A stretch of 64,000 bases of DNA, taken from positions 1-64,000 of the forward strand of contig NZ_CABWID010000010.1 in assembly GCF_902501965.1 (NCBI RefSeq), written 5' to 3'. The notes below the pieces were generated by a model. The model was not told the origin of the DNA, did not search any database, and was given only the letters and a program-made list of their open reading frames with translations. Both the position numbers and the translations under genes were made by a program. This document shows positions 1 to 64,000 of the stretch, piece by piece (positions within the stretch are counted from its first letter, which is position 1; each line of letters opens with the position of its first letter). This stretch comes from Collinsella sp. AK_207A (GTDB taxonomy: Bacteria > Actinomycetota > Coriobacteriia > Coriobacteriales > Coriobacteriaceae).

Positions 1-170
1 CCTCGATGCGCTCGACCAGCCGCTGACGGCCCCAAGGCGTGAGGCGTGAGGCGTGCGTTAGGATGTTGTGACATGGGAGGGCCCCTCTCTTCGCTGCAGA
101 CCTAGACAATCCACAGCTTCGCGGAGCCCTCCCTACTTGTCACTAGTCAGACGTAAACAACCTGTTGGCA

Positions 171-935
171 CTAAACAGCTAACCGTTTGGTCTCAACAGG
201 CCAATCGGCACTGCCGTTCCGGCCCCGGCGAGCCTGCCGCGTACGCGCGCGGAGCTTTTCCAGGCCGTCGATAAGGAAGTTGACGAACTCGTTGGGCTCG
301 CTATCGCTGGCGGGCACGATGCCGTGTTCATCGGATACCAGAAAGGGCGACTGTCCAGCGCACACGCGGTCGAGGTCAGCAGGCACAAGGGTAAGTCCGC
401 GTGTCTGCGCCAGCTGCTCTACGAGCGTCACCGTGCCGCACGGAGCCTCACCCTCGTCAACGACAATCAACAGTTGGTTGCCATCCACGGCGCAGAGCGT
501 CTCGGGGGCCACGCCGGCCTCCCCCGCCTCGCGACGTGCCGCCTCGGACCGCGCAGCGAGTGCCTCAAGCGACGTATCCGCCAGCGGCTCGTACGCACCC
601 ACGCTCATGGCCGCTTGACCGTCCACGTCCACAACCACCATGAGCACGCCGTCGCGCTCGGTGAAATCGCCCTCGGCGAGCGACCACTCGATATGCTGTT
701 TGGCCCATGAGACCAGGTTCCGGTTGATGGGGGCACCGTTCACCCGACGCGCCGCAAGCGCCCGGATATGCCGGTTGAGCATGGGAACCTTCTTACCCGC
801 CATGCGCCAGCGGCACACGAGCGCCGGCTCCCCGAGCTCAAAGCCTGCGTTTCCCCGCTCCTGCGCCGCAACGAATGCCTCATACGCCTCCCGCTCTGCA
901 GGATCCTCGAACGCAGCATCCATCACATCAGCCAC
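171..935 (-). CDS. Unrecognised 254-aa protein
   Basis: The GTG start at 935 is preceded by AAAGGTGG at good spacing and gives a soluble, acidic 254-residue protein. I see no signal peptide or membrane segment. The N-terminal third is acidic and helical-looking. The middle contains a hydrophobic strand-rich stretch (around VLMVVVDVDG) suggesting an alpha/beta fold, and the C-terminus is basic (RARTRQARRGRNG). I do not recognise a family and assign no function. It lies downstream of purH on the same strand, separated by about 250 bp that contains a strong inverted repeat, so it is probably transcribed separately. Confidence 0.6.
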   Translation of the reverse strand: MADVMDAAFEDPAEREAYEAFVAAQERGNAGFELGEPALVCRWRMAGKKVPMLNRHIRALAARRVNGAPINRNLVSWAKQHIEWSLAEGDFTERDGVLMVVVDVDGQAAMSVGAYEPLADTSLEALAARSEAARREAGEAGVAPETLCAVDGNQLLIVVDEGEAPCGTVTLVEQLAQTRGLTLVPADLDRVCAGQSPFLVSDEHGIVPASDSEPNEFVNFLIDGLEKLRARTRQARRGRNGSADWPVETKRLAV

Positions 936-1089
936 AGCAATCCACCTTTCACCGCCAAACCAGACCCGGCCTCACCCAGCCCCAGCCACAACCGCCAAGC
1001 CAGACCCGTGCACCAGCCCAAGCCCCTCTCAACAAAGCGCGGCCTCCCCCAGCGAGCCGGGAGGGCACGCTCACCGTGCCCGAACGGCA

Positions 1090-1164
1090 GGGCGGGGCGG
1101 TACCGTCCCAGGCGAGTTCTGGCGCAGCCAGCTGCCTGAAGTCCGAGATGGTACCGCCCCGCCC
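1090..1164. repeat. Perfect 15-bp inverted repeat downstream of purH
   Basis: GGGCGGGGCGGTACC at 1090-1104 is exactly reverse-complemented at 1150-1164. The 45-base loop contains a smaller stem (CTGG/CCAG). It lies 22 bp past the purH stop codon. No U-rich tract follows on either strand, so it is not a classical intrinsic terminator. It may be an RNA 3'-end stabiliser or a palindromic protein site. Confidence 0.6.
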
Positions 1165-1186
1165 CCATGCCCCTCAGGGCAACGGA

Positions 1187-2902
<1,716 letters not shown>

Positions 2903-3281
2903 GCCATCTCCTCCTTGATTATCGGGATCGCTGCCGGGGCGCCCGCGGCTTTTCCGGCACGCATAACGGTATCAATGTAGCGCAACGATCCGCTGAAACC
3001 GCCGCTGGAACCCCCTCATTTGAAGAAATCGCGACGAACACCGCAAGTGCCTTCCATTTTTGTGTCCGCGCACCGGAGTAAGATAGCTGAATAAGCACGT
3101 TGTCCCGCATGGCCGGACGATCCTTGCCACACCCGGCTCTCCCCGCGCATGGCGTGACGAGAAAATGCCGCGGGAGTCCACCCCCCCCGATGCGCGCTTC
3201 CCGATAGTCCGAACTCCAACAGCCCTTTTGAAGAAAAAGCGTTTGAAGCATGCAGATTTGTGCGAGAAAACGTTAACGAAT

Positions 3282-3420
3282 CGTGTACTGTGCAACGCCG
3301 CAAAAATGCACGCAATATGCGTGGTACAAAGCAAACGTGTTCCGTTCGTCCACGCTCGAACAGGTACACGGAGAGCGCATTTGCGCAGGGAAAAGGGTTC
3401 CGGGCAGGGAGCCTTTTTCT
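3282..3420 (+). ncRNA. Candidate structured small RNA (three-way junction plus terminator)
   Basis: In a 619-bp gap with no convincing ORF, the plus strand can fold as follows. A closing stem pairs CGTGTAC (3282-3288) with GTACACG (3364-3370). It encloses a hairpin CACGC/GCGTG (3309-3323) and a hairpin TGTTC/GAACA (3338-3362). A hairpin GCGCA-TT-TGCGC (3375-3386) follows, and then a terminator-like stem with a U-run (3391-3420). The base composition is also less GC-rich than the neighbouring genes. No known RNA family (tmRNA, RNase P, SRP, 6S) was recognised. The call rests on structure seen by eye and on an otherwise orphan plus-strand terminator. Confidence 0.3.
3391..3420 (+). terminator. 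Intrinsic terminator, orphan on plus strand
   Basis: AAAAGGGTTCC (3391-3401) pairs with GGGAGCCTTTT (3408-3418) with one internal mismatch, followed by a T-rich run. No plus-strand protein gene precedes it, which is the main reason to suspect a small RNA upstream. Confidence 0.5.
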
Positions 3421-3463
3421 TTATGCCTCGCCCTTTCAACTAAGCCGCACATGCACGAAGAAC

Positions 3464-3497
3464 GGGCCGGAAGCGCATGCATCCGCGCTCCCGGCCC
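3464..3497 (-). terminator. Terminator hairpin after first DUF2207 gene
   Basis: GGGCCGGAAGCGC (3464-3476) pairs with GCGCTCCCGGCCC (3485-3497) with one wobble. On the minus strand it follows the stop codon at 3522 and is followed by a weak GTTCTTCGT tract. Confidence 0.55.
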
Positions 3498-3521
3498 AAC
3501 TATTCAAACACAACCAAGCGG

Positions 3522-5453
3522 TTAGAACGTTCCTCCGCCCCCGCCACCGACGCCGCCTCCGCCACCGCCGGAGAAGCCTCCGCCAAAGCCGCCGCCAGAA
3601 CTCTCGCTCGAGGCGGCGATGGTCGAGATCGCGACATCGTTCGCCGCGGTGAGCGCCGAGGTCGGCGTCTCCATACCCTCATGCCGGCGGTACCACCACC
3701 AGCTGGGATAGTAGCCATCGGAGAAAGAGTCATCGTAGCTCGTGGGCGTAGCAGCCGCCAGATCCTCGAGCACCTGATCGGATACGCCAAGGGCCACCGC
3801 AAAGACGAGCAGCTTGTTCCAGAGCACCACATCACCCGGCACTGCCTCGTGCAGGCGCGTGAAGTCCTCGAACCAATGCTTCAGCGCCCGGCAGCGGGCG
3901 TAGAGCTCCGCCCCCTCCGGCGTGAAGCGCTTGAAGGTCCAGCTCAGCACGATACCCGCGGTGGAAAGCACCGCGACCACGGGTATCATGACGAGCCATC
4001 CGGCCTCGGCGCAGAAGATGATTCCCAGGAGCAGAGAGATGCCGCCCACGATGCTCCCGCCGATACCCGCGGCAAGGCCGGTCGAACGCACCAAATCGCG
4101 GCTCTCCAAACGGTCCCTCACCACCGAGGTGTAGGACCGCCACCGCTCCGAATAACCCTCGGGATCATCCTCGGCAACCTTCTTCATCTCCTGGAACGCG
4201 ATCTCGTAGCGGCCCTCACCGCAATAGAGCTTGATCGCGGCGCGATCGATTTCGTCCTTCACGCGCTGCTCGTAGTCCTCCGGTACCCCGAGCAGGTAAT
4301 CGTCCTCCTGACGCTCGCCGCCAAAGAAGGTACGCGTCGTAGACGTGGTCTTGGAGACCGAGACGATATGGTCGTCCGTGAGCTTCATGATGGTGGACAC
4401 CAGGGCGGCGTTACCCACAGATTTGTTCTTCATAAACGCCGCGATGACCGCTGGATGGTCGTCGGAAGGCACATCGCGGAAATATGTCTCCTGGAACAGG
4501 GGCTTGGGCTTGCGCCCAAAGGCGATCTTGACGATCACCACCGCCAGGAAGAAGCAGACCGAAGCGGCGATGCCCACCCCACCGAGCACCATTGCCTCCT
4601 GACGCGCCGCTTCGCGCGCCCGATTCGCTTGATCGGCCCATGTCTGCTCCTCGGAAAGTATGACGGGCAGGCGGTTGCCAGAGCTGTCGACCTCCCCGTT
4701 TGGAGCATTGCCCGGCGCGAGCTGGGGCACCCAGGCCGTGGGGAAGACGATGCGCGCTTCGGCGAACTCGCCGGAATTGACCGTGGGAACCGCGTAGGTA
4801 ACGGCGGGCGTGCCCGCATCCAGGGCAACATCGCCGTCCAGCGGGCCATGGCCCCAGGCGCGCAGGTTCGCGGAATCGGAGCCCGTGCTGGCTGCCACGC
4901 CCGAGGAGCTGGCGCCTGCAAAGCTCACACTCAGCTGGACGTCGTCGGAATCCTCTGCCCAACCGCTGCCGACGAACTTCCAGTACAGCTCTGCGGTATC
5001 GTTCCACGACATGACCGCGCCGGTCAGGCTATAGGTGATCGAGATCGTGGCCTCGTCGCCATCGGCATGGGGCGCGTACACCTTGAGTTGGATGTCCGAG
5101 TCCGTGGTTTCCGCGGTGTAGACGCCGGACTCTCCGTTCTCGGCGCTGCTCACCTGCTGGTAGTCCGTGGTACCGTCAGACACCCGCTGCACCTGGATAT
5201 CGGCGGTCGCACCCTGCTTGTTCGCCCCGAGCGGGATATCCCAGAAGACGCCGTTCACGCTCTCGTCGAACGAAAACATGCGCTGCTCCGTCACGGTGAG
5301 CGAGCCGTCCTGCTGAACCTCGGCCTCTATGTGCACATGGGGCATGGAGAAACTGCTCGCCCGAGCCGTGGACGGCGCAAACAGCCCTGCGAGCACGAAC
5401 ACGAGCACGAACACGGACAAGACGAACGGGACCGCAAGGCGACGCATGCGCAT
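3522..5453 (-). CDS. DUF2207-family membrane protein (copy A)
   Basis: A 643-residue predicted surface/membrane protein of the DUF2207 family, whose function is not established. An N-terminal signal peptide (about residues 1-33, ending near STARA) is followed by an extracytoplasmic beta-rich domain with a VTEQRMFSFDESVNG-type segment typical of the family. A membrane helix follows near residue 280 (VGIAASVCFFLAVVIVKIAFG), then a cytoplasmic-type region, a paired hydrophobic segment near 450-510, and a long glycine-rich tail ending GGGGGGTF. The ATG at 5453 follows GGGAGA; a TTG 12 bp upstream is less likely. It is paralogous to the next gene and probably co-transcribed with it. Confidence 0.85.
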   Translation of the reverse strand: MRMRRLAVPFVLSVFVLVFVLAGLFAPSTARASSFSMPHVHIEAEVQQDGSLTVTEQRMFSFDESVNGVFWDIPLGANKQGATADIQVQRVSDGTTDYQQVSSAENGESGVYTAETTDSDIQLKVYAPHADGDEATISITYSLTGAVMSWNDTAELYWKFVGSGWAEDSDDVQLSVSFAGASSSGVAASTGSDSANLRAWGHGPLDGDVALDAGTPAVTYAVPTVNSGEFAEARIVFPTAWVPQLAPGNAPNGEVDSSGNRLPVILSEEQTWADQANRAREAARQEAMVLGGVGIAASVCFFLAVVIVKIAFGRKPKPLFQETYFRDVPSDDHPAVIAAFMKNKSVGNAALVSTIMKLTDDHIVSVSKTTSTTRTFFGGERQEDDYLLGVPEDYEQRVKDEIDRAAIKLYCGEGRYEIAFQEMKKVAEDDPEGYSERWRSYTSVVRDRLESRDLVRSTGLAAGIGGSIVGGISLLLGIIFCAEAGWLVMIPVVAVLSTAGIVLSWTFKRFTPEGAELYARCRALKHWFEDFTRLHEAVPGDVVLWNKLLVFAVALGVSDQVLEDLAAATPTSYDDSFSDGYYPSWWWYRRHEGMETPTSALTAANDVAISTIAASSESSGGGFGGGFSGGGGGGVGGGGGGTF

Positions 5454-5558
5454 GGGTTCTCCCAACGTTGAGATGACACTCTGAACTGCCGGACAGCATT
5501 CTACTCTCCCCGCATGGTCGCGGCGCCGCGCGCAGTCAACGCATGCGGCACGCCCTCG

Positions 5559-7442
5559 CTAGAAGGTGCCTCCGCCTCCCCCTCCGACGCCGCCACCGCC
5601 GCCGCCCGAGAATCCACCGCCAAATCCGCTTCCAGAGCTTGAGGCGCTCCCCGCCGCCACGGCAACCGAGACATCGCTCACCCGATGCATGGCACGAATC
5701 GGGGCATCCATGTTGCCGTGCCGGCGCAGCCACCACCAGCTGGGGTAATAGGGACTCCCGTCTGCGTACGCTTCATCGAACGCGCGCGGCGTGGCCGCCG
5801 CCAGCTCCTTCAGCACCCGGTCTGATACGCCCAGGGCCACCGCCATGACGAGCAACTTGTTCCAAAGCACCACGTCACCGGGCGCGGCCGCGCCCAGCCG
5901 CGTGAAATCCTCCAGCCAGTGCTTGAGGGCGCGGCAGCGCGCTTGCAGGTCAACGCCCTTCTGCGTCAGGCGGCGCAGCGTGGACGCGACGAGGATCCCG
6001 GCCACTACGAGCGGCAGGCCGATGAGCGGCAGCGGGGAGCCCAAATAGAGAGCGGAAGCCACCTCGCCAACCGCCAGCGCCCCGCCCGCAACGCACGCGA
6101 TCACAAATGGCAGCACGCCGTCCGACTCAACAAGATCCCAACGCTCCTGCCGGGCGGCAACCTCATCCTGGAAGTCCTTCCAGCGGGCACGGAAGAGCTC
6201 GGGTTCCTTCTTGGCTATGTCTTCCATTTCGCCGAACGCCACCGCAATCCCGCCGTCTCCCAGGTAGAGGACCAATGCCGCACGGTCGATCCTGTCGGTC
6301 AGCGCCCGCCGATCTTCCGCGTCGACACTCAGCTCGTAATCCTCTTCCTCGCGCTTCTTGCCGAGTACGTTGCGTGCCTCGCGCGTCGTCTTGGCGATGC
6401 GGACCACATGCTCGTCGCACAGGTTCATCAACGTGGCGAGCAGGGCCCTGCCATCCGCCTTACGGCCGCTCATGAAAGCGGAGATGATAGCCGGATGCCC
6501 TCGCGAGGGCAGGTCGCGGAAATACTCGTCCGTAAACGTGGGCTTGGGATTGGGATGCCGCCATTTGAAGACGAGCACCACCAGGCAGAACAGCGCCGGC
6601 AACCCGATGCTCATCCCCGTGAGAACGTACAGTATGAGGCGCGCGTGCTCGCGCCGGGCATTCGCCTGGTCAGCCCACGCCTGTTCCTCGGAGAGAACGT
6701 CGGGCAGCCGCATCTGATTGACCGCCTGAAGATCAGGTACCCAGGCCGCAGGAAAGACGATACGTGCCTCCGCAACGTCTCCGGCAGGCACGGTGGGAAC
6801 GTCATAAGACACGGAAGGCCCGTCGGCATCGAGCGAAACGACACCGTCCAGGGGTCCATGCCCCCAGGCGCGCAGGTTGGCGCCGTCCGACCCCGTCTTC
6901 GCCTGCACGCCCGAGGCCGCGGCGTTCAGGAACGTCACGCTTAGATGCACGTCATCGGAATCGTTTTGCCAATCCGCGCCCACGTACTTCCAGTACAGCT
7001 CAGCGGTGTCTGACCATGCCATCACCGCGCCGGCAACGGTGTAGTTCACGGTGATGCGGGCCTCGTCGCCAGCCTCGTGCGGCGTGTAGACCTTGAGCGA
7101 AAGGTCGCCAGACACGTCCTCCTCAACGGTGTACACACCGCCCTGGCCGTTCTCCGCGCTCTCGACCCGCGCGAGCGACACGCCGTCCTCGCTCACGCTC
7201 CCCACAACGGTGGTCGACATCGCACCCTGCTGGTTCTGACCGTTTGCAAAAGTCCAGTAGACGCCGTTGGCGGCATCGTTGAAGCTGAAGGTCCGCGTCT
7301 CGGAAACGTTGAGCGAGCCATCCGTCCCCACAATTGCCTTGATATCCACGCGGGGCATGTCGGCATCGGCCCGTGCCAGAACCGGCGCGCAGAACAGCAG
7401 GCAAACCATGGCGAGTACGACGGCGACGATTCGGCGACGCAT
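5559..7442 (-). CDS. DUF2207-family membrane protein (copy B)
   Basis: A 627-residue paralogue of the gene downstream, with the same order of parts: signal peptide, extracytoplasmic domain (VSETRTFSFNDAANGVYW), membrane helix, cytoplasmic region with a second hydrophobic pair, and a glycine tail SGGGGGGVGGGGGGTF. Highly similar segments include WADQAN, LRAWGHGPLDG, and YYPSWWW before the tail, which points to an old tandem duplication. ATG at 7442 follows GAGGAG. The intergenic gap to copy A is about 100 bp and has no clear terminator, so one transcript is likely. No function is assigned; family members are envelope proteins. Confidence 0.85.
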   Translation of the reverse strand: MRRRIVAVVLAMVCLLFCAPVLARADADMPRVDIKAIVGTDGSLNVSETRTFSFNDAANGVYWTFANGQNQQGAMSTTVVGSVSEDGVSLARVESAENGQGGVYTVEEDVSGDLSLKVYTPHEAGDEARITVNYTVAGAVMAWSDTAELYWKYVGADWQNDSDDVHLSVTFLNAAASGVQAKTGSDGANLRAWGHGPLDGVVSLDADGPSVSYDVPTVPAGDVAEARIVFPAAWVPDLQAVNQMRLPDVLSEEQAWADQANARREHARLILYVLTGMSIGLPALFCLVVLVFKWRHPNPKPTFTDEYFRDLPSRGHPAIISAFMSGRKADGRALLATLMNLCDEHVVRIAKTTREARNVLGKKREEEDYELSVDAEDRRALTDRIDRAALVLYLGDGGIAVAFGEMEDIAKKEPELFRARWKDFQDEVAARQERWDLVESDGVLPFVIACVAGGALAVGEVASALYLGSPLPLIGLPLVVAGILVASTLRRLTQKGVDLQARCRALKHWLEDFTRLGAAAPGDVVLWNKLLVMAVALGVSDRVLKELAAATPRAFDEAYADGSPYYPSWWWLRRHGNMDAPIRAMHRVSDVSVAVAAGSASSSGSGFGGGFSGGGGGGVGGGGGGTF

Positions 7443-7478
7443 GGCAACTCCTCAGACGGCTACGAAAGCCCACCCATT

Positions 7479-8432
7479 CTAACGCGCGGGCATGCACGCA
7501 TCCGAACGGTGCGCGCGGACCATATCCCAGCTAAAGCATGCAGCCAGTTGATCCGCGGACCGAGGCGTCTGGTCCGGAGCGAGACCGGTGGCGCCCGCGA
7601 GCCAGCCGATCAAGCGCTCGGGCGAGCCGAAGCGCTCGCGCAGCGCCCCCATATCAAGATCGCCGTCGCGCTTGGAAAGCCGCCGACCATCCGGCGCCAC
7701 GAGCAGCGGAACATGTGCATACGCCGGATGCGGCAAGCCCAGAAGTTCTTGCAGATACCGCTGGCGGGCAACGGACCCCAGCAGATCGCGGCCGCGCACC
7801 ACCTCGGTCACGCCCATCTCGGCATCGTCCACCACCACCGCAAGCTGGTAGGCGAACACGCCGTCCGAGCGGCGCACGACAAAGTCCCCGCACTCCTGCG
7901 CCAGAGTCTCGTGCTGGGGACCGTATGTCCTGTCTACGAACCGGACTTCCCCCTGCGGATCGCCCGTATCGGGGACGCGCACGCGCCACGCCGGCGAACG
8001 GACGGCAGTGCGCGCGGCCACCTCCTCTGCTGAGAGCGCGCGACACGTCCCCGCGTACACAGGCGTACCGTCGCTCGCATGGGGAGCGCTCGCCGCGTGC
8101 AGCTCGGCGCGCGAGCAGAAGCAGGGATACACAAGCCCCAGATCGCGCAGGTGTTCATAAGCAGCCTGATAGAGATCGAGACGATCGTGCTGGTAGACAA
8201 CGTCGCCATCCCAATCGAACCCCAGCCAACGCAGGTCATCCAGAAGAAGATCGGTCCACGGACCGGTCTTGGTGCGGGGGTCCAGATCCTCCACCCGCAT
8301 CAGCACGCGCCCGCCGCGGCTCCGAGCCGAAAGCCAGGCAAGAAGCATGGCGTACACGTTACCCAGATGCATGCGACCCGAAGGCGAGGGGGCAAAACGC
8401 CCAACCGGTATGTTCGTTGGAGAAGCGGTCAT
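7479..8432 (-). CDS. gluQ: Glutamyl-Q tRNA(Asp) synthetase
   Basis: A truncated GluRS paralogue that glutamylates queuosine at position 34 of tRNA-Asp. It has the class I core with RFAPSPSG (residues 12-19), an HLGN 'HIGH' motif, a zinc site formed by Cys104 and Cys106 with Tyr126 and Cys130, and a KMSKS-like RLSKRDGD, and it lacks an anticodon-binding domain. Its 317 residues match the family. I chose ATG at 8432 because a TTG 54 bp upstream lies inside the ferritin terminator. The chosen ATG has no Shine-Dalgarno but sits 7 nt after a perfect TATACT, so the mRNA may be leaderless. Confidence 0.9.
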   Translation of the reverse strand: MTASPTNIPVGRFAPSPSGRMHLGNVYAMLLAWLSARSRGGRVLMRVEDLDPRTKTGPWTDLLLDDLRWLGFDWDGDVVYQHDRLDLYQAAYEHLRDLGLVYPCFCSRAELHAASAPHASDGTPVYAGTCRALSAEEVAARTAVRSPAWRVRVPDTGDPQGEVRFVDRTYGPQHETLAQECGDFVVRRSDGVFAYQLAVVVDDAEMGVTEVVRGRDLLGSVARQRYLQELLGLPHPAYAHVPLLVAPDGRRLSKRDGDLDMGALRERFGSPERLIGWLAGATGLAPDQTPRSADQLAACFSWDMVRAHRSDACMPAR

Positions 8433-8439
8433 GCGGGCA

Positions 8440-8445
8440 AGTATA
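8440..8445 (-). promoter_or_regulatory. -10 box for gluQ, likely leaderless transcript
   Basis: TATACT on the minus strand, followed by 7 bases and the ATG at 8432. That spacing would start the RNA at or next to the start codon. No convincing -35 element is visible. Confidence 0.5.
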
Positions 8446-8485
8446 GCCCTGTGGCGAGCGCCTTGAGCATCTCGTCCGAACAACA

Positions 8486-8517
8486 AAGAACCCCGAAGCC
8501 GAGGCTCCGGGGTTCTT
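8486..8517 (-). terminator. Intrinsic terminator after ferritin
   Basis: AAGAACCCCGGAGCC pairs with GGCTTCGGGGTTCTT on the minus strand around a very short loop, followed by TGTTGTT. It lies 24 bp past the ferritin stop codon. Confidence 0.85.
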
Positions 8518-8540
8518 CGGGAAAGGAGGTGAGTTGAGAC

Positions 8541-9059
8541 CTACATGGGCAGCGTGGTCTGAGCCACGTAGGTGCGGGTCTGGTACTCGCGGTCGAGGTC
8601 GAAGAGGCCCTTGGGGTCGGAGCCGAACAGCTTCATGTTGGTGATCATGTCGCGGGCGTTCGTCTCCTCCTCGCCCTGCTCGCCAACGAACCAGTCGAGC
8701 ATCTTCATGGCGCGGATATCATGCTCGTCGCGCGCCACCTCGTAGCAGTGGTGGATGAGGCTCGTCACGTACTCCTCGTGGGCAAGGCCGGCCTCGAGCG
8801 GCTCAAGGTCGTTGCTAAAGGTCTTGTCGGGCTTGGCGATGGCCTCCATGGTGGGCTTGTAGTCGTTGTCCAGCAGATAGCGACGAAGCGCCTTGGCGTG
8901 GTCGACCTCCTCCTGAACTTGGATCATATACCAGTTCGCAAAGCCCTTCAGGCCGCGATCCTCATAGTAGTCGGCAAAGGTTAGGTACAGATACGCGGAG
9001 TAGAGCTCGGCGTTGATCTGCTTCTCAAGAACTTCTGCAACCTTCTCGTTCATGGCCAT
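8541..9059 (-). CDS. ftnA: Ferritin (non-heme, FtnA-type)
   Basis: Iron-storage ferritin of 172 residues, the usual length. The four-helix bundle carries ferroxidase ligands visible as Glu18 (NAELYSAY), the Glu50/Glu51-His54 group in QEEVDHAK, and a later VGEQGEEE segment. There is no heme-binding bacterioferritin pattern. The ATG at 9059 (MAMNEKV) is preceded by GGGGAGAGG; an in-frame extension to 9248 exists but would run into the tRNA terminator and is unlike any ferritin. It is monocistronic, with its own terminator downstream. Confidence 0.93.
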   Translation of the reverse strand: MAMNEKVAEVLEKQINAELYSAYLYLTFADYYEDRGLKGFANWYMIQVQEEVDHAKALRRYLLDNDYKPTMEAIAKPDKTFSNDLEPLEAGLAHEEYVTSLIHHCYEVARDEHDIRAMKMLDWFVGEQGEEETNARDMITNMKLFGSDPKGLFDLDREYQTRTYVAQTTLPM

Positions 9060-9213
9060 GCAGCCTCTCCCCTTTTTTCGATGAAGCAACGAGCGTTTCC
9101 TGTGCACGTTGGGCCTTATACCCACCTGGAATGATTGAAGCGCCTTAAACCGACTCCGCACATTCCTTCCATGGACGATGCGCTGGTCTGCTATCATAGA
9201 AGGCCGAGCTAAC

Positions 9214-9239
9214 AAAAAAGCGAGCCAATGGCTCGCTTT
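9214..9239 (-). terminator. tRNA-Arg terminator
   Basis: On the minus strand AAAGCGAGCC pairs with GGCTCGCTTT, continuing into a run of six T. It lies just downstream of tRNA-Arg and has nearly the same stem as the tRNA-Ser terminator near 12.13 kb. Confidence 0.85.
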
Positions 9240-9249
9240 CAAGTTCAAC

Positions 9250-9326
9250 TGGTGCGGCGTACAGGATTCGAACCTGTGACGTTCTGATTCGTAGTCAGAC
9301 CCTCTATCCAGCTGAGGTAACGCCGC
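9250..9326 (-). tRNA. tRNA-Arg(ACG)
   Basis: Cloverleaf read on the minus strand: acceptor GCGGCGT with ACGCCGC, anticodon stem TCTGA/TCAGA with loop CTACGAA (anticodon ACG, expected to become ICG), T-loop GGTTCGAATCC, discriminator A and an encoded CCA. Confidence 0.95.
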
Positions 9327-9496
9327 AACGCAAGGAATATAATGTCATCTGGAACCCCTTCCGTCAAGCGGTTTTTTCAAAATTGGGTAGATTCTTTTTG
9401 CTGGGCCGGTTTTCCGCATCATTGTCGCAGGCCAAGACATTGTGGGCACAATAGGGACCAGAATGCATCGTGCACCTGAACCTTGGAGTAGCGACC

Positions 9497-11941
9497 ATGC
9501 CTTCGAGCGATCGACTTATTAAACTTCCCCTGTTCGCGCGCCGCAAAAAGCTCCCGCGCCTGCCCGGGCAGCCTTCCGACACATCGTACATCTGCTTTTC
9601 CGGTGCCTGCCCGCAGCCCGACGACGCGCTGTGCTATATCGGCGAGCTTATGCGCGGCTCTCGCGTGCGCATCCTCGCCTATATCAGCGAGAACGGGTTC
9701 GTGTACCCCGCCGATGAGCCGCTCCGAGGTCACCCGGATCTGAAGCCCGCTCTTACCATCGCCCCTATCAACGATACCGGCAAGGCAGATGAGGGCGGCA
9801 TCTTCCTCATCACCGAGGATGGCTTCAAGCGGGTGGGTGACTACCTCGGCACGCCGGCGCGAACGTTGCGCGTGCGGGAGGACCCCACCGATGAGGCGCG
9901 CGGCCAGAAGCACCGTAGGCGAACGCGTGCCCTGCCGTATCAGGAGTTCATGGCGACGCTCTTTCTGCGGTATTGCCTGCCTTTGACAAAGGGCGCGCCC
10001 GAGCAGCAAACCACAAGCGCAGAAGATCTCGCCGATATCGCGTTGAAGCCGCTGGCAGAGCCGGTGGAGATCTTCGCAGGCTTTCGAGACATGGCCCTAC
10101 CGGATGCCATCGGAACATTTCTGTACCGCGTTGATGCCCGCGAGCAGGAAGGCGAGGAGCTCTCGGGTGTTGAGCGCTACGCGCGCACCGTTTTCCGCGA
10201 ATTCGATCTAGACCGGCTACGCCGCATCGCTTCCTCTTCCGAGGTCACGCTGTCGCGCATCGGCCGCACCGATGCCTTCTACCTCAACTTCAACCACACG
10301 GAGCTTTCCCCAGCGGACGTTGCCTTTCTATATGGAGTAGAAGCCAGGCTCAACCGCATCTCGCTCGTGCTCGACTCGCTGGGCGCAGGCCTGGCGCCCC
10401 TGACCGCCTCGCCCGCGCAGGAAACCTGCTCGCTGATCGAGATGCACACGCTCCTGAACGTCACCTCCCACGTTCCCGCCCTCCTTGCCCGCACGGGAGA
10501 GCAGTCGCCCTGGAGCGCGCCGGGGACCGTGGCATGCGAGCCTGGCGGAGGCTGGAACGCACTCATTCGCATGGCGTCGTTCTGTGAGGGGCTGAATCTG
10601 GTGGTTCGCCTTGATTACTCGATGCGGTACGACACCTCGGCGCGCACCATGTTCGCGCGGTTCTATCCTTCCACGTCGGACTCGATGCCTACCACCCGCT
10701 TTGACGGCACGGCAGGGGGCTGGGTTGAGCTTGACCAGGCAAACCGTGCTGGCATGGCGCGTGAATATACCGCCCGCATGGCGCTCGTGCTCGCTGCGGC
10801 GGCATTTGCCTCCGGATTGACAATCGATCGCTGCGTGGTGGAGCAGGCTGCGTTTGTCGGCATTCCCGAGCAGGCATATTCCTTTGACCGCGCCGCGTAT
10901 CTGGCGCGATGGGCGCCGCTCGCGGCGCGTGTTGTCGGCACGCCGCTGGCCCCCCAGGAGACGGAACGCGAGCTCGAGCGGCAGAGAATCCCAAACTACC
11001 ACGATGCGGGTTCTCGTGCGCTGCTGAACCCACCACGCCGAGACGACCGCGCGCTTCCCGAGGCGCTGCGCGATATGCTGCTCGCCGACAACGCGTCTGA
11101 ACTTGAGGTCATGGAAAACGAAGATGACCCCGACATGCAGCGCGTCCACGAGCTTCAGCAGCGCACGCTCACCGATCCGGCCGGTGCCATGGAGGGACTC
11201 ACCAACCTGATCGAGGAGCTCCAGGCGCGCTGCGTTGCCGCGGAGCTGATGGCGAGTCAACCGGTCACGAGCCAGTATTGCGACAACTACGTCGCTCGCC
11301 TGCTCATGGGACTGCAACAGGACAACCATGCGATGCGCGTGCTTCGCGTGCCGGACGCCCTGTACAACGCGCAATTCGAGTTCGTTCGCACGCTCTGCCG
11401 CGCAGGCCGGTTCGAAGACGCGCTTCCCGAGGCACGCAAACTGGTAGACATGGCATCGACCTCGCCCACCGCCCACTTCGCGCTCCTGAACGTGCTCGCG
11501 CAACTGGGGCGCTTTGACGATGTGGTCGACGTCGCCAAACACGGCATGGCCTATGCGTACGATCGGGAGGTCATCGCCTATTACCTCTATCGCCTTGCAT
11601 TCGCCTATTGGAACCTCGGCGACCGGAAGCTCGCCCTCGCCTGCTATCGCATGATGCCGCGCGGAGGCGGCATGGAGAGCGAATCGGAACAGGAGGTGCG
11701 TGCGCTGATGGCCGAGATGCCGCAGGACACGCTACCCACCGTGCCCGAAGCGGCGGCGCAGCTCAAGAAAGCGGAGATTCCCCTTCCGCCCACCGACCGG
11801 CTCGTGGAGTTCCTCTTCAACGCGGCCGTGCTTCTCACGGACCATGGGTTCCTCTTTCTTGCGTCCCGCTGCGTCTACGAGCTTTGGCGCATCATGGGCC
11901 GCGACGAGCTTTCCGCAGTCTATAAGTCGCTCACATGGTAG
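9497..11941 (+). CDS. Large unrecognised protein with TPR-like C-terminal region
   Basis: An 814-residue soluble protein with no signal peptide or membrane helix. Residues about 1-150 are a basic and mixed region. The middle is globular with an acidic, aromatic-rich character. From about residue 590 the helices repeat in a TPR-like way (for example AQFEFVRTLCRAGRFEDALPEARKL split over two helices, then a paired repeat around LAQLGRFDDVVDVAKHG), suggesting a protein-protein scaffold. ATG at 9497 is preceded by GGAG; an upstream GTG at 9470 is weaker. It stands alone between two tRNA genes. I recognise no catalytic motif and assign no function. Confidence 0.8.
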   Translation: MPSSDRLIKLPLFARRKKLPRLPGQPSDTSYICFSGACPQPDDALCYIGELMRGSRVRILAYISENGFVYPADEPLRGHPDLKPALTIAPINDTGKADEGGIFLITEDGFKRVGDYLGTPARTLRVREDPTDEARGQKHRRRTRALPYQEFMATLFLRYCLPLTKGAPEQQTTSAEDLADIALKPLAEPVEIFAGFRDMALPDAIGTFLYRVDAREQEGEELSGVERYARTVFREFDLDRLRRIASSSEVTLSRIGRTDAFYLNFNHTELSPADVAFLYGVEARLNRISLVLDSLGAGLAPLTASPAQETCSLIEMHTLLNVTSHVPALLARTGEQSPWSAPGTVACEPGGGWNALIRMASFCEGLNLVVRLDYSMRYDTSARTMFARFYPSTSDSMPTTRFDGTAGGWVELDQANRAGMAREYTARMALVLAAAAFASGLTIDRCVVEQAAFVGIPEQAYSFDRAAYLARWAPLAARVVGTPLAPQETERELERQRIPNYHDAGSRALLNPPRRDDRALPEALRDMLLADNASELEVMENEDDPDMQRVHELQQRTLTDPAGAMEGLTNLIEELQARCVAAELMASQPVTSQYCDNYVARLLMGLQQDNHAMRVLRVPDALYNAQFEFVRTLCRAGRFEDALPEARKLVDMASTSPTAHFALLNVLAQLGRFDDVVDVAKHGMAYAYDREVIAYYLYRLAFAYWNLGDRKLALACYRMMPRGGGMESESEQEVRALMAEMPQDTLPTVPEAAAQLKKAEIPLPPTDRLVEFLFNAAVLLTDHGFLFLASRCVYELWRIMGRDELSAVYKSLTW

Positions 11942-12017
11942 GATGCGAAGTTCCGGTGAGTCCAAATCGGCACTTGTGCCCCATGCGGCGAGTGCGTTAT
12001 GATTCACTAGCTGTTAC

Positions 12018-12108
12018 GGAGAGCTGACCGAGAGGCCGAAGGTGCTCGCCTGCTAAGCGAGTATTCCCCAAAAGGGAATCTGGGGTTCGAATCCCCAGCT
12101 CTCCGCCA
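12018..12108 (+). tRNA. tRNA-Ser(GCT)
   Basis: Acceptor GGAGAGC pairs with GCTCTCC; anticodon stem CTCGC/GCGAG encloses loop CTGCTAA (anticodon GCT). A long variable arm (TATTCCCC..GGGAATC) is typical of tRNA-Ser. T-loop GGTTCGAATCC, discriminator G, and CCA is encoded. Confidence 0.96.
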
Positions 12109-12199
12109 GTCTGAACAGAGAAGCGAGCCCTTTGGCTCGCTTTTTTGTTGCCCGCGCACGGATTCGAACCCGCGAGGGTGCGAGCGTGGAGCGAACGCG
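12089..12199. repeat. Direct repeat copy 1 (tRNA-Ser 3' end plus terminator)
   Basis: A 111-bp unit starting inside the T-loop of tRNA-Ser and running through its terminator and a tRNA-like T-loop sequence in the opposite orientation. It recurs 178 bp downstream with three mismatches. Confidence 0.9.
12121..12147 (+). terminator. tRNA-Ser terminator
   Basis: AAGCGAGCC (12121-12129) pairs with GGCTCGCTT (12134-12142), followed by TTTTG. The same hairpin is present in the second repeat copy at about 12299-12325. Confidence 0.85.
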
Positions 12200-12266
12200 C
12201 AGCGTTCGCAGCGAGCGGGCGAGGATGCCGGAGGCATCCGAAGCCGGAGCGCGCCGTAGGCGCGCG

Positions 12267-12377
12267 GAATCCCCAGCTCTCCGCCAGTCCGAACAGAGAA
12301 GCGAGCCCTTTGGCTCGCTTTTTTGTTGCCCGCGCACGGATTCGAACCCGCGAGGGCGCGAGCGTGAAGCGAACGCG
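12267..12377. repeat. Direct repeat copy 2 (tRNA-Ser 3' remnant plus terminator)
   Basis: Matches 12089-12199 at 108 of 111 positions. It carries the last part of a tRNA-Ser T-arm and acceptor with CCA, but no 5' half, so it cannot encode a tRNA. The 67-bp spacer between copies contains three short GC-rich hairpins. Confidence 0.9.
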
Positions 12378-12380
12378 GCC

Positions 12381-12752
12381 CTACTTCCTTCCGAAGAGGC
12401 TACCGAGCATGCCGCCGAGACCACCGAAGATGTTGCCGCCCAAGAGACCGCCAAGATCGAGCTTGGAAATATCAACGCCAAGGTTCTTCGCCGCGTCCAT
12501 AAGCGACGAGACGTTGAGCTTCGACACGTCGATCGCCGAGAGATCAAGCTGCGACAAATCGAGCGAGGAGAGGTCAAGCCCCATTTCGGATACCTTGCCG
12601 ATCGCTGCCTGAAGCACTTCCGTCGCATTGAAGTCGGTGGCCCCGGTGATGCCCTCGATGGTTCCCCGGGGGTCTCGTACCAGCTCCTGGGCCTTCTCGG
12701 GAGCGGCCTGAATGGCCTCGGCCACTTGCGTTGCAATGGTCTGCACGTCCAT
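12381..12752 (-). CDS. Small unrecognised protein with a leucine/aspartate repeat
   Basis: A 123-residue protein with an N-terminal helical region and then a five-residue periodicity (around LDLSSLDLSQLDLSAID) reminiscent of pentapeptide-type repeats. The glycine-rich end is hydrophobic (GGLLGGNIFGGLGGMLGSLF) and could insert in or associate with a membrane. ATG at 12752 follows GGAAGGG. No family recognised. The downstream end abuts the duplicated tRNA-Ser fragment, so the duplication may have occurred in its 3' flank. Confidence 0.65.
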   Translation of the reverse strand: MDVQTIATQVAEAIQAAPEKAQELVRDPRGTIEGITGATDFNATEVLQAAIGKVSEMGLDLSSLDLSQLDLSAIDVSKLNVSSLMDAAKNLGVDISKLDLGGLLGGNIFGGLGGMLGSLFGRK

Positions 12753-12821
12753 GTCTGCATCCCTTCCGTTACGTTTGCCTTGAACCCAAGATACCCAGCG
12801 GCCATGCCATCAATGCCGACG

Positions 12822-13964
12822 CTACAGCCGTTCGGTCATCTTGCTCACCAGCGGCGTGGGCACCAAACAGGCGAGGTTCTTGCAGGCATAGTTGTTCATG
12901 AAGGGGAACATGCCCATGCGGAACGCCAGATTGCGCTTCATGGGAACGAGCGCGCGCTCATAGCGCTCGAGCGCATCCGTACCAACGCGCGCGCCCACCT
13001 CCACGGACTCCGCCACCGCGCACCCGGCCTTGATGCCGGAGTTCAGCGCGAACGAGATGCCCTCGCCCGACGTGCACGAGAGAAAGCCGCCGCCCTCGCC
13101 GGCGAGCAGGATACGACCCTTGCCAGCCACCAGATCGGCCGGGCGCGTCAGGTGCGCCGCAATCCATGTCTCGCGCTTCACGGCCTCGCCCAGGGGATAG
13201 ATCCCGCGCAGAATCTCGAGGACGTCCTCGTGCTTGCGGTCGCAGTCTTTGGTTCCCGGATAGAAGATGGAGCCGATGATGGCGACCTCGCCCTTGGGCA
13301 TGATGTAGCCGATGCCGTAGTCGCGAGAGAAACGCCGCGAGTAGATGCAGTCGAAGTACGGCTCGAGCGCACCCGGCTCGATCTTCATGTATTCCTGTAC
13401 CGTGATATAGCGATCGAAGGGGCGGAGCCCCAGGCGCTCGCGCACCGTGGCGCGCGGTCCGTCCGCAGCGATCAGATGTCCACACCGCACCTGGCGCTTC
13501 TCCTGCCCGCTGCGCAGCGAGACGGTCACCTCAACGGGTGACTGGCTCACGTCGCAGAGGCGCGTTTTTGGAGACACTTCCACGTTTGCAGGCAAGAGCG
13601 AGAGCAGCCATTCGTCGAACAGTTCGCGATCGACGTTCAGGAACCGCACCTCCGTGGGCTTCTTGACCTCGCGATCCATGTGGTAGTAGCGGAAATCAAT
13701 CCATCTCGGATCGAGAATCATCTCCTCGGGGATGCCTCCGTACGGCTCAAGGGCGCGGCGCGAATACTTGTTGAGCATGCCCCCGCAGCTCTTCTGCCGC
13801 GGAAGCGCCGCAGCCTCCACGAGCAGCACGCGCGCGCATGCGCGCGCCGCCTCGACCGCTGCCATGATACCGGCAGGCCCCGCGCCCACGATCACGACGT
13901 CGTTGCGCTCCGCCACGGCGCTCAGCGGCACCAGTGAACAACTCGTCTTCCATTGCAGGGACAT
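12822..13964 (-). CDS. FAD-dependent oxidoreductase (geranylgeranyl reductase-like)
   Basis: A 380-residue flavoprotein. An N-terminal Rossmann motif (VIVGAGPAG, residues 24-32) and a second FAD contact (GRILLAGEGGGFLS, near residue 290) place it in the FAD-binding 3 / geranylgeranyl-reductase superfamily. These act on isoprenoid, aromatic or lipid substrates; the actual substrate here is unknown. A KSCGGMLN segment resembles the conserved CGG loop of the geranylgeranyl-reductase group. ATG at 13964 follows GGAGAGG; the longer frame to 14081 would overlap the neighbour and lacks a good site. Confidence 0.75.
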   Translation of the reverse strand: MSLQWKTSCSLVPLSAVAERNDVVIVGAGPAGIMAAVEAARACARVLLVEAAALPRQKSCGGMLNKYSRRALEPYGGIPEEMILDPRWIDFRYYHMDREVKKPTEVRFLNVDRELFDEWLLSLLPANVEVSPKTRLCDVSQSPVEVTVSLRSGQEKRQVRCGHLIAADGPRATVRERLGLRPFDRYITVQEYMKIEPGALEPYFDCIYSRRFSRDYGIGYIMPKGEVAIIGSIFYPGTKDCDRKHEDVLEILRGIYPLGEAVKRETWIAAHLTRPADLVAGKGRILLAGEGGGFLSCTSGEGISFALNSGIKAGCAVAESVEVGARVGTDALERYERALVPMKRNLAFRMGMFPFMNNYACKNLACLVPTPLVSKMTERL

Positions 13965-14031
13965 GGCGAACCTCTCCGCTCTGCTCGGGCTTTTGCTCGT
14001 GACAGTATAGCGCCGCAGACTCCGCGCTCCC

Positions 14032-14382
14032 CTACCGCACCGGAGCGTTCTCGTAGACCCGATAGGGCACCTGAAGCCCACGGAGCATCCGCCTTATGCG
14101 CTGCCCGCTCTCGTGTCCCGTAAAGCGCATCCTGAGCATGGCGGGCAGCATTCCCGCATTGTCTGCGCGGAAGTGGACGAGGAGGGCGCCCATGTCTTCC
14201 GGCGCCACCTCCGTTTCAATGCGATGGGGACTCTCCTCAAAGCACCAGAGCGTCAGCGGCCCATCGCTCTCTTGGAGGACCGCCAGTCCGCCCTCACGAG
14301 TTGCCGCACATTCTATACACAGCGACTCTCCCTCATCCTCGCTCTGAAACAACACCGCCCGCGCATCAAACAGCTCCCGCAT
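14032..14382 (-). CDS. Unrecognised 116-aa protein
   Basis: A small soluble protein starting at ATG 14382 behind GGGAGG. It contains a Cys pair (CIEC) near the N-terminus and a Trp-Cys-Phe segment. The C-terminal part is basic and helical. It lies immediately upstream of the FAD oxidoreductase on the same strand and is probably co-transcribed, hence possibly related in function. No family recognised. Its own upstream region carries a palindromic 46-bp dispersed repeat. Confidence 0.6.
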   Translation of the reverse strand: MRELFDARAVLFQSEDEGESLCIECAATREGGLAVLQESDGPLTLWCFEESPHRIETEVAPEDMGALLVHFRADNAGMLPAMLRMRFTGHESGQRIRRMLRGLQVPYRVYENAPVR

Positions 14383-14431
14383 GGCGACCTCCCTCTCTCC
14401 TCCTAGCGTTGCCTCCACTCTATCATCTTTT

Positions 14432-14477
14432 TCTCATAAATACAAACGTTTGTTCGTATTTTCTCTGTTCGTTTTTT
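14432..14477. repeat. Dispersed 46-bp repeat, copy A, with a 12-bp palindrome
   Basis: AT-rich element containing the perfect palindrome ACAAACGTTTGT (14442-14453). It recurs at 24087-24132 with two mismatches. It lies upstream of the minus-strand gene starting at 14382. The palindrome resembles LexA/DinR or TetR-family operators. Confidence 0.8.
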
Positions 14478-14526
14478 CTTCACAAGGATGTGCTCATGGC
14501 ATCGCGAGCCCCCGACGGCAACCCCG

Positions 14527-15582
14527 CTACGCGAACCGCAAACCAAACCCGCCGCGCACGAGTGGCAGCAGCCGCAGGTCCTCCGCGACCACGTGCCCCG
14601 CGATGTTCATCCGCTCATCGCCCGGCAGATCAACACGCGAGATCTCCAGCTCGCCTTCGTACCGCAGGTACCTCGCGTTGGAAACGGCAATCGTGCCCGC
14701 AGGCCGCGCCGCGCCCGCGCTCGCATCGACCGGCACGCCGCCCGCAGGGCGCAGGCTCGTACGCGACTCGGGCGTCCGCAGCACGAGCGCACTCGAATCC
14801 GGGCGGTCGTGGTGTACCTGCCCGCGCAGGTACTCGTAGTCCGGCTCGAGCTCGCACCGCACGTCCACATATCCCGCACTCACGGCAGCCAGCTGCTCCC
14901 AACCCGCCTCCGAAAGGTCCACGTCGCCCACAAGCACGACGTCGCACGCACCGAGAGCCCCCAGTTCAAGCAGGTTACGCGCCACGTCTGAGCGGCGGTT
15001 GCGCTGCTCCTCGACCGTCGGCAGCCCCTCGAAAAGCGGCCCGCGCTGCTCGCCGTCACCCGGGATGAAGCCCAAAACCTGGAAGCCCTGCGAGCGCAGG
15101 AAGTCGTTCATACGCCGCATGTCGTTCAGCGCAAGACCCGTGAACCGCTTGGGATAGTAGTTGTGGCACGCCGCGAAGCGCGTAAGGTCCGCACCGGCCG
15201 CACGCCACGCCGCGATCTCGTCCCGCGTCACCGTGGACGCGTTGAACACGATGTGGAACGTCCGCGACAGCGCGACCGTCTCCTCCACCGTGAAGCCGTA
15301 GTCCAGCCGCACATGCGATATACCCAGGCCAGCCAGGCCTTCGATGGAATCGCAGCCCAGCTTGGCGGGCGTATCGGGCCCCACGTCCACGATGAGCGAG
15401 ATCTCCGCGTCGCGCAGGAGCCCCAGCAGATGCCGAGCCTCGCGGCCGTAGTCCACGCCCGTCTCCTCTGGGATCTGCAGGGACGTGAAGGCGTAGGAAA
15501 CGCCGGCTGCCGCAGCCCGCTCAATCACGCGCTCGCACGTCGCGCGCCCGCTGCCAAAGTACACCGAGATACCCGTCTTCAT
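14527..15582 (-). CDS. mupG: 6-phospho-N-acetylmuramidase (MupG family, DUF871)
   Basis: A 351-residue cytoplasmic glycosidase of the DUF871/MupG family. Members cleave MurNAc-6-P-GlcNAc to MurNAc-6-P and GlcNAc. The N-terminal TIM barrel starts KTGISVYFGSG and carries SLQIPEE, DVGPDT, LRLDYG-like and FNAST segments; a smaller C-terminal domain includes the DYEYLRGQVHHDRPDSS region. ATG at 15582 follows GAGGAGG; a TTG 15 bp earlier is inferior. It lies behind murP but beyond a strong terminator. The murP-murQ context makes the muramidase role likely. Confidence 0.88.
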   Translation of the reverse strand: MKTGISVYFGSGRATCERVIERAAAAGVSYAFTSLQIPEETGVDYGREARHLLGLLRDAEISLIVDVGPDTPAKLGCDSIEGLAGLGISHVRLDYGFTVEETVALSRTFHIVFNASTVTRDEIAAWRAAGADLTRFAACHNYYPKRFTGLALNDMRRMNDFLRSQGFQVLGFIPGDGEQRGPLFEGLPTVEEQRNRRSDVARNLLELGALGACDVVLVGDVDLSEAGWEQLAAVSAGYVDVRCELEPDYEYLRGQVHHDRPDSSALVLRTPESRTSLRPAGGVPVDASAGAARPAGTIAVSNARYLRYEGELEISRVDLPGDERMNIAGHVVAEDLRLLPLVRGGFGLRFA

Positions 15583-15610
15583 GAACGGCCTCCTCAACCA
15601 CGATGTCGTA

Positions 15611-15653
15611 CAAAAAGCGGCCCGGCCGGAAGTACCTGTCCGGCCGGGCCGCC
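15611..15653 (-). terminator. Strong intrinsic terminator between murP and mupG
   Basis: On the minus strand GCGGCCCGGCCGG pairs perfectly with CCGGCCGGGCCGC (13 bp, 10-base loop) and is followed by TTTTTG. It lies 27 bp past the murP stop and about 30 bp before the mupG start. Partial read-through or a second promoter would be needed for mupG. Confidence 0.85.
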
Positions 15654-15678
15654 CGTCAAAAACAATCCTTAAGGAGCC

Positions 15679-17115
15679 CTACTCGCCGTAGAACTTCTCG
15701 ATGCGCTGCTCGTCCACGCCGAAGAACCAGGTGAGGACGAAGCCGCCCGCATAGGCCGCCAGCATGGCGATCACGTAGAAGAGCTGCTGGCCAGGCACCA
15801 CGATGAGCAGGCCGAAGAGGCCGGAGACGCCCTGCGAGACCGTACCGACGTGGAACAGGGCCGCAAGCACGCCGCCGAAGCCCGCGCCGAGGCAGGCCGT
15901 GACGAACGGACGGACAAGCGGCAGCGTCACAGCGTACATGAGGGGCTCGCCCACGCCGAGGATGCCGACGGGGATGGACTCGGCCACGAACTTGCGCAGG
16001 CGCTTGTTCTTAGACTTGAAATAGAGGGCAAGGCCGGCGCCCACCTGGCCGCCGCCGGCCATCATGAGGATGGGCAGCAGGTAGTTGACGCCCTTGGTGG
16101 GACCGGTGGGGTCGTTCAGCAGCGCGTGGATGGGCGTGAGGGCCTGGTGCAGGCCCACCGAGACGAGCGGCAGGAAGCCCGCGGACAGGATGTAGCCGCC
16201 CACAACGCCCATCTTCTCGTAGACGAAGTTCAGCACGAAGAAGATGCCCTGCGTGAGCCAGGCACCCACGGGCTGGATCACGAGCATCAGCGCAAACGCA
16301 CCGATGATGAGCACGAGCAGCGGCGTGATGAACGTGTCGAGGATGTTGGGCATCACCTTGCGGATCTGCTTCTCGAGGAACGCGAAGAACGCTCCGGCGA
16401 TAAGCGCCGCGATCATGCCGCCGGCCGCGGGGTTGTACGCGGCGTTCGTGAGCGGCAACAGGATGGCCTTCTCGGGGTCGGCCGCACCGGCGGCCAGGAG
16501 CGGCATGGCCGCGTTGGCGATGCACATCGCGCCGGCGATGCCGCCGAGCGATGCAGACCCGCCGAACTCGCGGGCTGAGTTGTAGCCCACAAGGATGGGC
16601 AGGTAGGCGAAGAGCGCCCAGCCCATCGAGCGGATGCCCTGGTACCACCAGGCGTCGGCCAGGGCGTTGCCCGACGCGACGTTGATGACGTTGCAGATGC
16701 CGTTGATGAGGCCGGCGGCGATGATGCCCGGCAGCAGCGCCACGAAGATGTTGGCGATCTTCTTCAAGAACGCTTGCACCGGCTTGGCCTCGTACTTCGC
16801 CTTCTGCGCCGCCTTGTTCTCGGCGGCGGCGTCGGTCACGCTCTCCTCGGCGACACCGGCCGCGAGTCCGGTGAGCTTGGAGAACTCGGTCAGCACCTTG
16901 TTGACCTTGCCCGGCCCGAGGACGATCTGCATCGTGTCGTCCACGACGAGGCCCATCACGCCGTCGAGTTTCTTGATCGCCTCGACGTCGACCTTGCCGG
17001 CATCCACCACGCCCACGCGCAGGCGGGTCATGCAGGCGGCGTTCGCCGTGACGTTGTCCTTGCCGCCGAGCAGCTCGAGTAGCCGCGCGGCGAGTTCCTT
17101 ATCCGTCATGTCCAT
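15679..17115 (-). CDS. murP: PTS system N-acetylmuramic acid-specific EIIBC
   Basis: Membrane permease that imports and phosphorylates MurNAc-type sugars. The EIIB domain (about 1-90) has the phosphorylated Cys28 in NAACMTRLR. The EIIC domain (about 115-478) has about ten membrane segments and the conserved GVGEPLMYAV loop. There is no EIIA domain, as in known MurP proteins, so a separate glucose-type EIIA must serve it; none is in this window. ATG at 17115 (or 17109, MTDKEL) follows GAAGGGAAAGGA. Specificity is inferred from murQ and mupG on either side. Confidence 0.9.
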   Translation of the reverse strand: MDMTDKELAARLLELLGGKDNVTANAACMTRLRVGVVDAGKVDVEAIKKLDGVMGLVVDDTMQIVLGPGKVNKVLTEFSKLTGLAAGVAEESVTDAAAENKAAQKAKYEAKPVQAFLKKIANIFVALLPGIIAAGLINGICNVINVASGNALADAWWYQGIRSMGWALFAYLPILVGYNSAREFGGSASLGGIAGAMCIANAAMPLLAAGAADPEKAILLPLTNAAYNPAAGGMIAALIAGAFFAFLEKQIRKVMPNILDTFITPLLVLIIGAFALMLVIQPVGAWLTQGIFFVLNFVYEKMGVVGGYILSAGFLPLVSVGLHQALTPIHALLNDPTGPTKGVNYLLPILMMAGGGQVGAGLALYFKSKNKRLRKFVAESIPVGILGVGEPLMYAVTLPLVRPFVTACLGAGFGGVLAALFHVGTVSQGVSGLFGLLIVVPGQQLFYVIAMLAAYAGGFVLTWFFGVDEQRIEKFYGE

Positions 17116-17202
17116 TCCTTTCCCTTCGCTTGCGATTCCGTACCTTCCCGCTCCGCAACCGGCAGCGACCGGTGGGCACCTCCCTCGGGAGGCCCATCCC
17201 GG

Positions 17203-18099
17203 CTACTCCGCGATCGCGGCGCGCACGTGACCGGCGGAGGCGTCGAGCCTTGCTCGCGCACTCTCCGCGTCACAACCCAGCAACACGGACACGATGGCCG
17301 GTTTTACCTGGCCGTCCGTGGCGGCTAGCGCTTTCACGGCCTGTTCGCGGTCGCACCCGCAGGCATCCATCACGATGTTCTGCGCGCGCACCACGAGCTT
17401 CTCGTTGGTGGCCTGCACGTCTACCATGAGGTTCTGGTAAGCCTTGCCGCAGCGCACCATCGTGCCGGTGGAGATCATGTTGAGCACGAGCTTCTGCACC
17501 GTGCCCGCCTTGAGGCGCGTCGAGCCAGTGAGGACCTCGGGACCGGGAACGGGCTCGATGGCGAGCTCGGCCTCCCGGCCCACGGCCGAATCGCGGTTGC
17601 ACGCGATACCCACCGTCTTGCACCCCAGCGCGCGGGCGTAGGCCAGGCCGCCCAGGACATAGGGGGTGCGCCCGCTCGCAGCCAGGCCGACCACGACGTC
17701 CCCAGCCGTCAGCGCCAGCCCGCGCAGGTCGTCCTCCCCCAGCTGGCGGTTATCCTCGGCGCCCTCGACCGCCTTGATAAAGGCGCCGGCGCCGCCCGCA
17801 ATGAGCCCCACCACCACGTCGGGCGACACGCCGAAGGTCGGCGGGCACTCCGCCGCGTCCAGCACGCCCAGCCGCCCACTCGTGCCGGCGCCCATGTAGA
17901 TGAGGCGATGCCCGGCCGCCACGGCTGTGGCAGCCCACTCGATCGCGGTCGCGACCTGCGGAAGGACCTCGGTCACCGACGCGACGGCCCGTGCATCCTC
18001 GCGGTTCATGGCCTGCGCGATCTCGAGCGGGCCCATCTCGTCGAGCCCCATGGTCTCGGGATTGCGCGACTCAGTTGACAGTTTCTTAAGATTGAGCAT
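17203..18099 (-). CDS. murQ: N-acetylmuramic acid 6-phosphate etherase
   Basis: Cleaves the lactyl ether of MurNAc-6-P to give GlcNAc-6-P and D-lactate in the cytoplasm. This SIS-domain protein has [19 protein letters not shown] (residues 69-87, with Glu84 matching the E. coli catalytic glutamate) and EGAEDN (Glu115 matching the second acid). It has 298 residues, the family norm. ATG at 18099 follows GAAAGGAGG. It is the first gene of the murQ-murP unit; an 87-bp gap to murP suggests one transcript. Confidence 0.97.
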
Positions 18100-18158
18100 G
18101 AACTACCTCCTTTCCCATTGTCTCTCAAACTTCCAACACGTACTCGGATACCTATCCA

Positions 18159-20729
18159 TCACGATTGGTCATCCCTCTTCCTGCGATAGACAATCCCCGC
18201 CCCGGTAGCTGCAACGCCTATAGCTGCCGCCACAGCAGAGGCGACCCAGGAAACATCCCCCGTCTGCGGGAGTGAGCCGGGCGCTTGTTTACGAGCCGCA
18301 CTCACATTCTTGTCATTCGTGACACCCGCATCGTTCTTCTCTCCCGTGTGACCCTGGTTGGGCTTGGTCTTGTCGTCATTTCCGCTTGGGTTCTGATTAT
18401 CAGCCTTCTTGAGGCTTGCCTCGGCAGTCGCGAGCGCGGCCGCAAGCGCCTCGCCATCGGTCTTTGAAAGGTCTCCACTGTTCGCGAGGGCGTCGTGGAG
18501 CGCATCGTAGGCCTTCTGATATGCCTCGTAGGAACCCTGCTCATACACGCCATCGGAATTTGCTTTATAAGAGGATTCCAGCTGTTCAAGCGACATCGCC
18601 GTGTACCGTTCGACCCCCGCCATCGCCGCTCTAAGCTCCGTTGTGAGGCCATCCACGTCCTGTTGCGAGGTGGAAGTAAGACCGGCCCGGGCAGCATCAA
18701 TAGCCTGAACGAGCTTCGTACGCGATGAAGTCGTCCAACTATCGGTATCAAGCTGAGTTGCCTCGTCAATCGCTGCCTTCAAGCTGCTCGTATCAACTCG
18801 AGGAGTCGACTCCCCGTTGAGATAGCCCTCAATGATGCTCGATCCGTCCTTGCGTTGATTGAGAACCTCGTTCAGCGCATCGAGCCGCTTGTTCAGGCCC
18901 GAAACGTCTCCACCCGCTTGCTGCGTACTGGCGATTTCATCCTTAAGCTGGTTGATAGCATCAACCAGCTTGGCATCGTTCGACTCAACACTACCGTTGT
19001 TCAGCGCGTCGAATGCAATCGTCGCAATCGTGCCATAGCCACTTGTGAGGAACTGGTTCCCCACAAAGTAGTTGGGGTTCACCTTGTTGTTCACAACTGG
19101 GGAGTTTTTCGCGTTCGTCAGCAAGACAAGGGATGCGTTGTTCACCGGGTCGATCACCGTGAGCGTGCCCGTCCAACCGGTGTGCCCCACGGTGCTGGAG
19201 TCTACGATGGGAGAGAAATAGAAGTAATAACCGTTGTCCCCCTCGCGCCGCCATCCCAGGCCATAGGTGTTGCTCGCATCCTTCGGCTTGATAAACTGGT
19301 CGAGCGTATTGCGGTCGAAGAACCGGTTCTCCCCGTAACCGCCGCGATTGATCGTCACCTGGGTTAGAGCGGCAAGGTCATGGGCGTTCGAGAACAGTCC
19401 CGCATGACCAGATACGCCCTCCATGGTGTAGAACGCCTTTTCGTCGTGCACCTCGCCCTGAATCGTATGCGTACGGATGTTGTCGAAGCTGATAATACCG
19501 TCGCGCGTGTTGCCGTTCAGCTCCGTCGCCGCAACCTGATCCTTGGTAAAGCCATGCTGCAGCGGGTTGAAAGTGACATGGGTGAGCCCCATGGGGTTGT
19601 AGTAGCTCTGGGCCACGTACTCGTCAAGCCGCTGTCCCGTTACCTGCTCGACGATGAATCCCAGGAGCATGTAGTCCACGTCTGAATAGACCGTCTTCGT
19701 TCCAGGCATGTAGTCGAGTGGCGTGGCGATGATTTTCGAGAGCGCCTCATCGCGATGCTGTGTGAAAAGCGCCGCGTTTGCCTTGCTCCCAGGCTCGGTT
19801 TTACCGGTTTGAGGATTATAATCTATGTTGTGGTACTGGGGATCCGCCGGAAATCCCGCCTGATGCTGAAGGATCTCCTTCACGGTCAGCACGTTCTTTC
19901 CCTTGATGGCATCGTTATCGCCATCCTTGAAGGCGGGAATGTAGTCCTGCACGCGCTTGTTGATATCAATCTTGCCCTCAGACACGAGCTTCTGGACGGC
20001 GTAGTTCGTCGCGTACATCTTCGTGTTGCTCGCAAGATCGTACAGTGTGTCGTTGGTCACCTGCGCACCGCTCGTGAGACGTGTCCCGTCCTGTGCGTAG
20101 GAGTTTGCCAGGCCGTACGACGACTCCTTTACGATCTTCCCGTTTTTCGTAATGACGATCTGAGCGGAGGTGAATCCGTGATCGATCTCCGCCTGGATAA
20201 TCTGGTCGATGAGGCGGAAGCCATCGTTCCCCTCGTTCTCGGCGGCGGCATCGAGCAGCTTCGGGTAGGGAACCTTCACGTCAAGTAGGCTCTTCGATCC
20301 CAGATTCTCATCCGGGGTGATACGGGAAACCTGCAGGATGTTGTTACCGTTGACCGTGACGTCGGAGATGTCGACCTTGTTCCACACGTTTGCCTGGGAG
20401 CCGGCGAGCGAAACCCCCTTCCCGTTCACGTAGAGACGGTAGGCATCGGGCTGGGCACTTCGAACCAGCAGGTAGCCCTGACCCTCAAACCCCACGAAAC
20501 TGTTCTCAGCATTCGTAGTCAGACTATCATCGTAGCCGGAATTTGGCTGGGAATCATAGCGGGGGTATGAGCGATCAATCTGAAACGAGCCGTTGGCGCT
20601 CACATCGGCCTGCACAGCCTGCTGTGCAAACAAGGGGGCTGGATGCGCGAGTACGCTCCCGCACGATAGACCTGTCGCGATCGCAGCAATGGCGGCAGCA
20701 CGCCAGCCGACCCTACGAATGCATCCCAT
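18159..20729 (-). CDS. Cell-wall-anchored AmiE-like serine hydrolase (beta-lactamase fold)
   Basis: An 856-residue secreted protein. A signal peptide (about 1-36) precedes a beta-rich N-terminal domain, then a class C beta-lactamase/penicillin-binding fold: SNTK (Ser234, Lys237), YSD (Tyr348) and GHTG (515-518) form the three usual active-site motifs. About 240 residues of helical FIVAR-like repeats follow, then LPQTG, a membrane helix and RRKRDD, a sortase anchor. In B. subtilis the AmiE of the mur locus (same fold) is an N-acetylmuramyl-L-alanine amidase; that role is inferred here. The ATG at 20729 follows GGGAG. It lies 60 bp upstream of murQ on the same strand. Confidence 0.85.
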   Translation of the reverse strand: MGCIRRVGWRAAAIAAIATGLSCGSVLAHPAPLFAQQAVQADVSANGSFQIDRSYPRYDSQPNSGYDDSLTTNAENSFVGFEGQGYLLVRSAQPDAYRLYVNGKGVSLAGSQANVWNKVDISDVTVNGNNILQVSRITPDENLGSKSLLDVKVPYPKLLDAAAENEGNDGFRLIDQIIQAEIDHGFTSAQIVITKNGKIVKESSYGLANSYAQDGTRLTSGAQVTNDTLYDLASNTKMYATNYAVQKLVSEGKIDINKRVQDYIPAFKDGDNDAIKGKNVLTVKEILQHQAGFPADPQYHNIDYNPQTGKTEPGSKANAALFTQHRDEALSKIIATPLDYMPGTKTVYSDVDYMLLGFIVEQVTGQRLDEYVAQSYYNPMGLTHVTFNPLQHGFTKDQVAATELNGNTRDGIISFDNIRTHTIQGEVHDEKAFYTMEGVSGHAGLFSNAHDLAALTQVTINRGGYGENRFFDRNTLDQFIKPKDASNTYGLGWRREGDNGYYFYFSPIVDSSTVGHTGWTGTLTVIDPVNNASLVLLTNAKNSPVVNNKVNPNYFVGNQFLTSGYGTIATIAFDALNNGSVESNDAKLVDAINQLKDEIASTQQAGGDVSGLNKRLDALNEVLNQRKDGSSIIEGYLNGESTPRVDTSSLKAAIDEATQLDTDSWTTSSRTKLVQAIDAARAGLTSTSQQDVDGLTTELRAAMAGVERYTAMSLEQLESSYKANSDGVYEQGSYEAYQKAYDALHDALANSGDLSKTDGEALAAALATAEASLKKADNQNPSGNDDKTKPNQGHTGEKNDAGVTNDKNVSAARKQAPGSLPQTGDVSWVASAVAAAIGVAATGAGIVYRRKRDDQS

Positions 20730-21054
20730 GAAACCATCTCCCATCAAAGACAGATCGCGGGCGATCCCTTACCGTCCGCCTCCTTCCGGACCCATAGTGG
20801 ATGCAAAGGTCCTCCCCATCCCCTTCACAAAGTGGTCTGATATAAGAGTACCGGCATCTTTCACCCCAACGGTAGAATTCCGACTTCAAGCGGCACCAAA
20901 CACGCGCCATTTTTATCACCAGATGTAACAAGTATTCGAAAGCTGCCATCAACCTCACTCGACCGAACTACATTGAACGCGTCGCTTTATTCGGTGCCTT
21001 GGCGGAACCGTCGTAACCACCACCCTCAACAGAGACGAATAGGAGGAGCTGGAT
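20730..21054. promoter_or_regulatory. Divergent promoter region of the mur locus
   Basis: This 325-bp gap has no ORF. On the minus strand TTGGGG (20864-20869) and TTATAT (20840-20845) are 18 bp apart and could drive the amidase-murQ-murP unit. The regulator gene to the right has its own AGGAGGAG site. A MurR-type operator is expected here, but I could not identify a convincing palindrome. Confidence 0.4.
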
Positions 21055-21963
21055 ATGGATGAGGCAACACAGGAACAGATTCCTGCGGTTCTTAACCCGG
21101 AGGATATACTCTCGCGTCTGCAGGCGATGCGTCACTCTTGCGGACCCTCCGAGGATGCGCTTATAGGCTTCTTGCTCGACAACCCGGAAGTCTCCTCGCA
21201 CGCGACGATACGCTCACTTTCGCACGCCGCCTTCGTCTCTCCAGCAACGATCATCCGTACCTGCAAGCGGGCAGGCTACCAGGGGTTCAAGGATTTCAAG
21301 CGCGCCATGTTGCTCGCATGCGCCGCGCGAAACGCCCAGCTCACCGAAATGCAGGAGGGCATCCTTCCTCAAGACTCCGTGAACGTCATCGTGCAGAAGG
21401 TCACCGCACGCACCATACGCGCGGTAGAGGATACTGCCCGTCTCGTTAGTCTCTCCAGTCTCATGACCTGCTCCCAGCTCATCCTGACCCGGGCGCGTAT
21501 CGGCATCTTCGGTATCGGGGAATCTCAACTTGTGGCACAGGACCTCAAGGCAAAGCTTTTGCGAATCAATCTCACCTGTAACGCTGAGGCCGACTGGCAC
21601 AACCAGCTTCTTATCGCGAAAAACATGACCGAGACAGATCTTGCAATCGCCATCAGCTACAGCGGTATGACACCCGAGACGGCGAACTGTGCACACGAGG
21701 CCCATCGGCGAGGTGCGTCGGTCATCGCCATCACGAGCGAGCCAGTCTCCTCCCGCCTCGCAAAGGAGTCCGACGTGACACTCCAGACCGTACGGACTGA
21801 GCCCGAGGTGCGAAGCGGGGCCTTAACATCGAGGATGTCACAGCTCCAAGTAGTCGACATGCTCTATACCGTCTGCATCAATACGGACAGGGATCGTCTC
21901 ACTAAAATCATCATAGCGAACAGCATCAAGAAGCAGTCAGACGCCGCATCGGCGGTATCCTAG
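21055..21963 (+). CDS. murR: RpiR/MurR-family transcriptional regulator
   Basis: A 302-residue regulator with an N-terminal RpiR-type helix-turn-helix (LSHAAFVSPATIIRTCKRAG, about residues 62-81) and a C-terminal SIS sugar-phosphate domain (GIGESQLVAQDLKAKL, then ISYSGMTPET). In known loci MurR represses murPQ and is relieved by MurNAc-6-P. It is divergent from the amidase-murQ-murP-mupG genes, a classic arrangement for a local regulator. ATG at 21055 follows AGGAGGAGCT. The gene symbol is based on context; the ligand is inferred. Confidence 0.85.
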   Translation: MDEATQEQIPAVLNPEDILSRLQAMRHSCGPSEDALIGFLLDNPEVSSHATIRSLSHAAFVSPATIIRTCKRAGYQGFKDFKRAMLLACAARNAQLTEMQEGILPQDSVNVIVQKVTARTIRAVEDTARLVSLSSLMTCSQLILTRARIGIFGIGESQLVAQDLKAKLLRINLTCNAEADWHNQLLIAKNMTETDLAIAISYSGMTPETANCAHEAHRRGASVIAITSEPVSSRLAKESDVTLQTVRTEPEVRSGALTSRMSQLQVVDMLYTVCINTDRDRLTKIIIANSIKKQSDAASAVS

Positions 21964-21993
21964 ACCGACAACTTCGCTCCGGTCCAAGCTGTG

Positions 21994-22941
21994 CTAGTCC
22001 CGCTTCAGCTCCACCAGCTCTTCGAGCATGCGGGCGACGCCCTCGTGGTTGTTGTCATACGCGGTCTGCGCCTGGGCGCGCGCACGGATGCCTGGCTCGG
22101 CGTTACACATGGCCACGCCGAGCCAGGCATGGGAGATCATGTCTACATCGTTGGCGCTGTCCCCGATGGCGAGCACGCGGTCCGCGCGCACGCCCAGGTG
22201 CGCGGCGAGCCAGCATATCCCGTTCCACTTGGACGTGCCCGCCGCGTTGATCTCGATGTTCCACCCAAGCGAGTTGGACAGCTCGTAATCTGTGTGCTTC
22301 GCAAGCCACGCCATCAACTGGAAGCGCACCTCGGGATCGGTATAGAAGAGATTGATGTGTCCGATCGGGCCGGGAAGTGCGCGCACGCCGTCCACCAAGT
22401 TCGGCATCACGCGGCGGGTGCGGCGGACGAAGGCCTGCGTCCGCCCGTCAAGCGTCGTGCGGTCCAGGTGATCGAGCTGGTCGACGGCCGTGTAGATCGT
22501 GCCGTGGCAGACCACGTCCACGAAGACGCTCGCGCCGAACCTCGCCACCAGCTTGTGCACGAGATCGGCGGCCTCGTCGGACTTCATGCCGGTCTCGTGA
22601 ATGTCTGCGCTCGCGGCGCGGTCCGCGCCCAGCCGCATCACGCACGCGCCCGCGCAGCCCACGGCGTATTCCATCCCCGGTACGCCGAAGAGTTCCGCGG
22701 GCAGGATGCTCAACACGCGACCAGTCGCCGGCACCACGTGGATGCCAGACCCGAGCGCCGCTCGGATGGCCGCAACGGTGCGCGGCGTGATGGTCTTCTC
22801 GTCGGTGAAGAGGGTGCCGTCCAGGTCGATGGCCACCAGCTCAACCTCACGAGCACGGGCCTCGATGTTCTGGTCAAGCAGGTCGTAGCCATCACAGGCG
22901 CAGCCCGCAATCTCAGGTGGTTCCAAGTTGACGAGCGCCAT
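21994..22941 (-). CDS. Cof-type HAD hydrolase
   Basis: A 315-residue haloacid-dehalogenase phosphatase of the Cof/type IIB group. Motif I is AIDLDGTLFTD (nucleophile Asp39, Asp41), a large C2B cap lies in the middle, and motif IV is GDSANDVDM near residue 262. Enzymes of this group dephosphorylate sugar phosphates, FMN or similar small molecules; the substrate cannot be told from sequence. About 33 residues precede the usual start of the domain, but no later ATG exists before motif I. ATG at 22941 follows GAGGGAGAGG. Confidence 0.88.
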   Translation of the reverse strand: MALVNLEPPEIAGCACDGYDLLDQNIEARAREVELVAIDLDGTLFTDEKTITPRTVAAIRAALGSGIHVVPATGRVLSILPAELFGVPGMEYAVGCAGACVMRLGADRAASADIHETGMKSDEAADLVHKLVARFGASVFVDVVCHGTIYTAVDQLDHLDRTTLDGRTQAFVRRTRRVMPNLVDGVRALPGPIGHINLFYTDPEVRFQLMAWLAKHTDYELSNSLGWNIEINAAGTSKWNGICWLAAHLGVRADRVLAIGDSANDVDMISHAWLGVAMCNAEPGIRARAQAQTAYDNNHEGVARMLEELVELKRD

Positions 22942-23199
22942 GCGCTGCCTCTCCCTCTGACGGTCACGCGTGCCCGTGGCCCGTCGCGACAGCTTCGTTC
23001 ACCGAGGATTCTAGCGATTCGCCGGTGCCGCGCGAACCTGGATTGCAAAACCGGCACCGGGCCGCACGGCTGGGCGCCTCGCCGCCTTCCCCGACGCAGC
23101 GGTCGGCTCCTCGAGGACCCGCGGCCCGTCGTTTGCCTCCCACTATCTTCTTATCGTGTTTTGACTGCTTCAATCGAACCATTCAGAATACGATGCAGT

Positions 23200-23400
23200 T
23201 ACTGGCGAGGCAGGTGTGCCGGCATGTGTCCCGGGGCGCCTTCGGCGACCCCGTTGAGGAGTCTGGCAGCCTGCCATTCGAGGCGGTTCGCGAATTAGCT
23301 GGATGGCAAAGCCGACTTCTCGGTTACCCCGTGTCTCTTTTAGGAGGTTGCGAGCCCGTTTGGAGAGCAGGGCCTGCCATGTGCGAAGGAGGCGGACGCC
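23200..23400 (+). ncRNA. Possible IS110 bridge-RNA region (relic)
   Basis: IS110-group elements carry a bridge RNA in the non-coding end upstream of the transposase. Here the roughly 200 bases directly before the transposase ATG can pair GGCAGG (23209-23214) with CCTGCC (23270-23275) around a stem CGGGG/CCCCG (23232-23253), followed by a second hairpin AGCCGA/TCGGTT near 23310-23326. The location and fold are suggestive only. The rest of 22942-23200 holds no gene that I can support. Confidence 0.3.
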
Positions 23401-23997
23401 ATGATCTACGCCGGAATCGACTTAGCCAAAGGCGAGCACGTCATAGGGGCGATCGACGAGCCCAGCGTCAACGCCGCGAAGCCGCGTCGTTTCCGAACTC
23501 GACGGACGGGTTCGATAGACGCCGTTCCACCTCGAAGGTTTGGGCGAGTCTAAGGAATCCGCGCCCATCGGCATGGAGGCGACCGGACCGCTCATCCTCA
23601 CCATCCCCGGCATCGGTCACGTCTTCGGCGCTCGAATCGTCTCCGAAATAGGAGACGTCCGCAGGTTCGGGAATGCTTCGGCGATCGTGGGCTACGCCGG
23701 CATCAACCCCTCGATCAGCCGGTCGGGCAAGTTCTCGTCAAGCGAGAACCGCATCGCAAAACAAGGGTCCCCTTACTTGGGGCGCGCCCTCTACCTTGCC
23801 GCAACGACCCACATACGGCCCTCGACCCCGCTTCGCGATTACAACGACAAGAAGCGGATGGACGGCAAGTCCCGCAGAGAGGCGCTAATCGCTGCCGCCA
23901 GAAACTGACCCACATGATCTACGCAGTGCTCTCAAAGCAGGAACCTTATCGCCCTGACGCCGCTGGAGAGGATCAGGCGGCATCGCGTTCTGAATGA
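23401..23997 (+). pseudogene. Decayed IS110-family transposase
   Basis: The ATG follows GAAGGAGG and begins MIYAGIDLAKGEHVIGAID, the DEDD/RuvC-like start of IS110 transposases. The reading then shifts frame through SFPNSTDGFDR and again into HLEGLGESKESAPIGMEATG. After that about 200 residues are missing, and the text resumes with the C-terminal Transposase_20 domain (LTIPGIGHVFGARIVSEIGD, GYAGINPS, NKR-type basic stretch). A last frameshift near 23905 restores the original frame to THMIYAVLSKQEPYRP and a stop at 23995-23997. It cannot make an active enzyme. Intact members are about 400 residues. Confidence 0.88.
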
Positions 23998-24086
23998 TTC
24001 GAAATGAAGTTGCCAAAGTGCCCATGGAACCGAATCAAAAACTGCTAGAAAAAAACTTCCCAAGGTGCCTGACTACCCATAGCTGG

Positions 24087-24132
24087 TCTCATAAATACAA
24101 ATGTTTGTTCGTAATTTCTCTGTTCGTTTTTT
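24087..24132. repeat. Dispersed 46-bp repeat, copy B
   Basis: Same orientation as copy A at 14432-14477, with two mismatches; the central palindrome reads ACAAATGTTTGT. It lies about 140 bp upstream of a membrane-protein gene that is followed by a TetR regulator, which makes an operator role plausible. Confidence 0.8.
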
Positions 24133-24273
24133 TGTTTTCATGGTAAGCTCTCCACAGACGGTAGCAATCCGGGCGGCACCGGCATCTTTTACACCGCGTA
24201 CCGATATGTAAAGACGCCTCTGCTCCGGCTTTCTATACTGGGCCTTACCTATCAACAGCTAAGGGAGGCAAGC

Positions 24274-25206
24274 ATGGGCATTTTGTACCAAGCGCAGGAC
24301 ATGTCGTACTGGGCCATCTGGCTCTTCATCCTGTTTGCCCTAATGGCGTTCAACGAGCTGGGACGAGCCAAACCGTGGACGGGCATCGTGCTCTTTGCCA
24401 TCGTGCCGCTCTTCTGCACGGTCTTTATCTGGCCCACCACGGCCGCGCCGGGTAACGAATATGGAACGGGTACGTGGTTCAACTGGGTGAAGACGTACTC
24501 CGCTCTGGCCGGATGCCTTGGCTTCATGGTGCTCCGCTACACCAAGCTCGGGCAGAACAAGTGGGCGCTGCTCTTTCCGCCCATCATCTTGGCCGTCAAC
24601 ATCGCCGAGGCGGTGCTCCGCGACTTCCAGGTCTTCAGCTACGCCCTCTGGACCGGCGGCGAGGTCGACAACCTGTGGACCATCTCGGGGCCGTGGAACA
24701 TCATGAACGGCATCGCCGGTATCCTGAACATCGTGACCATCTGCGGCTGGATGGGCATCTTCATCTCGAAAGACCGCACTCGCGACATGATCTGGCCCGA
24801 CATGATCTGGCCATGGATCATCGCGTACGACCTGTGGAACTTTGCCTACACCTATAACTGCATCTCGGACCACTCGGCCTATTGCGGCTTGGCACTGCTG
24901 CTCTCCTGCACCATCCCGAGCTTTTTCATCAAGCGCGGGCCCTGGCTGCAGCACCGTGCCCACACGCTCGGTCTGTGGATCATGTTCGTCATGACCGTTC
25001 CCCAGTTCGCCGATCGCATCGCGCCCATATACACCACGCACAACCCCACCGCGTTCTTCATCGTCAGCCTGCTGGCGCTCTTGATGAACGCGGGCGTGGC
25101 GGTGTATCAGTTCGCCAAGATTAGGTGCCAGCACCTCAATCCGCTCACGCAGGAGCTCTATACCGACACGAAGGCCTATCAGAGCGTTGTTGAGGAGAAT
25201 CGCTAG
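24274..25206 (+). CDS. Polytopic membrane protein, possibly DUF5692 family
   Basis: A 310-residue protein with about eight hydrophobic segments spread over its whole length and many tryptophans (WAIWLFILFALMAFNELG near the N-terminus, WNIMNGIAGILNIVTICGW in the middle). The C-terminal 35 residues are hydrophilic. It resembles the DUF5692 group of uncharacterised membrane proteins; that assignment is from memory of the family and is tentative. ATG at 24274 follows AAGGGAGG. The TetR gene downstream suggests an inducible role such as stress response or efflux, which is inference. Confidence 0.7.
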   Translation: MGILYQAQDMSYWAIWLFILFALMAFNELGRAKPWTGIVLFAIVPLFCTVFIWPTTAAPGNEYGTGTWFNWVKTYSALAGCLGFMVLRYTKLGQNKWALLFPPIILAVNIAEAVLRDFQVFSYALWTGGEVDNLWTISGPWNIMNGIAGILNIVTICGWMGIFISKDRTRDMIWPDMIWPWIIAYDLWNFAYTYNCISDHSAYCGLALLLSCTIPSFFIKRGPWLQHRAHTLGLWIMFVMTVPQFADRIAPIYTTHNPTAFFIVSLLALLMNAGVAVYQFAKIRCQHLNPLTQELYTDTKAYQSVVEENR

Positions 25207-25320
25207 ACGACGATCGCGTTTTGCTAGGGCGGTCGGCCTCCGTACAGCACAGGCCGACGACCGAAGACCCTCCCCCGCTCGCTGAAACCAGCAAGGGAGT
25301 GCCGCACATGCGGCGATAAT

Positions 25321-25350
25321 GGGGCCACGTTCGCATCCGGACGTGGCCCC
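25321..25350 (+). terminator. Hairpin after the membrane protein gene
   Basis: GGGGCCACGT pairs perfectly with ACGTGGCCCC (10 bp, 10-base loop), followed by the weak tract TGTTCGT. It separates the membrane gene from the TetR gene and rules out a TetR start upstream of 25350. Confidence 0.5.
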
Positions 25351-25372
25351 TGTTCGTCGCAGAAAGTGTCCC

Positions 25373-26032
25373 ATGTACCAACCAGACCCCGTACAAACCT
25401 GCAAGGTCGAAGGATTCGCCTGCCGCCTCTCCATGAAGAGCAGGCGCCTCCAGGGACAAAAGGGGCAGATCGTACAAGCGGCCCGACGCCTCTACGAGAC
25501 TCAAGGCGTCCACCGCACCACGGTGAAAGACATTGCCCAGGAGGTAGGAATCACGCGCGAACTGGTGTACTGCTACTTCTCGGGCAAGCAGCAGATTACC
25601 GATGCTGTGCTCGATGACTACGTGGAAGACCTCGTTGAAAGCGCCTTGGTCTGGAACGAGGGGCGCGTCTTTGGCCAAACGTCCGAAAGCCTCCGCACCT
25701 GTGTTCAGGCGTTTCGGCGTGCCCTCTACGACGCAAGCGGCCAGCCACGCCCCATGATTCGCGTTCTTGAGGAACTCGGCTGCCGCGACGAGTTCGACGT
25801 TCGCGCCGTGCGCGAGACGGTCAACGCCATCAACGCCTGCGTGGTCACGGAGTACGCGCGCTTCCATAAGATCGAGATCGACATGGTCTACGAGATGTTC
25901 TGCGTCGTCCTCTTCGGCCTCGTGGGACTCATCAAGGTGTACCCTGGCATCACGGACGACGAGCTCATGAAAGTCATCGAGCAAACACTTCGGCTGGACA
26001 TGCACCCACTCGCTTCCCCGCCCTCCGCATAA
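25373..26032 (+). CDS. TetR-family transcriptional regulator
   Basis: A 219-residue repressor-type protein. The N-terminal TetR helix-turn-helix runs through IVQAARRLYETQGVHRTTV and KDIAQEVGITRELVYCYFSG (about residues 31-72). The ligand-binding half has no recognisable specificity signature. The chosen ATG at 25373 lies after the hairpin at 25321-25350, has only a weak AGAAAG site, and leaves about 25 residues ahead of the HTH. It probably controls the membrane gene upstream; the palindromic repeat at 24087 is a candidate target. Confidence 0.85.
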   Translation: MYQPDPVQTCKVEGFACRLSMKSRRLQGQKGQIVQAARRLYETQGVHRTTVKDIAQEVGITRELVYCYFSGKQQITDAVLDDYVEDLVESALVWNEGRVFGQTSESLRTCVQAFRRALYDASGQPRPMIRVLEELGCRDEFDVRAVRETVNAINACVVTEYARFHKIEIDMVYEMFCVVLFGLVGLIKVYPGITDDELMKVIEQTLRLDMHPLASPPSA

Positions 26033-26038
26033 AAACGA

Positions 26039-26072
26039 AACGCCGCCCCGCTTGAGAATGCGGAGCGGCGTT
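26039..26072. terminator. Bidirectional terminator between tetR-type gene and serS
   Basis: AACGCCGC pairs with GCGGCGTT, with a further inner CCGC/GCGG pairing. On the minus strand it is followed by TCGTTTTTATG, a good fit for termination of serS, and it also closes the convergent TetR gene. Confidence 0.75.
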
Positions 26073-26107
26073 CTGACTCGACCATGTGAGCCAAGTGGCA
26101 GCTAGAC

Positions 26108-27391
26108 CTAGGCGCCGATGATGTCGCAACCCATGTAGGGGCGCAAGACCTCGGGAACCGTCACGGTGCCGTCAGCGTTCTGGTAGTTCTCCAGAATCGC
26201 CGCCATGGTGCGGCCCGCAGGCAGACCGGAACCGTTGAGCGTATGCAGGTAGCGCGTGCCCTTGAAGTTCTCGGGGTCGCGATACTTGATGTTCGCGCGG
26301 CGGGCCTGGAAGTCGCCGCAGTTGGAGCAGGAGGAAATCTCCTTGAAGCTGTTGTAGCTCGGGAGCCACACCTCCACGTCGTAGGTCTGGCGCGCGGAGA
26401 AGCCCAGGTCGCCGGTGCACAGGCTGATCACGCGATACGGCAGGCCCAACTGCTGCAGCAGGTACTCGCACTCGGCGGTCATGCTCTCGAGCTGGTTGTC
26501 GGAGTCCTCCGGCGTGGCAAACTTGACCATCTCAACCTTGTCGAACTCGTGCTGGCGAATGATACCGCGCGTGTCGCGACCGGCGGAGCCGGCCTCCTCG
26601 CGGAAGCACGGGGTGAAGGCGGTGTACCAGCGCGGCAGGCTATCGGCATCCAGCACCTCGCCGGCGTGCAGGTTGGTCAGCACGACCTCGGCGGTGGGAA
26701 TCAGGAAGTTGTCACCGGACACGTGATAGGCGTCATCCTCGAACTTGGGCAGCTGACCCGTGCCGAACATCGTCTGGCGCTTGACCACCACGGGCGGCCA
26801 CCACTCCTTGAAGCCGCGGCTCGTATGGGTGTCGAGGAAGAAGTTGATGAGCGCGCGCTCCAGGCGGGCACCGGCGCCGCCCATCACGGTAAAGCGGCTG
26901 CCAGAGAGCTTCATGCCGCGGTCGAAGTCCAGGATATCCAGGTCGGTACCCAGATCCCAGTGCGCCTTGGGCTCAAAGCCCTCGGCTGCGAAGTCGCGGG
27001 GCTTGCCCCAACGGCGACGCTCGGGGTTCTCGGTCTCATCCTTGCCCACGGGCGTGGCGGCGCAGGGGATGTTCGGCAGATGGGCCATGAAGTCGTAGAG
27101 CTCCTGCTCGAGCTCGGCACGCTTGGCGGCAAGGCCGTCGATCTTCTCGTTGACCTCGCGCACGGCCTCCTTGGCGGCCTCGGCCTCATCCTTCTTGCCG
27201 GCGCGCATCAGCTCGCCGATCTTCTTGGACTCAGCGTTACGCGTGGCCTGCAGTTCCTCCACCTCGGCGATGACAGAGCGGCGCTCGCCGTCCATCTGGA
27301 AGAACTTCTCGCGATCCCACGAGGTCTGGCGATTAGCCATGGCCTCGTCTACCGCATCGGGATTCTCGCGGACGAATTTGATATCGAGCAT
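26108..27391 (-). CDS. serS: Seryl-tRNA synthetase
   Basis: Class II aminoacyl-tRNA synthetase, 427 residues. The N-terminal long coiled coil (about residues 30-105, rich in Glu/Ala/Lys) binds the tRNA-Ser variable arm. The catalytic core shows motif 2 (FRxE as [15 protein letters not shown]) and motif 3 ([16 protein letters not shown]). The start [12 protein letters not shown] is the family norm, and ATG at 27391 follows GGAAGG; a 12-residue upstream extension is unlikely. No T-box leader is visible upstream. Confidence 0.97.
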
Positions 27392-27497
27392 GGTATCTGC
27401 CTTCCGTATCGAGCTCGGTTCGCACATTCAGTTTTGCATCCGCAAGTATATACTTGTGCGCGTAAACCGAGACGTCGAGACACCAAGAAGGCATCGG

Positions 27498-27671
27498 ATG
27501 GACGCGATTTTCTCCTTTTTGTTCAACACGCGCGCAGGCCTTGCCGTCCTTTTTGTGGGTGGCATCATCGCCTTCACCATCGCGGCCGTCATCCTCGAGC
27601 GCCGCACCCACAAGCTGTACGTGGATCGCGGGCCCAAGCAGACCGGAGAAGACGACGGCTTCTGGGACTAA
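27498..27671 (+). CDS. Small membrane protein, 57 aa
   Basis: ATG at 27498 follows AAGAAGG. The product has one membrane helix (about residues 13-33, GLAVLFVGGIIAFTIAAVIL) followed by a basic ERRTHK and an acidic end EDDGFWD. It is divergent from serS. No family recognised; the topology would place the C-terminus in the cytoplasm under the positive-inside rule. Confidence 0.65.
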   Translation: MDAIFSFLFNTRAGLAVLFVGGIIAFTIAAVILERRTHKLYVDRGPKQTGEDDGFWD

Positions 27672-27692
27672 CCCAAAAGCCGCCATACCCTT

Positions 27693-28781
27693 TTACTCAT
27701 AGGTTGCATAGGTTGAGAGACTCGTGGCGCTCTTGTAGTTCTTAAGCGCCGTGGTCTCGTCTACCTTCCAGGTGCCGTCCGAATCTTCCGTCAGCTCAAG
27801 AATGAAAAAGCGCCCTTCGTTCATCTTGACGTTTTTGAGCGCGGCTGCAAACAGCTCGCGGAGGTGCGCCTTCTGGTCCTCGGCGAGTGCCGGCGGGTTG
27901 TCATTGTAGTACGGAACGCCCTGCTCATAGAGGTAGTCCTTTGCGGCGGAGCTGAAGGCATCGTAGACATTGTAGACATCCGGGCATGTCGCGTCGTAGG
28001 TGACACTTGCTTCGGCCGGATTGTTATCCCCATAGCTGGCGTACACGTACGCATCGGCCTTCGTGAACGAAACGCTGTTCAGGAACCAGTCCGCCCACGC
28101 TTCCTCGTCGATGCCGGAACCCGCCACGTCGTAGCCCGTCATGTACGGCATGTTGCTCTCGAGCCACTTTTTCGCCAGCGCACGATACTCCTCGGTCGTG
28201 GGAATCGCGCCTATGTAGCTGTCCGCGGCACTGGACGCGGCATTCTGTTGGGCCTGCTCATCTTCCTTGCTGGTATCGGAGGAGGAATCGTAGCTGGAGT
28301 CATAGCTCGAGCTATCGGAGCGGCTGGAGAAGATGTTGTCGATGATGGAGCCGACCATATCGAGCCCGGTGCCGATAACCGAGAAAACGATGAGGATCAC
28401 GATCACGCGGGGCAGCACGCGGCGGCGACCCTTGCCCTCGCGCGATGCGGCCCGAGCGCGCGCCGCTACCTCAGCCTGCTTCTTAAGCGTGTCAACCGTA
28501 GCCTTTGAACTCGATGAGCTCGAAGTGCTCGCGGTGCTCGACGCGGTGCTCGAGGACCGGCGGCTTTCACGCCTCTTTTTGGAGCCGCGCGACGTCTCTT
28601 TTGGCGCCTGATCCGCAGACGAAGCCGGTGCCTCGTAGTCATCCTGCCGCTTGCTGGGCGCGTTGTATGGCTGGTCGTCGAAGACACAGCCGTCTTCATC
28701 GTGCAGCTGCGCGGAATCGTTCCAAGGCAGAATAGGTTCCCCCGCGTTAAAGGGATCGATGTTGGAATCCTGGCGAGCCAT
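27693..28781 (-). CDS. Unrecognised membrane-anchored protein with a Ser-rich N-terminus
   Basis: A 362-residue protein. The first 120 residues are polar and Ser/Lys-rich, probably disordered, with a basic stretch just before a single membrane helix (VIVILIVFSVIGTGLDMVG). Outside it a Ser/Asp-rich linker leads to a globular domain of about 170 residues with several tyrosines. This is the layout of a type II anchored extracytoplasmic domain. ATG at 28781 follows AGGAGA. Convergent with the small membrane gene. No family assigned. Confidence 0.65.
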   Translation of the reverse strand: MARQDSNIDPFNAGEPILPWNDSAQLHDEDGCVFDDQPYNAPSKRQDDYEAPASSADQAPKETSRGSKKRRESRRSSSTASSTASTSSSSSSKATVDTLKKQAEVAARARAASREGKGRRRVLPRVIVILIVFSVIGTGLDMVGSIIDNIFSSRSDSSSYDSSYDSSSDTSKEDEQAQQNAASSAADSYIGAIPTTEEYRALAKKWLESNMPYMTGYDVAGSGIDEEAWADWFLNSVSFTKADAYVYASYGDNNPAEASVTYDATCPDVYNVYDAFSSAAKDYLYEQGVPYYNDNPPALAEDQKAHLRELFAAALKNVKMNEGRFFILELTEDSDGTWKVDETTALKNYKSATSLSTYATYE

Positions 28782-28879
28782 GCAGTCTCCTGACGAACGA
28801 AACCCGATTCGTTGCTTCGCGCTCGTAAGCAGCGGAGCCGATTCTCCTCGGCCCCGCTCCAAAAACGCTCAGCTTGTAC

Positions 28880-29845
28880 TTAGTCCTGGCTCGGCTTGAT
28901 GGAGGGTACCTTCACGCCCTCGCCCGCCTGCTGGGCGGCGCTCATCTGCTCGAAGAGACTCGCGCTCTCGCGGAAGTCTGCCGGCAGCACCACCGTGGCG
29001 GCCTTGCCGCTCTTGGCAAACTCGTTCATCATCTCGGTCCACTGCGTGAACATGAACAGCTTGTTCGCCTCGTCGGTGGAAACGCCCGTGGCCTGGATGG
29101 TGTCCAGCGAGCCCTTGATGCCCTCGGCGATAGCCTGGCGCTGGGCCGCGATACCGCGACCGCTCTCCTCCATGGCCTCGGCCTCTGCCTTGGCCTCCGT
29201 CACGCGACGGATGCGATCGGCCTCGGCCAGGTCCTGCGACGCGGCCTTGGTACGCTGCGCGGCGTTGATCTGGTTCATGGAATCCTCGACCTCGCGCGGC
29301 AGAGCGATCTTGGTGATCAGCGTGGAGACCAGCGTGAAACCGTACGCGGCCATCTGCTCGGACACCGTGGCGTTCACGTCCTTGGCGATGTCGTCCTTCT
29401 TGGCGAAGACCTCATCCAGCGTGTACACCGGAATGGAGCTGCGCAGGGCATCGGTGATGAAGTCGCGCATCTGCGCCACCGGCTGCTGCAGCATGTAGTA
29501 GCTCTTGTACACACCGGAATCGGCGGGCGTGTTACCGCGCTCATAGCTCACATGGTACTGGGCCGAGACCTCGAGGCCGATGGTCACGTTATCCTCGGTC
29601 TTCACGTCGATGTCGAAGCCGTTCTTCATGGTGCGCAGGCTTACCGTGGCGGCCTTACGATCGATGAACGGAATCTTGGCGTGGAAGCCCGCGCCCACGA
29701 TGTTGTTGAACTTGCCCAGGCGCTCGATGATGACCGCATGCTGCTGCTTCACCACAAAGAACGTGTTCATGATCAGGATGATTAGGATGAAGGCAATGAC
29801 GATAAAGCCCGCCATTCCTCCCAGGATGCTGCCAATACCGTACAT
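28880..29845 (-). CDS. SPFH/Band 7 membrane protein
   Basis: A 321-residue stomatin/prohibitin-type protein. One N-terminal membrane helix (about residues 8-28) precedes the SPFH domain, with ERLGKFNNIVGAGFHAKIPF and LRTMKNGFDIDVKTEDNV. A long Ala/Glu-rich coiled coil follows (AEADRIRRVTEAKAEAEAME). Such proteins form oligomeric membrane platforms and often support a membrane protease; no NfeD partner is next to it here. ATG at 29845 follows GGAAGAGGAG; upstream in-frame codons at 29863 and 29878 lack a site. Confidence 0.9.
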   Translation of the reverse strand: MYGIGSILGGMAGFIVIAFILIILIMNTFFVVKQQHAVIIERLGKFNNIVGAGFHAKIPFIDRKAATVSLRTMKNGFDIDVKTEDNVTIGLEVSAQYHVSYERGNTPADSGVYKSYYMLQQPVAQMRDFITDALRSSIPVYTLDEVFAKKDDIAKDVNATVSEQMAAYGFTLVSTLITKIALPREVEDSMNQINAAQRTKAASQDLAEADRIRRVTEAKAEAEAMEESGRGIAAQRQAIAEGIKGSLDTIQATGVSTDEANKLFMFTQWTEMMNEFAKSGKAATVVLPADFRESASLFEQMSAAQQAGEGVKVPSIKPSQD

Positions 29846-29954
29846 AGGGGCTCCTCTTCCCATGATGACCTTGCGCACACCATAGCGCAGACTGACATGC
29901 GAACGCGCCGTACCGTCCAGCCTTTACACGAGCGTAACATGCGGCGCGAGACGC

Positions 29955-31205
29955 TTACAACTCCGGATACAGCGGATGCGCGGCGAGTAGCTCGTCCACG
30001 CGAGAACGCACCTGCTGGAGCGCTCCTTCATCACCCGCGGCAAAGACCGCACGGGCAATGAGCGAGCCGATCTCGTGGAACTCCTCGGCGTCGAAGCCGC
30101 GCGTGGTGCCGGCGGCGGAACCCACGCGGATGCCGCTCGTCACAAAGGGACTGCGCGGCTCGCCCGGAATCGAGTTCTTGTTGACGGTCAGGCCAACGAG
30201 GTCGAGCAGCTTCTCGGCATCCTTGCCCGTCACGTCGGCGGGCGTGAGATCAACCAGGCAGAGATGGTTGTCCGTACCGCCCGAGATCAGGCGCAGGCCG
30301 CCCTCCACGAGCCCGCAACCCATGGCGGCAGCATTCTCCACCACGTGGTCGATGTAGGTGGCGAACGACGGCTGCAGAGCCTCGCCGAGCGCCACGGCCT
30401 TGCCCGCGATCACGTGCATGAGCGGGCCTCCCTGCGTGCCGGGGAAGACGGCCTTGTCGATCGCCTTGGCAAGTGCCTCGTCGTTGGTGAGGATCATGCC
30501 GCCGCGCGGGCCGCGGAGCGTCTTGTGCGTCGTGGTGGTCACCACGTCCGCGTAGGGCACCGGGGAGGGATGCGCACCCGTGGCGACCAGGCCGGCGATA
30601 TGCGCCATATCCACCATGAACTTGGCGCCCACGCCGTGGGCGATGGCGGCCATGCGCTCAAAGTCGATGATGCGCGGATACGCGGAGGCACCGCCAACGA
30701 TCAGCGCTGGGCGCTCCTTCTCGGCCAGACGCTCGAGCTCGTCGTAGTCGATCGTCTCCGTCTCGAGGTTCAGGCCGTAGGGCACGAAGTCGTAGAGCTT
30801 GCCCGAGAAGTTGACCGGGCTCCCGTGGGTAAGATGGCCGCCCTGATCCAGGCTCATGCCGAGCACCTTGTCGCCGGGCTTGATGAGCGCGGCGTAGGCG
30901 GCCAGGTTAGCGTTGGCGCCGCAGTGGGGCTGGACGTTGGCGAACTTGGCATCGAAGAGCTCACAAGCGCGATCGCGAGCGAGGTTCTCCACGATATCGA
31001 CCTTCTCGCAGCCTCCGTAATAGCGCTTACCCGGATAGCCCTCGGCGTATTTGTTGGTCAGCACGCTGCCCACGGCCTCAAGAACGGCCGAGCTCACGAT
31101 GTTCTCGGACGCGATGAGCTCGATCGTTCCCCGCTGACGCGCGAGCTCCTGATCGAGCGCGCCGGCGACCGCCGGGTCCTCGGCAGATAGATGCGTGTCG
31201 TTCAT
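29955..31205 (-). CDS. glyA: Serine hydroxymethyltransferase
   Basis: PLP enzyme that interconverts serine and glycine and charges THF with a one-carbon unit. 416 residues, the normal length. It shows [14 protein letters not shown] near the N-terminus, the [15 protein letters not shown] segment, and the PLP lysine in [17 protein letters not shown] at 31205 follows GGAGGAGG. No THF or glycine riboswitch is evident upstream. Monocistronic, between a SPFH gene and tRNA-Leu. Confidence 0.97.
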
Positions 31206-31320
31206 GGCAGGCCTCCTCCAGGTGGTGTGCAAATGAGGTTTTCAGGCTACACCATAGTGGCGCCGGGGGCGGTGGGTTTTCGCTCGGTGGGGGCAACGGG
31301 GCAACGCAGGCGAAGTAAGA

Positions 31321-31343
31321 AAAAGGCTCCCTCAGGAGCCTTT
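31321..31343 (-). terminator. tRNA-Leu(CAG) terminator
   Basis: On the minus strand AAAGGCTCC pairs with GGAGCCTTT around TGAG, followed by TTCTT. It lies directly 3' of the tRNA. Confidence 0.85.
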
Positions 31344-31352
31344 AACATTTGA

Positions 31353-31439
31353 TGGTGCGGGCGAAAGGACTTGAACCTTCATGGGGTTGCCCCCATATGG
31401 ACCTGAACCATACGCGTCTGCCAATTCCGCCACGCCCGC
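31353..31439 (-). tRNA. tRNA-Leu(CAG)
   Basis: Minus-strand cloverleaf: acceptor GCGGGCG with CGCCCGC, D-arm GGCGGAATTGGCAGACGC, anticodon stem TATGG/CCATA with loop TTCAGGT (anticodon CAG), a long variable arm, T-loop GGTTCAAGTCC, discriminator A and encoded CCA. Confidence 0.95.
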
Positions 31440-31540
31440 GTGCTGAACAATCATAGCGAAAGCAATGGCACCGTGCAAGCTCTTTTTTGATGAGTCGCAC
31501 GCGTGCCCCGCAACACGCTCTGCGGGATCCAAGGCACCTA

Positions 31541-32017
31541 TCAGGCGCCGCAGTACTCCCGCATCACCCGAACCATGCCCTCGGCATCCGTCTGGGCGCG
31601 GACGCGAGCCACCTGTTCCTCGTCCATAAAGACCTGCATGAGCGCCTGCAGGGCGGCAACCTGCTCATTAGCATGGGCGAGAAGCCCCAGGTTCACGATG
31701 AGCTCCGCGGGCACCCGATCGCACATGCCACCCATACCCTGAAAGTCGATGGGACGGCGCGGGCGAACAATCGCGATATAGGGCTTGTTCAGGTGCTCGG
31801 GATCGGTGTGCGGAATGGCAACGTTGATCGCCTGACAGGGCAGTCCGGTGGGGTAGCTCTCCTCGCGCGCCTTGATGGCCCCGAGCCAAGTGTCTTTGAC
31901 GTAACCTCGCGCCTTGAGCTCCACACCCAGTTTGTTAAAGAAGCCGGCACGGTCGCGCGCGTCGAAATCGAGGAACACGAGCTCGGGCTTGAATAGGCTG
32001 GTATCCACGGAGGTCAT
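31541..32017 (-). CDS. PTS EIIA, galactitol/fructose-like
   Basis: A 158-residue soluble EIIA of the mannitol/fructose/galactitol superfamily. The phosphorylated His70 is in VAIPHTDPEH, and the surrounding GLPCQAINVAIPH pattern is closest to GatA. ATG at 32017 follows GAGGGGAG. It lies downstream of a GatB-like EIIB but past a strong terminator, and no EIIC is in the neighbourhood. It could serve a permease elsewhere or act as a regulatory EIIA (PtsN-like); I favour the former because of the EIIB next door. Confidence 0.85.
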   Translation of the reverse strand: MTSVDTSLFKPELVFLDFDARDRAGFFNKLGVELKARGYVKDTWLGAIKAREESYPTGLPCQAINVAIPHTDPEHLNKPYIAIVRPRRPIDFQGMGGMCDRVPAELIVNLGLLAHANEQVAALQALMQVFMDEEQVARVRAQTDAEGMVRVMREYCGA

Positions 32018-32050
32018 GGCGTGCTCCCCTCGTCACCGGTTGCGTAAAAA

Positions 32051-32089
32051 CGCGAACCGGGAGCCCCAAACGAAGGCCCCCGGCTCGCG
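32051..32089 (-). terminator. Intrinsic terminator between EIIB and EIIA genes
   Basis: On the minus strand GCGAGCCGGGGGCC pairs with GGCTCCCGGTTCGC (mismatches at two positions), followed by GTTTTTACG. It follows the EIIB stop codon by about 20 bp. Confidence 0.8.
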
Positions 32090-32109
32090 AACAAGATGTT
32101 GCAATCTGC

Positions 32110-32394
32110 TTACTGGGCCATCACGTCGAGGATCTGGTTCTCGGCGTCAACCTTGCCCATACCCGTGAGGAACGGCACGCCGCTCACGTAGGCGCAGGTA
32201 ATGCCCGCCGGGGCAACGGTGGTCGCAATAAGCAGGTCGGCATTGGCGCAGCACTCGGCCGCCTTGGCGATGGCGCACTGCTCGATCTCGTACTGGCCCT
32301 CGTAACCCTTGGCGTCCAGCAGCTCGGTAACCTTCTTGGCAACGGCGTTGGAGGTGGCAACACCAGAACCGCAAGCCAGGACGATCTTCTTCAT
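32110..32394 (-). CDS. PTS EIIB, galactitol-like
   Basis: A 94-residue cytoplasmic EIIB. It opens KKIVLACGSGVATSNAVA, with phosphorylated Cys8 in the GatB-type P-loop, and keeps the Rossmann-like fold. Normal length for a free-standing EIIB. ATG at 32394 follows AAAGGAG. An EIIC is missing, so either the permease is encoded elsewhere or the system has decayed. Promoter-like TAAACT lies about 35 bp upstream of the start. Confidence 0.88.
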   Translation of the reverse strand: MKKIVLACGSGVATSNAVAKKVTELLDAKGYEGQYEIEQCAIAKAAECCANADLLIATTVAPAGITCAYVSGVPFLTGMGKVDAENQILDVMAQ

Positions 32395-32540
32395 TGTGCT
32401 CTCCTTTCAATGGTGCAGACTCCGTTAGTTTACACTACGCACCGTGCCCTGGGATGCACGTTGGTAAACCCTAGGAAACGTGCCGATCGACCACAGGACA
32501 CCCAGAAGGGGAACGCTCCTCTGCTAGACTATCCATCGCT

Positions 32541-32625
32541 GGGGGCGTGGCGGAATTGGCATACGCAGGAGACTTAAAATCTTCGGCCTTCGGGATTGTG
32601 GGTTCGAGTCCCACCGCCCCTACCA
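32541..32625 (+). tRNA. tRNA-Leu(TAA)
   Basis: Acceptor GGGGGCG with CGCCCCT (closing G-U), D-arm GGCGGAATTGGCATACGC, anticodon loop CTTAAAA (anticodon TAA), variable arm CGGCCTTCGG, T-loop GGTTCGAGTCC, discriminator A and encoded CCA. Confidence 0.95.
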
Positions 32626-32700
32626 GCCTGATTATCGAGAGACCGTAGGCATCCAGCCGATGGCCGCAACGCGCGAAGCCATCGCCATCATGCGCCTCCC

Positions 32701-33432
32701 CTAGCTCGAGGACGAAGAGGTGCTCGCGTCGCCCGCAGACACCACGGCCTGTCCCTCAACGCCCGAGAAGAAGAACACGCGGTCGAGCGCCTTCACGTAC
32801 CAGGGGGCATCCGCGTACACCTGCTGCTCGGCAGCTTCGACCTGGGATGCGGTCGTCAGTGCGCCGGAATCCGAGGAGCTCGCAGCATCCGCGGAGGAAC
32901 TGCTTGTGGAATCCCGCGAGCTGGAGTCGGTGGAGGAGCCGTCGCCGGTGACCGTGATGGAACGCTCACCGGGCATCACCATGCCCTGTTTGCGCGCCGC
33001 TTCCTCGATTCCCTGCTCGGAGAGGTAGGACTCGACCTCGGTCTCCAAGCCATCCTTGTACTCCTGCTGAATAGCCTCTTGCTTAGCAAGGATGTCACCC
33101 GTTCGGTACGAGACGTAGAGGTCGCGCACGGGGCCGTATGCATACGCGAGTAGCGCGCACGCGACCACGGCATAGAAGAGCACGCGCTGTGGACCGGTGG
33201 TGATGGCGTAGATGGCGCGGACGACGCGGTTGTCGTTCGCGTACTTCATGAAGTTGGTCCGACGCCCCGCATGCGAGCGCGCGGGATTTCGATTTCCACG
33301 AGCAGCCGTCGCACGGGCGGCATCTCCCCGCTGCGAGCGCGACGAGACCGACTCCTCCGCACGGAAGGAACGGGATGCCGTGCGCGCATGGGGGTGCGCG
33401 ATCAGTTGAGCGTTGTTGTGAGTTTCAGCCAT
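32701..33432 (-). CDS. Septum formation initiator family protein (DivIC/FtsB-like)
   Basis: A 243-residue bitopic protein. A basic, probably disordered cytoplasmic N-terminus of about 80 residues precedes one membrane helix (RVLFYAVVACALLAYAYG). A short extracytoplasmic coiled coil follows (ILAKQEAIQQEYKDGLETEV), then a DivIC-like end (EEAARKQGMVMPGE) and a Ser-rich tail of about 85 residues. FtsB/DivIC proteins link the early and late divisome. The Ser-rich extension is unusual compared with the roughly 100-residue family norm. The next gene downstream is a phosphatase on the far side of tRNA-Leu; no ftsL is near. Confidence 0.8.
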   Translation of the reverse strand: MAETHNNAQLIAHPHARTASRSFRAEESVSSRSQRGDAARATAARGNRNPARSHAGRRTNFMKYANDNRVVRAIYAITTGPQRVLFYAVVACALLAYAYGPVRDLYVSYRTGDILAKQEAIQQEYKDGLETEVESYLSEQGIEEAARKQGMVMPGERSITVTGDGSSTDSSSRDSTSSSSADAASSSDSGALTTASQVEAAEQQVYADAPWYVKALDRVFFFSGVEGQAVVSAGDASTSSSSS

Positions 33433-33519
33433 GGTGCGCCTGGTTCGTTTGAGATGTGTGTGCGCTAGGCTCTCAGCTTACCACGAGCGGCGGCGTTCCA
33501 AGCGAACTATACAATCACT

Positions 33520-33662
33520 CGTCGGCCCGCCACCATACCGAAGGGCACGCCTCTGCCCGAAGTGGCGTGCCTTTCGGTACTCTCGCCGCCGACGCACCAG
33601 CAGCCCCGCCGCCGAACGTACCAATAGGCACGGTGCGTTCGCTAGAAACGTGTCTATCGGTA
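33520..33662. repeat. Two nested hairpins with related arms
   Basis: TACCGAAGGGCACGCC (33536-33551) pairs with GGCGTGCCTTTCGGTA (33564-33579), flanked by CGTCGGC (33520-33526) and GCCGACG (33588-33594). A second stem pairs TACCAATAGGCACG (33619-33632) with CGTGTCTATCGGTA (33649-33662). The four arms share TACC..A.GGCACG. The 297-bp gap between the divIC-like and phosphatase genes has no supported ORF. Confidence 0.7.
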
Positions 33663-33729
33663 TCGTCGCGCCCGCGTTGCAGCGCCAGCACGCCGCTCGC
33701 CCGCCGGCGCCGTCTCCATCGCCTCAGCC

Positions 33730-34704
33730 CTAGCTCAGCTCCGGCGTCCACCCGATGGCCGGCTCCACACCGGCAAGGATCTCGAACATCGTTGCCGCCA
33801 TACCGGCGAGCAGGCTGTTCTCGCTCACCGTCAGCTCCTTGTAGCCACCCGTTCGCATGAGCTCGGCGATGGTGACCGCACCCGCGAGCAGCACCGGCGC
33901 ACGCTTGGCCTGCACGCCGGGAAGCGCGGCAATCTCGTCGGCCGTCTTGCCACGCAAGCGCGCGATAGCGCCTTCGACCTCATCGAGCGACAACCCGTGA
34001 AGATGCACGAAGGCGGAGTCGTACACGGCGAGCTCGTGCACAAGCGCCACGAGCGTTGTCACCGTGCCGCCCACGGCGACCAAACGATCAGGATGCACCG
34101 GCAACGCGGACCAATAGTCCCCAAACGCACCGCGAGCGAACGCGGCAGCCTGCTCAAGCTGCGCGGACGTTGGAGGAGCAGGCACCAGATAGCGCTCCGT
34201 CACGCGACGGCATCCGATGTCGATCGAGCGCACATGGTCGAGCGCAAGCGGATAGCCCGGCGCATAGCTCCCCACCGCGAGCTCGGTTGAGCCGCCACCG
34301 GAATCCGCAACCACGATACGCTGGTCGGCAAAGTCATGCGCCACGCCGTAGAAGGTCAAACGCGCCTCGATTTCACCAGGAATCACCTGCGGGCGCAGCC
34401 CCAAGGCGCCCAGTGCATCGAGCAGGACCGAGCCGTTCTTGGCATCGCGCGCCGCACTGGTAAGCGTCGTGCATATACCAGTAGGAGCAAAGGCGGCGAT
34501 CTCGCCCAAAAACGCCTGGCACGCCGCTACCACCCGCTCGACAGCCGCTTCGCTAAACCTCCCGGTCGCGTCCACGCCCTCGCCGAGGTCGGTGATGATC
34601 GTGTGCTTATGCGAACCGACGATGGCTCCCTCTTGCACGGTCGCCAGCACGAGACGCGAGGATACCGTCCCCAGATCGATCGCCGCCACGCGATACTCAG
34701 CCAT
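33730..34704 (-). CDS. Ppx/GppA-family phosphatase
   Basis: A 324-residue exopolyphosphatase / pppGpp phosphohydrolase-type protein with an actin-like ASKHA fold. Phosphate 1 loop is AAIDLGTVSSRLVLA near the N-terminus, and phosphate 2 loop is VADSGGGSTELAVGS, with the GGTVTTLVAL segment near residue 215. It lacks the C-terminal HD-like domain of long PPX, matching the short single-module form. ATG at 34704 follows AAGGAG. It may hydrolyse polyphosphate or stringent-response nucleotides; sequence alone does not choose between them. Confidence 0.88.
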   Translation of the reverse strand: MAEYRVAAIDLGTVSSRLVLATVQEGAIVGSHKHTIITDLGEGVDATGRFSEAAVERVVAACQAFLGEIAAFAPTGICTTLTSAARDAKNGSVLLDALGALGLRPQVIPGEIEARLTFYGVAHDFADQRIVVADSGGGSTELAVGSYAPGYPLALDHVRSIDIGCRRVTERYLVPAPPTSAQLEQAAAFARGAFGDYWSALPVHPDRLVAVGGTVTTLVALVHELAVYDSAFVHLHGLSLDEVEGAIARLRGKTADEIAALPGVQAKRAPVLLAGAVTIAELMRTGGYKELTVSENSLLAGMAATMFEILAGVEPAIGWTPELS

Positions 34705-34836
34705 ATCAAGCTCCTTTGCCCTATGCCCTCGCTTCATGCAACATCGTATGCAAAAGCGGGGCCGCTTTCGCGATCCCGCTCATCCTATCCCATGACGCGC
34801 CGTGCGCACACGTCCCATACGCTAGGCGCGACGGCC

Positions 34837-35411
34837 TTACGGACGAGCCCCGTTCGACCGGCGATAGAACCGCATAACCATGATCGCCGCACAGGAGAGC
34901 CCCGCTGCCGCCACGAAGGCAAGAAGCACGTAGGCCTCGCGCGTGCCGGCAACGGTAGCCGCGGCCATATCGGACGCGCCCACCTGCGCCGCGAGCATGA
35001 GGGCGAACGCCACGAACAGCGCGGGAACCAGCGGATCGGCCCATCCGCGAGCACGCGTCCAACGAGCAGCATGGGGGAACGAGACGGCGCAGAAGCCGCA
35101 TACGATGCCCGAGATGTAGAGAACTCTGGCCACCATGAAGATGCGGCGGGTGGCGAAGCGTCGGTTGAGATACGACGGGTGGGCATGATGACCGCAAAAA
35201 CCAGCAAATATGCCGTGGTCATCCACTGGACGGTCGCTGTGTTGACCTCGAACTCATCCATGAGCGCGGGAAACGTGACGTTCATGGCCGTCTCGACCAC
35301 CACGTCCGCAAACGACATGATGCCGGCGGCGACCACCGACATAATGAGCCGCGCATCGAGCACGCGCTCAAACTCCCCGGCAGCGATCGGGGGCTGCTCC
35401 GTAACCTGCAT
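34837..35411 (-). pseudogene. Remnant of an MFS drug-type transporter (DHA2/EmrB-like)
   Basis: The start (ATG 35411 after GGGAG) encodes an MFS N-terminus, with a first membrane helix and the loop VQWMTTAYLLVFAVIMP typical of DHA2 pumps. Near 35180 a one-base deletion shifts the frame, after which SYLNRRFATRRIFM and a third-helix segment (ARVLYISGIVCGFCAVSFP) are readable. The text then jumps to what looks like the last helix (SNGARP end at 34837). Intact members have about 480 residues, so roughly 330 are lost. Two events, a frameshift and an internal deletion, make it non-functional. Confidence 0.8.
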
Positions 35412-35566
35412 GTTGTACTCCCGGGATTGCGATATGCCCGGGTGGGAACGTCTCTGGTGCGCGCGGACATGCGCATGATAGTGGGTTTTCGAAAACGCTG
35501 CAGGTAAGTTTTCCCCACCTGTGGAATTCGAGATGCCTGCTCCATGAGGTACCCGACAAGGAAAAA

Positions 35567-35600
35567 GGGGATCGGCACCCTGTCCAGGTGCCGACCCCCC
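35567..35600 (-). terminator. Intrinsic terminator after surface PHP protein
   Basis: On the minus strand GGGGGTCGGCACC pairs with GGTGCCGATCCCC around a 7-base loop, followed by TTTTTCC. Confidence 0.85.
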
Positions 35601-35623
35601 TGCTTCGCCGCTCGCTCGCCGCG

Positions 35624-37732
35624 CTACTTTCCGTTGGCGGACAGGCGCTTCCTTGCCGCGATGCCCGCGACGACGAGCGCGCCACCCGCGAGGGCGACCG
35701 TCGCCACGGCCCCGCCGGCGTCGTCGCCCGTCTGGGGCAGGTTGCCCTTCTTGCCGTTCCCGGAGACGGCGACGGGCTTCTTCGTGTCGGCGCCGGTGCC
35801 GCCGCCGTTCCCGGTGCCGCCGCCCGTGCCCGGCTTGCCGCTCTCGGCGGGAGCGAGCGCCTTCTGCGCCGCCGTCACCTTATCCAGTGCGGCGGTCAGG
35901 GCGTCGCGGTCCGGAGCGCCCTGGGCCAGCAGCGCCCGCGCCTCGTCTACTGCCTGCTTCCAGGCAGCAAAGCTCGCGGCCGAGTAGGCCTTGGCATCCG
36001 CGGCGTCGAAGGCGTCCACCGCCTGCTGCAGGTTGGCCTTCACCTGCTCGTACAACGTGTCTGAGGCACTCGCGTTCACGAAAATCGGGTTCGCGTAGAA
36101 CGAGTAGTGGGCGTAGTTCTGATCGTTGATGTCGTCCATGCGCGTGCTGGGATCCGACACGTCATCGAACTGCGCATCGGCCACCGGGTCGCCGTTCTCG
36201 TCCACCGCGTTCGTGCTCACGCCGCGCAGGCGGTAGTAGACGGCATGGTCCGCCGTGTCCGTGAAGGTGACGGTGTAGTAGCCGTCCTGGTCCGGCTGGC
36301 CCAGCTCCTCCTTGGAGAACGTCTTGACGATCTTGGCGTCCGTGTTGGCCGTGGAGCCGTACGCGCTCTCGTCCACCTTGCCCGTCACCGAGCCGCGGAT
36401 CAGGTCGATGTGGTCCACCTGGGGCGTGCCGCTCGCGGCGATGCCGGTGTCCGTGGTGCCGATCTTCTGGTAGTTGTTCTTGACCGGCACGCGGAAGCGG
36501 ACCGTGATGGTGATGGGATCGCTCGCCGTGGCCTCGAGCGTGCCGCCCATGGTCGCCGTCTTGCCGTTGCTCACCGCCGTGAAGTCCAACGCGTCGATGA
36601 TGTCGCCGTACGTGGAGAACGAGTTGCCCGAGCGCAGGCCGTCCACCACATCGTGCACGTCGTAGCCGTCGCCCTCGGCGTCGTTCACGTAGGTGTAGTT
36701 GCGGGCGTACTCGCTCGGCCAGTAGCCGCTGGAATACTGCCCGTTGCTCGAGACCTTGAAGTGGAAGTCCGCGTTGGCGAAGTTCCAGAAATGGCGCCCC
36801 TCGGAGAGCATCGCGTCCCAGACGCCGCCCGTCTGCGCGATGTCCTTGTCCGCGCCGGCAAAGCTCTCGGGCAGCTCACCGCGCTTGGAGCCGGACATCT
36901 GGTTGCCCGGCATCCCCTCGAAGCCGAACACGTTGTTGGGCGCGGCGTCGTTCAGGCGGCGCAGGTTCTCGATGGTGACGGCCCCGCCACCGGAGTAGCC
37001 GTGGCGCGAGGGGTGGTTGGGCAGCAGGTAGCTGTCGGGGTAGTGCTCCGCGATCCACGCCGCGCCCTCGTAGGCGTGCTGCACGTCGGAGTCGCCCAGG
37101 CGGTCACCCCACATGGCCTGCTCCGCCGCACCGTTGTTGTCGAAGGCCCAGGTGGCATCGTCGCCGTCGGTGGCGTGCGCGTACTTCCACTCGAACTCGT
37201 GAATGCCCTCGTAGGGTACCTCGTCGCTGTCGGACTGGATAAGACCCACCGATGCGTGATCCAGGCCCGGCATGTCCCACTCAAAGCCGGAGTAGACGAT
37301 CTTCCCCTGGTAGGTGGTGGTAAGCGCCTCAGCCAGCGACTTCTGTTGCTCCTGCACCGCCTTGTAGAACGGCGTGCTGTAATCCCCGCCGCCCTTGGTC
37401 ATATCCGTGGAGGAGCGGCGCAGGTGGTCGGCGAAGAACAGGTAGTCGTAGGGCTGCCCGTACTTGATGGCGTCCACGTGGCTGTTCGGCGAGGATGCCT
37501 GCAGCGCGGCGAGCACGGCCTGGTTGCGGAAGGCGGCAGCCAGCGAGTTCTGCAGGCCCATGTAGCCCTCGGTCGCGTCCTTGGACATGCCCGTGTGCGT
37601 GTGGTACTCACCGCTCATCCACTTTCCCTGCGCGAAGGCCGGCACCGCCATGCTGCCCAGCATCAGGCCGGCAGCCACCGCGGCGACGGCGCCCCGCACG
37701 ACGAGCCGACGTCCGCGTTCAAACGTTCCCAT
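35624..37732 (-). CDS. Cell-wall-anchored PHP-domain protein
   Basis: A 702-residue secreted protein. A signal peptide (about 1-35, VPAFA) is followed by a PHP-type metal-hydrolase domain (His44 and His46 in EYHTHTG, later DHL and LPNHPSRHG segments, NADFH). A beta-rich middle and a helical FIVAR-like stretch (VDAFDAADAKAYSAASFAA) lead to a Gly/Thr-rich linker, LPQTG, a membrane helix and a KRLSANGK tail, a sortase signal. PHP enzymes cleave phosphoesters; the substrate outside the cell is unknown. ATG at 37732 follows AGGGAG. No neighbour suggests a pathway. Confidence 0.8.
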   Translation of the reverse strand: MGTFERGRRLVVRGAVAAVAAGLMLGSMAVPAFAQGKWMSGEYHTHTGMSKDATEGYMGLQNSLAAAFRNQAVLAALQASSPNSHVDAIKYGQPYDYLFFADHLRRSSTDMTKGGGDYSTPFYKAVQEQQKSLAEALTTTYQGKIVYSGFEWDMPGLDHASVGLIQSDSDEVPYEGIHEFEWKYAHATDGDDATWAFDNNGAAEQAMWGDRLGDSDVQHAYEGAAWIAEHYPDSYLLPNHPSRHGYSGGGAVTIENLRRLNDAAPNNVFGFEGMPGNQMSGSKRGELPESFAGADKDIAQTGGVWDAMLSEGRHFWNFANADFHFKVSSNGQYSSGYWPSEYARNYTYVNDAEGDGYDVHDVVDGLRSGNSFSTYGDIIDALDFTAVSNGKTATMGGTLEATASDPITITVRFRVPVKNNYQKIGTTDTGIAASGTPQVDHIDLIRGSVTGKVDESAYGSTANTDAKIVKTFSKEELGQPDQDGYYTVTFTDTADHAVYYRLRGVSTNAVDENGDPVADAQFDDVSDPSTRMDDINDQNYAHYSFYANPIFVNASASDTLYEQVKANLQQAVDAFDAADAKAYSAASFAAWKQAVDEARALLAQGAPDRDALTAALDKVTAAQKALAPAESGKPGTGGGTGNGGGTGADTKKPVAVSGNGKKGNLPQTGDDAGGAVATVALAGGALVVAGIAARKRLSANGK

Positions 37733-37875
37733 ATATGTCTCCCTCATAGTCGCGACCTGATCGTCAGGCGAACCGCATACGAGGGTACCGGGAGCATTTT
37801 CTTCGGTTATCAGCCGACTGTAAGAAGTCTGTACGCGATACGCGAATGACGCGGCCGAGGCCTTTACAAAACAAA

Positions 37876-37907
37876 AGACGGCACCGGGCCGGAGCCCGAT
37901 GCCGTCT
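37876..37907 (-). terminator. Enolase terminator
   Basis: On the minus strand AGACGGCATCGGGC pairs with GCCCGGTGCCGTCT around a 4-base loop, followed by TTTGTTTTG. Confidence 0.9.
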
Positions 37908-37951
37908 GGACCATCGCGTGGCGCGGCGGCGCAGGAGCGCCGGAGCAGCTG

Positions 37952-39298
<1,347 letters not shown>

Positions 39299-39376
39299 TT
39301 ATTATGCCCCAGGTTGCCCATGGCTTACTGAAAAAGTTAGAGGCTTACCGAAACGAGACAGTTCGCCGGGTGCGCC

Positions 39377-40627
39377 CTAGATGAGCTTCCTCACCGCGGC
39401 GTCCACAACGCGCAGCGGCAGACCTTCCCGCCGGGCAATAGCTGCCAGGTCGTCGAACTCGGGCTTGGAACGGGTGGAGCCATCCGGCAACGTAACGGTC
39501 TTCACGCGCGCCGGGCCAAACGGGGTCTCCACCGTGGATTCCTCACGCGGAAGCACAGTGCGGTCCATGAGCTGGTGCCGAATGCCGATGGTCGTGGTCT
39601 CCTGGAAGATCACGCCTTGGATGCGCTCGATATCTTGTGGCACGACGATGACCTGCAGCTGGTAGGCGGGGCGGCCCTTTTTTGAGAAGACCGGCAGCCA
39701 GTGCACCTCGCGGGCACCCTCGGTGCGCAGGCGCTCCGCCGCGTAAGCGAGCAGCTCGGGGGTCGCGTCGTCGATGTCGCACTCCAGCTTGCAGATATGT
39801 CCTGTATCGCCGACAGCATCATCGATGAGTAGAACCCGCAGGAGCGACGGCACGGCATACGCCCGCTTGCCGGCGCCCAGGCCAACCTTCCGAACGGTAT
39901 ACGCCGCCGGCAGCTCGAAGCACGTCCCCACGGCGGCGAGCAGCGCCGCGCCCGTCGGGGTCGTGAGCTCGCCCTCCACATCCACATGGGCGAAGGGCAG
40001 GCCCTGCTGCTGGCAGATGTTCACCACGGCGGGCACCGGCACGGGGATGACGCCGTGTTGGCAGCGCACCGTGCCGTGGCCGTCGGGCAGCGGGGCGGCG
40101 TAGACGCGCCGGGGTGCCAGGTCGTCGATGAGCACGGCGGCGGCCACGAAGTCCACGATGGAATCCACCGCGCCGACCTCATGGAAATGCACCTGGTCGG
40201 GCGTGGTACCGTGCGCCGCGGCCTCGGCATCGGCAAGGATCTGGAACGCGCGGCGCGCAATGGACCGGGCGCCGTCGGTCATGGCGACGGTGCCCACGAT
40301 GGCGAGGCAGTCGGCCAGGTTCCGATGGGCGTGGTGGTGATGGTGTTCGGGGGCGGCGACGTCCTGCTCGTGTGCGCGCCCATGCCCGTGCAGATACGCC
40401 ATGTCGTGGTCGTGCGTCTCGCCGTGCGCGAGCACCACGTCGAAGTCGCACGCGTCGAGTCCCGCGATCGTACGGCGGTTCACCCGCACCTCGAACTCCC
40501 CCGCCATGGGCAAGCTCGCCAGCACGGAACGCAGCCGCTCCTCGCTCGCACCCGCGTCCAGCAGCGCGGCGACCAGCATGTCCCCCGATAGTCCGTTCGA
40601 GCAGTCAAGATAGAGCGACCCTGTCAT
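39377..40627 (-). CDS. larC: Nickel-pincer cofactor insertion protein LarC
   Basis: Nickel chelatase that installs Ni in pyridinium-3,5-bisthiocarboxylic acid mononucleotide, cofactor of lactate racemase and other LarA-type enzymes. It opens LYLDCSNGLSGDMLVAALLD and has a His-rich loop (EHHHHHAHR) in the middle, as in other LarC. The C-terminal part has ETTTIGIRHQLMDRTVLPRE. 416 residues, full length. Unlike some species there is no split into LarC1/LarC2. ATG at 40627 follows GGAG. It follows larB by 47 bp in an operon. larE and larA are not in the window. Confidence 0.95.
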   Translation of the reverse strand: MTGSLYLDCSNGLSGDMLVAALLDAGASEERLRSVLASLPMAGEFEVRVNRRTIAGLDACDFDVVLAHGETHDHDMAYLHGHGRAHEQDVAAPEHHHHHAHRNLADCLAIVGTVAMTDGARSIARRAFQILADAEAAAHGTTPDQVHFHEVGAVDSIVDFVAAAVLIDDLAPRRVYAAPLPDGHGTVRCQHGVIPVPVPAVVNICQQQGLPFAHVDVEGELTTPTGAALLAAVGTCFELPAAYTVRKVGLGAGKRAYAVPSLLRVLLIDDAVGDTGHICKLECDIDDATPELLAYAAERLRTEGAREVHWLPVFSKKGRPAYQLQVIVVPQDIERIQGVIFQETTTIGIRHQLMDRTVLPREESTVETPFGPARVKTVTLPDGSTRSKPEFDDLAAIARREGLPLRVVDAAVRKLI

Positions 40628-40674
40628 GCGATCTCCAATCCTCAGGCGCGGCGACCCGGCGAAAAGCCCATCGC

Positions 40675-41454
40675 TCACGCCAGGTGGTTGATGAGCGAGG
40701 CCTGGAAGGCGGCGCCGAATCCGTTATCGATGTTCACGACGGACACGCCGCTCGCGCAGCTGTTGAGCATGGCGAGGAGCGCCGTCACGCCGCCAAAGCT
40801 CGCGCCGTAGCCCACGCTCGTCGGCACCGCGATGACCGGACAGGGCACGAGGCCCGCCACCACGCTCGGCAGCGCCCCCTCCATGCCCGCCACGGCAACG
40901 ACCACGCGCGCCCGGCGCAGCTCGTCCTCGTGCGCGAGCAGCCGGTGGATGCCGGCAACGCCCACGTCGAACAGCCGGCGCACGCGGTTGCCAAGAAACT
41001 CGGCCGTGAGCGCCGCCTCCTCCGCCACGGGCAGGTCGCTCGTACCGGCGCAGGCGATGACGATGTCCCCGCGGCCATCGGGCCCTGGCATGCCGCCGAC
41101 GACGCCCGCCCGGGCCTCGGGGTGGTAGGCCAGCTCAATCGGCTTCGCGCCCTCCTCGGGATGCGCCAGCAGCTCGCGGACCCCCGCCGCCTTGGCCTCG
41201 TCCAGCCGCGTGACCAGCACGCGCTTCTGGCCCGCGCCCGCCATCGCCTGCACGATGCCGGCAATCTGCGCGGTGGTCTTCCCCTCGCCGTAGACCACCT
41301 CGGAAACCCCCGTGCGGCGCACGCGGTCGTTATCAACCCGCGCGTAGCCCAAGTCGCTCACCGGGGGCACCTGTGCGAGTGTTACCAGCTCCTCGGGCGA
41401 AAGCTCGCCGTGCGCAACCTGCTCGGCCAGCTCTCTCAGCACGGATGCGTCCAT
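40675..41454 (-). CDS. larB: Pyridinium-3,5-biscarboxylic acid mononucleotide synthase LarB
   Basis: Carboxylates and hydrolyses nicotinic acid adenine dinucleotide, the first step of nickel-pincer cofactor synthesis. 259 residues. The C-terminal half is an NCAIR mutase (PurE)-like domain with VACAGTSDLPVAEEA and VAVAGMEGALPSVVAGLV. An N-terminal extension carries the LarB-type VVYGEGKT motif. ATG at 41454 follows GGAGG. It lies between mazG (36 bp gap) and larC. Confidence 0.95.
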   Translation of the reverse strand: MDASVLRELAEQVAHGELSPEELVTLAQVPPVSDLGYARVDNDRVRRTGVSEVVYGEGKTTAQIAGIVQAMAGAGQKRVLVTRLDEAKAAGVRELLAHPEEGAKPIELAYHPEARAGVVGGMPGPDGRGDIVIACAGTSDLPVAEEAALTAEFLGNRVRRLFDVGVAGIHRLLAHEDELRRARVVVAVAGMEGALPSVVAGLVPCPVIAVPTSVGYGASFGGVTALLAMLNSCASGVSVVNIDNGFGAAFQASLINHLA

Positions 41455-41490
41455 GGTCCTCCGTCTCCCTCCCTCAGCAGGCGGCAGAAA

Positions 41491-42363
41491 CTACAGCCCC
41501 GCTTCCTTCGCCTCGTCCCAAAGCTCGTTTAGCTCAGCGGTGTCGTAGCTCTCGATGGTCCTGCCGGCGGCGAAGGCGGCATCTTCCATGGCCGCCCACC
41601 GCGTGCGGAACTTGGCCGTGCTGGCGCGCAGGGCGCTCTCGGCGTCGATGCCCTCGCGCCGTGCCACGTTCACCAAGGCGAAGAGCAGGTCGCCGAACTC
41701 CATCTCCGCAGCCTTGCTCCCCCGCTCCTCATGCTGGAACTCCGCGCGTTCGCTCTCCACCTGGGCCCACACGTCGTCGATCGACTCCCATTCAAAGCCC
41801 ACGGCCGCCGCTTTGCGCGAGACCTTCTGCGCCTGCATGAGCGCCGGCAGGCCACGCGGCACGCCGTCGAGCAAGCCGGCCGGGCGCTCGTCCGCGGCCT
41901 CCGCCGCCGCGTCCGCCGACTCCTTCTCCGCAACCTTCACCTGGTCCCAGATCTTCAGCACGTCCTCGGCGGTATCCGCACCGGCGCGCTCGCCGAACAC
42001 ATGGGGATGTCGGCGAATGAGCTTGTCGTTCAGATCGGCTGCTACGTCGGCCAGGGTGAACTCGCCGGCATCGGCGGCGATCTGCGCGTGCAGTGCCACC
42101 TGCATGAGCACGTCGCCCAGTTCCTCGCGCAAGTGCGGCACGTCGCCGTCCTCGATGCAATCGACGGCCTCGTAGGCCTCCTCGATCATGTTCTTGGCGA
42201 TGCTCTCGTGCGTCTGCACGCGATCCCACGGGCAGCCGTCGGGCTGGCGCAGCCGCCAGATGGTCTTCACCAGCGCCTGCATCTGCTCGCGGGCATCCAC
42301 CAGCGTGGACGTATTGGGCAGCAGGTCTGCCAGCTTGCCTGCGCCCAGATCGGTCTTCTGCAT
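41491..42363 (-). CDS. mazG: Nucleoside triphosphate pyrophosphohydrolase MazG
   Basis: House-cleaning enzyme that hydrolyses NTPs and dNTPs to monophosphates. 290 residues with two MazG-type helical domains. The first has WRLRQPDGCPWDRVQTHESI and the metal-binding EEAYEAVDCI and REELGDVLMQV; the second has FGDLLFALVNVARR. ATG at 42363 follows TAGGAGAG. Part of a same-strand run from the small membrane gene at 44175 to larC. Confidence 0.93.
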   Translation of the reverse strand: MQKTDLGAGKLADLLPNTSTLVDAREQMQALVKTIWRLRQPDGCPWDRVQTHESIAKNMIEEAYEAVDCIEDGDVPHLREELGDVLMQVALHAQIAADAGEFTLADVAADLNDKLIRRHPHVFGERAGADTAEDVLKIWDQVKVAEKESADAAAEAADERPAGLLDGVPRGLPALMQAQKVSRKAAAVGFEWESIDDVWAQVESERAEFQHEERGSKAAEMEFGDLLFALVNVARREGIDAESALRASTAKFRTRWAAMEDAAFAAGRTIESYDTAELNELWDEAKEAGL

Positions 42364-42410
42364 GCTCTCTCCTATCGTCATGGGATGCCGTGACGGAACG
42401 GCTCGCCCCT

Positions 42411-43172
42411 CTATTCGTTCGTACCCGCCTTGCCGGACCCGGCCGCGATAAGGCGCTCCAGTTCATCGCATCCCCGCTCGAAGCGCTCCCTGCGCTTGGC
42501 CGGCGCATCGCCCAGGGGATAGTCGCTCACCTGCGTGAACAACGTGGAGCCGTCGGCCAGGTGCAGGTCGACGCCCAGCCAGGCGCGCCCGCGCACGAGC
42601 CGGAGCCAGGCGGGATCCTCGTGCCGCTCGCACGATACCACCGCGGCGTATGGCACCTTGTAGCAGCGGCGCGGCACGAGCACGTTGTTCACGCGCCCGC
42701 GATTGAAGACGTAGCCGCGCTGGCACTGCTCGGTCACGGGCGAGATGCCCTCAGTGTCGATGGCGTGAACCTCGTTGTGCACGATGTCGAAGCCTGTCAG
42801 GTTGTCGTCGGGCCGATAGGAATCGCTGTAGAGGAAGAGCCCCGGCTTGAACGGGCCGCCCGCGGGGCATTCGGCGGGCGTAAGCGGCTCCACCACGACC
42901 GCGCGGGCGTCGCTCCCCAGCCGGTAGCGCGCAAGCGGCATGCCCTGGCGCACCTGTGCCAGGCACCAGAGGCCCCGCCACCAGCAGACCGCGGCGCAGC
43001 CTCCCACGCACAGGACGGCGAACGCGGGGCCCGCGGCCTCGCCCGCGCCGTCGCGCACCGCGATCTGCACCGTCGCCGCCAGGAACAGGAGAAAGAGCAG
43101 CGTCGCGGCGATGGCGAGCGCGAGCACGATGATGCCCACCACCTTGGCATACCGCTCACCCATGGACCGCAT
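42411..43172 (-). CDS. Unrecognised membrane protein, 253 aa
   Basis: Two N-terminal membrane segments (VVGIIVLALAIAATLLFLLFL and AGPAFAVLCVGGCAAVCWW) precede a cytoplasmic domain of about 180 residues with several Cys and Arg and no recognised motif. The ATG at 43172 lies 4 bp after the yfcE stop codon, so translation is likely coupled. No function assigned. The neighbours are house-cleaning and cofactor genes, with no obvious common pathway. Confidence 0.7.
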   Translation of the reverse strand: MRSMGERYAKVVGIIVLALAIAATLLFLLFLAATVQIAVRDGAGEAAGPAFAVLCVGGCAAVCWWRGLWCLAQVRQGMPLARYRLGSDARAVVVEPLTPAECPAGGPFKPGLFLYSDSYRPDDNLTGFDIVHNEVHAIDTEGISPVTEQCQRGYVFNRGRVNNVLVPRRCYKVPYAAVVSCERHEDPAWLRLVRGRAWLGVDLHLADGSTLFTQVSDYPLGDAPAKRRERFERGCDELERLIAAGSGKAGTNE

Positions 43173-43176
43173 GGCC

Positions 43177-43746
43177 TCAGGCCTCGGTGTCGTCCGACAG
43201 CACCACGTGACGGAATGCACCGTCCTCATAGATGCCGTAGCTGTGGGTGCCGTCCTTGGGGATGCTCACGCTGCCGGGGTTGAATGCCCAGATGCCGGGA
43301 TGTCCCTGCGGGGCCGCGTCCTCGCTCACCTTCACGTGCGTGTGGCCATAGACCACCGCGGAGCCCGCCGGCAGCGCGGGCAGGTTGTCCACCGAGTTGT
43401 GATAGCCCGCGCCGAACACGTGCCCGTGCGTGAGGAAGAGCACGCGGCCGGACGGATCGATCAGCTGGGCATAATCGGCGAGAATCGGGAAGTCGAGCAC
43501 CATCTGGTCGACCTCAGCGTCGCAGTTACCGCGCACGGCCGTCACGTTGCCCGCGGTGGCAAGCTCGTTCAGCAGCGGAATCACGCGCTTGGGAGCATAG
43601 TCGCGCGGCAGGTCGTTGCGCGGGCCGTGGTAGAGGAGGTCGCCCAGCAGCACCACGCGGTCCGGTGCCTCCTCCTTGACGGCGGTCATCAGACGCTCCG
43701 TCCAGTAGGCGGAACCGTGGATGTCGGATGCGATGAGCAGCTTCAT
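43177..43746 (-). CDS. yfcE: YfcE-like metallophosphoesterase
   Basis: A 189-residue calcineurin-fold phosphodiesterase. The binuclear-metal motifs are readable in order: SDIHGS (Asp8, His10), GDLLYHG, GNCDAE, THGH and GHTH, followed by NPGS. The family hydrolyses small phosphodiester substrates; the physiological one is not known. Length matches E. coli YfcE (184). ATG at 43746 follows AAAGGA. Coupled to the next gene downstream. Confidence 0.92.
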   Translation of the reverse strand: MKLLIASDIHGSAYWTERLMTAVKEEAPDRVVLLGDLLYHGPRNDLPRDYAPKRVIPLLNELATAGNVTAVRGNCDAEVDQMVLDFPILADYAQLIDPSGRVLFLTHGHVFGAGYHNSVDNLPALPAGSAVVYGHTHVKVSEDAAPQGHPGIWAFNPGSVSIPKDGTHSYGIYEDGAFRHVVLSDDTEA

Positions 43747-43800
43747 GATGATTCCTTTCCCCGTAAGGATGACAAGCCCGAGATGCGAGGCAGCGGGCGG

Positions 43801-44175
43801 CTACGAACGCGTGCCCATCTGCTCACGGTTCACCAGATGCGCCGTCGCGGCAACGCCCAGGCAGATGAGCGCGTTGGCGAGCGCAGCCACCACGGCCTGG
43901 TCGAGCGTCAGGGCAACGGCGATATCGGCAACGTTCACCAACAGCGCGATGATGATCTGGGGCAGCAGCTTGATTGCCGGGCGCTCGCCGCGCACGACGC
44001 CGATGCTGTTGCCGCCGAGCACGAAGGCGCAGAACGCCGTGAGCGCCAAAAGGCAGAGCCCCGGGTAGCTCGGCTGTTCGTTGATGCAGAGCACCACGAT
44101 GGTGATGAGCAGATCGGCTCCGCCCACGAAGCTCAGGTATCCAAACGCCTGCAGCGCTCGCCGCAAAGATGTCAT
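43801..44175 (-). CDS. Small polytopic membrane protein, 124 aa
   Basis: Four hydrophobic segments, about residues 13-31, 38-54, 70-90 and 95-115, make up almost the whole protein; the ends are basic. ATG at 44175 follows AAAGGAG. A longer open frame continues upstream to 44694, but it opposes the ygbA-type gene and has no site, so I used the short form. No family recognised. It is the first gene of the run that leads to larC. Confidence 0.7.
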   Translation of the reverse strand: MTSLRRALQAFGYLSFVGGADLLITIVVLCINEQPSYPGLCLLALTAFCAFVLGGNSIGVVRGERPAIKLLPQIIIALLVNVADIAVALTLDQAVVAALANALICLGVAATAHLVNREQMGTRS

Positions 44176-44355
44176 AGGGCTCCTTTCCTCCCACGCGGGC
44201 CCGTACCTCATGGCAGGGTCGGCGCCCGTGGGCACCATTGTACCCACGCAGACATCGCGCGGTGGCGCTTTGCGTCCACGCGGCGCGCGCATCCCACCCG
44301 CTCTGCTATGCTGCAAGCTCCAACAGACAGTCCGCGCTCCAACGAGAGGCCGCCC

Positions 44356-44709
44356 ATGCCCCGAACACCCGACACCCTGGCCGTCGCCCGCCGCCGCGAG
44401 CGCGAGAAGCTCGTGGTCTCGCAGATGGTCGCCCTCTACTGCGCCGGTCACCATGCGTGCAGCGCCCAGACCGAGACAGCCTTCTGCGGCGAGGCCCTCT
44501 GCCCGGACTGCGCCGAGCTGGACCGCTTTGCCGTGGCGCGCACGGCAGCCTGCCGCAAGATGGCGACGAAGACCTCCTGCAAGAACTGCGAGCGCCAATG
44601 CTATCCGCCCGCCATGGAAGAGCGCATCCGTGCCGTCATGCGATACGCCGGACCCCGCATGCTGCTCCACCACCCCGTCGCGGCCGTGCGGCACATGCTG
44701 GGAAAGTAG
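44356..44709 (+). CDS. YgbA/nitrous-oxide-stimulated-promoter family protein
   Basis: A 117-residue Cys-rich protein matching the YgbA_NO family (Pfam name from E. coli ygbA, which is induced by nitric oxide). It shows VVSQMVALYCAGHH, CGEALCPDCAEL and KTSCKNCERQCY, with about nine cysteines likely to bind a metal or Fe-S cluster. Function in the family concerns survival of nitrosative stress and is not settled. ATG at 44356 follows GAGAGG. It is divergent from the small membrane gene and alone. Confidence 0.85.
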   Translation: MPRTPDTLAVARRREREKLVVSQMVALYCAGHHACSAQTETAFCGEALCPDCAELDRFAVARTAACRKMATKTSCKNCERQCYPPAMEERIRAVMRYAGPRMLLHHPVAAVRHMLGK

Positions 44710-44742
44710 GAGCGTCCTTCGCTCGAGCAGTGGCCAAACCCG

Positions 44743-44877
44743 CTACTCAGCCGCTGCTTGGGCGCGCTCCTCGGCCTTGAGGAACGGCAGGTAGATGCAG
44801 GCGAACAACGCGAGCATGACCGCTTGGAGCAAAACGGCCCACACGTCGCCGCCGGGGAACAGGCCCCTAGAGGGCAT
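44743..44877 (-). pseudogene. C-terminal fragment of a PTS EIIC (cellobiose/lactose type)
   Basis: The minus-strand reading from 44862 to the stop at 44743 gives GGDVWAVLLQAVMLALFACI, then YLPFLKAEERAQ and an Ala/Glu end. That resembles the last membrane helix and tail of CelB-type EIIC proteins, which also end with a Pro-Phe-Phe/Leu-Lys motif. The frame is open only a little into the HPr-like gene upstream and lacks the preceding 380 residues. It looks like the relic of a deleted permease. The resemblance is by eye and short. Confidence 0.45.
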
Positions 44878-45124
44878 CCACAACGCGGCGGATTTCCCGG
44901 GCCGCCCGCTCCTCGTCCGCCCCTTGAACGGTCACGTGCAGCGAATCTCCCTGGCAGGCGCAGAGCCCCATGAGCCTGACGGGATTCTTGGCATCAACGG
45001 GCGCTCCGCCGTTGCGCGAGACGAGCACATCGCTCTCCCATGCGCGCGACGCGGAGGTGAGCTCGGAAGCCGGACGGGCGTGCAGGCCCTCGCGGTCCGT
45101 TATCGTGTGCGTAAACTCGATCAT
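44867..45124 (-). CDS. HPr-family phosphocarrier protein
   Basis: An 85-residue HPr-like protein with the active His15 in DREGLHARPAS. The usual Ser46 site (KSIMGVMSL) is replaced by AKNPVRLMGLCACQGD, so the residue phosphorylated by HPr kinase in Firmicutes is Asn here. That suggests a phosphocarrier without seryl regulation, or a paralogue of a general HPr elsewhere. No ptsI adjacent. ATG at 45124; an upstream ATG at 45142 is possible. The EIIC remnant follows directly. Confidence 0.85.
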   Translation of the reverse strand: MIEFTHTITDREGLHARPASELTSASRAWESDVLVSRNGGAPVDAKNPVRLMGLCACQGDSLHVTVQGADEERAAREIRRVVDAL

Positions 45125-45193
45125 GCTGCCCCGCCCTCTCATGTGCCCGGCAGTACCATAGGGGCAGTGTAGCCCAAGCGTGAGGAGACGCCC

Positions 45194-46099
45194 GTGTCAA
45201 CGCCCATCGTCGACTGCCACACCCATACCCGTTTCTCCGACGGCGAGCCCACGTTCGAGGAGAACGTGCGGGCCGCTGCCGCCGCCGGGTGCCGCGTCCT
45301 CGCCTCCACCGACCACCTCACGCTGCCCGCCAGCATGGATCCTGAACTCGAGTGCCAGGTACCCGAAGCGGAACTCGCCGCGCATCGTCGAGCCTTCGAG
45401 GCGGCACGGCAGCTGGCGACGGAGATCGCCCCTGAGTTGAAGCTCGTCTACGGCTTTGAATGCGATTGGTACGAAGGATGCGAGCCGTTCGTGGAGCGGT
45501 GGAGCGCCGGCGCGGTGTTCCGCCTGGGAAGCGTCCACTGGATCGGGAATCCGGGCGATGTATCCGCGGGGGCGGCCGGATCCGATGGGGCTGCGAGCGT
45601 GCCGCCGGCCGGCCTCCCCGGAAGCGGTGCCGGGTGGATCGACGACGGCGGCGACAAGCACATCTGGGAAGAGCTGGGCGCCGACGAGGTGTGGCACCGT
45701 TACGCCGATACCTGGTGCCGCGCCTGCGAGAGCCCGCTCGACTTCCAGAGCATGGCGCACCCAGACCTCGCCATGCGCTTTGCGCGCGAGGGCTTTGCGC
45801 CCACCCTCGACCTACGGCCGCTGTGGGACCAGATGGCGGCATGTGCGCACGACACCGGCCGGCACATCGAAGTCTCCACAGCCGGACTGCGCAAGTCCGT
45901 CGGCGACTACTACCCCACCCGTGAGCTTCTGGAGCGATTCGCCCACGCGGGGGTGCCCATCACCGTGGGATCCGATGCGCACCGCGCGTGCGACGTGTGC
46001 TGGGGCATCCTCGAGGCGTACCGATTTGTCTGGGAATGCGGCTACCGCAGCTTCGACGCACCGCGCGCCGACGGCTCCTGGCAGACATTCGAGCTGTAA
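45194..46099 (+). CDS. PHP-type histidinol-phosphatase
   Basis: A 301-residue PHP-family metal phosphatase (HisJ/HisK group) that would dephosphorylate L-histidinol phosphate. Motifs: DCHTHTRFSDGE (His9, His11), STDHL, a LGSVHWI segment, MAHPDLAMR, and the final VGSDAHRACDV. The GTG at 45194 follows GAGGAG. It faces the hisE end of the his cluster and converges with it. No HisB-type phosphatase domain or HisN occurs in the window, so this is the best candidate for that step. Confidence 0.85.
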   Translation: MSTPIVDCHTHTRFSDGEPTFEENVRAAAAAGCRVLASTDHLTLPASMDPELECQVPEAELAAHRRAFEAARQLATEIAPELKLVYGFECDWYEGCEPFVERWSAGAVFRLGSVHWIGNPGDVSAGAAGSDGAASVPPAGLPGSGAGWIDDGGDKHIWEELGADEVWHRYADTWCRACESPLDFQSMAHPDLAMRFAREGFAPTLDLRPLWDQMAACAHDTGRHIEVSTAGLRKSVGDYYPTRELLERFAHAGVPITVGSDAHRACDVCWGILEAYRFVWECGYRSFDAPRADGSWQTFEL

Positions 46100-46126
46100 C
46101 GAGACGCTGTTGTAGGAGCCGATATG

Positions 46127-46444
46127 CTACTTCATGCGGGCGTTGAGCTCGCCAGCCAGCTCGTCGAGCGTGATGCCGTAGCGCTCCATGGTCACCAGCA
46201 GGTGATAGAGCAGGTCACCCATCTCGTAGCGGATGTGGTCGTGGTCGTTGTCCTTGGCGGCCATGATAACCTCGCTGGACTCCTCGGCGAGTTTCTTCAG
46301 CAGCTCGTCCTCGACTTCCGTGAGCAGCTTGGCAGTATAGCTCGTCTCCGGCGAGGCCTCGCGGCGCCCGTGGATGGTGGCCGCCAGCTTCTCGAGCGTC
46401 TCTCCAATGTTTCCGGGCTGAACGTTTGCCGTCCGAACTCCCAT
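46127..46444 (-). CDS. hisE: Phosphoribosyl-ATP diphosphatase
   Basis: Second step of histidine synthesis: releases pyrophosphate from PR-ATP. 105 residues of the MazG-like all-alpha fold, with SYTAKLLTEVEDELLKKLAE and the EESSEVIMAAKDND metal site, then YEMGDLLYHLLVTM. ATG at 46444 follows AGAAGGG. Last gene of the minus-strand his run, 48 bp after hisI. Confidence 0.96.
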   Translation of the reverse strand: MGVRTANVQPGNIGETLEKLAATIHGRREASPETSYTAKLLTEVEDELLKKLAEESSEVIMAAKDNDHDHIRYEMGDLLYHLLVTMERYGITLDELAGELNARMK

Positions 46445-46492
46445 AGCAGATGTCCCTTCTGATTGATGACCGACGACACGCGGCCGCGGCCC

Positions 46493-46831
46493 CTAGACGA
46501 TGCGATTGAAAAAGCAGCTGCGCGCCCCCGTGTGGCAGGCCGGACCGGGCGAGTCAACCTTCGCGAGCAAGGTGTCGGCATCGCAATCGGCCCACAGCTC
46601 GCGTACCTGCTGCATATTGCCGCTGGTAGCGCCCTTGTTCCACAGCTCCTGGCGCGAACGGCTCCAGAACCAGGTGGTACCCGTCTCCAGCGTGAGGCGC
46701 ACGGACTCGGCGTTCATCCACGCCACCATGAGCACCTCGCCCGTATCCCATTGCTGCACCACGCAGGGAATGAGGCCCTGCGCATCGAACTTAAGCTTCG
46801 AAATGTTGATATCCGGTTTCACATTCAGCAT
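46493..46831 (-). CDS. hisI: Phosphoribosyl-AMP cyclohydrolase
   Basis: Third step: opens the adenine ring of PR-AMP. 112 residues. It has [39 protein letters not shown], the metal-binding DCDADT and the zinc cysteines near CHTGARSCF. Not fused to hisE here. ATG at 46831 follows GGAAAGGAG. The 168-bp gap to hisF is filled by a long palindrome. Confidence 0.97.
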
Positions 46832-46895
46832 ACCGGCTCCTTTCCTTCAAAGAATGGGACAAAAGGACATGGCTTCTGTCCCGATAGACCCGCGA

Positions 46896-46993
46896 GCGGT
46901 TCTCAGGTGCTCCATATTGCGCCGAAAGCTCGGCGTGGCGTGTAAGCACGCGAGCCGACGCTTAAGGTGCAAGATGGAGTGCCTGAGAGCCGC
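46896..46993. repeat. 98-bp palindrome between hisF and hisI
   Basis: Outer arms GCGG-T-TCTCAGG-TG-CTCCAT (46896-46915) and ATGGAG-TG-CCTGAGA-G-CCGC (46974-46993) pair with a two-base internal loop and one mismatch. An inner stem TCGGC..GCGTG (46930-46942) pairs with CACGC..GCCGA (46947-46958). It lies entirely within the gap just after the hisF stop. Confidence 0.8.
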
Positions 46994-46999
46994 GCAGCC

Positions 47000-47782
47000 T
47001 CAGAAGTCGAGGCGTACCGGGATGCCCTGGGAGGCCATGTACTCCTTGACCTGCCGAATGCTGAAGGTGCCGAAGTGGAAGACGCTCGCCGCGAGCACCG
47101 CGTCAGCCTCGCCCTCGAGGATCCCCTCGGCAAAATGTTCGAGCGTGCCCACGCCGCCGCTTGCGATAACGGGAATGGGGACCGCGCGTGCCACTGCACG
47201 GGTGAGCGCCAGGTCGAAGCCCTCCTTGGTACCGTCGCGATCCATGCTGGTGAGCAGGATCTCGCCCGCGCCGCGGCGCGCCGCCTCCTCGGCCCACGAC
47301 ACGGCGTCCAGGCCCGTGGGCGTGCGCCCGCCCGCCACGTAGACCTCCCATTTATCCGCACCGGGGCGCCCCGGCTCGCCCACGCGCTTGGCGTCGATGG
47401 CGCAGATGACAGCCTGGCTTCCAAAGGCGGCCGCCGCTTGGGTGATGAGCTCGGGATTCTTCACCGCCGCAGAGTTGAGCGAGACCTTGTCCGCACCCGC
47501 CGCGACCATCTGGCGCATACCGGCAAGGTCGCGGAAACCGCCGCCCACCGTATAGGGAATGGAAAGCTCGCCCGCCGCGCGGGAGGCGAGCTGCACCGTC
47601 GTGGCACGGTTATCGCTCGTGGCCGTGATGTCCAGGAAAACGACCTCGTCGGCGCCCTCGCGATCGTAAGCCGCCGCGAGTTCCACCGGATCGCCGGCGT
47701 CGCGCAGGGAGACGAAGTTGACACCCTTCACCACGCGGCCGTTCTTAACGTCCAGACAGGGGATGACGCGCTTGGTCAGCAT
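47000..47782 (-). CDS. hisF: Imidazole glycerol phosphate synthase cyclase subunit
   Basis: TIM-barrel subunit that, with HisH, converts PRFAR and ammonia to IGP and AICAR. 260 residues, with the catalytic Asp11 in [26 protein letters not shown], and [15 protein letters not shown]. Its ATG (47782) lies 38 bp inside the end of hisA, so the two are tightly coupled. The AICAR product feeds PurH at the left end of the window. Confidence 0.97.
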
Positions 47783-48536
47783 GTCGTTGCTCCTCTCGGT
47801 TGCTTTTGGCTGCGGACAGGGCGTCTTTCAGAGTGAAGTTGCCCTCGTAGAGGGCGCGGCCCGTGATGCAGCCCTCGATCACGTCGTCCCCCGCGGCAGC
47901 AAGAGCGCGAATGTCCTCCAGGCCCGTGATGCCGCCACTCGCCACCACGGGAAAGCCCGCCACCTGCGCCACGCGGCGGTACGCATCCACATCGATACCC
48001 GTCTGCATGCCGTCGCGGTTGATATCGGTGAAGACCAGGTGCTTAAAGCCCAGCTCGGCAAGCTCGCCCACCACGCTGTTCACCGAGCGGCCCACGCCGT
48101 CGCGCCAGCCGTTCACCTTGACCTGGCCGTCGCGCGCCGCCACGTCGGCCACCAGCAGCTGGCCGAAGCCGTGGGCAGCCACCTCGGCAAAGCCCGGTTC
48201 CGTAACGAGCACGGTGCCGAGCGCGATGCGCCTGGCGCCATACCCGGCCAGCTCGTCGATGCGCTTGAGCGAGCGGACACCGCCGCCCACGTCCACGGAA
48301 AGCCCCGATACCCGGCAGATGTTCCTGATGGCTGCGCTGTTGGCCGCGCGGGCATCCTCGTCCTCGCCAAAGGCAGCAGAGAGGTCGACCACGTGGATCC
48401 ACGAGACGCCCTGCGCGGCAAAGTCCTCGGCAACGGCCACCGGATTCTCGGAGTACACCTTCATGCGTTGGCGATCGCCGCGCTCCAGGCGCACCACCTT
48501 GCCGGCGATGAGGTCGATCGCGGGAAAGACGATCAT
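47745..48536 (-). CDS. hisA: ProFAR isomerase
   Basis: TIM-barrel isomerase of 263 residues: [18 protein letters not shown] with catalytic Asp8, DVGGGVRSL, and the second-half [11 protein letters not shown] with the general acid. The 3' end overlaps hisF by 38 bp, and its last 20 residues form an extra basic tail ([18 protein letters not shown]) that simply reads through the hisF start, so the tail is probably a by-product of the overlap. Its start overlaps the hisH stop by 4 bp (ATGA). Confidence 0.97.
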
Positions 48537-49264
48537 GCGCCGGCCTCCTCAACGATCTGGACGAAGTTCCGCAGCACGTCCAGGCCGCGGGCGGACGACT
48601 TCTCGGGATGGAATTGGCAACCGAACACGCGCTCACGCCCCACCACGGCGGGAAAGCTCCGCGTGTAGTGCGTGACGGCGAGCAGGTCGCTCGGGTCGGC
48701 ATCGCAGGCGGCATAGGAGTGCGTGAAGTACATGTTGGCGCCCTCGGGGAAGCCTGTGAACAGGGGCGATGCCTTGCCGGCATCGGTGAGATGCACCTGG
48801 TCCCAACCCACGTGCGGCACCTTCAGGCGACTCCCGTCGAGCCGCGTGCAGCTGCCGGAGAGCACACCCAGTCCGCGCACCCAGCGCACGCCCTCGGCCT
48901 CGAACACATCGCCCGGAGCGAGACCGGTACCGCGCGCGCTGGGCGTACCGCAAAGGTCCACGCCACTCGCCGGCACGCCTTCGTCGCCGCGCTCGAAGAG
49001 CAGCTGGAGCCCGAGGCAGATTCCCAGAAACGGAGCCCCATGCGCGATCGCATGGAGCACCGCTGCATCCTGCCCGCTCTCGTGCATGAACGCGATGGCA
49101 TCGTAGAACGCGCCCACGCCGGGTAGCACCACGCCCGCGGCATTGCGGATCTCCGCGGGATCGTCCGATATCTCCGCCGTGGCGCCCGCGCGCACGAGCC
49201 CGCGCGCCACGGAGGACAGGTTGCCCTTGTGGTAGTCCACCACGATAATCTTGCGCGCCGTCAC
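48533..49264 (-). CDS. hisH: Imidazole glycerol phosphate synthase glutaminase subunit
   Basis: Class I glutamine amidotransferase of 243 residues. The nucleophile Cys is in GICLGLQLLFERGDEG, and the His/Glu pair is in GCQFHPEKS. It supplies ammonia to HisF. I chose the GTG at 49264 (MTARKIIVVDYHKGN) because GAGGAGG lies 7 nt upstream; an upstream GTG at 49282 overlaps that site. It is the first gene of the hisHAFIE block; an AT-rich promoter region precedes it (49265-49440). Confidence 0.96.
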   Translation of the reverse strand: MTARKIIVVDYHKGNLSSVARGLVRAGATAEISDDPAEIRNAAGVVLPGVGAFYDAIAFMHESGQDAAVLHAIAHGAPFLGICLGLQLLFERGDEGVPASGVDLCGTPSARGTGLAPGDVFEAEGVRWVRGLGVLSGSCTRLDGSRLKVPHVGWDQVHLTDAGKASPLFTGFPEGANMYFTHSYAACDADPSDLLAVTHYTRSFPAVVGRERVFGCQFHPEKSSARGLDVLRNFVQIVEEAGA

Positions 49265-49440
49265 GCCGCACCTCCTCGTCACTTTAGTAGAGCAGAGTGT
49301 ATTCTACTGCAGCGCAGCGAAGACCAGAAACAGACGGCACGCATTCAACCTGTCCGAAATATCGTGGGTCAACGGCAACGGAGCGCTGGGAGGGGCATGC
49401 ACCATCCCCGGCTTCAGACAGCACGCTGCGCGTGGAGCGG

Positions 49441-50004
49441 TTAGCGGATGAAGTTCGTCCGGTTGAATTCAGCCAGCTCGGGCACGGACAGACCGGCTTG
49501 CTTGCCCGCCTCGATGCACTTGAGGAGCCATGCCATGTTGCGCCCCAGCTGTCGCATGATGCCGACACCCTCCTCGTCCTGCCAGACCTCCTCGGGCTTG
49601 TTACCGTGCACCATGTTCCAGTAGCACGAGCTCACAAGCGGCATCTCGGCGTACTCCGGATACTTGGCCAGCGCGTCGAGCGACACCGTGGTGCCGCCAC
49701 GACGCGCAGACGCCAGGACGGCACAAGGCTTTCCGGCGAGCTGCGGGCGCTTGGCGCGGCCCCAGAGCTTGTCCATGAAGGTTTCGATCTCGCCCGTGGG
49801 GCTCGCCCAGTAGACGGGCGTTCCCAGCACCAGGCCATCGGCGGTATCGAGCGCGGCGAGCGCCTGATCGACCGCATCCGCGTCGGTGACGTGGACGATC
49901 TGCGTGCCGATGCCCTCGGCCTCCAGCTCCTCGGCCACGATGGTGAGCGCCGTGTACGTGCAGCCCTTGGCGCGACGGCTACCGTTGATCATGAGAACGT
50001 TCAT
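49441..50004 (-). CDS. Flavodoxin/NADPH-dependent FMN reductase family protein
   Basis: A 187-residue flavodoxin-fold protein. It opens NVLMINGSRRAKGCTYTALT (FMN phosphate loop) and has LGTPVYWASPTGEIETFMDK, matching the family of multimeric flavodoxin WrbA-like or iron-sulfur flavoproteins without a Cys cluster. ATG at 50004 follows AAGGAAGGG. It lies between the two parts of the his cluster together with an ABC transporter; its partner is unknown. Confidence 0.88.
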   Translation of the reverse strand: MNVLMINGSRRAKGCTYTALTIVAEELEAEGIGTQIVHVTDADAVDQALAALDTADGLVLGTPVYWASPTGEIETFMDKLWGRAKRPQLAGKPCAVLASARRGGTTVSLDALAKYPEYAEMPLVSSCYWNMVHGNKPEEVWQDEEGVGIMRQLGRNMAWLLKCIEAGKQAGLSVPELAEFNRTNFIR

Positions 50005-50123
50005 AGGGGTTCCCTTCCTTGGTTGCTCACAAAGCAAGGTGGTTCTTACCCATCTGAGAGACGAGATGTCACGCGGTGCGGCGCGCAACAGAACCGCGTG
50101 CCGCCACGTCGCCGCCCGCGTTA

Positions 50124-50915
50124 CTACGCCTCCCCCAGCAGCGCGCGCAGCGCATCCGCCGTCTCCTGGAACGCGGGGTCGCGCGCATCGCGCGGGCGCG
50201 GCAGGTCGATGGGGAGCTCGTGGAAGATGTGACCCGGATTCGCCCCCATCACGATGACGCGATCGGCCATCTCGACGGCTTCCTCGATACCGTGCGTGAC
50301 GATGACGACGGAGCGCACGATCCTGTCCTCGCTCCCCAGCAGGCCTGCGACCTCGCGACGCAGCCGCTCGGCCGTCGGTGCGTCGAGCGCGGAGAACGGC
50401 TCGTCCATGAAGAGCATGTCCGGGTGCAGCACGAGCGCCCGCGCGATGCCGACGCGTTGGCGCTGACCGCCCGAAAGGTCCCGCGGATACGAATCCTCGT
50501 ATCCCGCGAGTCCCATGGAGGCGATCGCCTCGCGGGCGAACTCGGCGCGCGCCTGCGCCCCGATACCGCGCGCCTCGAGGCCCACCTCGACGTTCTTCTG
50601 CACCGTGAGCCACGGCAGCAGCGCCGCCGACTGGAAGACGAAGCCCGCGCCCGGATTGGCGCCTGTGAGCTGACGCCCCCGATAGAGCACACTCCCCGCC
50701 GAGGGCTCCACCAGGCCGGCGAGCACGCGCAGGAGCGTCGACTTTCCCGCCCCCGACGCACCCACCAGCGCCACGACCTCGCCATCGCGCACGTCGAGCG
50801 AGACGTCGTGCAGGATGGTCTTCTTGCCGCCACGGCCATCGCCATACGTCACCTCAACGTTGTGCGCGCTCAGCAGCGTGGCGGTCTCGGCTACGGACTT
50901 CTTCAGCATCTTCAT
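50124..50915 (-). CDS. ABC transporter ATP-binding protein (SsuB/TauB-like)
   Basis: A 263-residue ATPase of the nitrate/sulfonate/taurine importer class. Walker A GASGAGKST (52-60), Q-loop FVFQSAALLPWL, signature LSGGQRQRVGIARAL, Walker B MLFMDEP with the D-loop SALD, and H-loop VTHGIEEAVEMA. ATG at 50915 follows GAGGAGG. It follows the fused permease gene by 70 bp. The ligand is not determined by sequence; sulfonate, taurine or thiamine-precursor transport are all possible in this class. Confidence 0.9.
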   Translation of the reverse strand: MKMLKKSVAETATLLSAHNVEVTYGDGRGGKKTILHDVSLDVRDGEVVALVGASGAGKSTLLRVLAGLVEPSAGSVLYRGRQLTGANPGAGFVFQSAALLPWLTVQKNVEVGLEARGIGAQARAEFAREAIASMGLAGYEDSYPRDLSGGQRQRVGIARALVLHPDMLFMDEPFSALDAPTAERLRREVAGLLGSEDRIVRSVVIVTHGIEEAVEMADRVIVMGANPGHIFHELPIDLPRPRDARDPAFQETADALRALLGEA

Positions 50916-50985
50916 GGATATCCCCTCCTCGGGAAATCGTGCGAATACAAGGAGATGAACTCGCCCTCGACACGGGCGCTTGCCA

Positions 50986-52824
50986 CTAGTTCAGCGCGAA
51001 GCGGCGGGCTGCCAGGTTCTGAAGCGGCTTCCATACCAGCACGTTGGTCAGGACCACAAGCGCGCACATGACCGCGATGCCCGCGGCGGCATGCACGGCG
51101 TCGCCCGTCGTCGTCGCGGCAGCGATGTAGGACCCCAGCCCGAGCGTACTCACGGCGTTCGCCCCGGTGCCGACGACCTCGGCCACCACCGAAGCGTTCC
51201 AGGCACCGCCCGCCGTTGCGAGCGCGCCGGATACCCACGCGCCCGCAACGGCCGGCAGGTACACCTGCCGCCAGCGCTGGCCCGCGGACATGCGCATGAT
51301 GTCCGCAAGCTCGCGCAGCTCCGCCGGCACCGCGGACGCGGCCGCGATCACGTTGAAGAGGATGTACCACTGCGAACCAAGGGCCATGAGCAGCAGGGAG
51401 CCCATGCCGAGGCCGATTCCGGCGCGAGCCATCGCAAGCACCAGCCACGGGAACAGCAGGCTCACCGGAAAGCTCGCCACCAGCTGCACGAGGGGCTGTG
51501 CCACGCGCATGAGGCGCGCATTCATGCCGATCTTCACGCCCACGGGCACCCAGATCAGCGAGCACAGCGCCGTAACAACAGCCACGCGAGCGAACGTGAC
51601 CGCGCCGAGACCGAGCACGTCACCGAGCTCCCGATAGCCGAATCCCGCGTGAGAAGCAAGCATCACGCACGCCGAGCCCAGCGCGATGGCGGCCAGGATG
51701 CCGAGAGCGCGGTCGAGACCCGTCCGCCCGCGAATCGCCCGCACCACACGAGGCACCGCGACGCGCCCCGCCAGAGCACGAACCCGCAGCTCCCACCACG
51801 GGCAGATGCCGGTACGACCGAGCAGCCTGCCCATCACGCGGTTCAGCAGCTCGGCGAGCACACGCATCGCACGCCGCATCGCGCCGGCGACGCTCGAGGA
51901 GCGCAGCACCTCGAGAACCAGGCTGCGACGCCCGTCCGAGCTACCCTGCAGCCTCTCAGACCATGCCGTCAGCGGCCGCCACAGCAGGATGTCGAGCGCG
52001 AGGATCACGGCGCACATCGCGAGCGCGGAGAGCCCCACCAGATCCATGCGGCCGGCCTCGGCGGCGAGCGCGGCGAAGGAGCCGATGCCCGGCAGCGCCA
52101 TCGTGCGCCCGTTGACCGAGATGAACTCGGAAGCGGAGAGGAAGAACCAGGCGCCGCCCATGCTCATCATCGCGTTCCAGATGAGCTGCTGCAGGCCAAA
52201 GGGCACGTCCAGCGTCCAGAACCGCTGCCAGCGCGTCAGGCGGAAGCTGCGCGCCATCTCATCCAGCTCCGCCGGCTCGCCCGCGAGCGACTGGTAGAAC
52301 GAGAGCGCCATGTTCCACGCCTGGCTCGTGAAGATGGCGAAGATGCTCGCCGCCTCGACGCCCAGCATGCTGCCGGGGAACAGCGCGAGCCACACGGTCA
52401 CCGTGGCGGAAAGGAAGCCCAGCACCGGCACGGACTGCAGCACGTCGAGGAGCGGGAGCAAGATGCTGCAGAGCCGGCGGCTGCGCGCGCATGCCAGGCC
52501 GTAGGCCAGCGCGAACACAAAGGAGCACGCCAGCGCGACGAGCATGCGCAGCACCGAACGTGCGGCGTAGAGCGGCAATAGCGCGGGGTCGAGCGAGATG
52601 CGCGCGGGCACGCCCGCTGGCGCGATCGGCGCCACCGCGCCCGCGACCGCACGCATGAGGATCAGGACCGTCAGCGTGCCCAGTCCGAGCACGAGCGCAT
52701 CGGCCGCCAGGGAGCGCGCCGTGAAGGAGCGCTGGGCGTCCCCGCGAACAGGGCGCGACGTAAGGGCCTCGAAGCGCGAAACCGCCTGGACACGAATGAG
52801 AGAAAGCGTTGCGACACGAATCAT
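50986..52824 (-). CDS. Fused two-domain ABC permease
   Basis: A 612-residue membrane protein with two tandem binding-protein-dependent permease domains. The first, about residues 40-290, has EAA-type loop QSLAGEPAELDEMARSFRLT. The second, about 350-610, has the loop VPAELRELADIMRMSAGQRW. Each has five or six membrane segments. Most relatives encode one domain per chain and act as homodimers; here one chain supplies both halves. ATG at 52824 follows AAAGGGGG; a longer frame to 52920 lacks a site. No substrate-binding protein gene is nearby. Confidence 0.85.
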   Translation of the reverse strand: MIRVATLSLIRVQAVSRFEALTSRPVRGDAQRSFTARSLAADALVLGLGTLTVLILMRAVAGAVAPIAPAGVPARISLDPALLPLYAARSVLRMLVALACSFVFALAYGLACARSRRLCSILLPLLDVLQSVPVLGFLSATVTVWLALFPGSMLGVEAASIFAIFTSQAWNMALSFYQSLAGEPAELDEMARSFRLTRWQRFWTLDVPFGLQQLIWNAMMSMGGAWFFLSASEFISVNGRTMALPGIGSFAALAAEAGRMDLVGLSALAMCAVILALDILLWRPLTAWSERLQGSSDGRRSLVLEVLRSSSVAGAMRRAMRVLAELLNRVMGRLLGRTGICPWWELRVRALAGRVAVPRVVRAIRGRTGLDRALGILAAIALGSACVMLASHAGFGYRELGDVLGLGAVTFARVAVVTALCSLIWVPVGVKIGMNARLMRVAQPLVQLVASFPVSLLFPWLVLAMARAGIGLGMGSLLLMALGSQWYILFNVIAAASAVPAELRELADIMRMSAGQRWRQVYLPAVAGAWVSGALATAGGAWNASVVAEVVGTGANAVSTLGLGSYIAAATTTGDAVHAAAGIAVMCALVVLTNVLVWKPLQNLAARRFALN

Positions 52825-52982
52825 CGCTCGCCCCCTTTCCGACCCGCCGGCGCGCACGCACCCGGGCCAGTCGGATGCCGGCAGCCCTGCTAGGGCCGCC
52901 ATGGCATCAGTTCGATTCAAAAGGGTTTGAGGATGCGGCGTTCACGCGAGTGCGCGAGCGCGAGGAGTGCAGCGGTGCGGAC

Positions 52983-53051
52983 TTACGCCAGCGAGCACGC
53001 ACGGGACGAGCGCACATCCCCTTGGGAAGGTCGACTGGAACCGTCGTTCAT
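52983..53051 (-). CDS. Short upstream ORF (22 aa), possible leader peptide
   Basis: In the 404-bp gap before the permease, ATG at 53051 follows AGAGGAGG. The product MNDGSSRPSQGDVRSSRACS ends LA before TAA at 52983. A matched promoter lies about 80 bp upstream. It carries four arginines and a single cysteine near the end. A GC-rich hairpin (GGCGGCCCT/AGGGCTGCC) lies between it and the permease. The arrangement looks like a translation-coupled leader, but no family is recognised. Confidence 0.4.
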   Translation of the reverse strand: MNDGSSRPSQGDVRSSRACSLA

Positions 53052-53131
53052 GGCGCTCGCCTCCTCTATGGTCAGGGCCGCCAGGCCCGCAAGCGGGCTG
53101 CAGGGCCCGCTGCTCGTATCTGTCGCGAGGC

Positions 53132-53160
53132 ATGGTAGACCGCGCGCAAAGGCGCGTCAA
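53132..53160 (-). promoter_or_regulatory. Promoter for uORF-ABC transporter unit
   Basis: Minus strand TTGACG (53155-53160) and TACCAT (53132-53137) with exactly 17 bp between. The predicted start near 53125 gives a leader of about 75 nt before the short ORF. Confidence 0.6.
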
Positions 53161-53228
53161 CCCCTTCGACGCCAAAAGCACGTCTCCGGGCATGACGGGC
53201 ATCGGCGGTCTCGCGGTTACGGGTTCTC

Positions 53229-53819
53229 CTACAGGCTACCCTTGGTAGACGGGATGCCCACCACGCGCGGGTCGAACTCGCAGGCGCGGCGCATGGCGCG
53301 CCCGCACGCCTTGAACGCGGCTTCGATGATGTGGTGGCTGTTCTCGCCCGCCAGCTCGCGCACGTGCAGGGTCAGCCGCGCATCGCGGGCAAAGGCGTAG
53401 AAGAACTCCACCGCGAGCTCCGTGTCGAAGGTGCCGACGCGCTCGGTGGGCACGGGCAGCTGGCAATAGGCCTGGCCGCGGCCGGAGATATCCACCGACG
53501 CCTGCACGAGCGTCTCGTCCATGGGAACGAACTCGCTGCCAAAGCGCGCGATACCGGCCTTGTTACCCAGGGCCTCGGCAAACGCCTGGCCAAGCACGAT
53601 GCCCGTATCCTCCACGGTATGGTGCGCGTCAACCTCCACGTCGCCGATGGCATGCACGGTGAGGTCGAAGAGGCCGTGACGCCCAAAGGCGTTCAGCATG
53701 TGGTCGAAAAACGGCACGCCCGTGGCGATGTCGCAGCGCCCCGACCCATCGAGGTCGAGTGTGATCGTGATATCCGTCTCACCGGTTTTACGGCTGACGG
53801 TGGCAACGCGATGATCCAT
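53229..53819 (-). CDS. hisB: Imidazoleglycerol-phosphate dehydratase
   Basis: Sixth step of histidine synthesis. 196 residues, monofunctional without the HAD phosphatase domain of the enterobacterial HisB. It has FFDHMLNAFGRHGLFDL, the manganese-binding DAHHTVEDTGIVLGQA, and the repeat-half SHHIIEAAFKACGRAMR. ATG at 53819 follows GGAAAGGG. It lies 66 bp after hisC; the ABC transporter block follows. Confidence 0.98.
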   Translation of the reverse strand: MDHRVATVSRKTGETDITITLDLDGSGRCDIATGVPFFDHMLNAFGRHGLFDLTVHAIGDVEVDAHHTVEDTGIVLGQAFAEALGNKAGIARFGSEFVPMDETLVQASVDISGRGQAYCQLPVPTERVGTFDTELAVEFFYAFARDARLTLHVRELAGENSHHIIEAAFKACGRAMRRACEFDPRVVGIPSTKGSL

Positions 53820-53885
53820 GTCAATTCCCTTTCCACATGGGCAGATGAGGCGGCCTCGTTTTTCGGGCAGCGGCTTCCGTCTCTA

Positions 53886-54977
53886 TTACGAAGCAAGAAG
53901 CGCGCGCAGGGCGGCGAGCACCGCGTCGTTCTCCTCGGGTGTTCCGATGGTAATGCGCAGGCAGTCCTGGAGCCCCGGCGCGTGCGAGAAGTCGCGCACC
54001 AGAATCGAGAACTCGTCGCGCAGGCGCTGGCGCACCTCGCTCGCTCCCGACATGCGCACGAGCAGGAAGTTCGCCTGACTCGGCCACACCGTCAGGGCGC
54101 CGCCCGCTATCTCGGCAAGCGCGGAGAACATGCGCTCGCGCTCGGCGCGCACCCGGTCAATCACCGGCAGGAACAGCGCCCGGTCGCGCACGGCGGCAAG
54201 CGCCGCCGCCTGCGTGAGCACGTTCACCGAGTAGATCTGCCGCACGGCGCCAAAGACGTCGATGATATCCGGCGCCGCGAGCACGTATCCCAGCCGGATA
54301 CCCGCCTCGCCGAACGCCTTGGACAGCGTGTGCAGAATGATCAGGTTGTCGTGCGCATCCAGCAGGGAGCGAGCGCTCGCCCCCGCGTCCGCGAACTCCA
54401 TGTACGCCTCGTCCACCATCACCAGACCGGGACAGGCCGCGCACAGCCGCCCCACGAACTCGAACGGTACCAGGTTGCCCGTGGGGTTGTTGGGCGAGGT
54501 GACGATGACGATATCGCAGTCGGGTGCGGCATCGAGCACCGCCTGCTGGTCCAGCTCGAACGTCTCCGGATCACGCCAGACCTGCCGCACCTCCGTCTGG
54601 GCAAGGCTCGCGAAGAAAGCGTACTCGGAGAAACTCGGCGGACAATCCAGCAGCGTGCGCCCCGGACCGCCGAACGCGTAGATGAAATTGAAGAGCAGTT
54701 CGTCGCCGCCGTTGCCCACGCAGATGCGAGAGCGCTCCACGCCGTGCCACGCACCCAGCTCGTCGCGCAGCTCGTTGGACATGGGATCCGGATACCGGTT
54801 GAGCGGCGTTGCCGCCAGCGCCCGGTCGATCGCATCCCGCGCCGCAGACGGCATGGGATACGTGTTCTCGTTCGCCGAGAGGTTGATGCGCGTGGGCGTG
54901 AAGTTGGGATCGTAGGGCTCGATCGTCGACAGATGCGGCTGCACCAGCCGGCGCATGCGCTCGGAAAGCTCTGCCAT
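53886..54977 (-). CDS. hisC: Histidinol-phosphate aminotransferase
   Basis: PLP aminotransferase of fold type I, 363 residues. SANENTYPMPSAARDAI, NPTGNLVPFE, VDEAYMEFA and the PLP-binding lysine in HTLSKAFGEAGIRLGY are present. ATG at 54977 lies 4 bp after the hisD stop (TAGGGGCATG), so the two are coupled. A longer in-frame extension upstream would be low-complexity and overlap hisD. Confidence 0.96.
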   Translation of the reverse strand: MAELSERMRRLVQPHLSTIEPYDPNFTPTRINLSANENTYPMPSAARDAIDRALAATPLNRYPDPMSNELRDELGAWHGVERSRICVGNGGDELLFNFIYAFGGPGRTLLDCPPSFSEYAFFASLAQTEVRQVWRDPETFELDQQAVLDAAPDCDIVIVTSPNNPTGNLVPFEFVGRLCAACPGLVMVDEAYMEFADAGASARSLLDAHDNLIILHTLSKAFGEAGIRLGYVLAAPDIIDVFGAVRQIYSVNVLTQAAALAAVRDRALFLPVIDRVRAERERMFSALAEIAGGALTVWPSQANFLLVRMSGASEVRQRLRDEFSILVRDFSHAPGLQDCLRITIGTPEENDAVLAALRALLAS

Positions 54978-54981
54978 GCCC

Positions 54982-56541
54982 CTACCCCCGCTTCGCCTTG
55001 ACGGCGGCAGCAACGGTACCGGCGGCCACGCCCGCGGCCGCCACCGCAACGCTCGCCGCGGTTGCCGCGGCAACCTTCGCCACGGTCGCTACGCGAGAAG
55101 CGCGCTCCGCGTCGGCAGCCTCGACAGCGTCGTCGCCCGTCACGCCGGCAGCAACGGTCGTCGCCGCATCGCCCGGCCAGGCAACGGCCGTCAGGTCCGC
55201 CGCGGCCAGGGCATCGTAGCTCACGGAGTCCTCGCCCTGCTCGAGCACGCGGCGGCGCAGGCCCGCCGAGAGTGCGTGCGACCACAGGCCCTCTGCCTCG
55301 GCCAGGCGCTGCGTTGCGGGTGCGTCGGAGAGCAGGCCCTGGGGCGTATAGCAGATGACACTCGACTTCTTGACGAAGTCATCCACGGAAAGCGGGTTGG
55401 AGAACTTGGCCGTGCCGCCCGTGGGAAGGGTGTGGTTGGGGCCGGCCACGTAATCGCCCAGCGGCTCGGAGCTCCAGGCGCCCACGAAGATGGCGCCCGC
55501 GTTGCGGATGCCCCCCAGCAGGCCCAGTGCGTCCGCGCAGTGCAACTCCAGGTGCTCCGGCGCGATGGCGTTTACAGCCTCCACGGCGTCGGCCAGATCG
55601 GCCGCCACCACCACGACGCCGTGGTCGGTGAGCGAGGCGCGGGTGATGTCGGCGCGCGGCGACTGCGCCACGAGCACCTCGATACCGCGCTGCACCTCCT
55701 CAGCAAACGCGGCGTCGCAGGTTACCAGATAGCACGCGGCGAGCGGGTCGTGCTCGGCCTGCGCCATAAGGTCGGCCGCCACGACCATCGGCTTGGCCGT
55801 AGCATCTGCCAGCACGCACACCTCGGAGGGACCGGCCACCATGTCGATGCCCACATCGCCCGAGACCAGGCGCTTGGCCGCGGCCACGTACGCGTTGCCC
55901 GGACCGGTGATCTTCTCAACACGCGGAATCTGCTCCGTACCGTAGGAGAGCGCGGCCACGGCCTGGGCGCCGCCCACCAGGTAGACCTCGTCCACGCCGG
56001 CGAGCTTGGCGGCCGCGAGCGTGTAGGGCGAAATGCCGCGCGTGGGACCGTCGATCTGGTCGGCCTGCGGCGGCGTCACCATCACCACGCGCTCCACACC
56101 CGCCACCTTGGCAGGAATGGCGTTCATGAGCACCGTACTCGGGTACTGCGCGCGCCCGCCCGGCACATAGATGCCGGCGGCGGCCACGGGCGTCACCTTC
56201 ACGCCGAGCATCGTGCCGTCCGCGCGGGTGGTGAACCAGCTCTGCTGCACCTCGCGCTCGTGGAATTCGCGAATCTGACGCGCCGCGCGCTCCAGGGCAG
56301 CGCGGAAGGTATCGTCCACGTTGTCGAGCGCGGCGTCGAAGACCTCGGCAGGTAGGCGGAACTCTTCAAGGTCGACGTGGTCGAAATCGTGGGCAAAGCG
56401 ACGAACCGCCTCGTCGCCCTCCGCGCGCACCGCGGCGATGATATCCGCGGCGGCCTCTTCGATCTTCTTCGGCAGCGCACCCTCACGCCTCAGCAGCTCG
56501 GGGGTCAGGCGCTCGCCGGCATTCAGGATGATGGTCCTCAT
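54982..56541 (-). CDS. hisD: Histidinol dehydrogenase with an Ala/Val-rich C-terminal tail
   Basis: NAD-dependent enzyme for the last two steps of histidine synthesis. The core (about residues 1-440) has VPGGRAQYPSTVLMNAIPAKVAG and the conserved APEHLELH and NHTLPTGGTAKF segments with zinc and catalytic residues. From about residue 445 an additional 75 residues are almost only Ala, Val, Thr and Gly, ending AVKAKRG; this is absent from typical HisD (about 430 residues). The tail is in frame and has codon use like the core. ATG at 56541 follows GAAGGAG. 63 bp after hisZG. Confidence 0.92.
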   Translation of the reverse strand: MRTIILNAGERLTPELLRREGALPKKIEEAAADIIAAVRAEGDEAVRRFAHDFDHVDLEEFRLPAEVFDAALDNVDDTFRAALERAARQIREFHEREVQQSWFTTRADGTMLGVKVTPVAAAGIYVPGGRAQYPSTVLMNAIPAKVAGVERVVMVTPPQADQIDGPTRGISPYTLAAAKLAGVDEVYLVGGAQAVAALSYGTEQIPRVEKITGPGNAYVAAAKRLVSGDVGIDMVAGPSEVCVLADATAKPMVVAADLMAQAEHDPLAACYLVTCDAAFAEEVQRGIEVLVAQSPRADITRASLTDHGVVVVAADLADAVEAVNAIAPEHLELHCADALGLLGGIRNAGAIFVGAWSSEPLGDYVAGPNHTLPTGGTAKFSNPLSVDDFVKKSSVICYTPQGLLSDAPATQRLAEAEGLWSHALSAGLRRRVLEQGEDSVSYDALAAADLTAVAWPGDAATTVAAGVTGDDAVEAADAERASRVATVAKVAAATAASVAVAAAGVAAGTVAAAVKAKRG

Positions 56542-56604
56542 AGCAATGCTCCTTCGGGGAACTTGAGAGTTACAAAACGGCGCGATACGCGGTTCGGCGC
56601 GCGA

Positions 56605-58323
56605 TCAATGGGAGATGCGCGCCAGGCGCTCGGCCAGCTCGCGGACGCGCGGGTCCAGGCGGGCGCGCCCCGGATTCACGAAGAACCGCGCCGTGCAGGT
56701 CATGATCTCGCCAGTGATCACGAGGTTGTTCTCGCGCAGCGTGGTGCCCGTGGCCGTGATGTCCACGATGCGGTCGGTCATGCCCACAATGGGGCCGAGT
56801 TCGATGTTGCCGTGGAGCGCCACCAGGTCCACATTGACGCCGCGGCTGGCGTACCAGGCGCTCGCGATGCGCGGATACTTGGTCGCCACGCGCAGGCTCC
56901 CGCGGCGCGCATAGGCCCGCTCAGCCTCGCCCGCCCGGTCCGCCGGCTCCGCCTCGATGAAACGGCATTCGCCAAACCGCAGGTCCACGAGCTGGAGCAA
57001 GTCGAGCCCCGCCTCGATCAACGAATCGCGCCCGCAGATACCGCAGTCGGCACCGCCGCAGGCCACGAACGCCGGGGCATCCTGGGCGCGCACGATGATG
57101 AACTCCACATCGCCGATGCGGCACGAGGCAACGGGGGCCTCGTCCTGCTCCGACGCGCGGACGATGAGGTGGCGCCCCGCGTCGACCAGGCCGGAAACAT
57201 CCAAGCCCGCCGCCGCCAGAACGCGCAGCGAGCCCTCCTTGAGCGAGCCCTTGGGCACGGCGATCCGCAAGGGGGCCGCAGCCCTGTCCCAAGTGTCGCG
57301 ACCCACCGCGTTGTCGCCATCAGCCGAATGGGCCGCATCGTGGGCGGCCGTCAGGCGCTCCAGCGAGAAGGCGAAGCCCGCCGCCGGCGCCGACGCCGCG
57401 CCGCCCGTCTCATCTGCCAGCTTGCCGTTGAACACCGCGTCGTAGCGGCCACCCGAACCCACCGGGTCCGAGAGCCCGCCCGCATACGCCTTGAGCACCA
57501 AACCGGTGTAGTAGTCAAAGGAGTTCATGAGCGAGAAATCGAACGACAGGCGCTCCTCGGCCGGGCGCTCGGAAGCCGCCGCCACCTGGGCCGCCAGCTC
57601 ACGCAGCCCCGTCGTCGTGGCACCCGCAACGCCCGCGGCGGCAAGCAAGCCATCCACGCGGTCGAGCACCTCAACGCCCCCGTGCAGGCGGGGCAGCTCG
57701 CAGATCGCACGGGCCTGAGCGGGCGAGACCGCGCTTGCGGCCACGCGATCATCGAGGCCCACGAGGTCGTTCCCATGCACGAAGGCGAGCGCGTCCGCCG
57801 CCAGGGATTCGTCTCCGCAGACCGCAAGCAGGGCTTGGAAAGGGCGCACGCTTCCGCAGACCACGCGCCCGTCCGCAAACCCGAGCGCATCCATGACCTC
57901 GAGCACCAGGGAGACCACCTCGACGTCTCCCGCGGCACCGCCCGCGCCGATCAACTCGAAGCCCAGCTGGGTGAACTGGCGGGACCGCGCGGCAAAGCGC
58001 GGCTGCTCGCGCACCACCGGCGCCTCGTAGCGCAGGCGCAGCGGCAGATCGCCCGCGTGCAGTCGCGTGGACACCAGGCGGACGATGGGCAGCGTGTTGT
58101 CCGGACGAACGACCAGCAGGCCACCATCAACGTCGAAGAGCTTGAACGGAGAGTCCGTGATGCGCCCGCCTTGCTCAAGCGAGTCCTTCTCCTCCAAAAG
58201 CGGGGTTTCCACCGGGAGGTAGCCATGATGCTTGAGGCAACCCCGAACCGAAAGCGCGATGTCCTCGCGCGCCTGCGCCTCAGCGGGCAGGATGTCCCGG
58301 AAACCCCATGGTGTGGCCGTCAT
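56605..58323 (-). CDS. hisG: Fused HisZ-HisG ATP phosphoribosyltransferase
   Basis: First, committed step of histidine synthesis. Residues 1-327 are HisZ, a HisRS-like regulatory paralogue (TPWGFRDILP, RYEAPVVREQPR, GSGGRYDAVF). Residues about 351-572 are a short-form HisG catalytic chain (PLRIAVPKGSLKEG, DCGICGRDSLIE, the PRPP loop TATGTTLRENNL). A 23-residue linker joins them. In most bacteria HisZ and short HisG are separate subunits of an octamer; a fusion is unusual. ATG at 58323 follows GAGGGAG. A longer frame to 58383 is possible. Confidence 0.93.
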   Translation of the reverse strand: MTATPWGFRDILPAEAQAREDIALSVRGCLKHHGYLPVETPLLEEKDSLEQGGRITDSPFKLFDVDGGLLVVRPDNTLPIVRLVSTRLHAGDLPLRLRYEAPVVREQPRFAARSRQFTQLGFELIGAGGAAGDVEVVSLVLEVMDALGFADGRVVCGSVRPFQALLAVCGDESLAADALAFVHGNDLVGLDDRVAASAVSPAQARAICELPRLHGGVEVLDRVDGLLAAAGVAGATTTGLRELAAQVAAASERPAEERLSFDFSLMNSFDYYTGLVLKAYAGGLSDPVGSGGRYDAVFNGKLADETGGAASAPAAGFAFSLERLTAAHDAAHSADGDNAVGRDTWDRAAAPLRIAVPKGSLKEGSLRVLAAAGLDVSGLVDAGRHLIVRASEQDEAPVASCRIGDVEFIIVRAQDAPAFVACGGADCGICGRDSLIEAGLDLLQLVDLRFGECRFIEAEPADRAGEAERAYARRGSLRVATKYPRIASAWYASRGVNVDLVALHGNIELGPIVGMTDRIVDITATGTTLRENNLVITGEIMTCTARFFVNPGRARLDPRVRELAERLARISH

Positions 58324-58461
58324 CTGAACGCGTCTCCCTCTGCCGAAATTGCCTACGTTGCGCGGCGCCCTCAGCGCCGGCACTTTATCTTACTAAAGTT
58401 TGTTCAGGAGCAGCACCGGGGCTCGAGGTCAATCGAAACACCACAGCCGAGAAACGCGGGT

Positions 58462-58467
58462 TATACT
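58462..58467 (+). promoter_or_regulatory. -10 box for Gx transporter, likely leaderless
   Basis: TATACT followed by 7 bases and the ATG at 58475. No Shine-Dalgarno lies between. Same sequence and same spacing as for gluQ. No convincing -35 element is visible. Confidence 0.5.
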
Positions 58468-58474
58468 ATCGCGC

Positions 58475-59023
58475 ATGAGAAACGACCAGCGTCATAGCGC
58501 TACCGCAAAGAGTGCCCCCGCCTCGCCGGGACGGCGCGCCGCGCTCTATGGAGCCCTCACCGCGCTCGCCCTTGTGGCGGGCTATCTGGAGATGCTCGTT
58601 CCCCTGCCCGTAAGCGTGCCCGGCATCAAGCTCGGACTCGGCAACGCCGTGGTGCTCTTTGCCCTCGAGCGCCTGGGCGCCAAGCCCGCCCTGCTGCTCA
58701 TGCTCGCCAAGGTCGCCTGCTCCACCATCCTCTTCGGAAATCCCCAGGTACTCGTTTTCAGCCTGGCGGGAGGTGCGCTCTCATGGGGCATCATGGCGCT
58801 TGCGGTGCGAAGCGGGGCTTTCTCGGTGTGGGCGAGCTCCGTGCTCGGCGGCATCAGCCACAACGCCGGCCAGCTCCTCATGGTCGCCGCGTTGCTCTCG
58901 CCGCAGCTCGCACTCGCCAATCTGCCCGTCCTCGCCGTTGCCGGCTGCATCTGCGGAGCCGCCATCGGCGTGCTGGTCCGCGCCGTGCTCGCCGCCGTTC
59001 CCCAGGAGACAATCGATGCCTAG
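58475..59023 (+). CDS. Gx-type transporter / heptaprenyl diphosphate synthase component I-like protein
   Basis: A 182-residue membrane protein with five or six hydrophobic segments and LPVSVPGIKLGLGNAVVLFA, the pattern of the Gx transporter (COG4769) family, ECF S-component-like. It is often paired with ApbE and FMN-binding proteins in redox or electron-transfer loci, as here. ATG at 58475. The 3' end overlaps apbE by 8 bp, so the two are translated together. The transported compound is unknown. Confidence 0.8.
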   Translation: MRNDQRHSATAKSAPASPGRRAALYGALTALALVAGYLEMLVPLPVSVPGIKLGLGNAVVLFALERLGAKPALLLMLAKVACSTILFGNPQVLVFSLAGGALSWGIMALAVRSGAFSVWASSVLGGISHNAGQLLMVAALLSPQLALANLPVLAVAGCICGAAIGVLVRAVLAAVPQETIDA

Positions 59024-60098
59024 CCCGCTGCTCTCGCCCCGCAATCCGTCCCTTGCCGTGAACCGCCGAAGCGTGCTCGCGGGGCTCGGCGCGGTCCTTG
59101 CCGCGATAGCCCTGGGCGGCTGCAGTACCGCGCGGGGCGCCGGCTCGCAGGGCGCGTCACCACAAGACGGCTCCCAGGCTTACAGCTCGTCCACCTTCGC
59201 CTTCGACACCTACTGCACCTTCAAGGTCTACGGGGACGAGAAGGCGCCGGCCAAGCTCGCCGCAGCCTGCTCGCGCTACGACGCACTCTTCGACCTCTAT
59301 AAGGACGACTCGGACATCGCGCGCATCAACGCCGCCGGCGGCGCGCCCACCACGGTGGACTCCGCCACGGTGGACATCGTCAAGCAGGCCCTCACGTTCT
59401 GCTCGGCCTCGGACGGCCTCTTCGACATCACCATCGGCGCGGTCTCCACGCTCTGGAACTTCGATGACGGCACGCGACCCACCGACGAGGAGATCGCGGC
59501 CGCGCTCCCCCACGTGGGCTGGCGAACCGTGTCCGTGGACGAGGGTGCCAACACGGTGACGCTCGCGGATCCCGAGGCCAAGTTGGACCTCGGTGCCATC
59601 GCGAAAGGCTACATCGCCGATCGGCTCTACAACCTGTTGCAGAATGAGACCGACGCCCAGGCCGCCGTCATCTCGCTCGGCGGCAACATCATCTACTTTG
59701 GCGAGAAACCGGGCGGCGGCACGTGGAACACCGGCATTCGCAATCCCAACGACCCCGGTGGCAGCAAGACCGTGGGCACCGCGCACGTGCATGGCGGATC
59801 GGTGGTGACCAGCGGGCTCTACGAGCGGACGTTCACGCAAGACGGCGTTACGTACTGGCACATCCTCGACCCGCGCACAGGCATGCCGGTACAGACCGAC
59901 GTGGTGAGCGACACCATCGTCTGCGCCAGCTCAACCCAGGCAGACGCGCTCTCTACCACGCTCTTTGTTGCCGGCAGCGAGCACGGAGTCCAGATTGCCG
60001 ACGGCTACGACGACACCGCTGCGTACTTCATCAAGCAGGACGGCTCCACCGCCGAAAGTTCCCGCTGGCAGGATATGACGAACTTCGAAACGGCGTAG
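59016..60098 (+). CDS. apbE: ApbE-like FAD:protein FMN transferase (lipoprotein)
   Basis: Attaches FMN covalently to threonine in membrane redox subunits such as RnfG/NqrC. 360 residues. The N-terminus carries an Arg-Arg plus hydrophobic core and lipobox (VLAAIALGGCS), so an exported lipoprotein. The core has FAFDTYCTFKVYG, LDLGAIAKGYIAD, SLGGNIIYFGE, and GLYERTFTQDG. ATG at 59016 follows AGGAGA. It overlaps the membrane gene upstream. The flavinylated target is not in the window. Confidence 0.93.
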   Translation: MPSPLLSPRNPSLAVNRRSVLAGLGAVLAAIALGGCSTARGAGSQGASPQDGSQAYSSSTFAFDTYCTFKVYGDEKAPAKLAAACSRYDALFDLYKDDSDIARINAAGGAPTTVDSATVDIVKQALTFCSASDGLFDITIGAVSTLWNFDDGTRPTDEEIAAALPHVGWRTVSVDEGANTVTLADPEAKLDLGAIAKGYIADRLYNLLQNETDAQAAVISLGGNIIYFGEKPGGGTWNTGIRNPNDPGGSKTVGTAHVHGGSVVTSGLYERTFTQDGVTYWHILDPRTGMPVQTDVVSDTIVCASSTQADALSTTLFVAGSEHGVQIADGYDDTAAYFIKQDGSTAESSRWQDMTNFETA

Positions 60099-60140
60099 CA
60101 TCCGCAGGCCGCCGGCTTCGCCCGACATCCGCAAGACACA

Positions 60141-60176
60141 AAAAAACGGCTGCGACGAGATGCCGCAGCCGTTTCA
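60141..60176. terminator. Bidirectional terminator between apbE and the P-type ATPase
   Basis: AACGGCTGCG (60145-60154) pairs with CGCAGCCGTT (60164-60173) around a 9-base loop. The minus strand is followed by TTTTTTTG. Confidence 0.9.
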
Positions 60177-60203
60177 GCGATTGAGTCCCTCAGTGCGCGC
60201 AGG

Positions 60204-62390
60204 TTACTCGTACGCGCGGGAGTTCCGCATGCTCAGCAGCACCGTGCTTCCGTTGTGCACCAGCGCGGAGAGCTGCGGGGTGATGATCCCCGTGATACCG
60301 CCGGCCAGCAGCGCGGAGTTGATGCCGATGACCTGCCTAAACGAGGTGGCCATACGCTCCTGCAGGCCCTGGGAGAGCCGACGAAGCGCCACGAGCGAGG
60401 TGAGGTCGCCCTCCGTGAGGGTGATGTCCGCCACCTCCTTGGCGATCGCGGTGCCGGAACCCATGGCAACGCCCACGTTGGCAGCTGAGAGCGCCGGGGA
60501 GTCGTTCACGCCGTCGCCCACCATGACCACGGTGTCGCCCGCCGCGCGCAGCTCCTCCACGATGCCGTGCTTGTCCTCCGGCAGCAGGTTCGCGCGGTAC
60601 TCGGTGATACCGGCGGCGGCGGCAACGCGCGCCGCGGCGTGCTCGTTGTCGCCCGTCAGCATGACCAGATGCTTGAAGCCCAGCTGGCGCAGCTCGGCGA
60701 GTGCCTCGGCCACACCCGGCTTGAGCGGGTCCTCGACGCCGATGGCACCGCGCAGCTCACCGTCCACCGCCAGGTAGAGGGTGGAGAGGCCGTCCATCTT
60801 CTCGGCGATCTTCTTGGCGTCCTGCTCGGGAATCTGCACGTGCTCGTCCTCGACCACGAAGTGCTCGGAGCCGATGACCACGCGCTTGCCGTCCAGCGAG
60901 CTCGCGATGCCGTGCGCCACGATGTACTCCACCTCGGCGTGACGCTCGCGGTGCTTGAGGCCCGCCTCGGCGGCGGCGTTCACCACGGCGCGCGCCACGG
61001 GGTGCGGGAAGTGCTCCTCCAGGCAAGCGGAGAAGCGCAGCACCTGCGTGCGGTTCCAGCCGTCGAAGCCCATGACCTCGCACACACGCGGCGCGGCGGC
61101 CGTCAGCGTACCGGTCTTATCGAAGACGATGGTATCCGCCTGGGCAAAGGTCTCGAAGTGCTTGGAGCCCTTGACGGTGAAGCCTTCCCTGGCGCTCTGG
61201 CTCATGGCCGTGAGCACCGAGATGGCACCCGTCAGCTTGAGCGCGCAGGAGTAATCCACCATGAGGGCGGCGCTCGTGCGCACGATGTCGCGCGTGGTGA
61301 GCGCCACGATGCCCGCGAGCAGGAAGTTCCAGGGGACGATCTTGTCGGCCAGGTTCTCGCGGCGGGCAAGGCTCTCAGCCTTCAGGCTCTCGGACTGCTC
61401 CACCAGGTTGACGATGCCGCGCAGCTTGGTGTCCTCGGCAGCGGCCTTCACGCGCACGTACGCCTCGCCGTCCTCCACCGCGGTGCCGGCAAAGATGTCG
61501 TCGCCCACGGTGCGCTCGATGGCGAGCGGCTCGCCCGTGAGCGCGGACTGGTTCACCATCGCGGTGCCGTACTCCACCTGGCCGTCCACGGGAATGGGCA
61601 TGCCCGTGCGAACCACAATGAGGTCGCCCGCCTTGAGCTCGTGGGCGGAGACGCGCACCTCCTCGGCGCCGCGCACCTGGGCGTCGCCGCAGGGAATGAG
61701 CTGCGCGTAGTCGGGCACGTCGAGCAGCGAGTAGATGAGCTCGTTCTGGGACTGGGCGCGGGTGTAGTCCTCGAGCAGGCCGCCGAGGTTCAGCAGCAGC
61801 ATGGTGCTGCCGGCGGTCCTAAAGTCACCCTTCACAAAGGAGATGGCGATGGCCGAGGCGTCGAGCACCGGCACGTCCAGACGCCCGGAGAGCAGCGACT
61901 TCAGACCCTCGAAGAGGAAGTGGCGATACGCCCACACAGTGTAGATGGTCGAGAGCGGAGCGGGCAGGAACCAGCGGCGGGCGAAGTGGCCGCCCACCAG
62001 CGTGGCGATGTCCAACAGCAGGCTGTGCGTGCGCGGCGCCATGGCGGAGCCGGCGCAGGCGCGGCGCGCGAGCTCGACGGACTCTGCGTTCACCCCGTCC
62101 AGGGCGGCGAGCACCTGGGCGCGGCCGGGTTCGGCGGCAAAGGGGTCGACCACAGCCGCGGCATCGGCCGGCGCCATGGCGGCATCGGCGACCACGGGTA
62201 GCGCGGCGTCCGAGGCGGATGCCTGGTAGCGCACGGCGAGCGAACCCACGCGCGGATAGATCGACACCTTGGTGACGACCGGACAATCCATGAGGACGCG
62301 GTTGAGCGCGTCCAGATCGGATTCCGGCACACGGCCGGCAAGCTTTACGCGGATGCGCCCCGGCACCTCATGCTCGATGGCGTATTTCAT
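60204..62390 (-). CDS. P-type heavy-metal ATPase (P1B-like)
   Basis: A 728-residue transporter. An N-terminal HMA-like domain without CxxC (VPGRIRVKLAGRVPE) precedes membrane helices and the actuator TGE loop (SALTGEP). The transmembrane ion motif in the sixth helix reads SCALKL rather than CPC. Next come the P-domain DKTGTLTAAAP, a HP locus (EEHFPHPVARAV), and the hinge GDGVNDSPAL. The lack of N-terminal CxxC and CPC sites recalls CtpC-type Mn or Zn pumps. ATG at 62390 follows AAGGAG. A Cys-tailed small partner lies upstream. Confidence 0.88.
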   Translation of the reverse strand: MKYAIEHEVPGRIRVKLAGRVPESDLDALNRVLMDCPVVTKVSIYPRVGSLAVRYQASASDAALPVVADAAMAPADAAAVVDPFAAEPGRAQVLAALDGVNAESVELARRACAGSAMAPRTHSLLLDIATLVGGHFARRWFLPAPLSTIYTVWAYRHFLFEGLKSLLSGRLDVPVLDASAIAISFVKGDFRTAGSTMLLLNLGGLLEDYTRAQSQNELIYSLLDVPDYAQLIPCGDAQVRGAEEVRVSAHELKAGDLIVVRTGMPIPVDGQVEYGTAMVNQSALTGEPLAIERTVGDDIFAGTAVEDGEAYVRVKAAAEDTKLRGIVNLVEQSESLKAESLARRENLADKIVPWNFLLAGIVALTTRDIVRTSAALMVDYSCALKLTGAISVLTAMSQSAREGFTVKGSKHFETFAQADTIVFDKTGTLTAAAPRVCEVMGFDGWNRTQVLRFSACLEEHFPHPVARAVVNAAAEAGLKHRERHAEVEYIVAHGIASSLDGKRVVIGSEHFVVEDEHVQIPEQDAKKIAEKMDGLSTLYLAVDGELRGAIGVEDPLKPGVAEALAELRQLGFKHLVMLTGDNEHAAARVAAAAGITEYRANLLPEDKHGIVEELRAAGDTVVMVGDGVNDSPALSAANVGVAMGSGTAIAKEVADITLTEGDLTSLVALRRLSQGLQERMATSFRQVIGINSALLAGGITGIITPQLSALVHNGSTVLLSMRNSRAYE

Positions 62391-62470
62391 GGAATGAGCT
62401 CCTTCATGGCAGCAGCCGCGCCGGCACGGGTCCGGACGCGGCTGCGAAAACGGGCGGTTCGGCGAGACGG

Positions 62471-62752
62471 TTACTCGGCCTTGGCGTCCTCGGCCTTGTC
62501 GGCGCAGCCGCAGGAGCACGCGCAAGCGTCATCGCTGTTGTTGAGGTAGTCGGCCTCGGCAACGATGTCGTCAACGCTGGCCTTGGCCTGCTCGACGATG
62601 TCCTGGTAGCCGGCCTTCACGCGCATGCCGGCGGCAACGCCCTGCACGGCCAGGTTGTGGGCGGCATCGGACTTGAGGGCCTTGACGCCCAGGGTGCCCA
62701 GCAGGAAGCCGGCGCCGACGAGGAGGGAGTGGGTCTTGTTGAGGCTAATCAT
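62471..62752 (-). CDS. Small membrane protein with a Cys-rich tail (DUF6110-like, PacL-like layout)
   Basis: A 93-residue protein. One N-terminal hydrophobic segment (LLVGAGFLLGTLGVKAL) is followed by an amphipathic helix and the end DACACSCGCADKAED, a compact cysteine cluster that could hold metal. Its layout matches the mycobacterial PacL (DUF1490) chaperone-like partners of CtpC-type pumps and the DUF6110 proteins next to such pumps in other Gram-positives. The resemblance is in layout, with family naming from memory. ATG at 62752 follows AGAAAGG. 80 bp upstream of the P-type ATPase. Confidence 0.75.
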   Translation of the reverse strand: MISLNKTHSLLVGAGFLLGTLGVKALKSDAAHNLAVQGVAAGMRVKAGYQDIVEQAKASVDDIVAEADYLNNSDDACACSCGCADKAEDAKAE

Positions 62753-62920
62753 GAGAGCGACCTTTCTGCTCGCTTGCTATTGAACGTTGTTTAACATACG
62801 CTCTGAAGCCCAAGATAGGCTATGGTTACTTCTGTCTATCATATTGTATGCATAGTTTGCGATGGCAAACGGATACGTTCGCCCAATGCAACAGGTGCGA
62901 CACATCCGAGGGGAGGCGGG

Positions 62921-63001
62921 ATGAAACAGCACAAGTTCTGGGCCTACGCCATGGTGTTCTGCGCCGTCATGGCGGTGTGGACGGGTCGCAAGCACGCGTA
63001 G
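62921..63001 (+). CDS. 26-residue membrane peptide
   Basis: ATG at 62921 follows GAGGGGAGGCGGG, a strong site. The product is MKQHKFWAYAMVFCAVMAVW followed by TGRKHA: basic ends around one membrane helix. It resembles very small membrane proteins named DUF6219 in other Gram-positives (from memory). It is divergent from the Cys-tailed protein and ends before a long terminator. A role in metal or envelope stress is possible but not shown. Confidence 0.65.
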   Translation: MKQHKFWAYAMVFCAVMAVWTGRKHA

Positions 63002-63034
63002 GCACCGAGCTGGAAGCTCGGCTCGGCACATGCA

Positions 63035-63085
63035 ACGGACGCCTGCCCCCCGGCAATGTCTCATCGGGGGGCAGGCGTCCGTTTT
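63035..63085. terminator. Terminator between the small peptide gene and metA
   Basis: ACGGACGCCTGCCCCCC (63035-63051) pairs perfectly with GGGGGGCAGGCGTCCGT (63066-63082), followed on the plus strand by TTTCC. Confidence 0.85.
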
Positions 63086-63112
63086 CCGCTTTGAGGACTC
63101 ACGCGGTCGCCG

Positions 63113-64000
63113 CTAGTCCCGCCCGGCGCGCTCGATGTCGTAGGGCGTGGTCTGATACACGTAGTAGTTCAGCCAATTGGTGTAGAGCAGCTGCGCCTGG
63201 CTGCGCCAACGGTTGAGCGGCGGGCGGGTGGGGTCGTCGTCGGGGAAGTAGTTCTCCGGAACCTGGGGGTTCAGGCCCGCGGCCACGTCGCGCTCGTACT
63301 CCAGCTTGAGCGTGTCGCGATCGTACTCGGGATGCCCGAACACGAAGAAGCGGCGACTGTCCGTGGACTTGACGATGTAGAGGCCCACCTGCGGGCTCTC
63401 GGCAATAACCTCCAGCTCGGGCACGGCCTCAACGTCTGAGCGGCGAACCTCGGTGTTGCGCGAGTGAACGGCGAAGAAGCGATCGTCCAGACCGCGGACA
63501 AGCGGGCTCGAGGGCTTGACCAGCACGTGCTCGAACACACCCGACGCCTTTGCGGGCAGATCGTGCTTCTGGATGCCGTAGTGGTAGTAGAGTCCCGCCT
63601 GCGCACCCCAGCAGATGTGCAGGGTGGAATGCACGTGCGTGGTGGACCAGGCCATGATGTCGCAAAGCTCGGGCCAGTAGTCCACCTCCTCAAAGGGCAT
63701 CTGCTCCACGGGTGCCCCGGTGATGATGAGGCCGTCGTAGTGTTCGTCGCGCACGTCGTCGAAGGTGCGATAGAACGTCTCCAGATGGTTCTTGGAGACG
63801 TGTGTGGCCTCGTGCGTACGGGTGCGCAGCAGCTCGACCTCCACCTGCAGCGGGGTGTTGGAGAGCTTGCGCATGATCTGCGTCTCCGTGGCGATCTTGG
63901 TGGGCATGAGGTTCAAGATGAGCACGCGCAGCGGACGAATGTCCTGGTGCAGCGCGCGAAACTCGGTCATGACGAAGATATTCTCGCTCTCAAGCTCCGC
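63113..64000 (-). CDS. metA: Homoserine O-acyltransferase MetA (5' end outside window)
   Basis: First committed step of methionine synthesis. The reading runs off the right edge, with the family N-terminal [17 protein letters not shown]-type text visible, so roughly the first 12 residues are missing. The nucleophile is in [18 protein letters not shown], and HPEYDRDTL and a C-terminal NWLNYYVYQ are present. At the position that selects the acyl donor the protein has GAPVEQM (Glu), which in characterised MetA proteins favours acetyl-CoA over succinyl-CoA. Homoserine O-acetyltransferase is therefore the more likely activity. Confidence 0.92.

Follow-up and report, generated by a model that had tools for sequence, protein, structure and literature searches.

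A candidate small RNA beside purH in Collinsella, related to the 3′ untranslated region of a GNAT acetyltransferase gene

Between purH and a gene for a DUF2207 membrane protein, Collinsella sp. AK_207A appears to encode a stand-alone small RNA of ~85 nt, which would have arisen from the 3′ untranslated region (3′ UTR) of a GNAT acetyltransferase mRNA after loss of the open reading frame (ORF) and would act in trans. We give this reading a probability of about 0.6. It draws on evidence read from sequence, namely, homology to the 3′ UTR, a promoter motif in common with GNAT, the missing ORF, and conservation in three species without it.

Results

The window (the whole stretch of 64,000 nucleotides analyzed here) comes from a genome of 2,118,127 bp, designated G000. 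The spacer that carries the RNA is flanked by two minus-strand genes, whereas the RNA itself reads on the plus strand (Table 1). Mechanical ORFs cross the RNA stretch on both strands and were judged to be noncoding from the diverged and gapped homologues. A second, tandem DUF2207 membrane protein gene (5559-7442, minus) lies beside the first, and both products carry long glycine-rich tails (GGGGGGVGGGGGGTF). At the corresponding locus of another genome, G025 (L067, past position ~600 of its reverse complement), the right neighbor is a different gene, and no DUF2207 match was found within the 4.2 kb examined.

Table 1. Coordinates of the predicted RNA, its parts, and its surroundings in the window
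Feature	Position	Strand	Remarks
Predicted small RNA, ~85 nt	about 3337..3422	plus	fold z −5.0; homology to GNAT 3′ UTRs
Upstream promoter block A, TTTTGAAGAA	3226..3235	plus	96 bp upstream of TG of extended −10
Extended −10, GTGGTACAAA	3321..3330	plus	conserved motif; TGGTACAAA at 3322-3330
Hairpin P2	3336..3370	plus	12 pairs, one mismatch and one bulge
Short hairpin P3	3375..3386	plus	GCGC-AUUU-GCGC
Intrinsic terminator hairpin	3389..3420	plus	13 pairs, then U's; U-rich 3′ side
Terminator loop GGGCAG, proposed functional site	3402..3407	plus	identical in three species
purH	1187..2902	minus	Pfam AICARFT_IMPCHas and MGS; left neighbor, divergent
DUF2207 membrane protein gene	3522..5465	minus	Pfam DUF2207 and DUF2207_C; right neighbor, convergent
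Terminator-like site just 3′ of DUF2207 gene	3463..3498	minus	pattern match

The original prediction described a structured plus-strand RNA of about 140 nt (3282-3420) with a three-way junction and its own terminator. The fold and the terminator have support from the sequence: the plus strand of 3282-3420 has a folding energy of −56 kcal/mol (z −3.8; none of 200 shuffles as good), and the trimmed stretch 3331-3425 reaches the z value given in Table 1 with two hairpins followed by the terminator hairpin, whereas the minus strand folds less well over both stretches (z −2.25 and −2.20, respectively). The junction, the boundaries, and the size were not borne out. The stem closing the junction (3288-3295 with 3381-3388) has an in silico pairing probability of 0.86 to 0.98 and a comparable stem in the minimum free energy (MFE) fold of the G025 homologue, but it is absent from the MFE fold of the homologue in Collinsella vaginalis (G065, of the same genus), and its 5′ arm lies upstream of the conserved extended −10 (3322-3330), hence outside the transcript, provided that the promoter is correctly assigned. 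We infer that the RNA starts at ~3337, 7 nt past the −10 and at the foot of P2, and that the left part of the stretch first proposed is promoter. The terminator hairpin was absent from the output of a simple terminator scan, and the probable reason is that its U's are taken up in stem pairing. The strand preference of the fold differs among the homologues: the window leans toward plus and G025 is about even, whereas the P2 of C. vaginalis strongly favors minus (−27.4 versus −14.7 kcal/mol on plus), because A-C mismatches on plus become G-U pairs on minus, and the whole region gives z −4.86 on minus versus −3.28 on plus. With a conserved match to a promoter motif, a stable fold, a terminator, and a position between opposite-strand genes, the stretch is predicted to be an intergenic small RNA gene.

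Elsewhere in the genus, the site is occupied by a protein gene. Across 43 loci, comprising those of 42 relatives and the window, a plus-strand GNAT acetyltransferase gene lies between purH and the next gene in 39, and it is absent from the site in the remaining four genomes (the window, G001, G065, and G025). These four group together with support of 100/99 in a midpoint-rooted purH tree, which was built from 30 of the 43 genomes and in which G025 sits on a long branch. GNAT relatives with 38 to 44% identity were found elsewhere in G001, G025, and G065, and none in G000. Outside the genus, 8 of the 12 genomes searched had a GNAT match, which lay beside purH in 5 of the 8; thus, the GNAT gene at the purH site is probably ancestral, and its loss is probably derived. 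The whole stretch, promoter and RNA included, is gone from G001, where the RNA is therefore dispensable; the other three GNAT-less genomes keep the −10, P2, and the terminator.

In 6 of the 39 GNAT loci (G031, G020, G024, G029, G013, and G016), a structured element ending in a terminator follows the GNAT stop codon; the other 33, 4 of which had at most 153 nt to inspect, show no such element. The element consists, in order, of a hairpin P1, a P2 resembling GAACAGGCAUACG, a P3 resembling AGCGCAUC, and the terminator. The P1 loop reads UUGAGGGCAGCUU in G031, G020, and G024, with one change in G029 and one base fewer in G013, and it contains GGGCAG in five of the six elements and GGACAG in G016; G024 keeps P1 and is divergent after it. 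In P1, five species together show six pairs altered on both sides, a count reached by none of 500 shuffles; it leaves out G016, whose P1 does not fit, and in the alignment MAFFT set a gap of the G013 row in the stem.

By local alignment, the window RNA (3331-3425) is homologous to the 3′ half of this element in G016 (z 16.3), G020 (z 10.6), G013 (z 6.2), and G031 (z 5.7, with 1 of 1,000 shuffles as high); the similarity is weak or nil for G029 (z 2.8) and G024 (z 0.3), and control alignments with three GNAT loci without the element gave z values of 0.6, 0.4, and −0.8. The P2 sequence CGTTCG..CGAACAGG is common to the window RNA and the G016 3′ UTR, and AGCGCAT at P3 is common to the window RNA and the 3′ UTRs of G016 and G013. 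Thus, the window RNA has its sequence and terminator in common with an mRNA 3′ end, as a 3′-UTR-derived small RNA would, and the ORF is gone. A model built from the window RNA alone (R2) was searched in 43 sources, and its best match outside the window RNA itself was the G016 3′ UTR (41.8 bits); the 3′ UTRs of G020, G013, and G031 scored 23.6, 21.7, and 17.3 bits, respectively. For G065 and G025, it gave 28.9 and 28.0 bits versus 28.8 bits for an unrelated terminator in the window, so the case for these two rests on synteny, the terminator motif, and local alignment of their regions with the window RNA (z 8.7 and 9.0). The unrelated terminator (35565-35651, minus), which has a GGACAG loop and follows a gene with an LPxTG-like end (LPQTG), was taken as chance.

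A reciprocal model (R3), made from the 3′ UTRs of G031, G020, G029, and G024, was searched against 65 genomes in the family, and 66 first-look candidates were scored in each. Among the 66 scored of 1,710 in G000, its best hit was at 3333-3393 on plus (E 0.10), followed by hits with E values of 0.25 and 0.55; the margin is small (17.2 versus 15.9 bits), and by our own estimate, a best hit would fall by chance on a given stretch of ~100 nt among 4.2 million positions about once in 40,000. Of the two 3′ UTRs held out, R3 recovered that of G013 at E 3.6e-7 and that of G016 as the best among the matches listed for its genome (E 0.84; next, 0.88); no match to the G065 or G025 RNA appeared among the 66 candidates scored per genome. 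Many R3 hits of 58 to 59 nt fell on one conserved stretch, which read as coding where it was met among the 15 loci inspected, and which we take to be uppS; these were set aside as noise. Another spurious R3 hit led to CRISPR-like repeats (GGGATCATCCCCGCATACGCGGGGAGCAC) at 1441-1640 of L173 (G064). A plain DNA search of 58 relatives gave short matches, and the 16 loci inspected away from the site were coding-like, some presumably clpB-like, or were other terminators, with no homologue among them.

The GNAT genes and the RNA share their promoter motif. In the three RNA-bearing species (the window, C. vaginalis, and G025), GTGGTACAA is identical and at a matching place, and 38 of the 39 GNAT loci have the extended −10 form TGnTAnAA within 120 nt before the GNAT start (none has it reversed), at a distance of 28 to 56 nt or, in G016, 104 nt; the form is also present at three of the five purH-linked GNAT loci of other genera. 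Since the rows of our upstream alignment were chosen by the −10 pattern, that alignment is itself no proof of the block, and the count of 38 was made again without this choice. Of these 38 loci, 7 have block A letter for letter 95 to 96 bp upstream of the −10 motif, and the other 31 have it at 95 to 97 bp with one to four mismatches, as the best match in a 25-base stretch. A second block A-like copy (ATTTGAAGAAATCGC) lies at 3018-3032 of the window, ~208 bp upstream of the aligned copy, and may be the mark of a duplicated promoter region. Two additional conserved blocks can be made out by eye between block A and the −10 with a spacing of roughly 31 to 32 bp (L068, L072, L081, and others), and they resemble phased sites for a single regulator.

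A profile of the promoter (R1) was built from 16 of 20 GNAT promoter rows, with four near copies removed and with the window, G065, and G025 deliberately kept out. Over 11 genomes, the profile hit the promoter of the C. vaginalis RNA (E 0.075, model positions 4-107) and gave no match in the window genome or G025 among 150 candidates scored per genome; for the window, promoter homology therefore rests on the two blocks and their spacing. Of the ten R1 loci examined, only L133 and L135 were at the purH site by tblastn. No clear second use of the GNAT upstream stretch emerged from profile searches of 11 genomes, in which the best other match had an E value of 0.013 (G117). Besides, no consensus RNA fold was obtained for the upstream stretch over 23 sequences, nor over 20 without the three RNA carriers.

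The stand-alone form was found in only three of the genomes examined. A search of 297 genomes of the order found its terminator, GGNNNCGGGCAGGNNNCCTTTT with the GGGCAG loop, in three, each time at this site, and the backwards pattern in none. The loop and its flanks are fixed in the three species, whereas 4 of the 12 stem pairs counted are changed on both sides, a modest signal (21 of 500 shuffles as high). Compensatory changes, by which the original prediction could be judged, were thus found in the terminator of three species and in the related 3′-UTR P1 of five. For P2, no covariation was counted because the MAFFT alignments of the three RNAs misplace it. The best three-way 30-base window of the spacer lies in the terminator (19/30 identical versus 13/30 for the next outside), and at 12-base windows the −10 block equals the terminator, with 9/12 each. 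A pattern scan of contigs gave six stretches, one from C. vaginalis; the others, from Saccharibacillus, Bacteroidales (two), Clostridia, and Chitinophagaceae, were taken as chance. In one further search, 12 of 15 matches lay outside the RNA site.

None of the 4,227 Rfam models matched the locus at its gathering score, which only three tRNAs reach in the whole window, and nothing relevant appeared at the locus with E values up to 10. The best Rfam match in 2880-3540, ctRNA_p42d (RF00489; 20.1 bits versus a gathering score of 50), covers the terminator only and was rejected, as was Collinsella-1 (RF01700), which had no match at the locus or elsewhere in G000 at E values up to 10. Among the papers that literature searches listed for Collinsella small RNA, noncoding RNA, transcription start sites, and RNA-seq and for Coriobacteri RNA motifs, no study of this locus appeared, and purH is absent from the main text of PMC8040213. 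The idea of a regulatory small RNA with its own terminator and of no known family thus stands as a prediction; overall, the first reading is partly supported, and the relation to the GNAT mRNA 3′ UTR was beyond its view.

An 11-base target search with GAGGGCAGCTT in 14 genomes returned 29 matches with no convincing partner judging from their flanks. Four of the matches are GNAT 3′ UTRs, and the flanks of the other 25 look mostly coding-like by eye.

Discussion

We propose that the ancestor had a GNAT mRNA with a structured 3′ UTR ending in a terminator, and that the 5′ UTR, the ORF, and P1 were lost in the ancestor of the GNAT-less group. Such a loss would have joined the GNAT promoter directly to P2, P3, and the terminator, which it would now drive alone. 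Transcription would then proceed from the extended −10 (3322-3330), start at ~3337 with a 5′ hairpin, and end at the terminator, and the RNA may act in trans by pairing with an mRNA or by binding a protein through its exposed GGGCAG loop. For species with GNAT, we would expect the element to serve as a 3′-UTR RNA or to be set free as one. The similarity to G016 persists after the loss of the ORF, and the RNA is therefore probably under selection without the protein. That the RNA tail was kept with signals for start and stop after the coding part was lost suggests, as far as sequence comparison goes, a job of its own.

It is also conceivable, and in our view rather unlikely, that what remains of the lost GNAT gene (its promoter, 3′ UTR, and terminator) persists as a relic, perhaps transcribed and without function, in which the terminator only blocks run-in to the convergent gene. 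The loss of GNAT at the site in four species and the deletion of the stretch in G001 accord with a relic, and the last hairpin is by itself a good terminator. A terminator, however, needs no fixed loop, and here the stem covaries around an invariant GGGCAG with invariant flanks; moreover, P2 and P3 align with G016 at z 16 although the two lineages are far apart in purH.

More improbable still is that the hairpin at 3389-3420 serves the DUF2207 gene as a bidirectional terminator between convergent transcripts, with the other hairpins due to chance. The stem is flanked by an A-tract and a U-tract, and both strands have some terminator character, but in the window the U-tract reads better on plus, and a separate terminator-like site for the DUF2207 gene lies at 3463-3498 on minus (one of three such sites in a pattern scan of 2000-6000, where shuffles lead one to expect 2.9). 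Besides, G025 keeps the same loop without a DUF2207 match in 4.2 kb, and the GNAT 3′ UTR has homologues of P2 and P3. An orphaned structured leader of the riboswitch or T-box type, with the three-way junction as first folded, is very improbable despite the closing stem that pairs well in silico and its counterpart in the G025 fold, as that stem is missing from the C. vaginalis fold, Rfam has no match, the upstream stretch without a consensus RNA fold (23 or 20 sequences) reads as promoter DNA, and no plus-strand gene lies downstream.

Within the reading of a small RNA derived from the GNAT 3′ UTR, the GGGCAG loop deserves separate mention. Having been lost with the P1 loop, GGGCAG reappears in the loop of the terminator, which suggests that this site is selected. 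A tentative extension, to which we give only limited credence, is that of a mobile recognition loop, in which GGGCAG from P1 would have been re-formed in the terminator loop after loss of the ORF and P1. If that were true, the loop would be the selected part, and the locus would be a natural experiment separating the function of the 3′-UTR RNA from that of the protein. The same promoter motif, place, and homologous 3′ end occur with the ORF in six species and without it in three, and this contrast allows a direct approach to whether the RNA functions in its own right and to the role of the conserved loop. How 3′-end small RNAs turn into independent genes is harder to see.

Several known RNAs invite comparison. 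Collinsella-1 (RF01700), which is tabled in PMC2864571 as a structured RNA candidate for Actinobacteria and the human gut, resembles the present RNA in that description, but it belongs to another family and, of six genomes searched, exceeds the cutoff only in G014, far from purH. Another is s-SodF of Streptomyces coelicolor, a 3′-UTR-derived small RNA of 90 nt that, according to the passages on it in PMC9438474, is cut from the sodF mRNA by a nuclease not yet named and pairs with the sodN mRNA. It shares with the Collinsella RNA the actinobacterial host, a similar length, and an origin in an mRNA 3′ UTR, and it differs in being released by a nuclease and in having the sodN target, whereas in the Collinsella case the ORF is gone. 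The pair MalH and MicX, from Escherichia coli and Vibrio cholerae, respectively, offers a parallel of another kind: as outlined in the same source, MalH comes from an mRNA and MicX from its own promoter, so that the same genomic place yields an mRNA-derived RNA in one species and a separately transcribed RNA in the other. These are different organisms, and the passages concerned describe no loss of an ORF. Small RNAs derived from 3′ UTRs are thus a known kind, and by analogy the Collinsella RNA, if expressed, would work like that kind.
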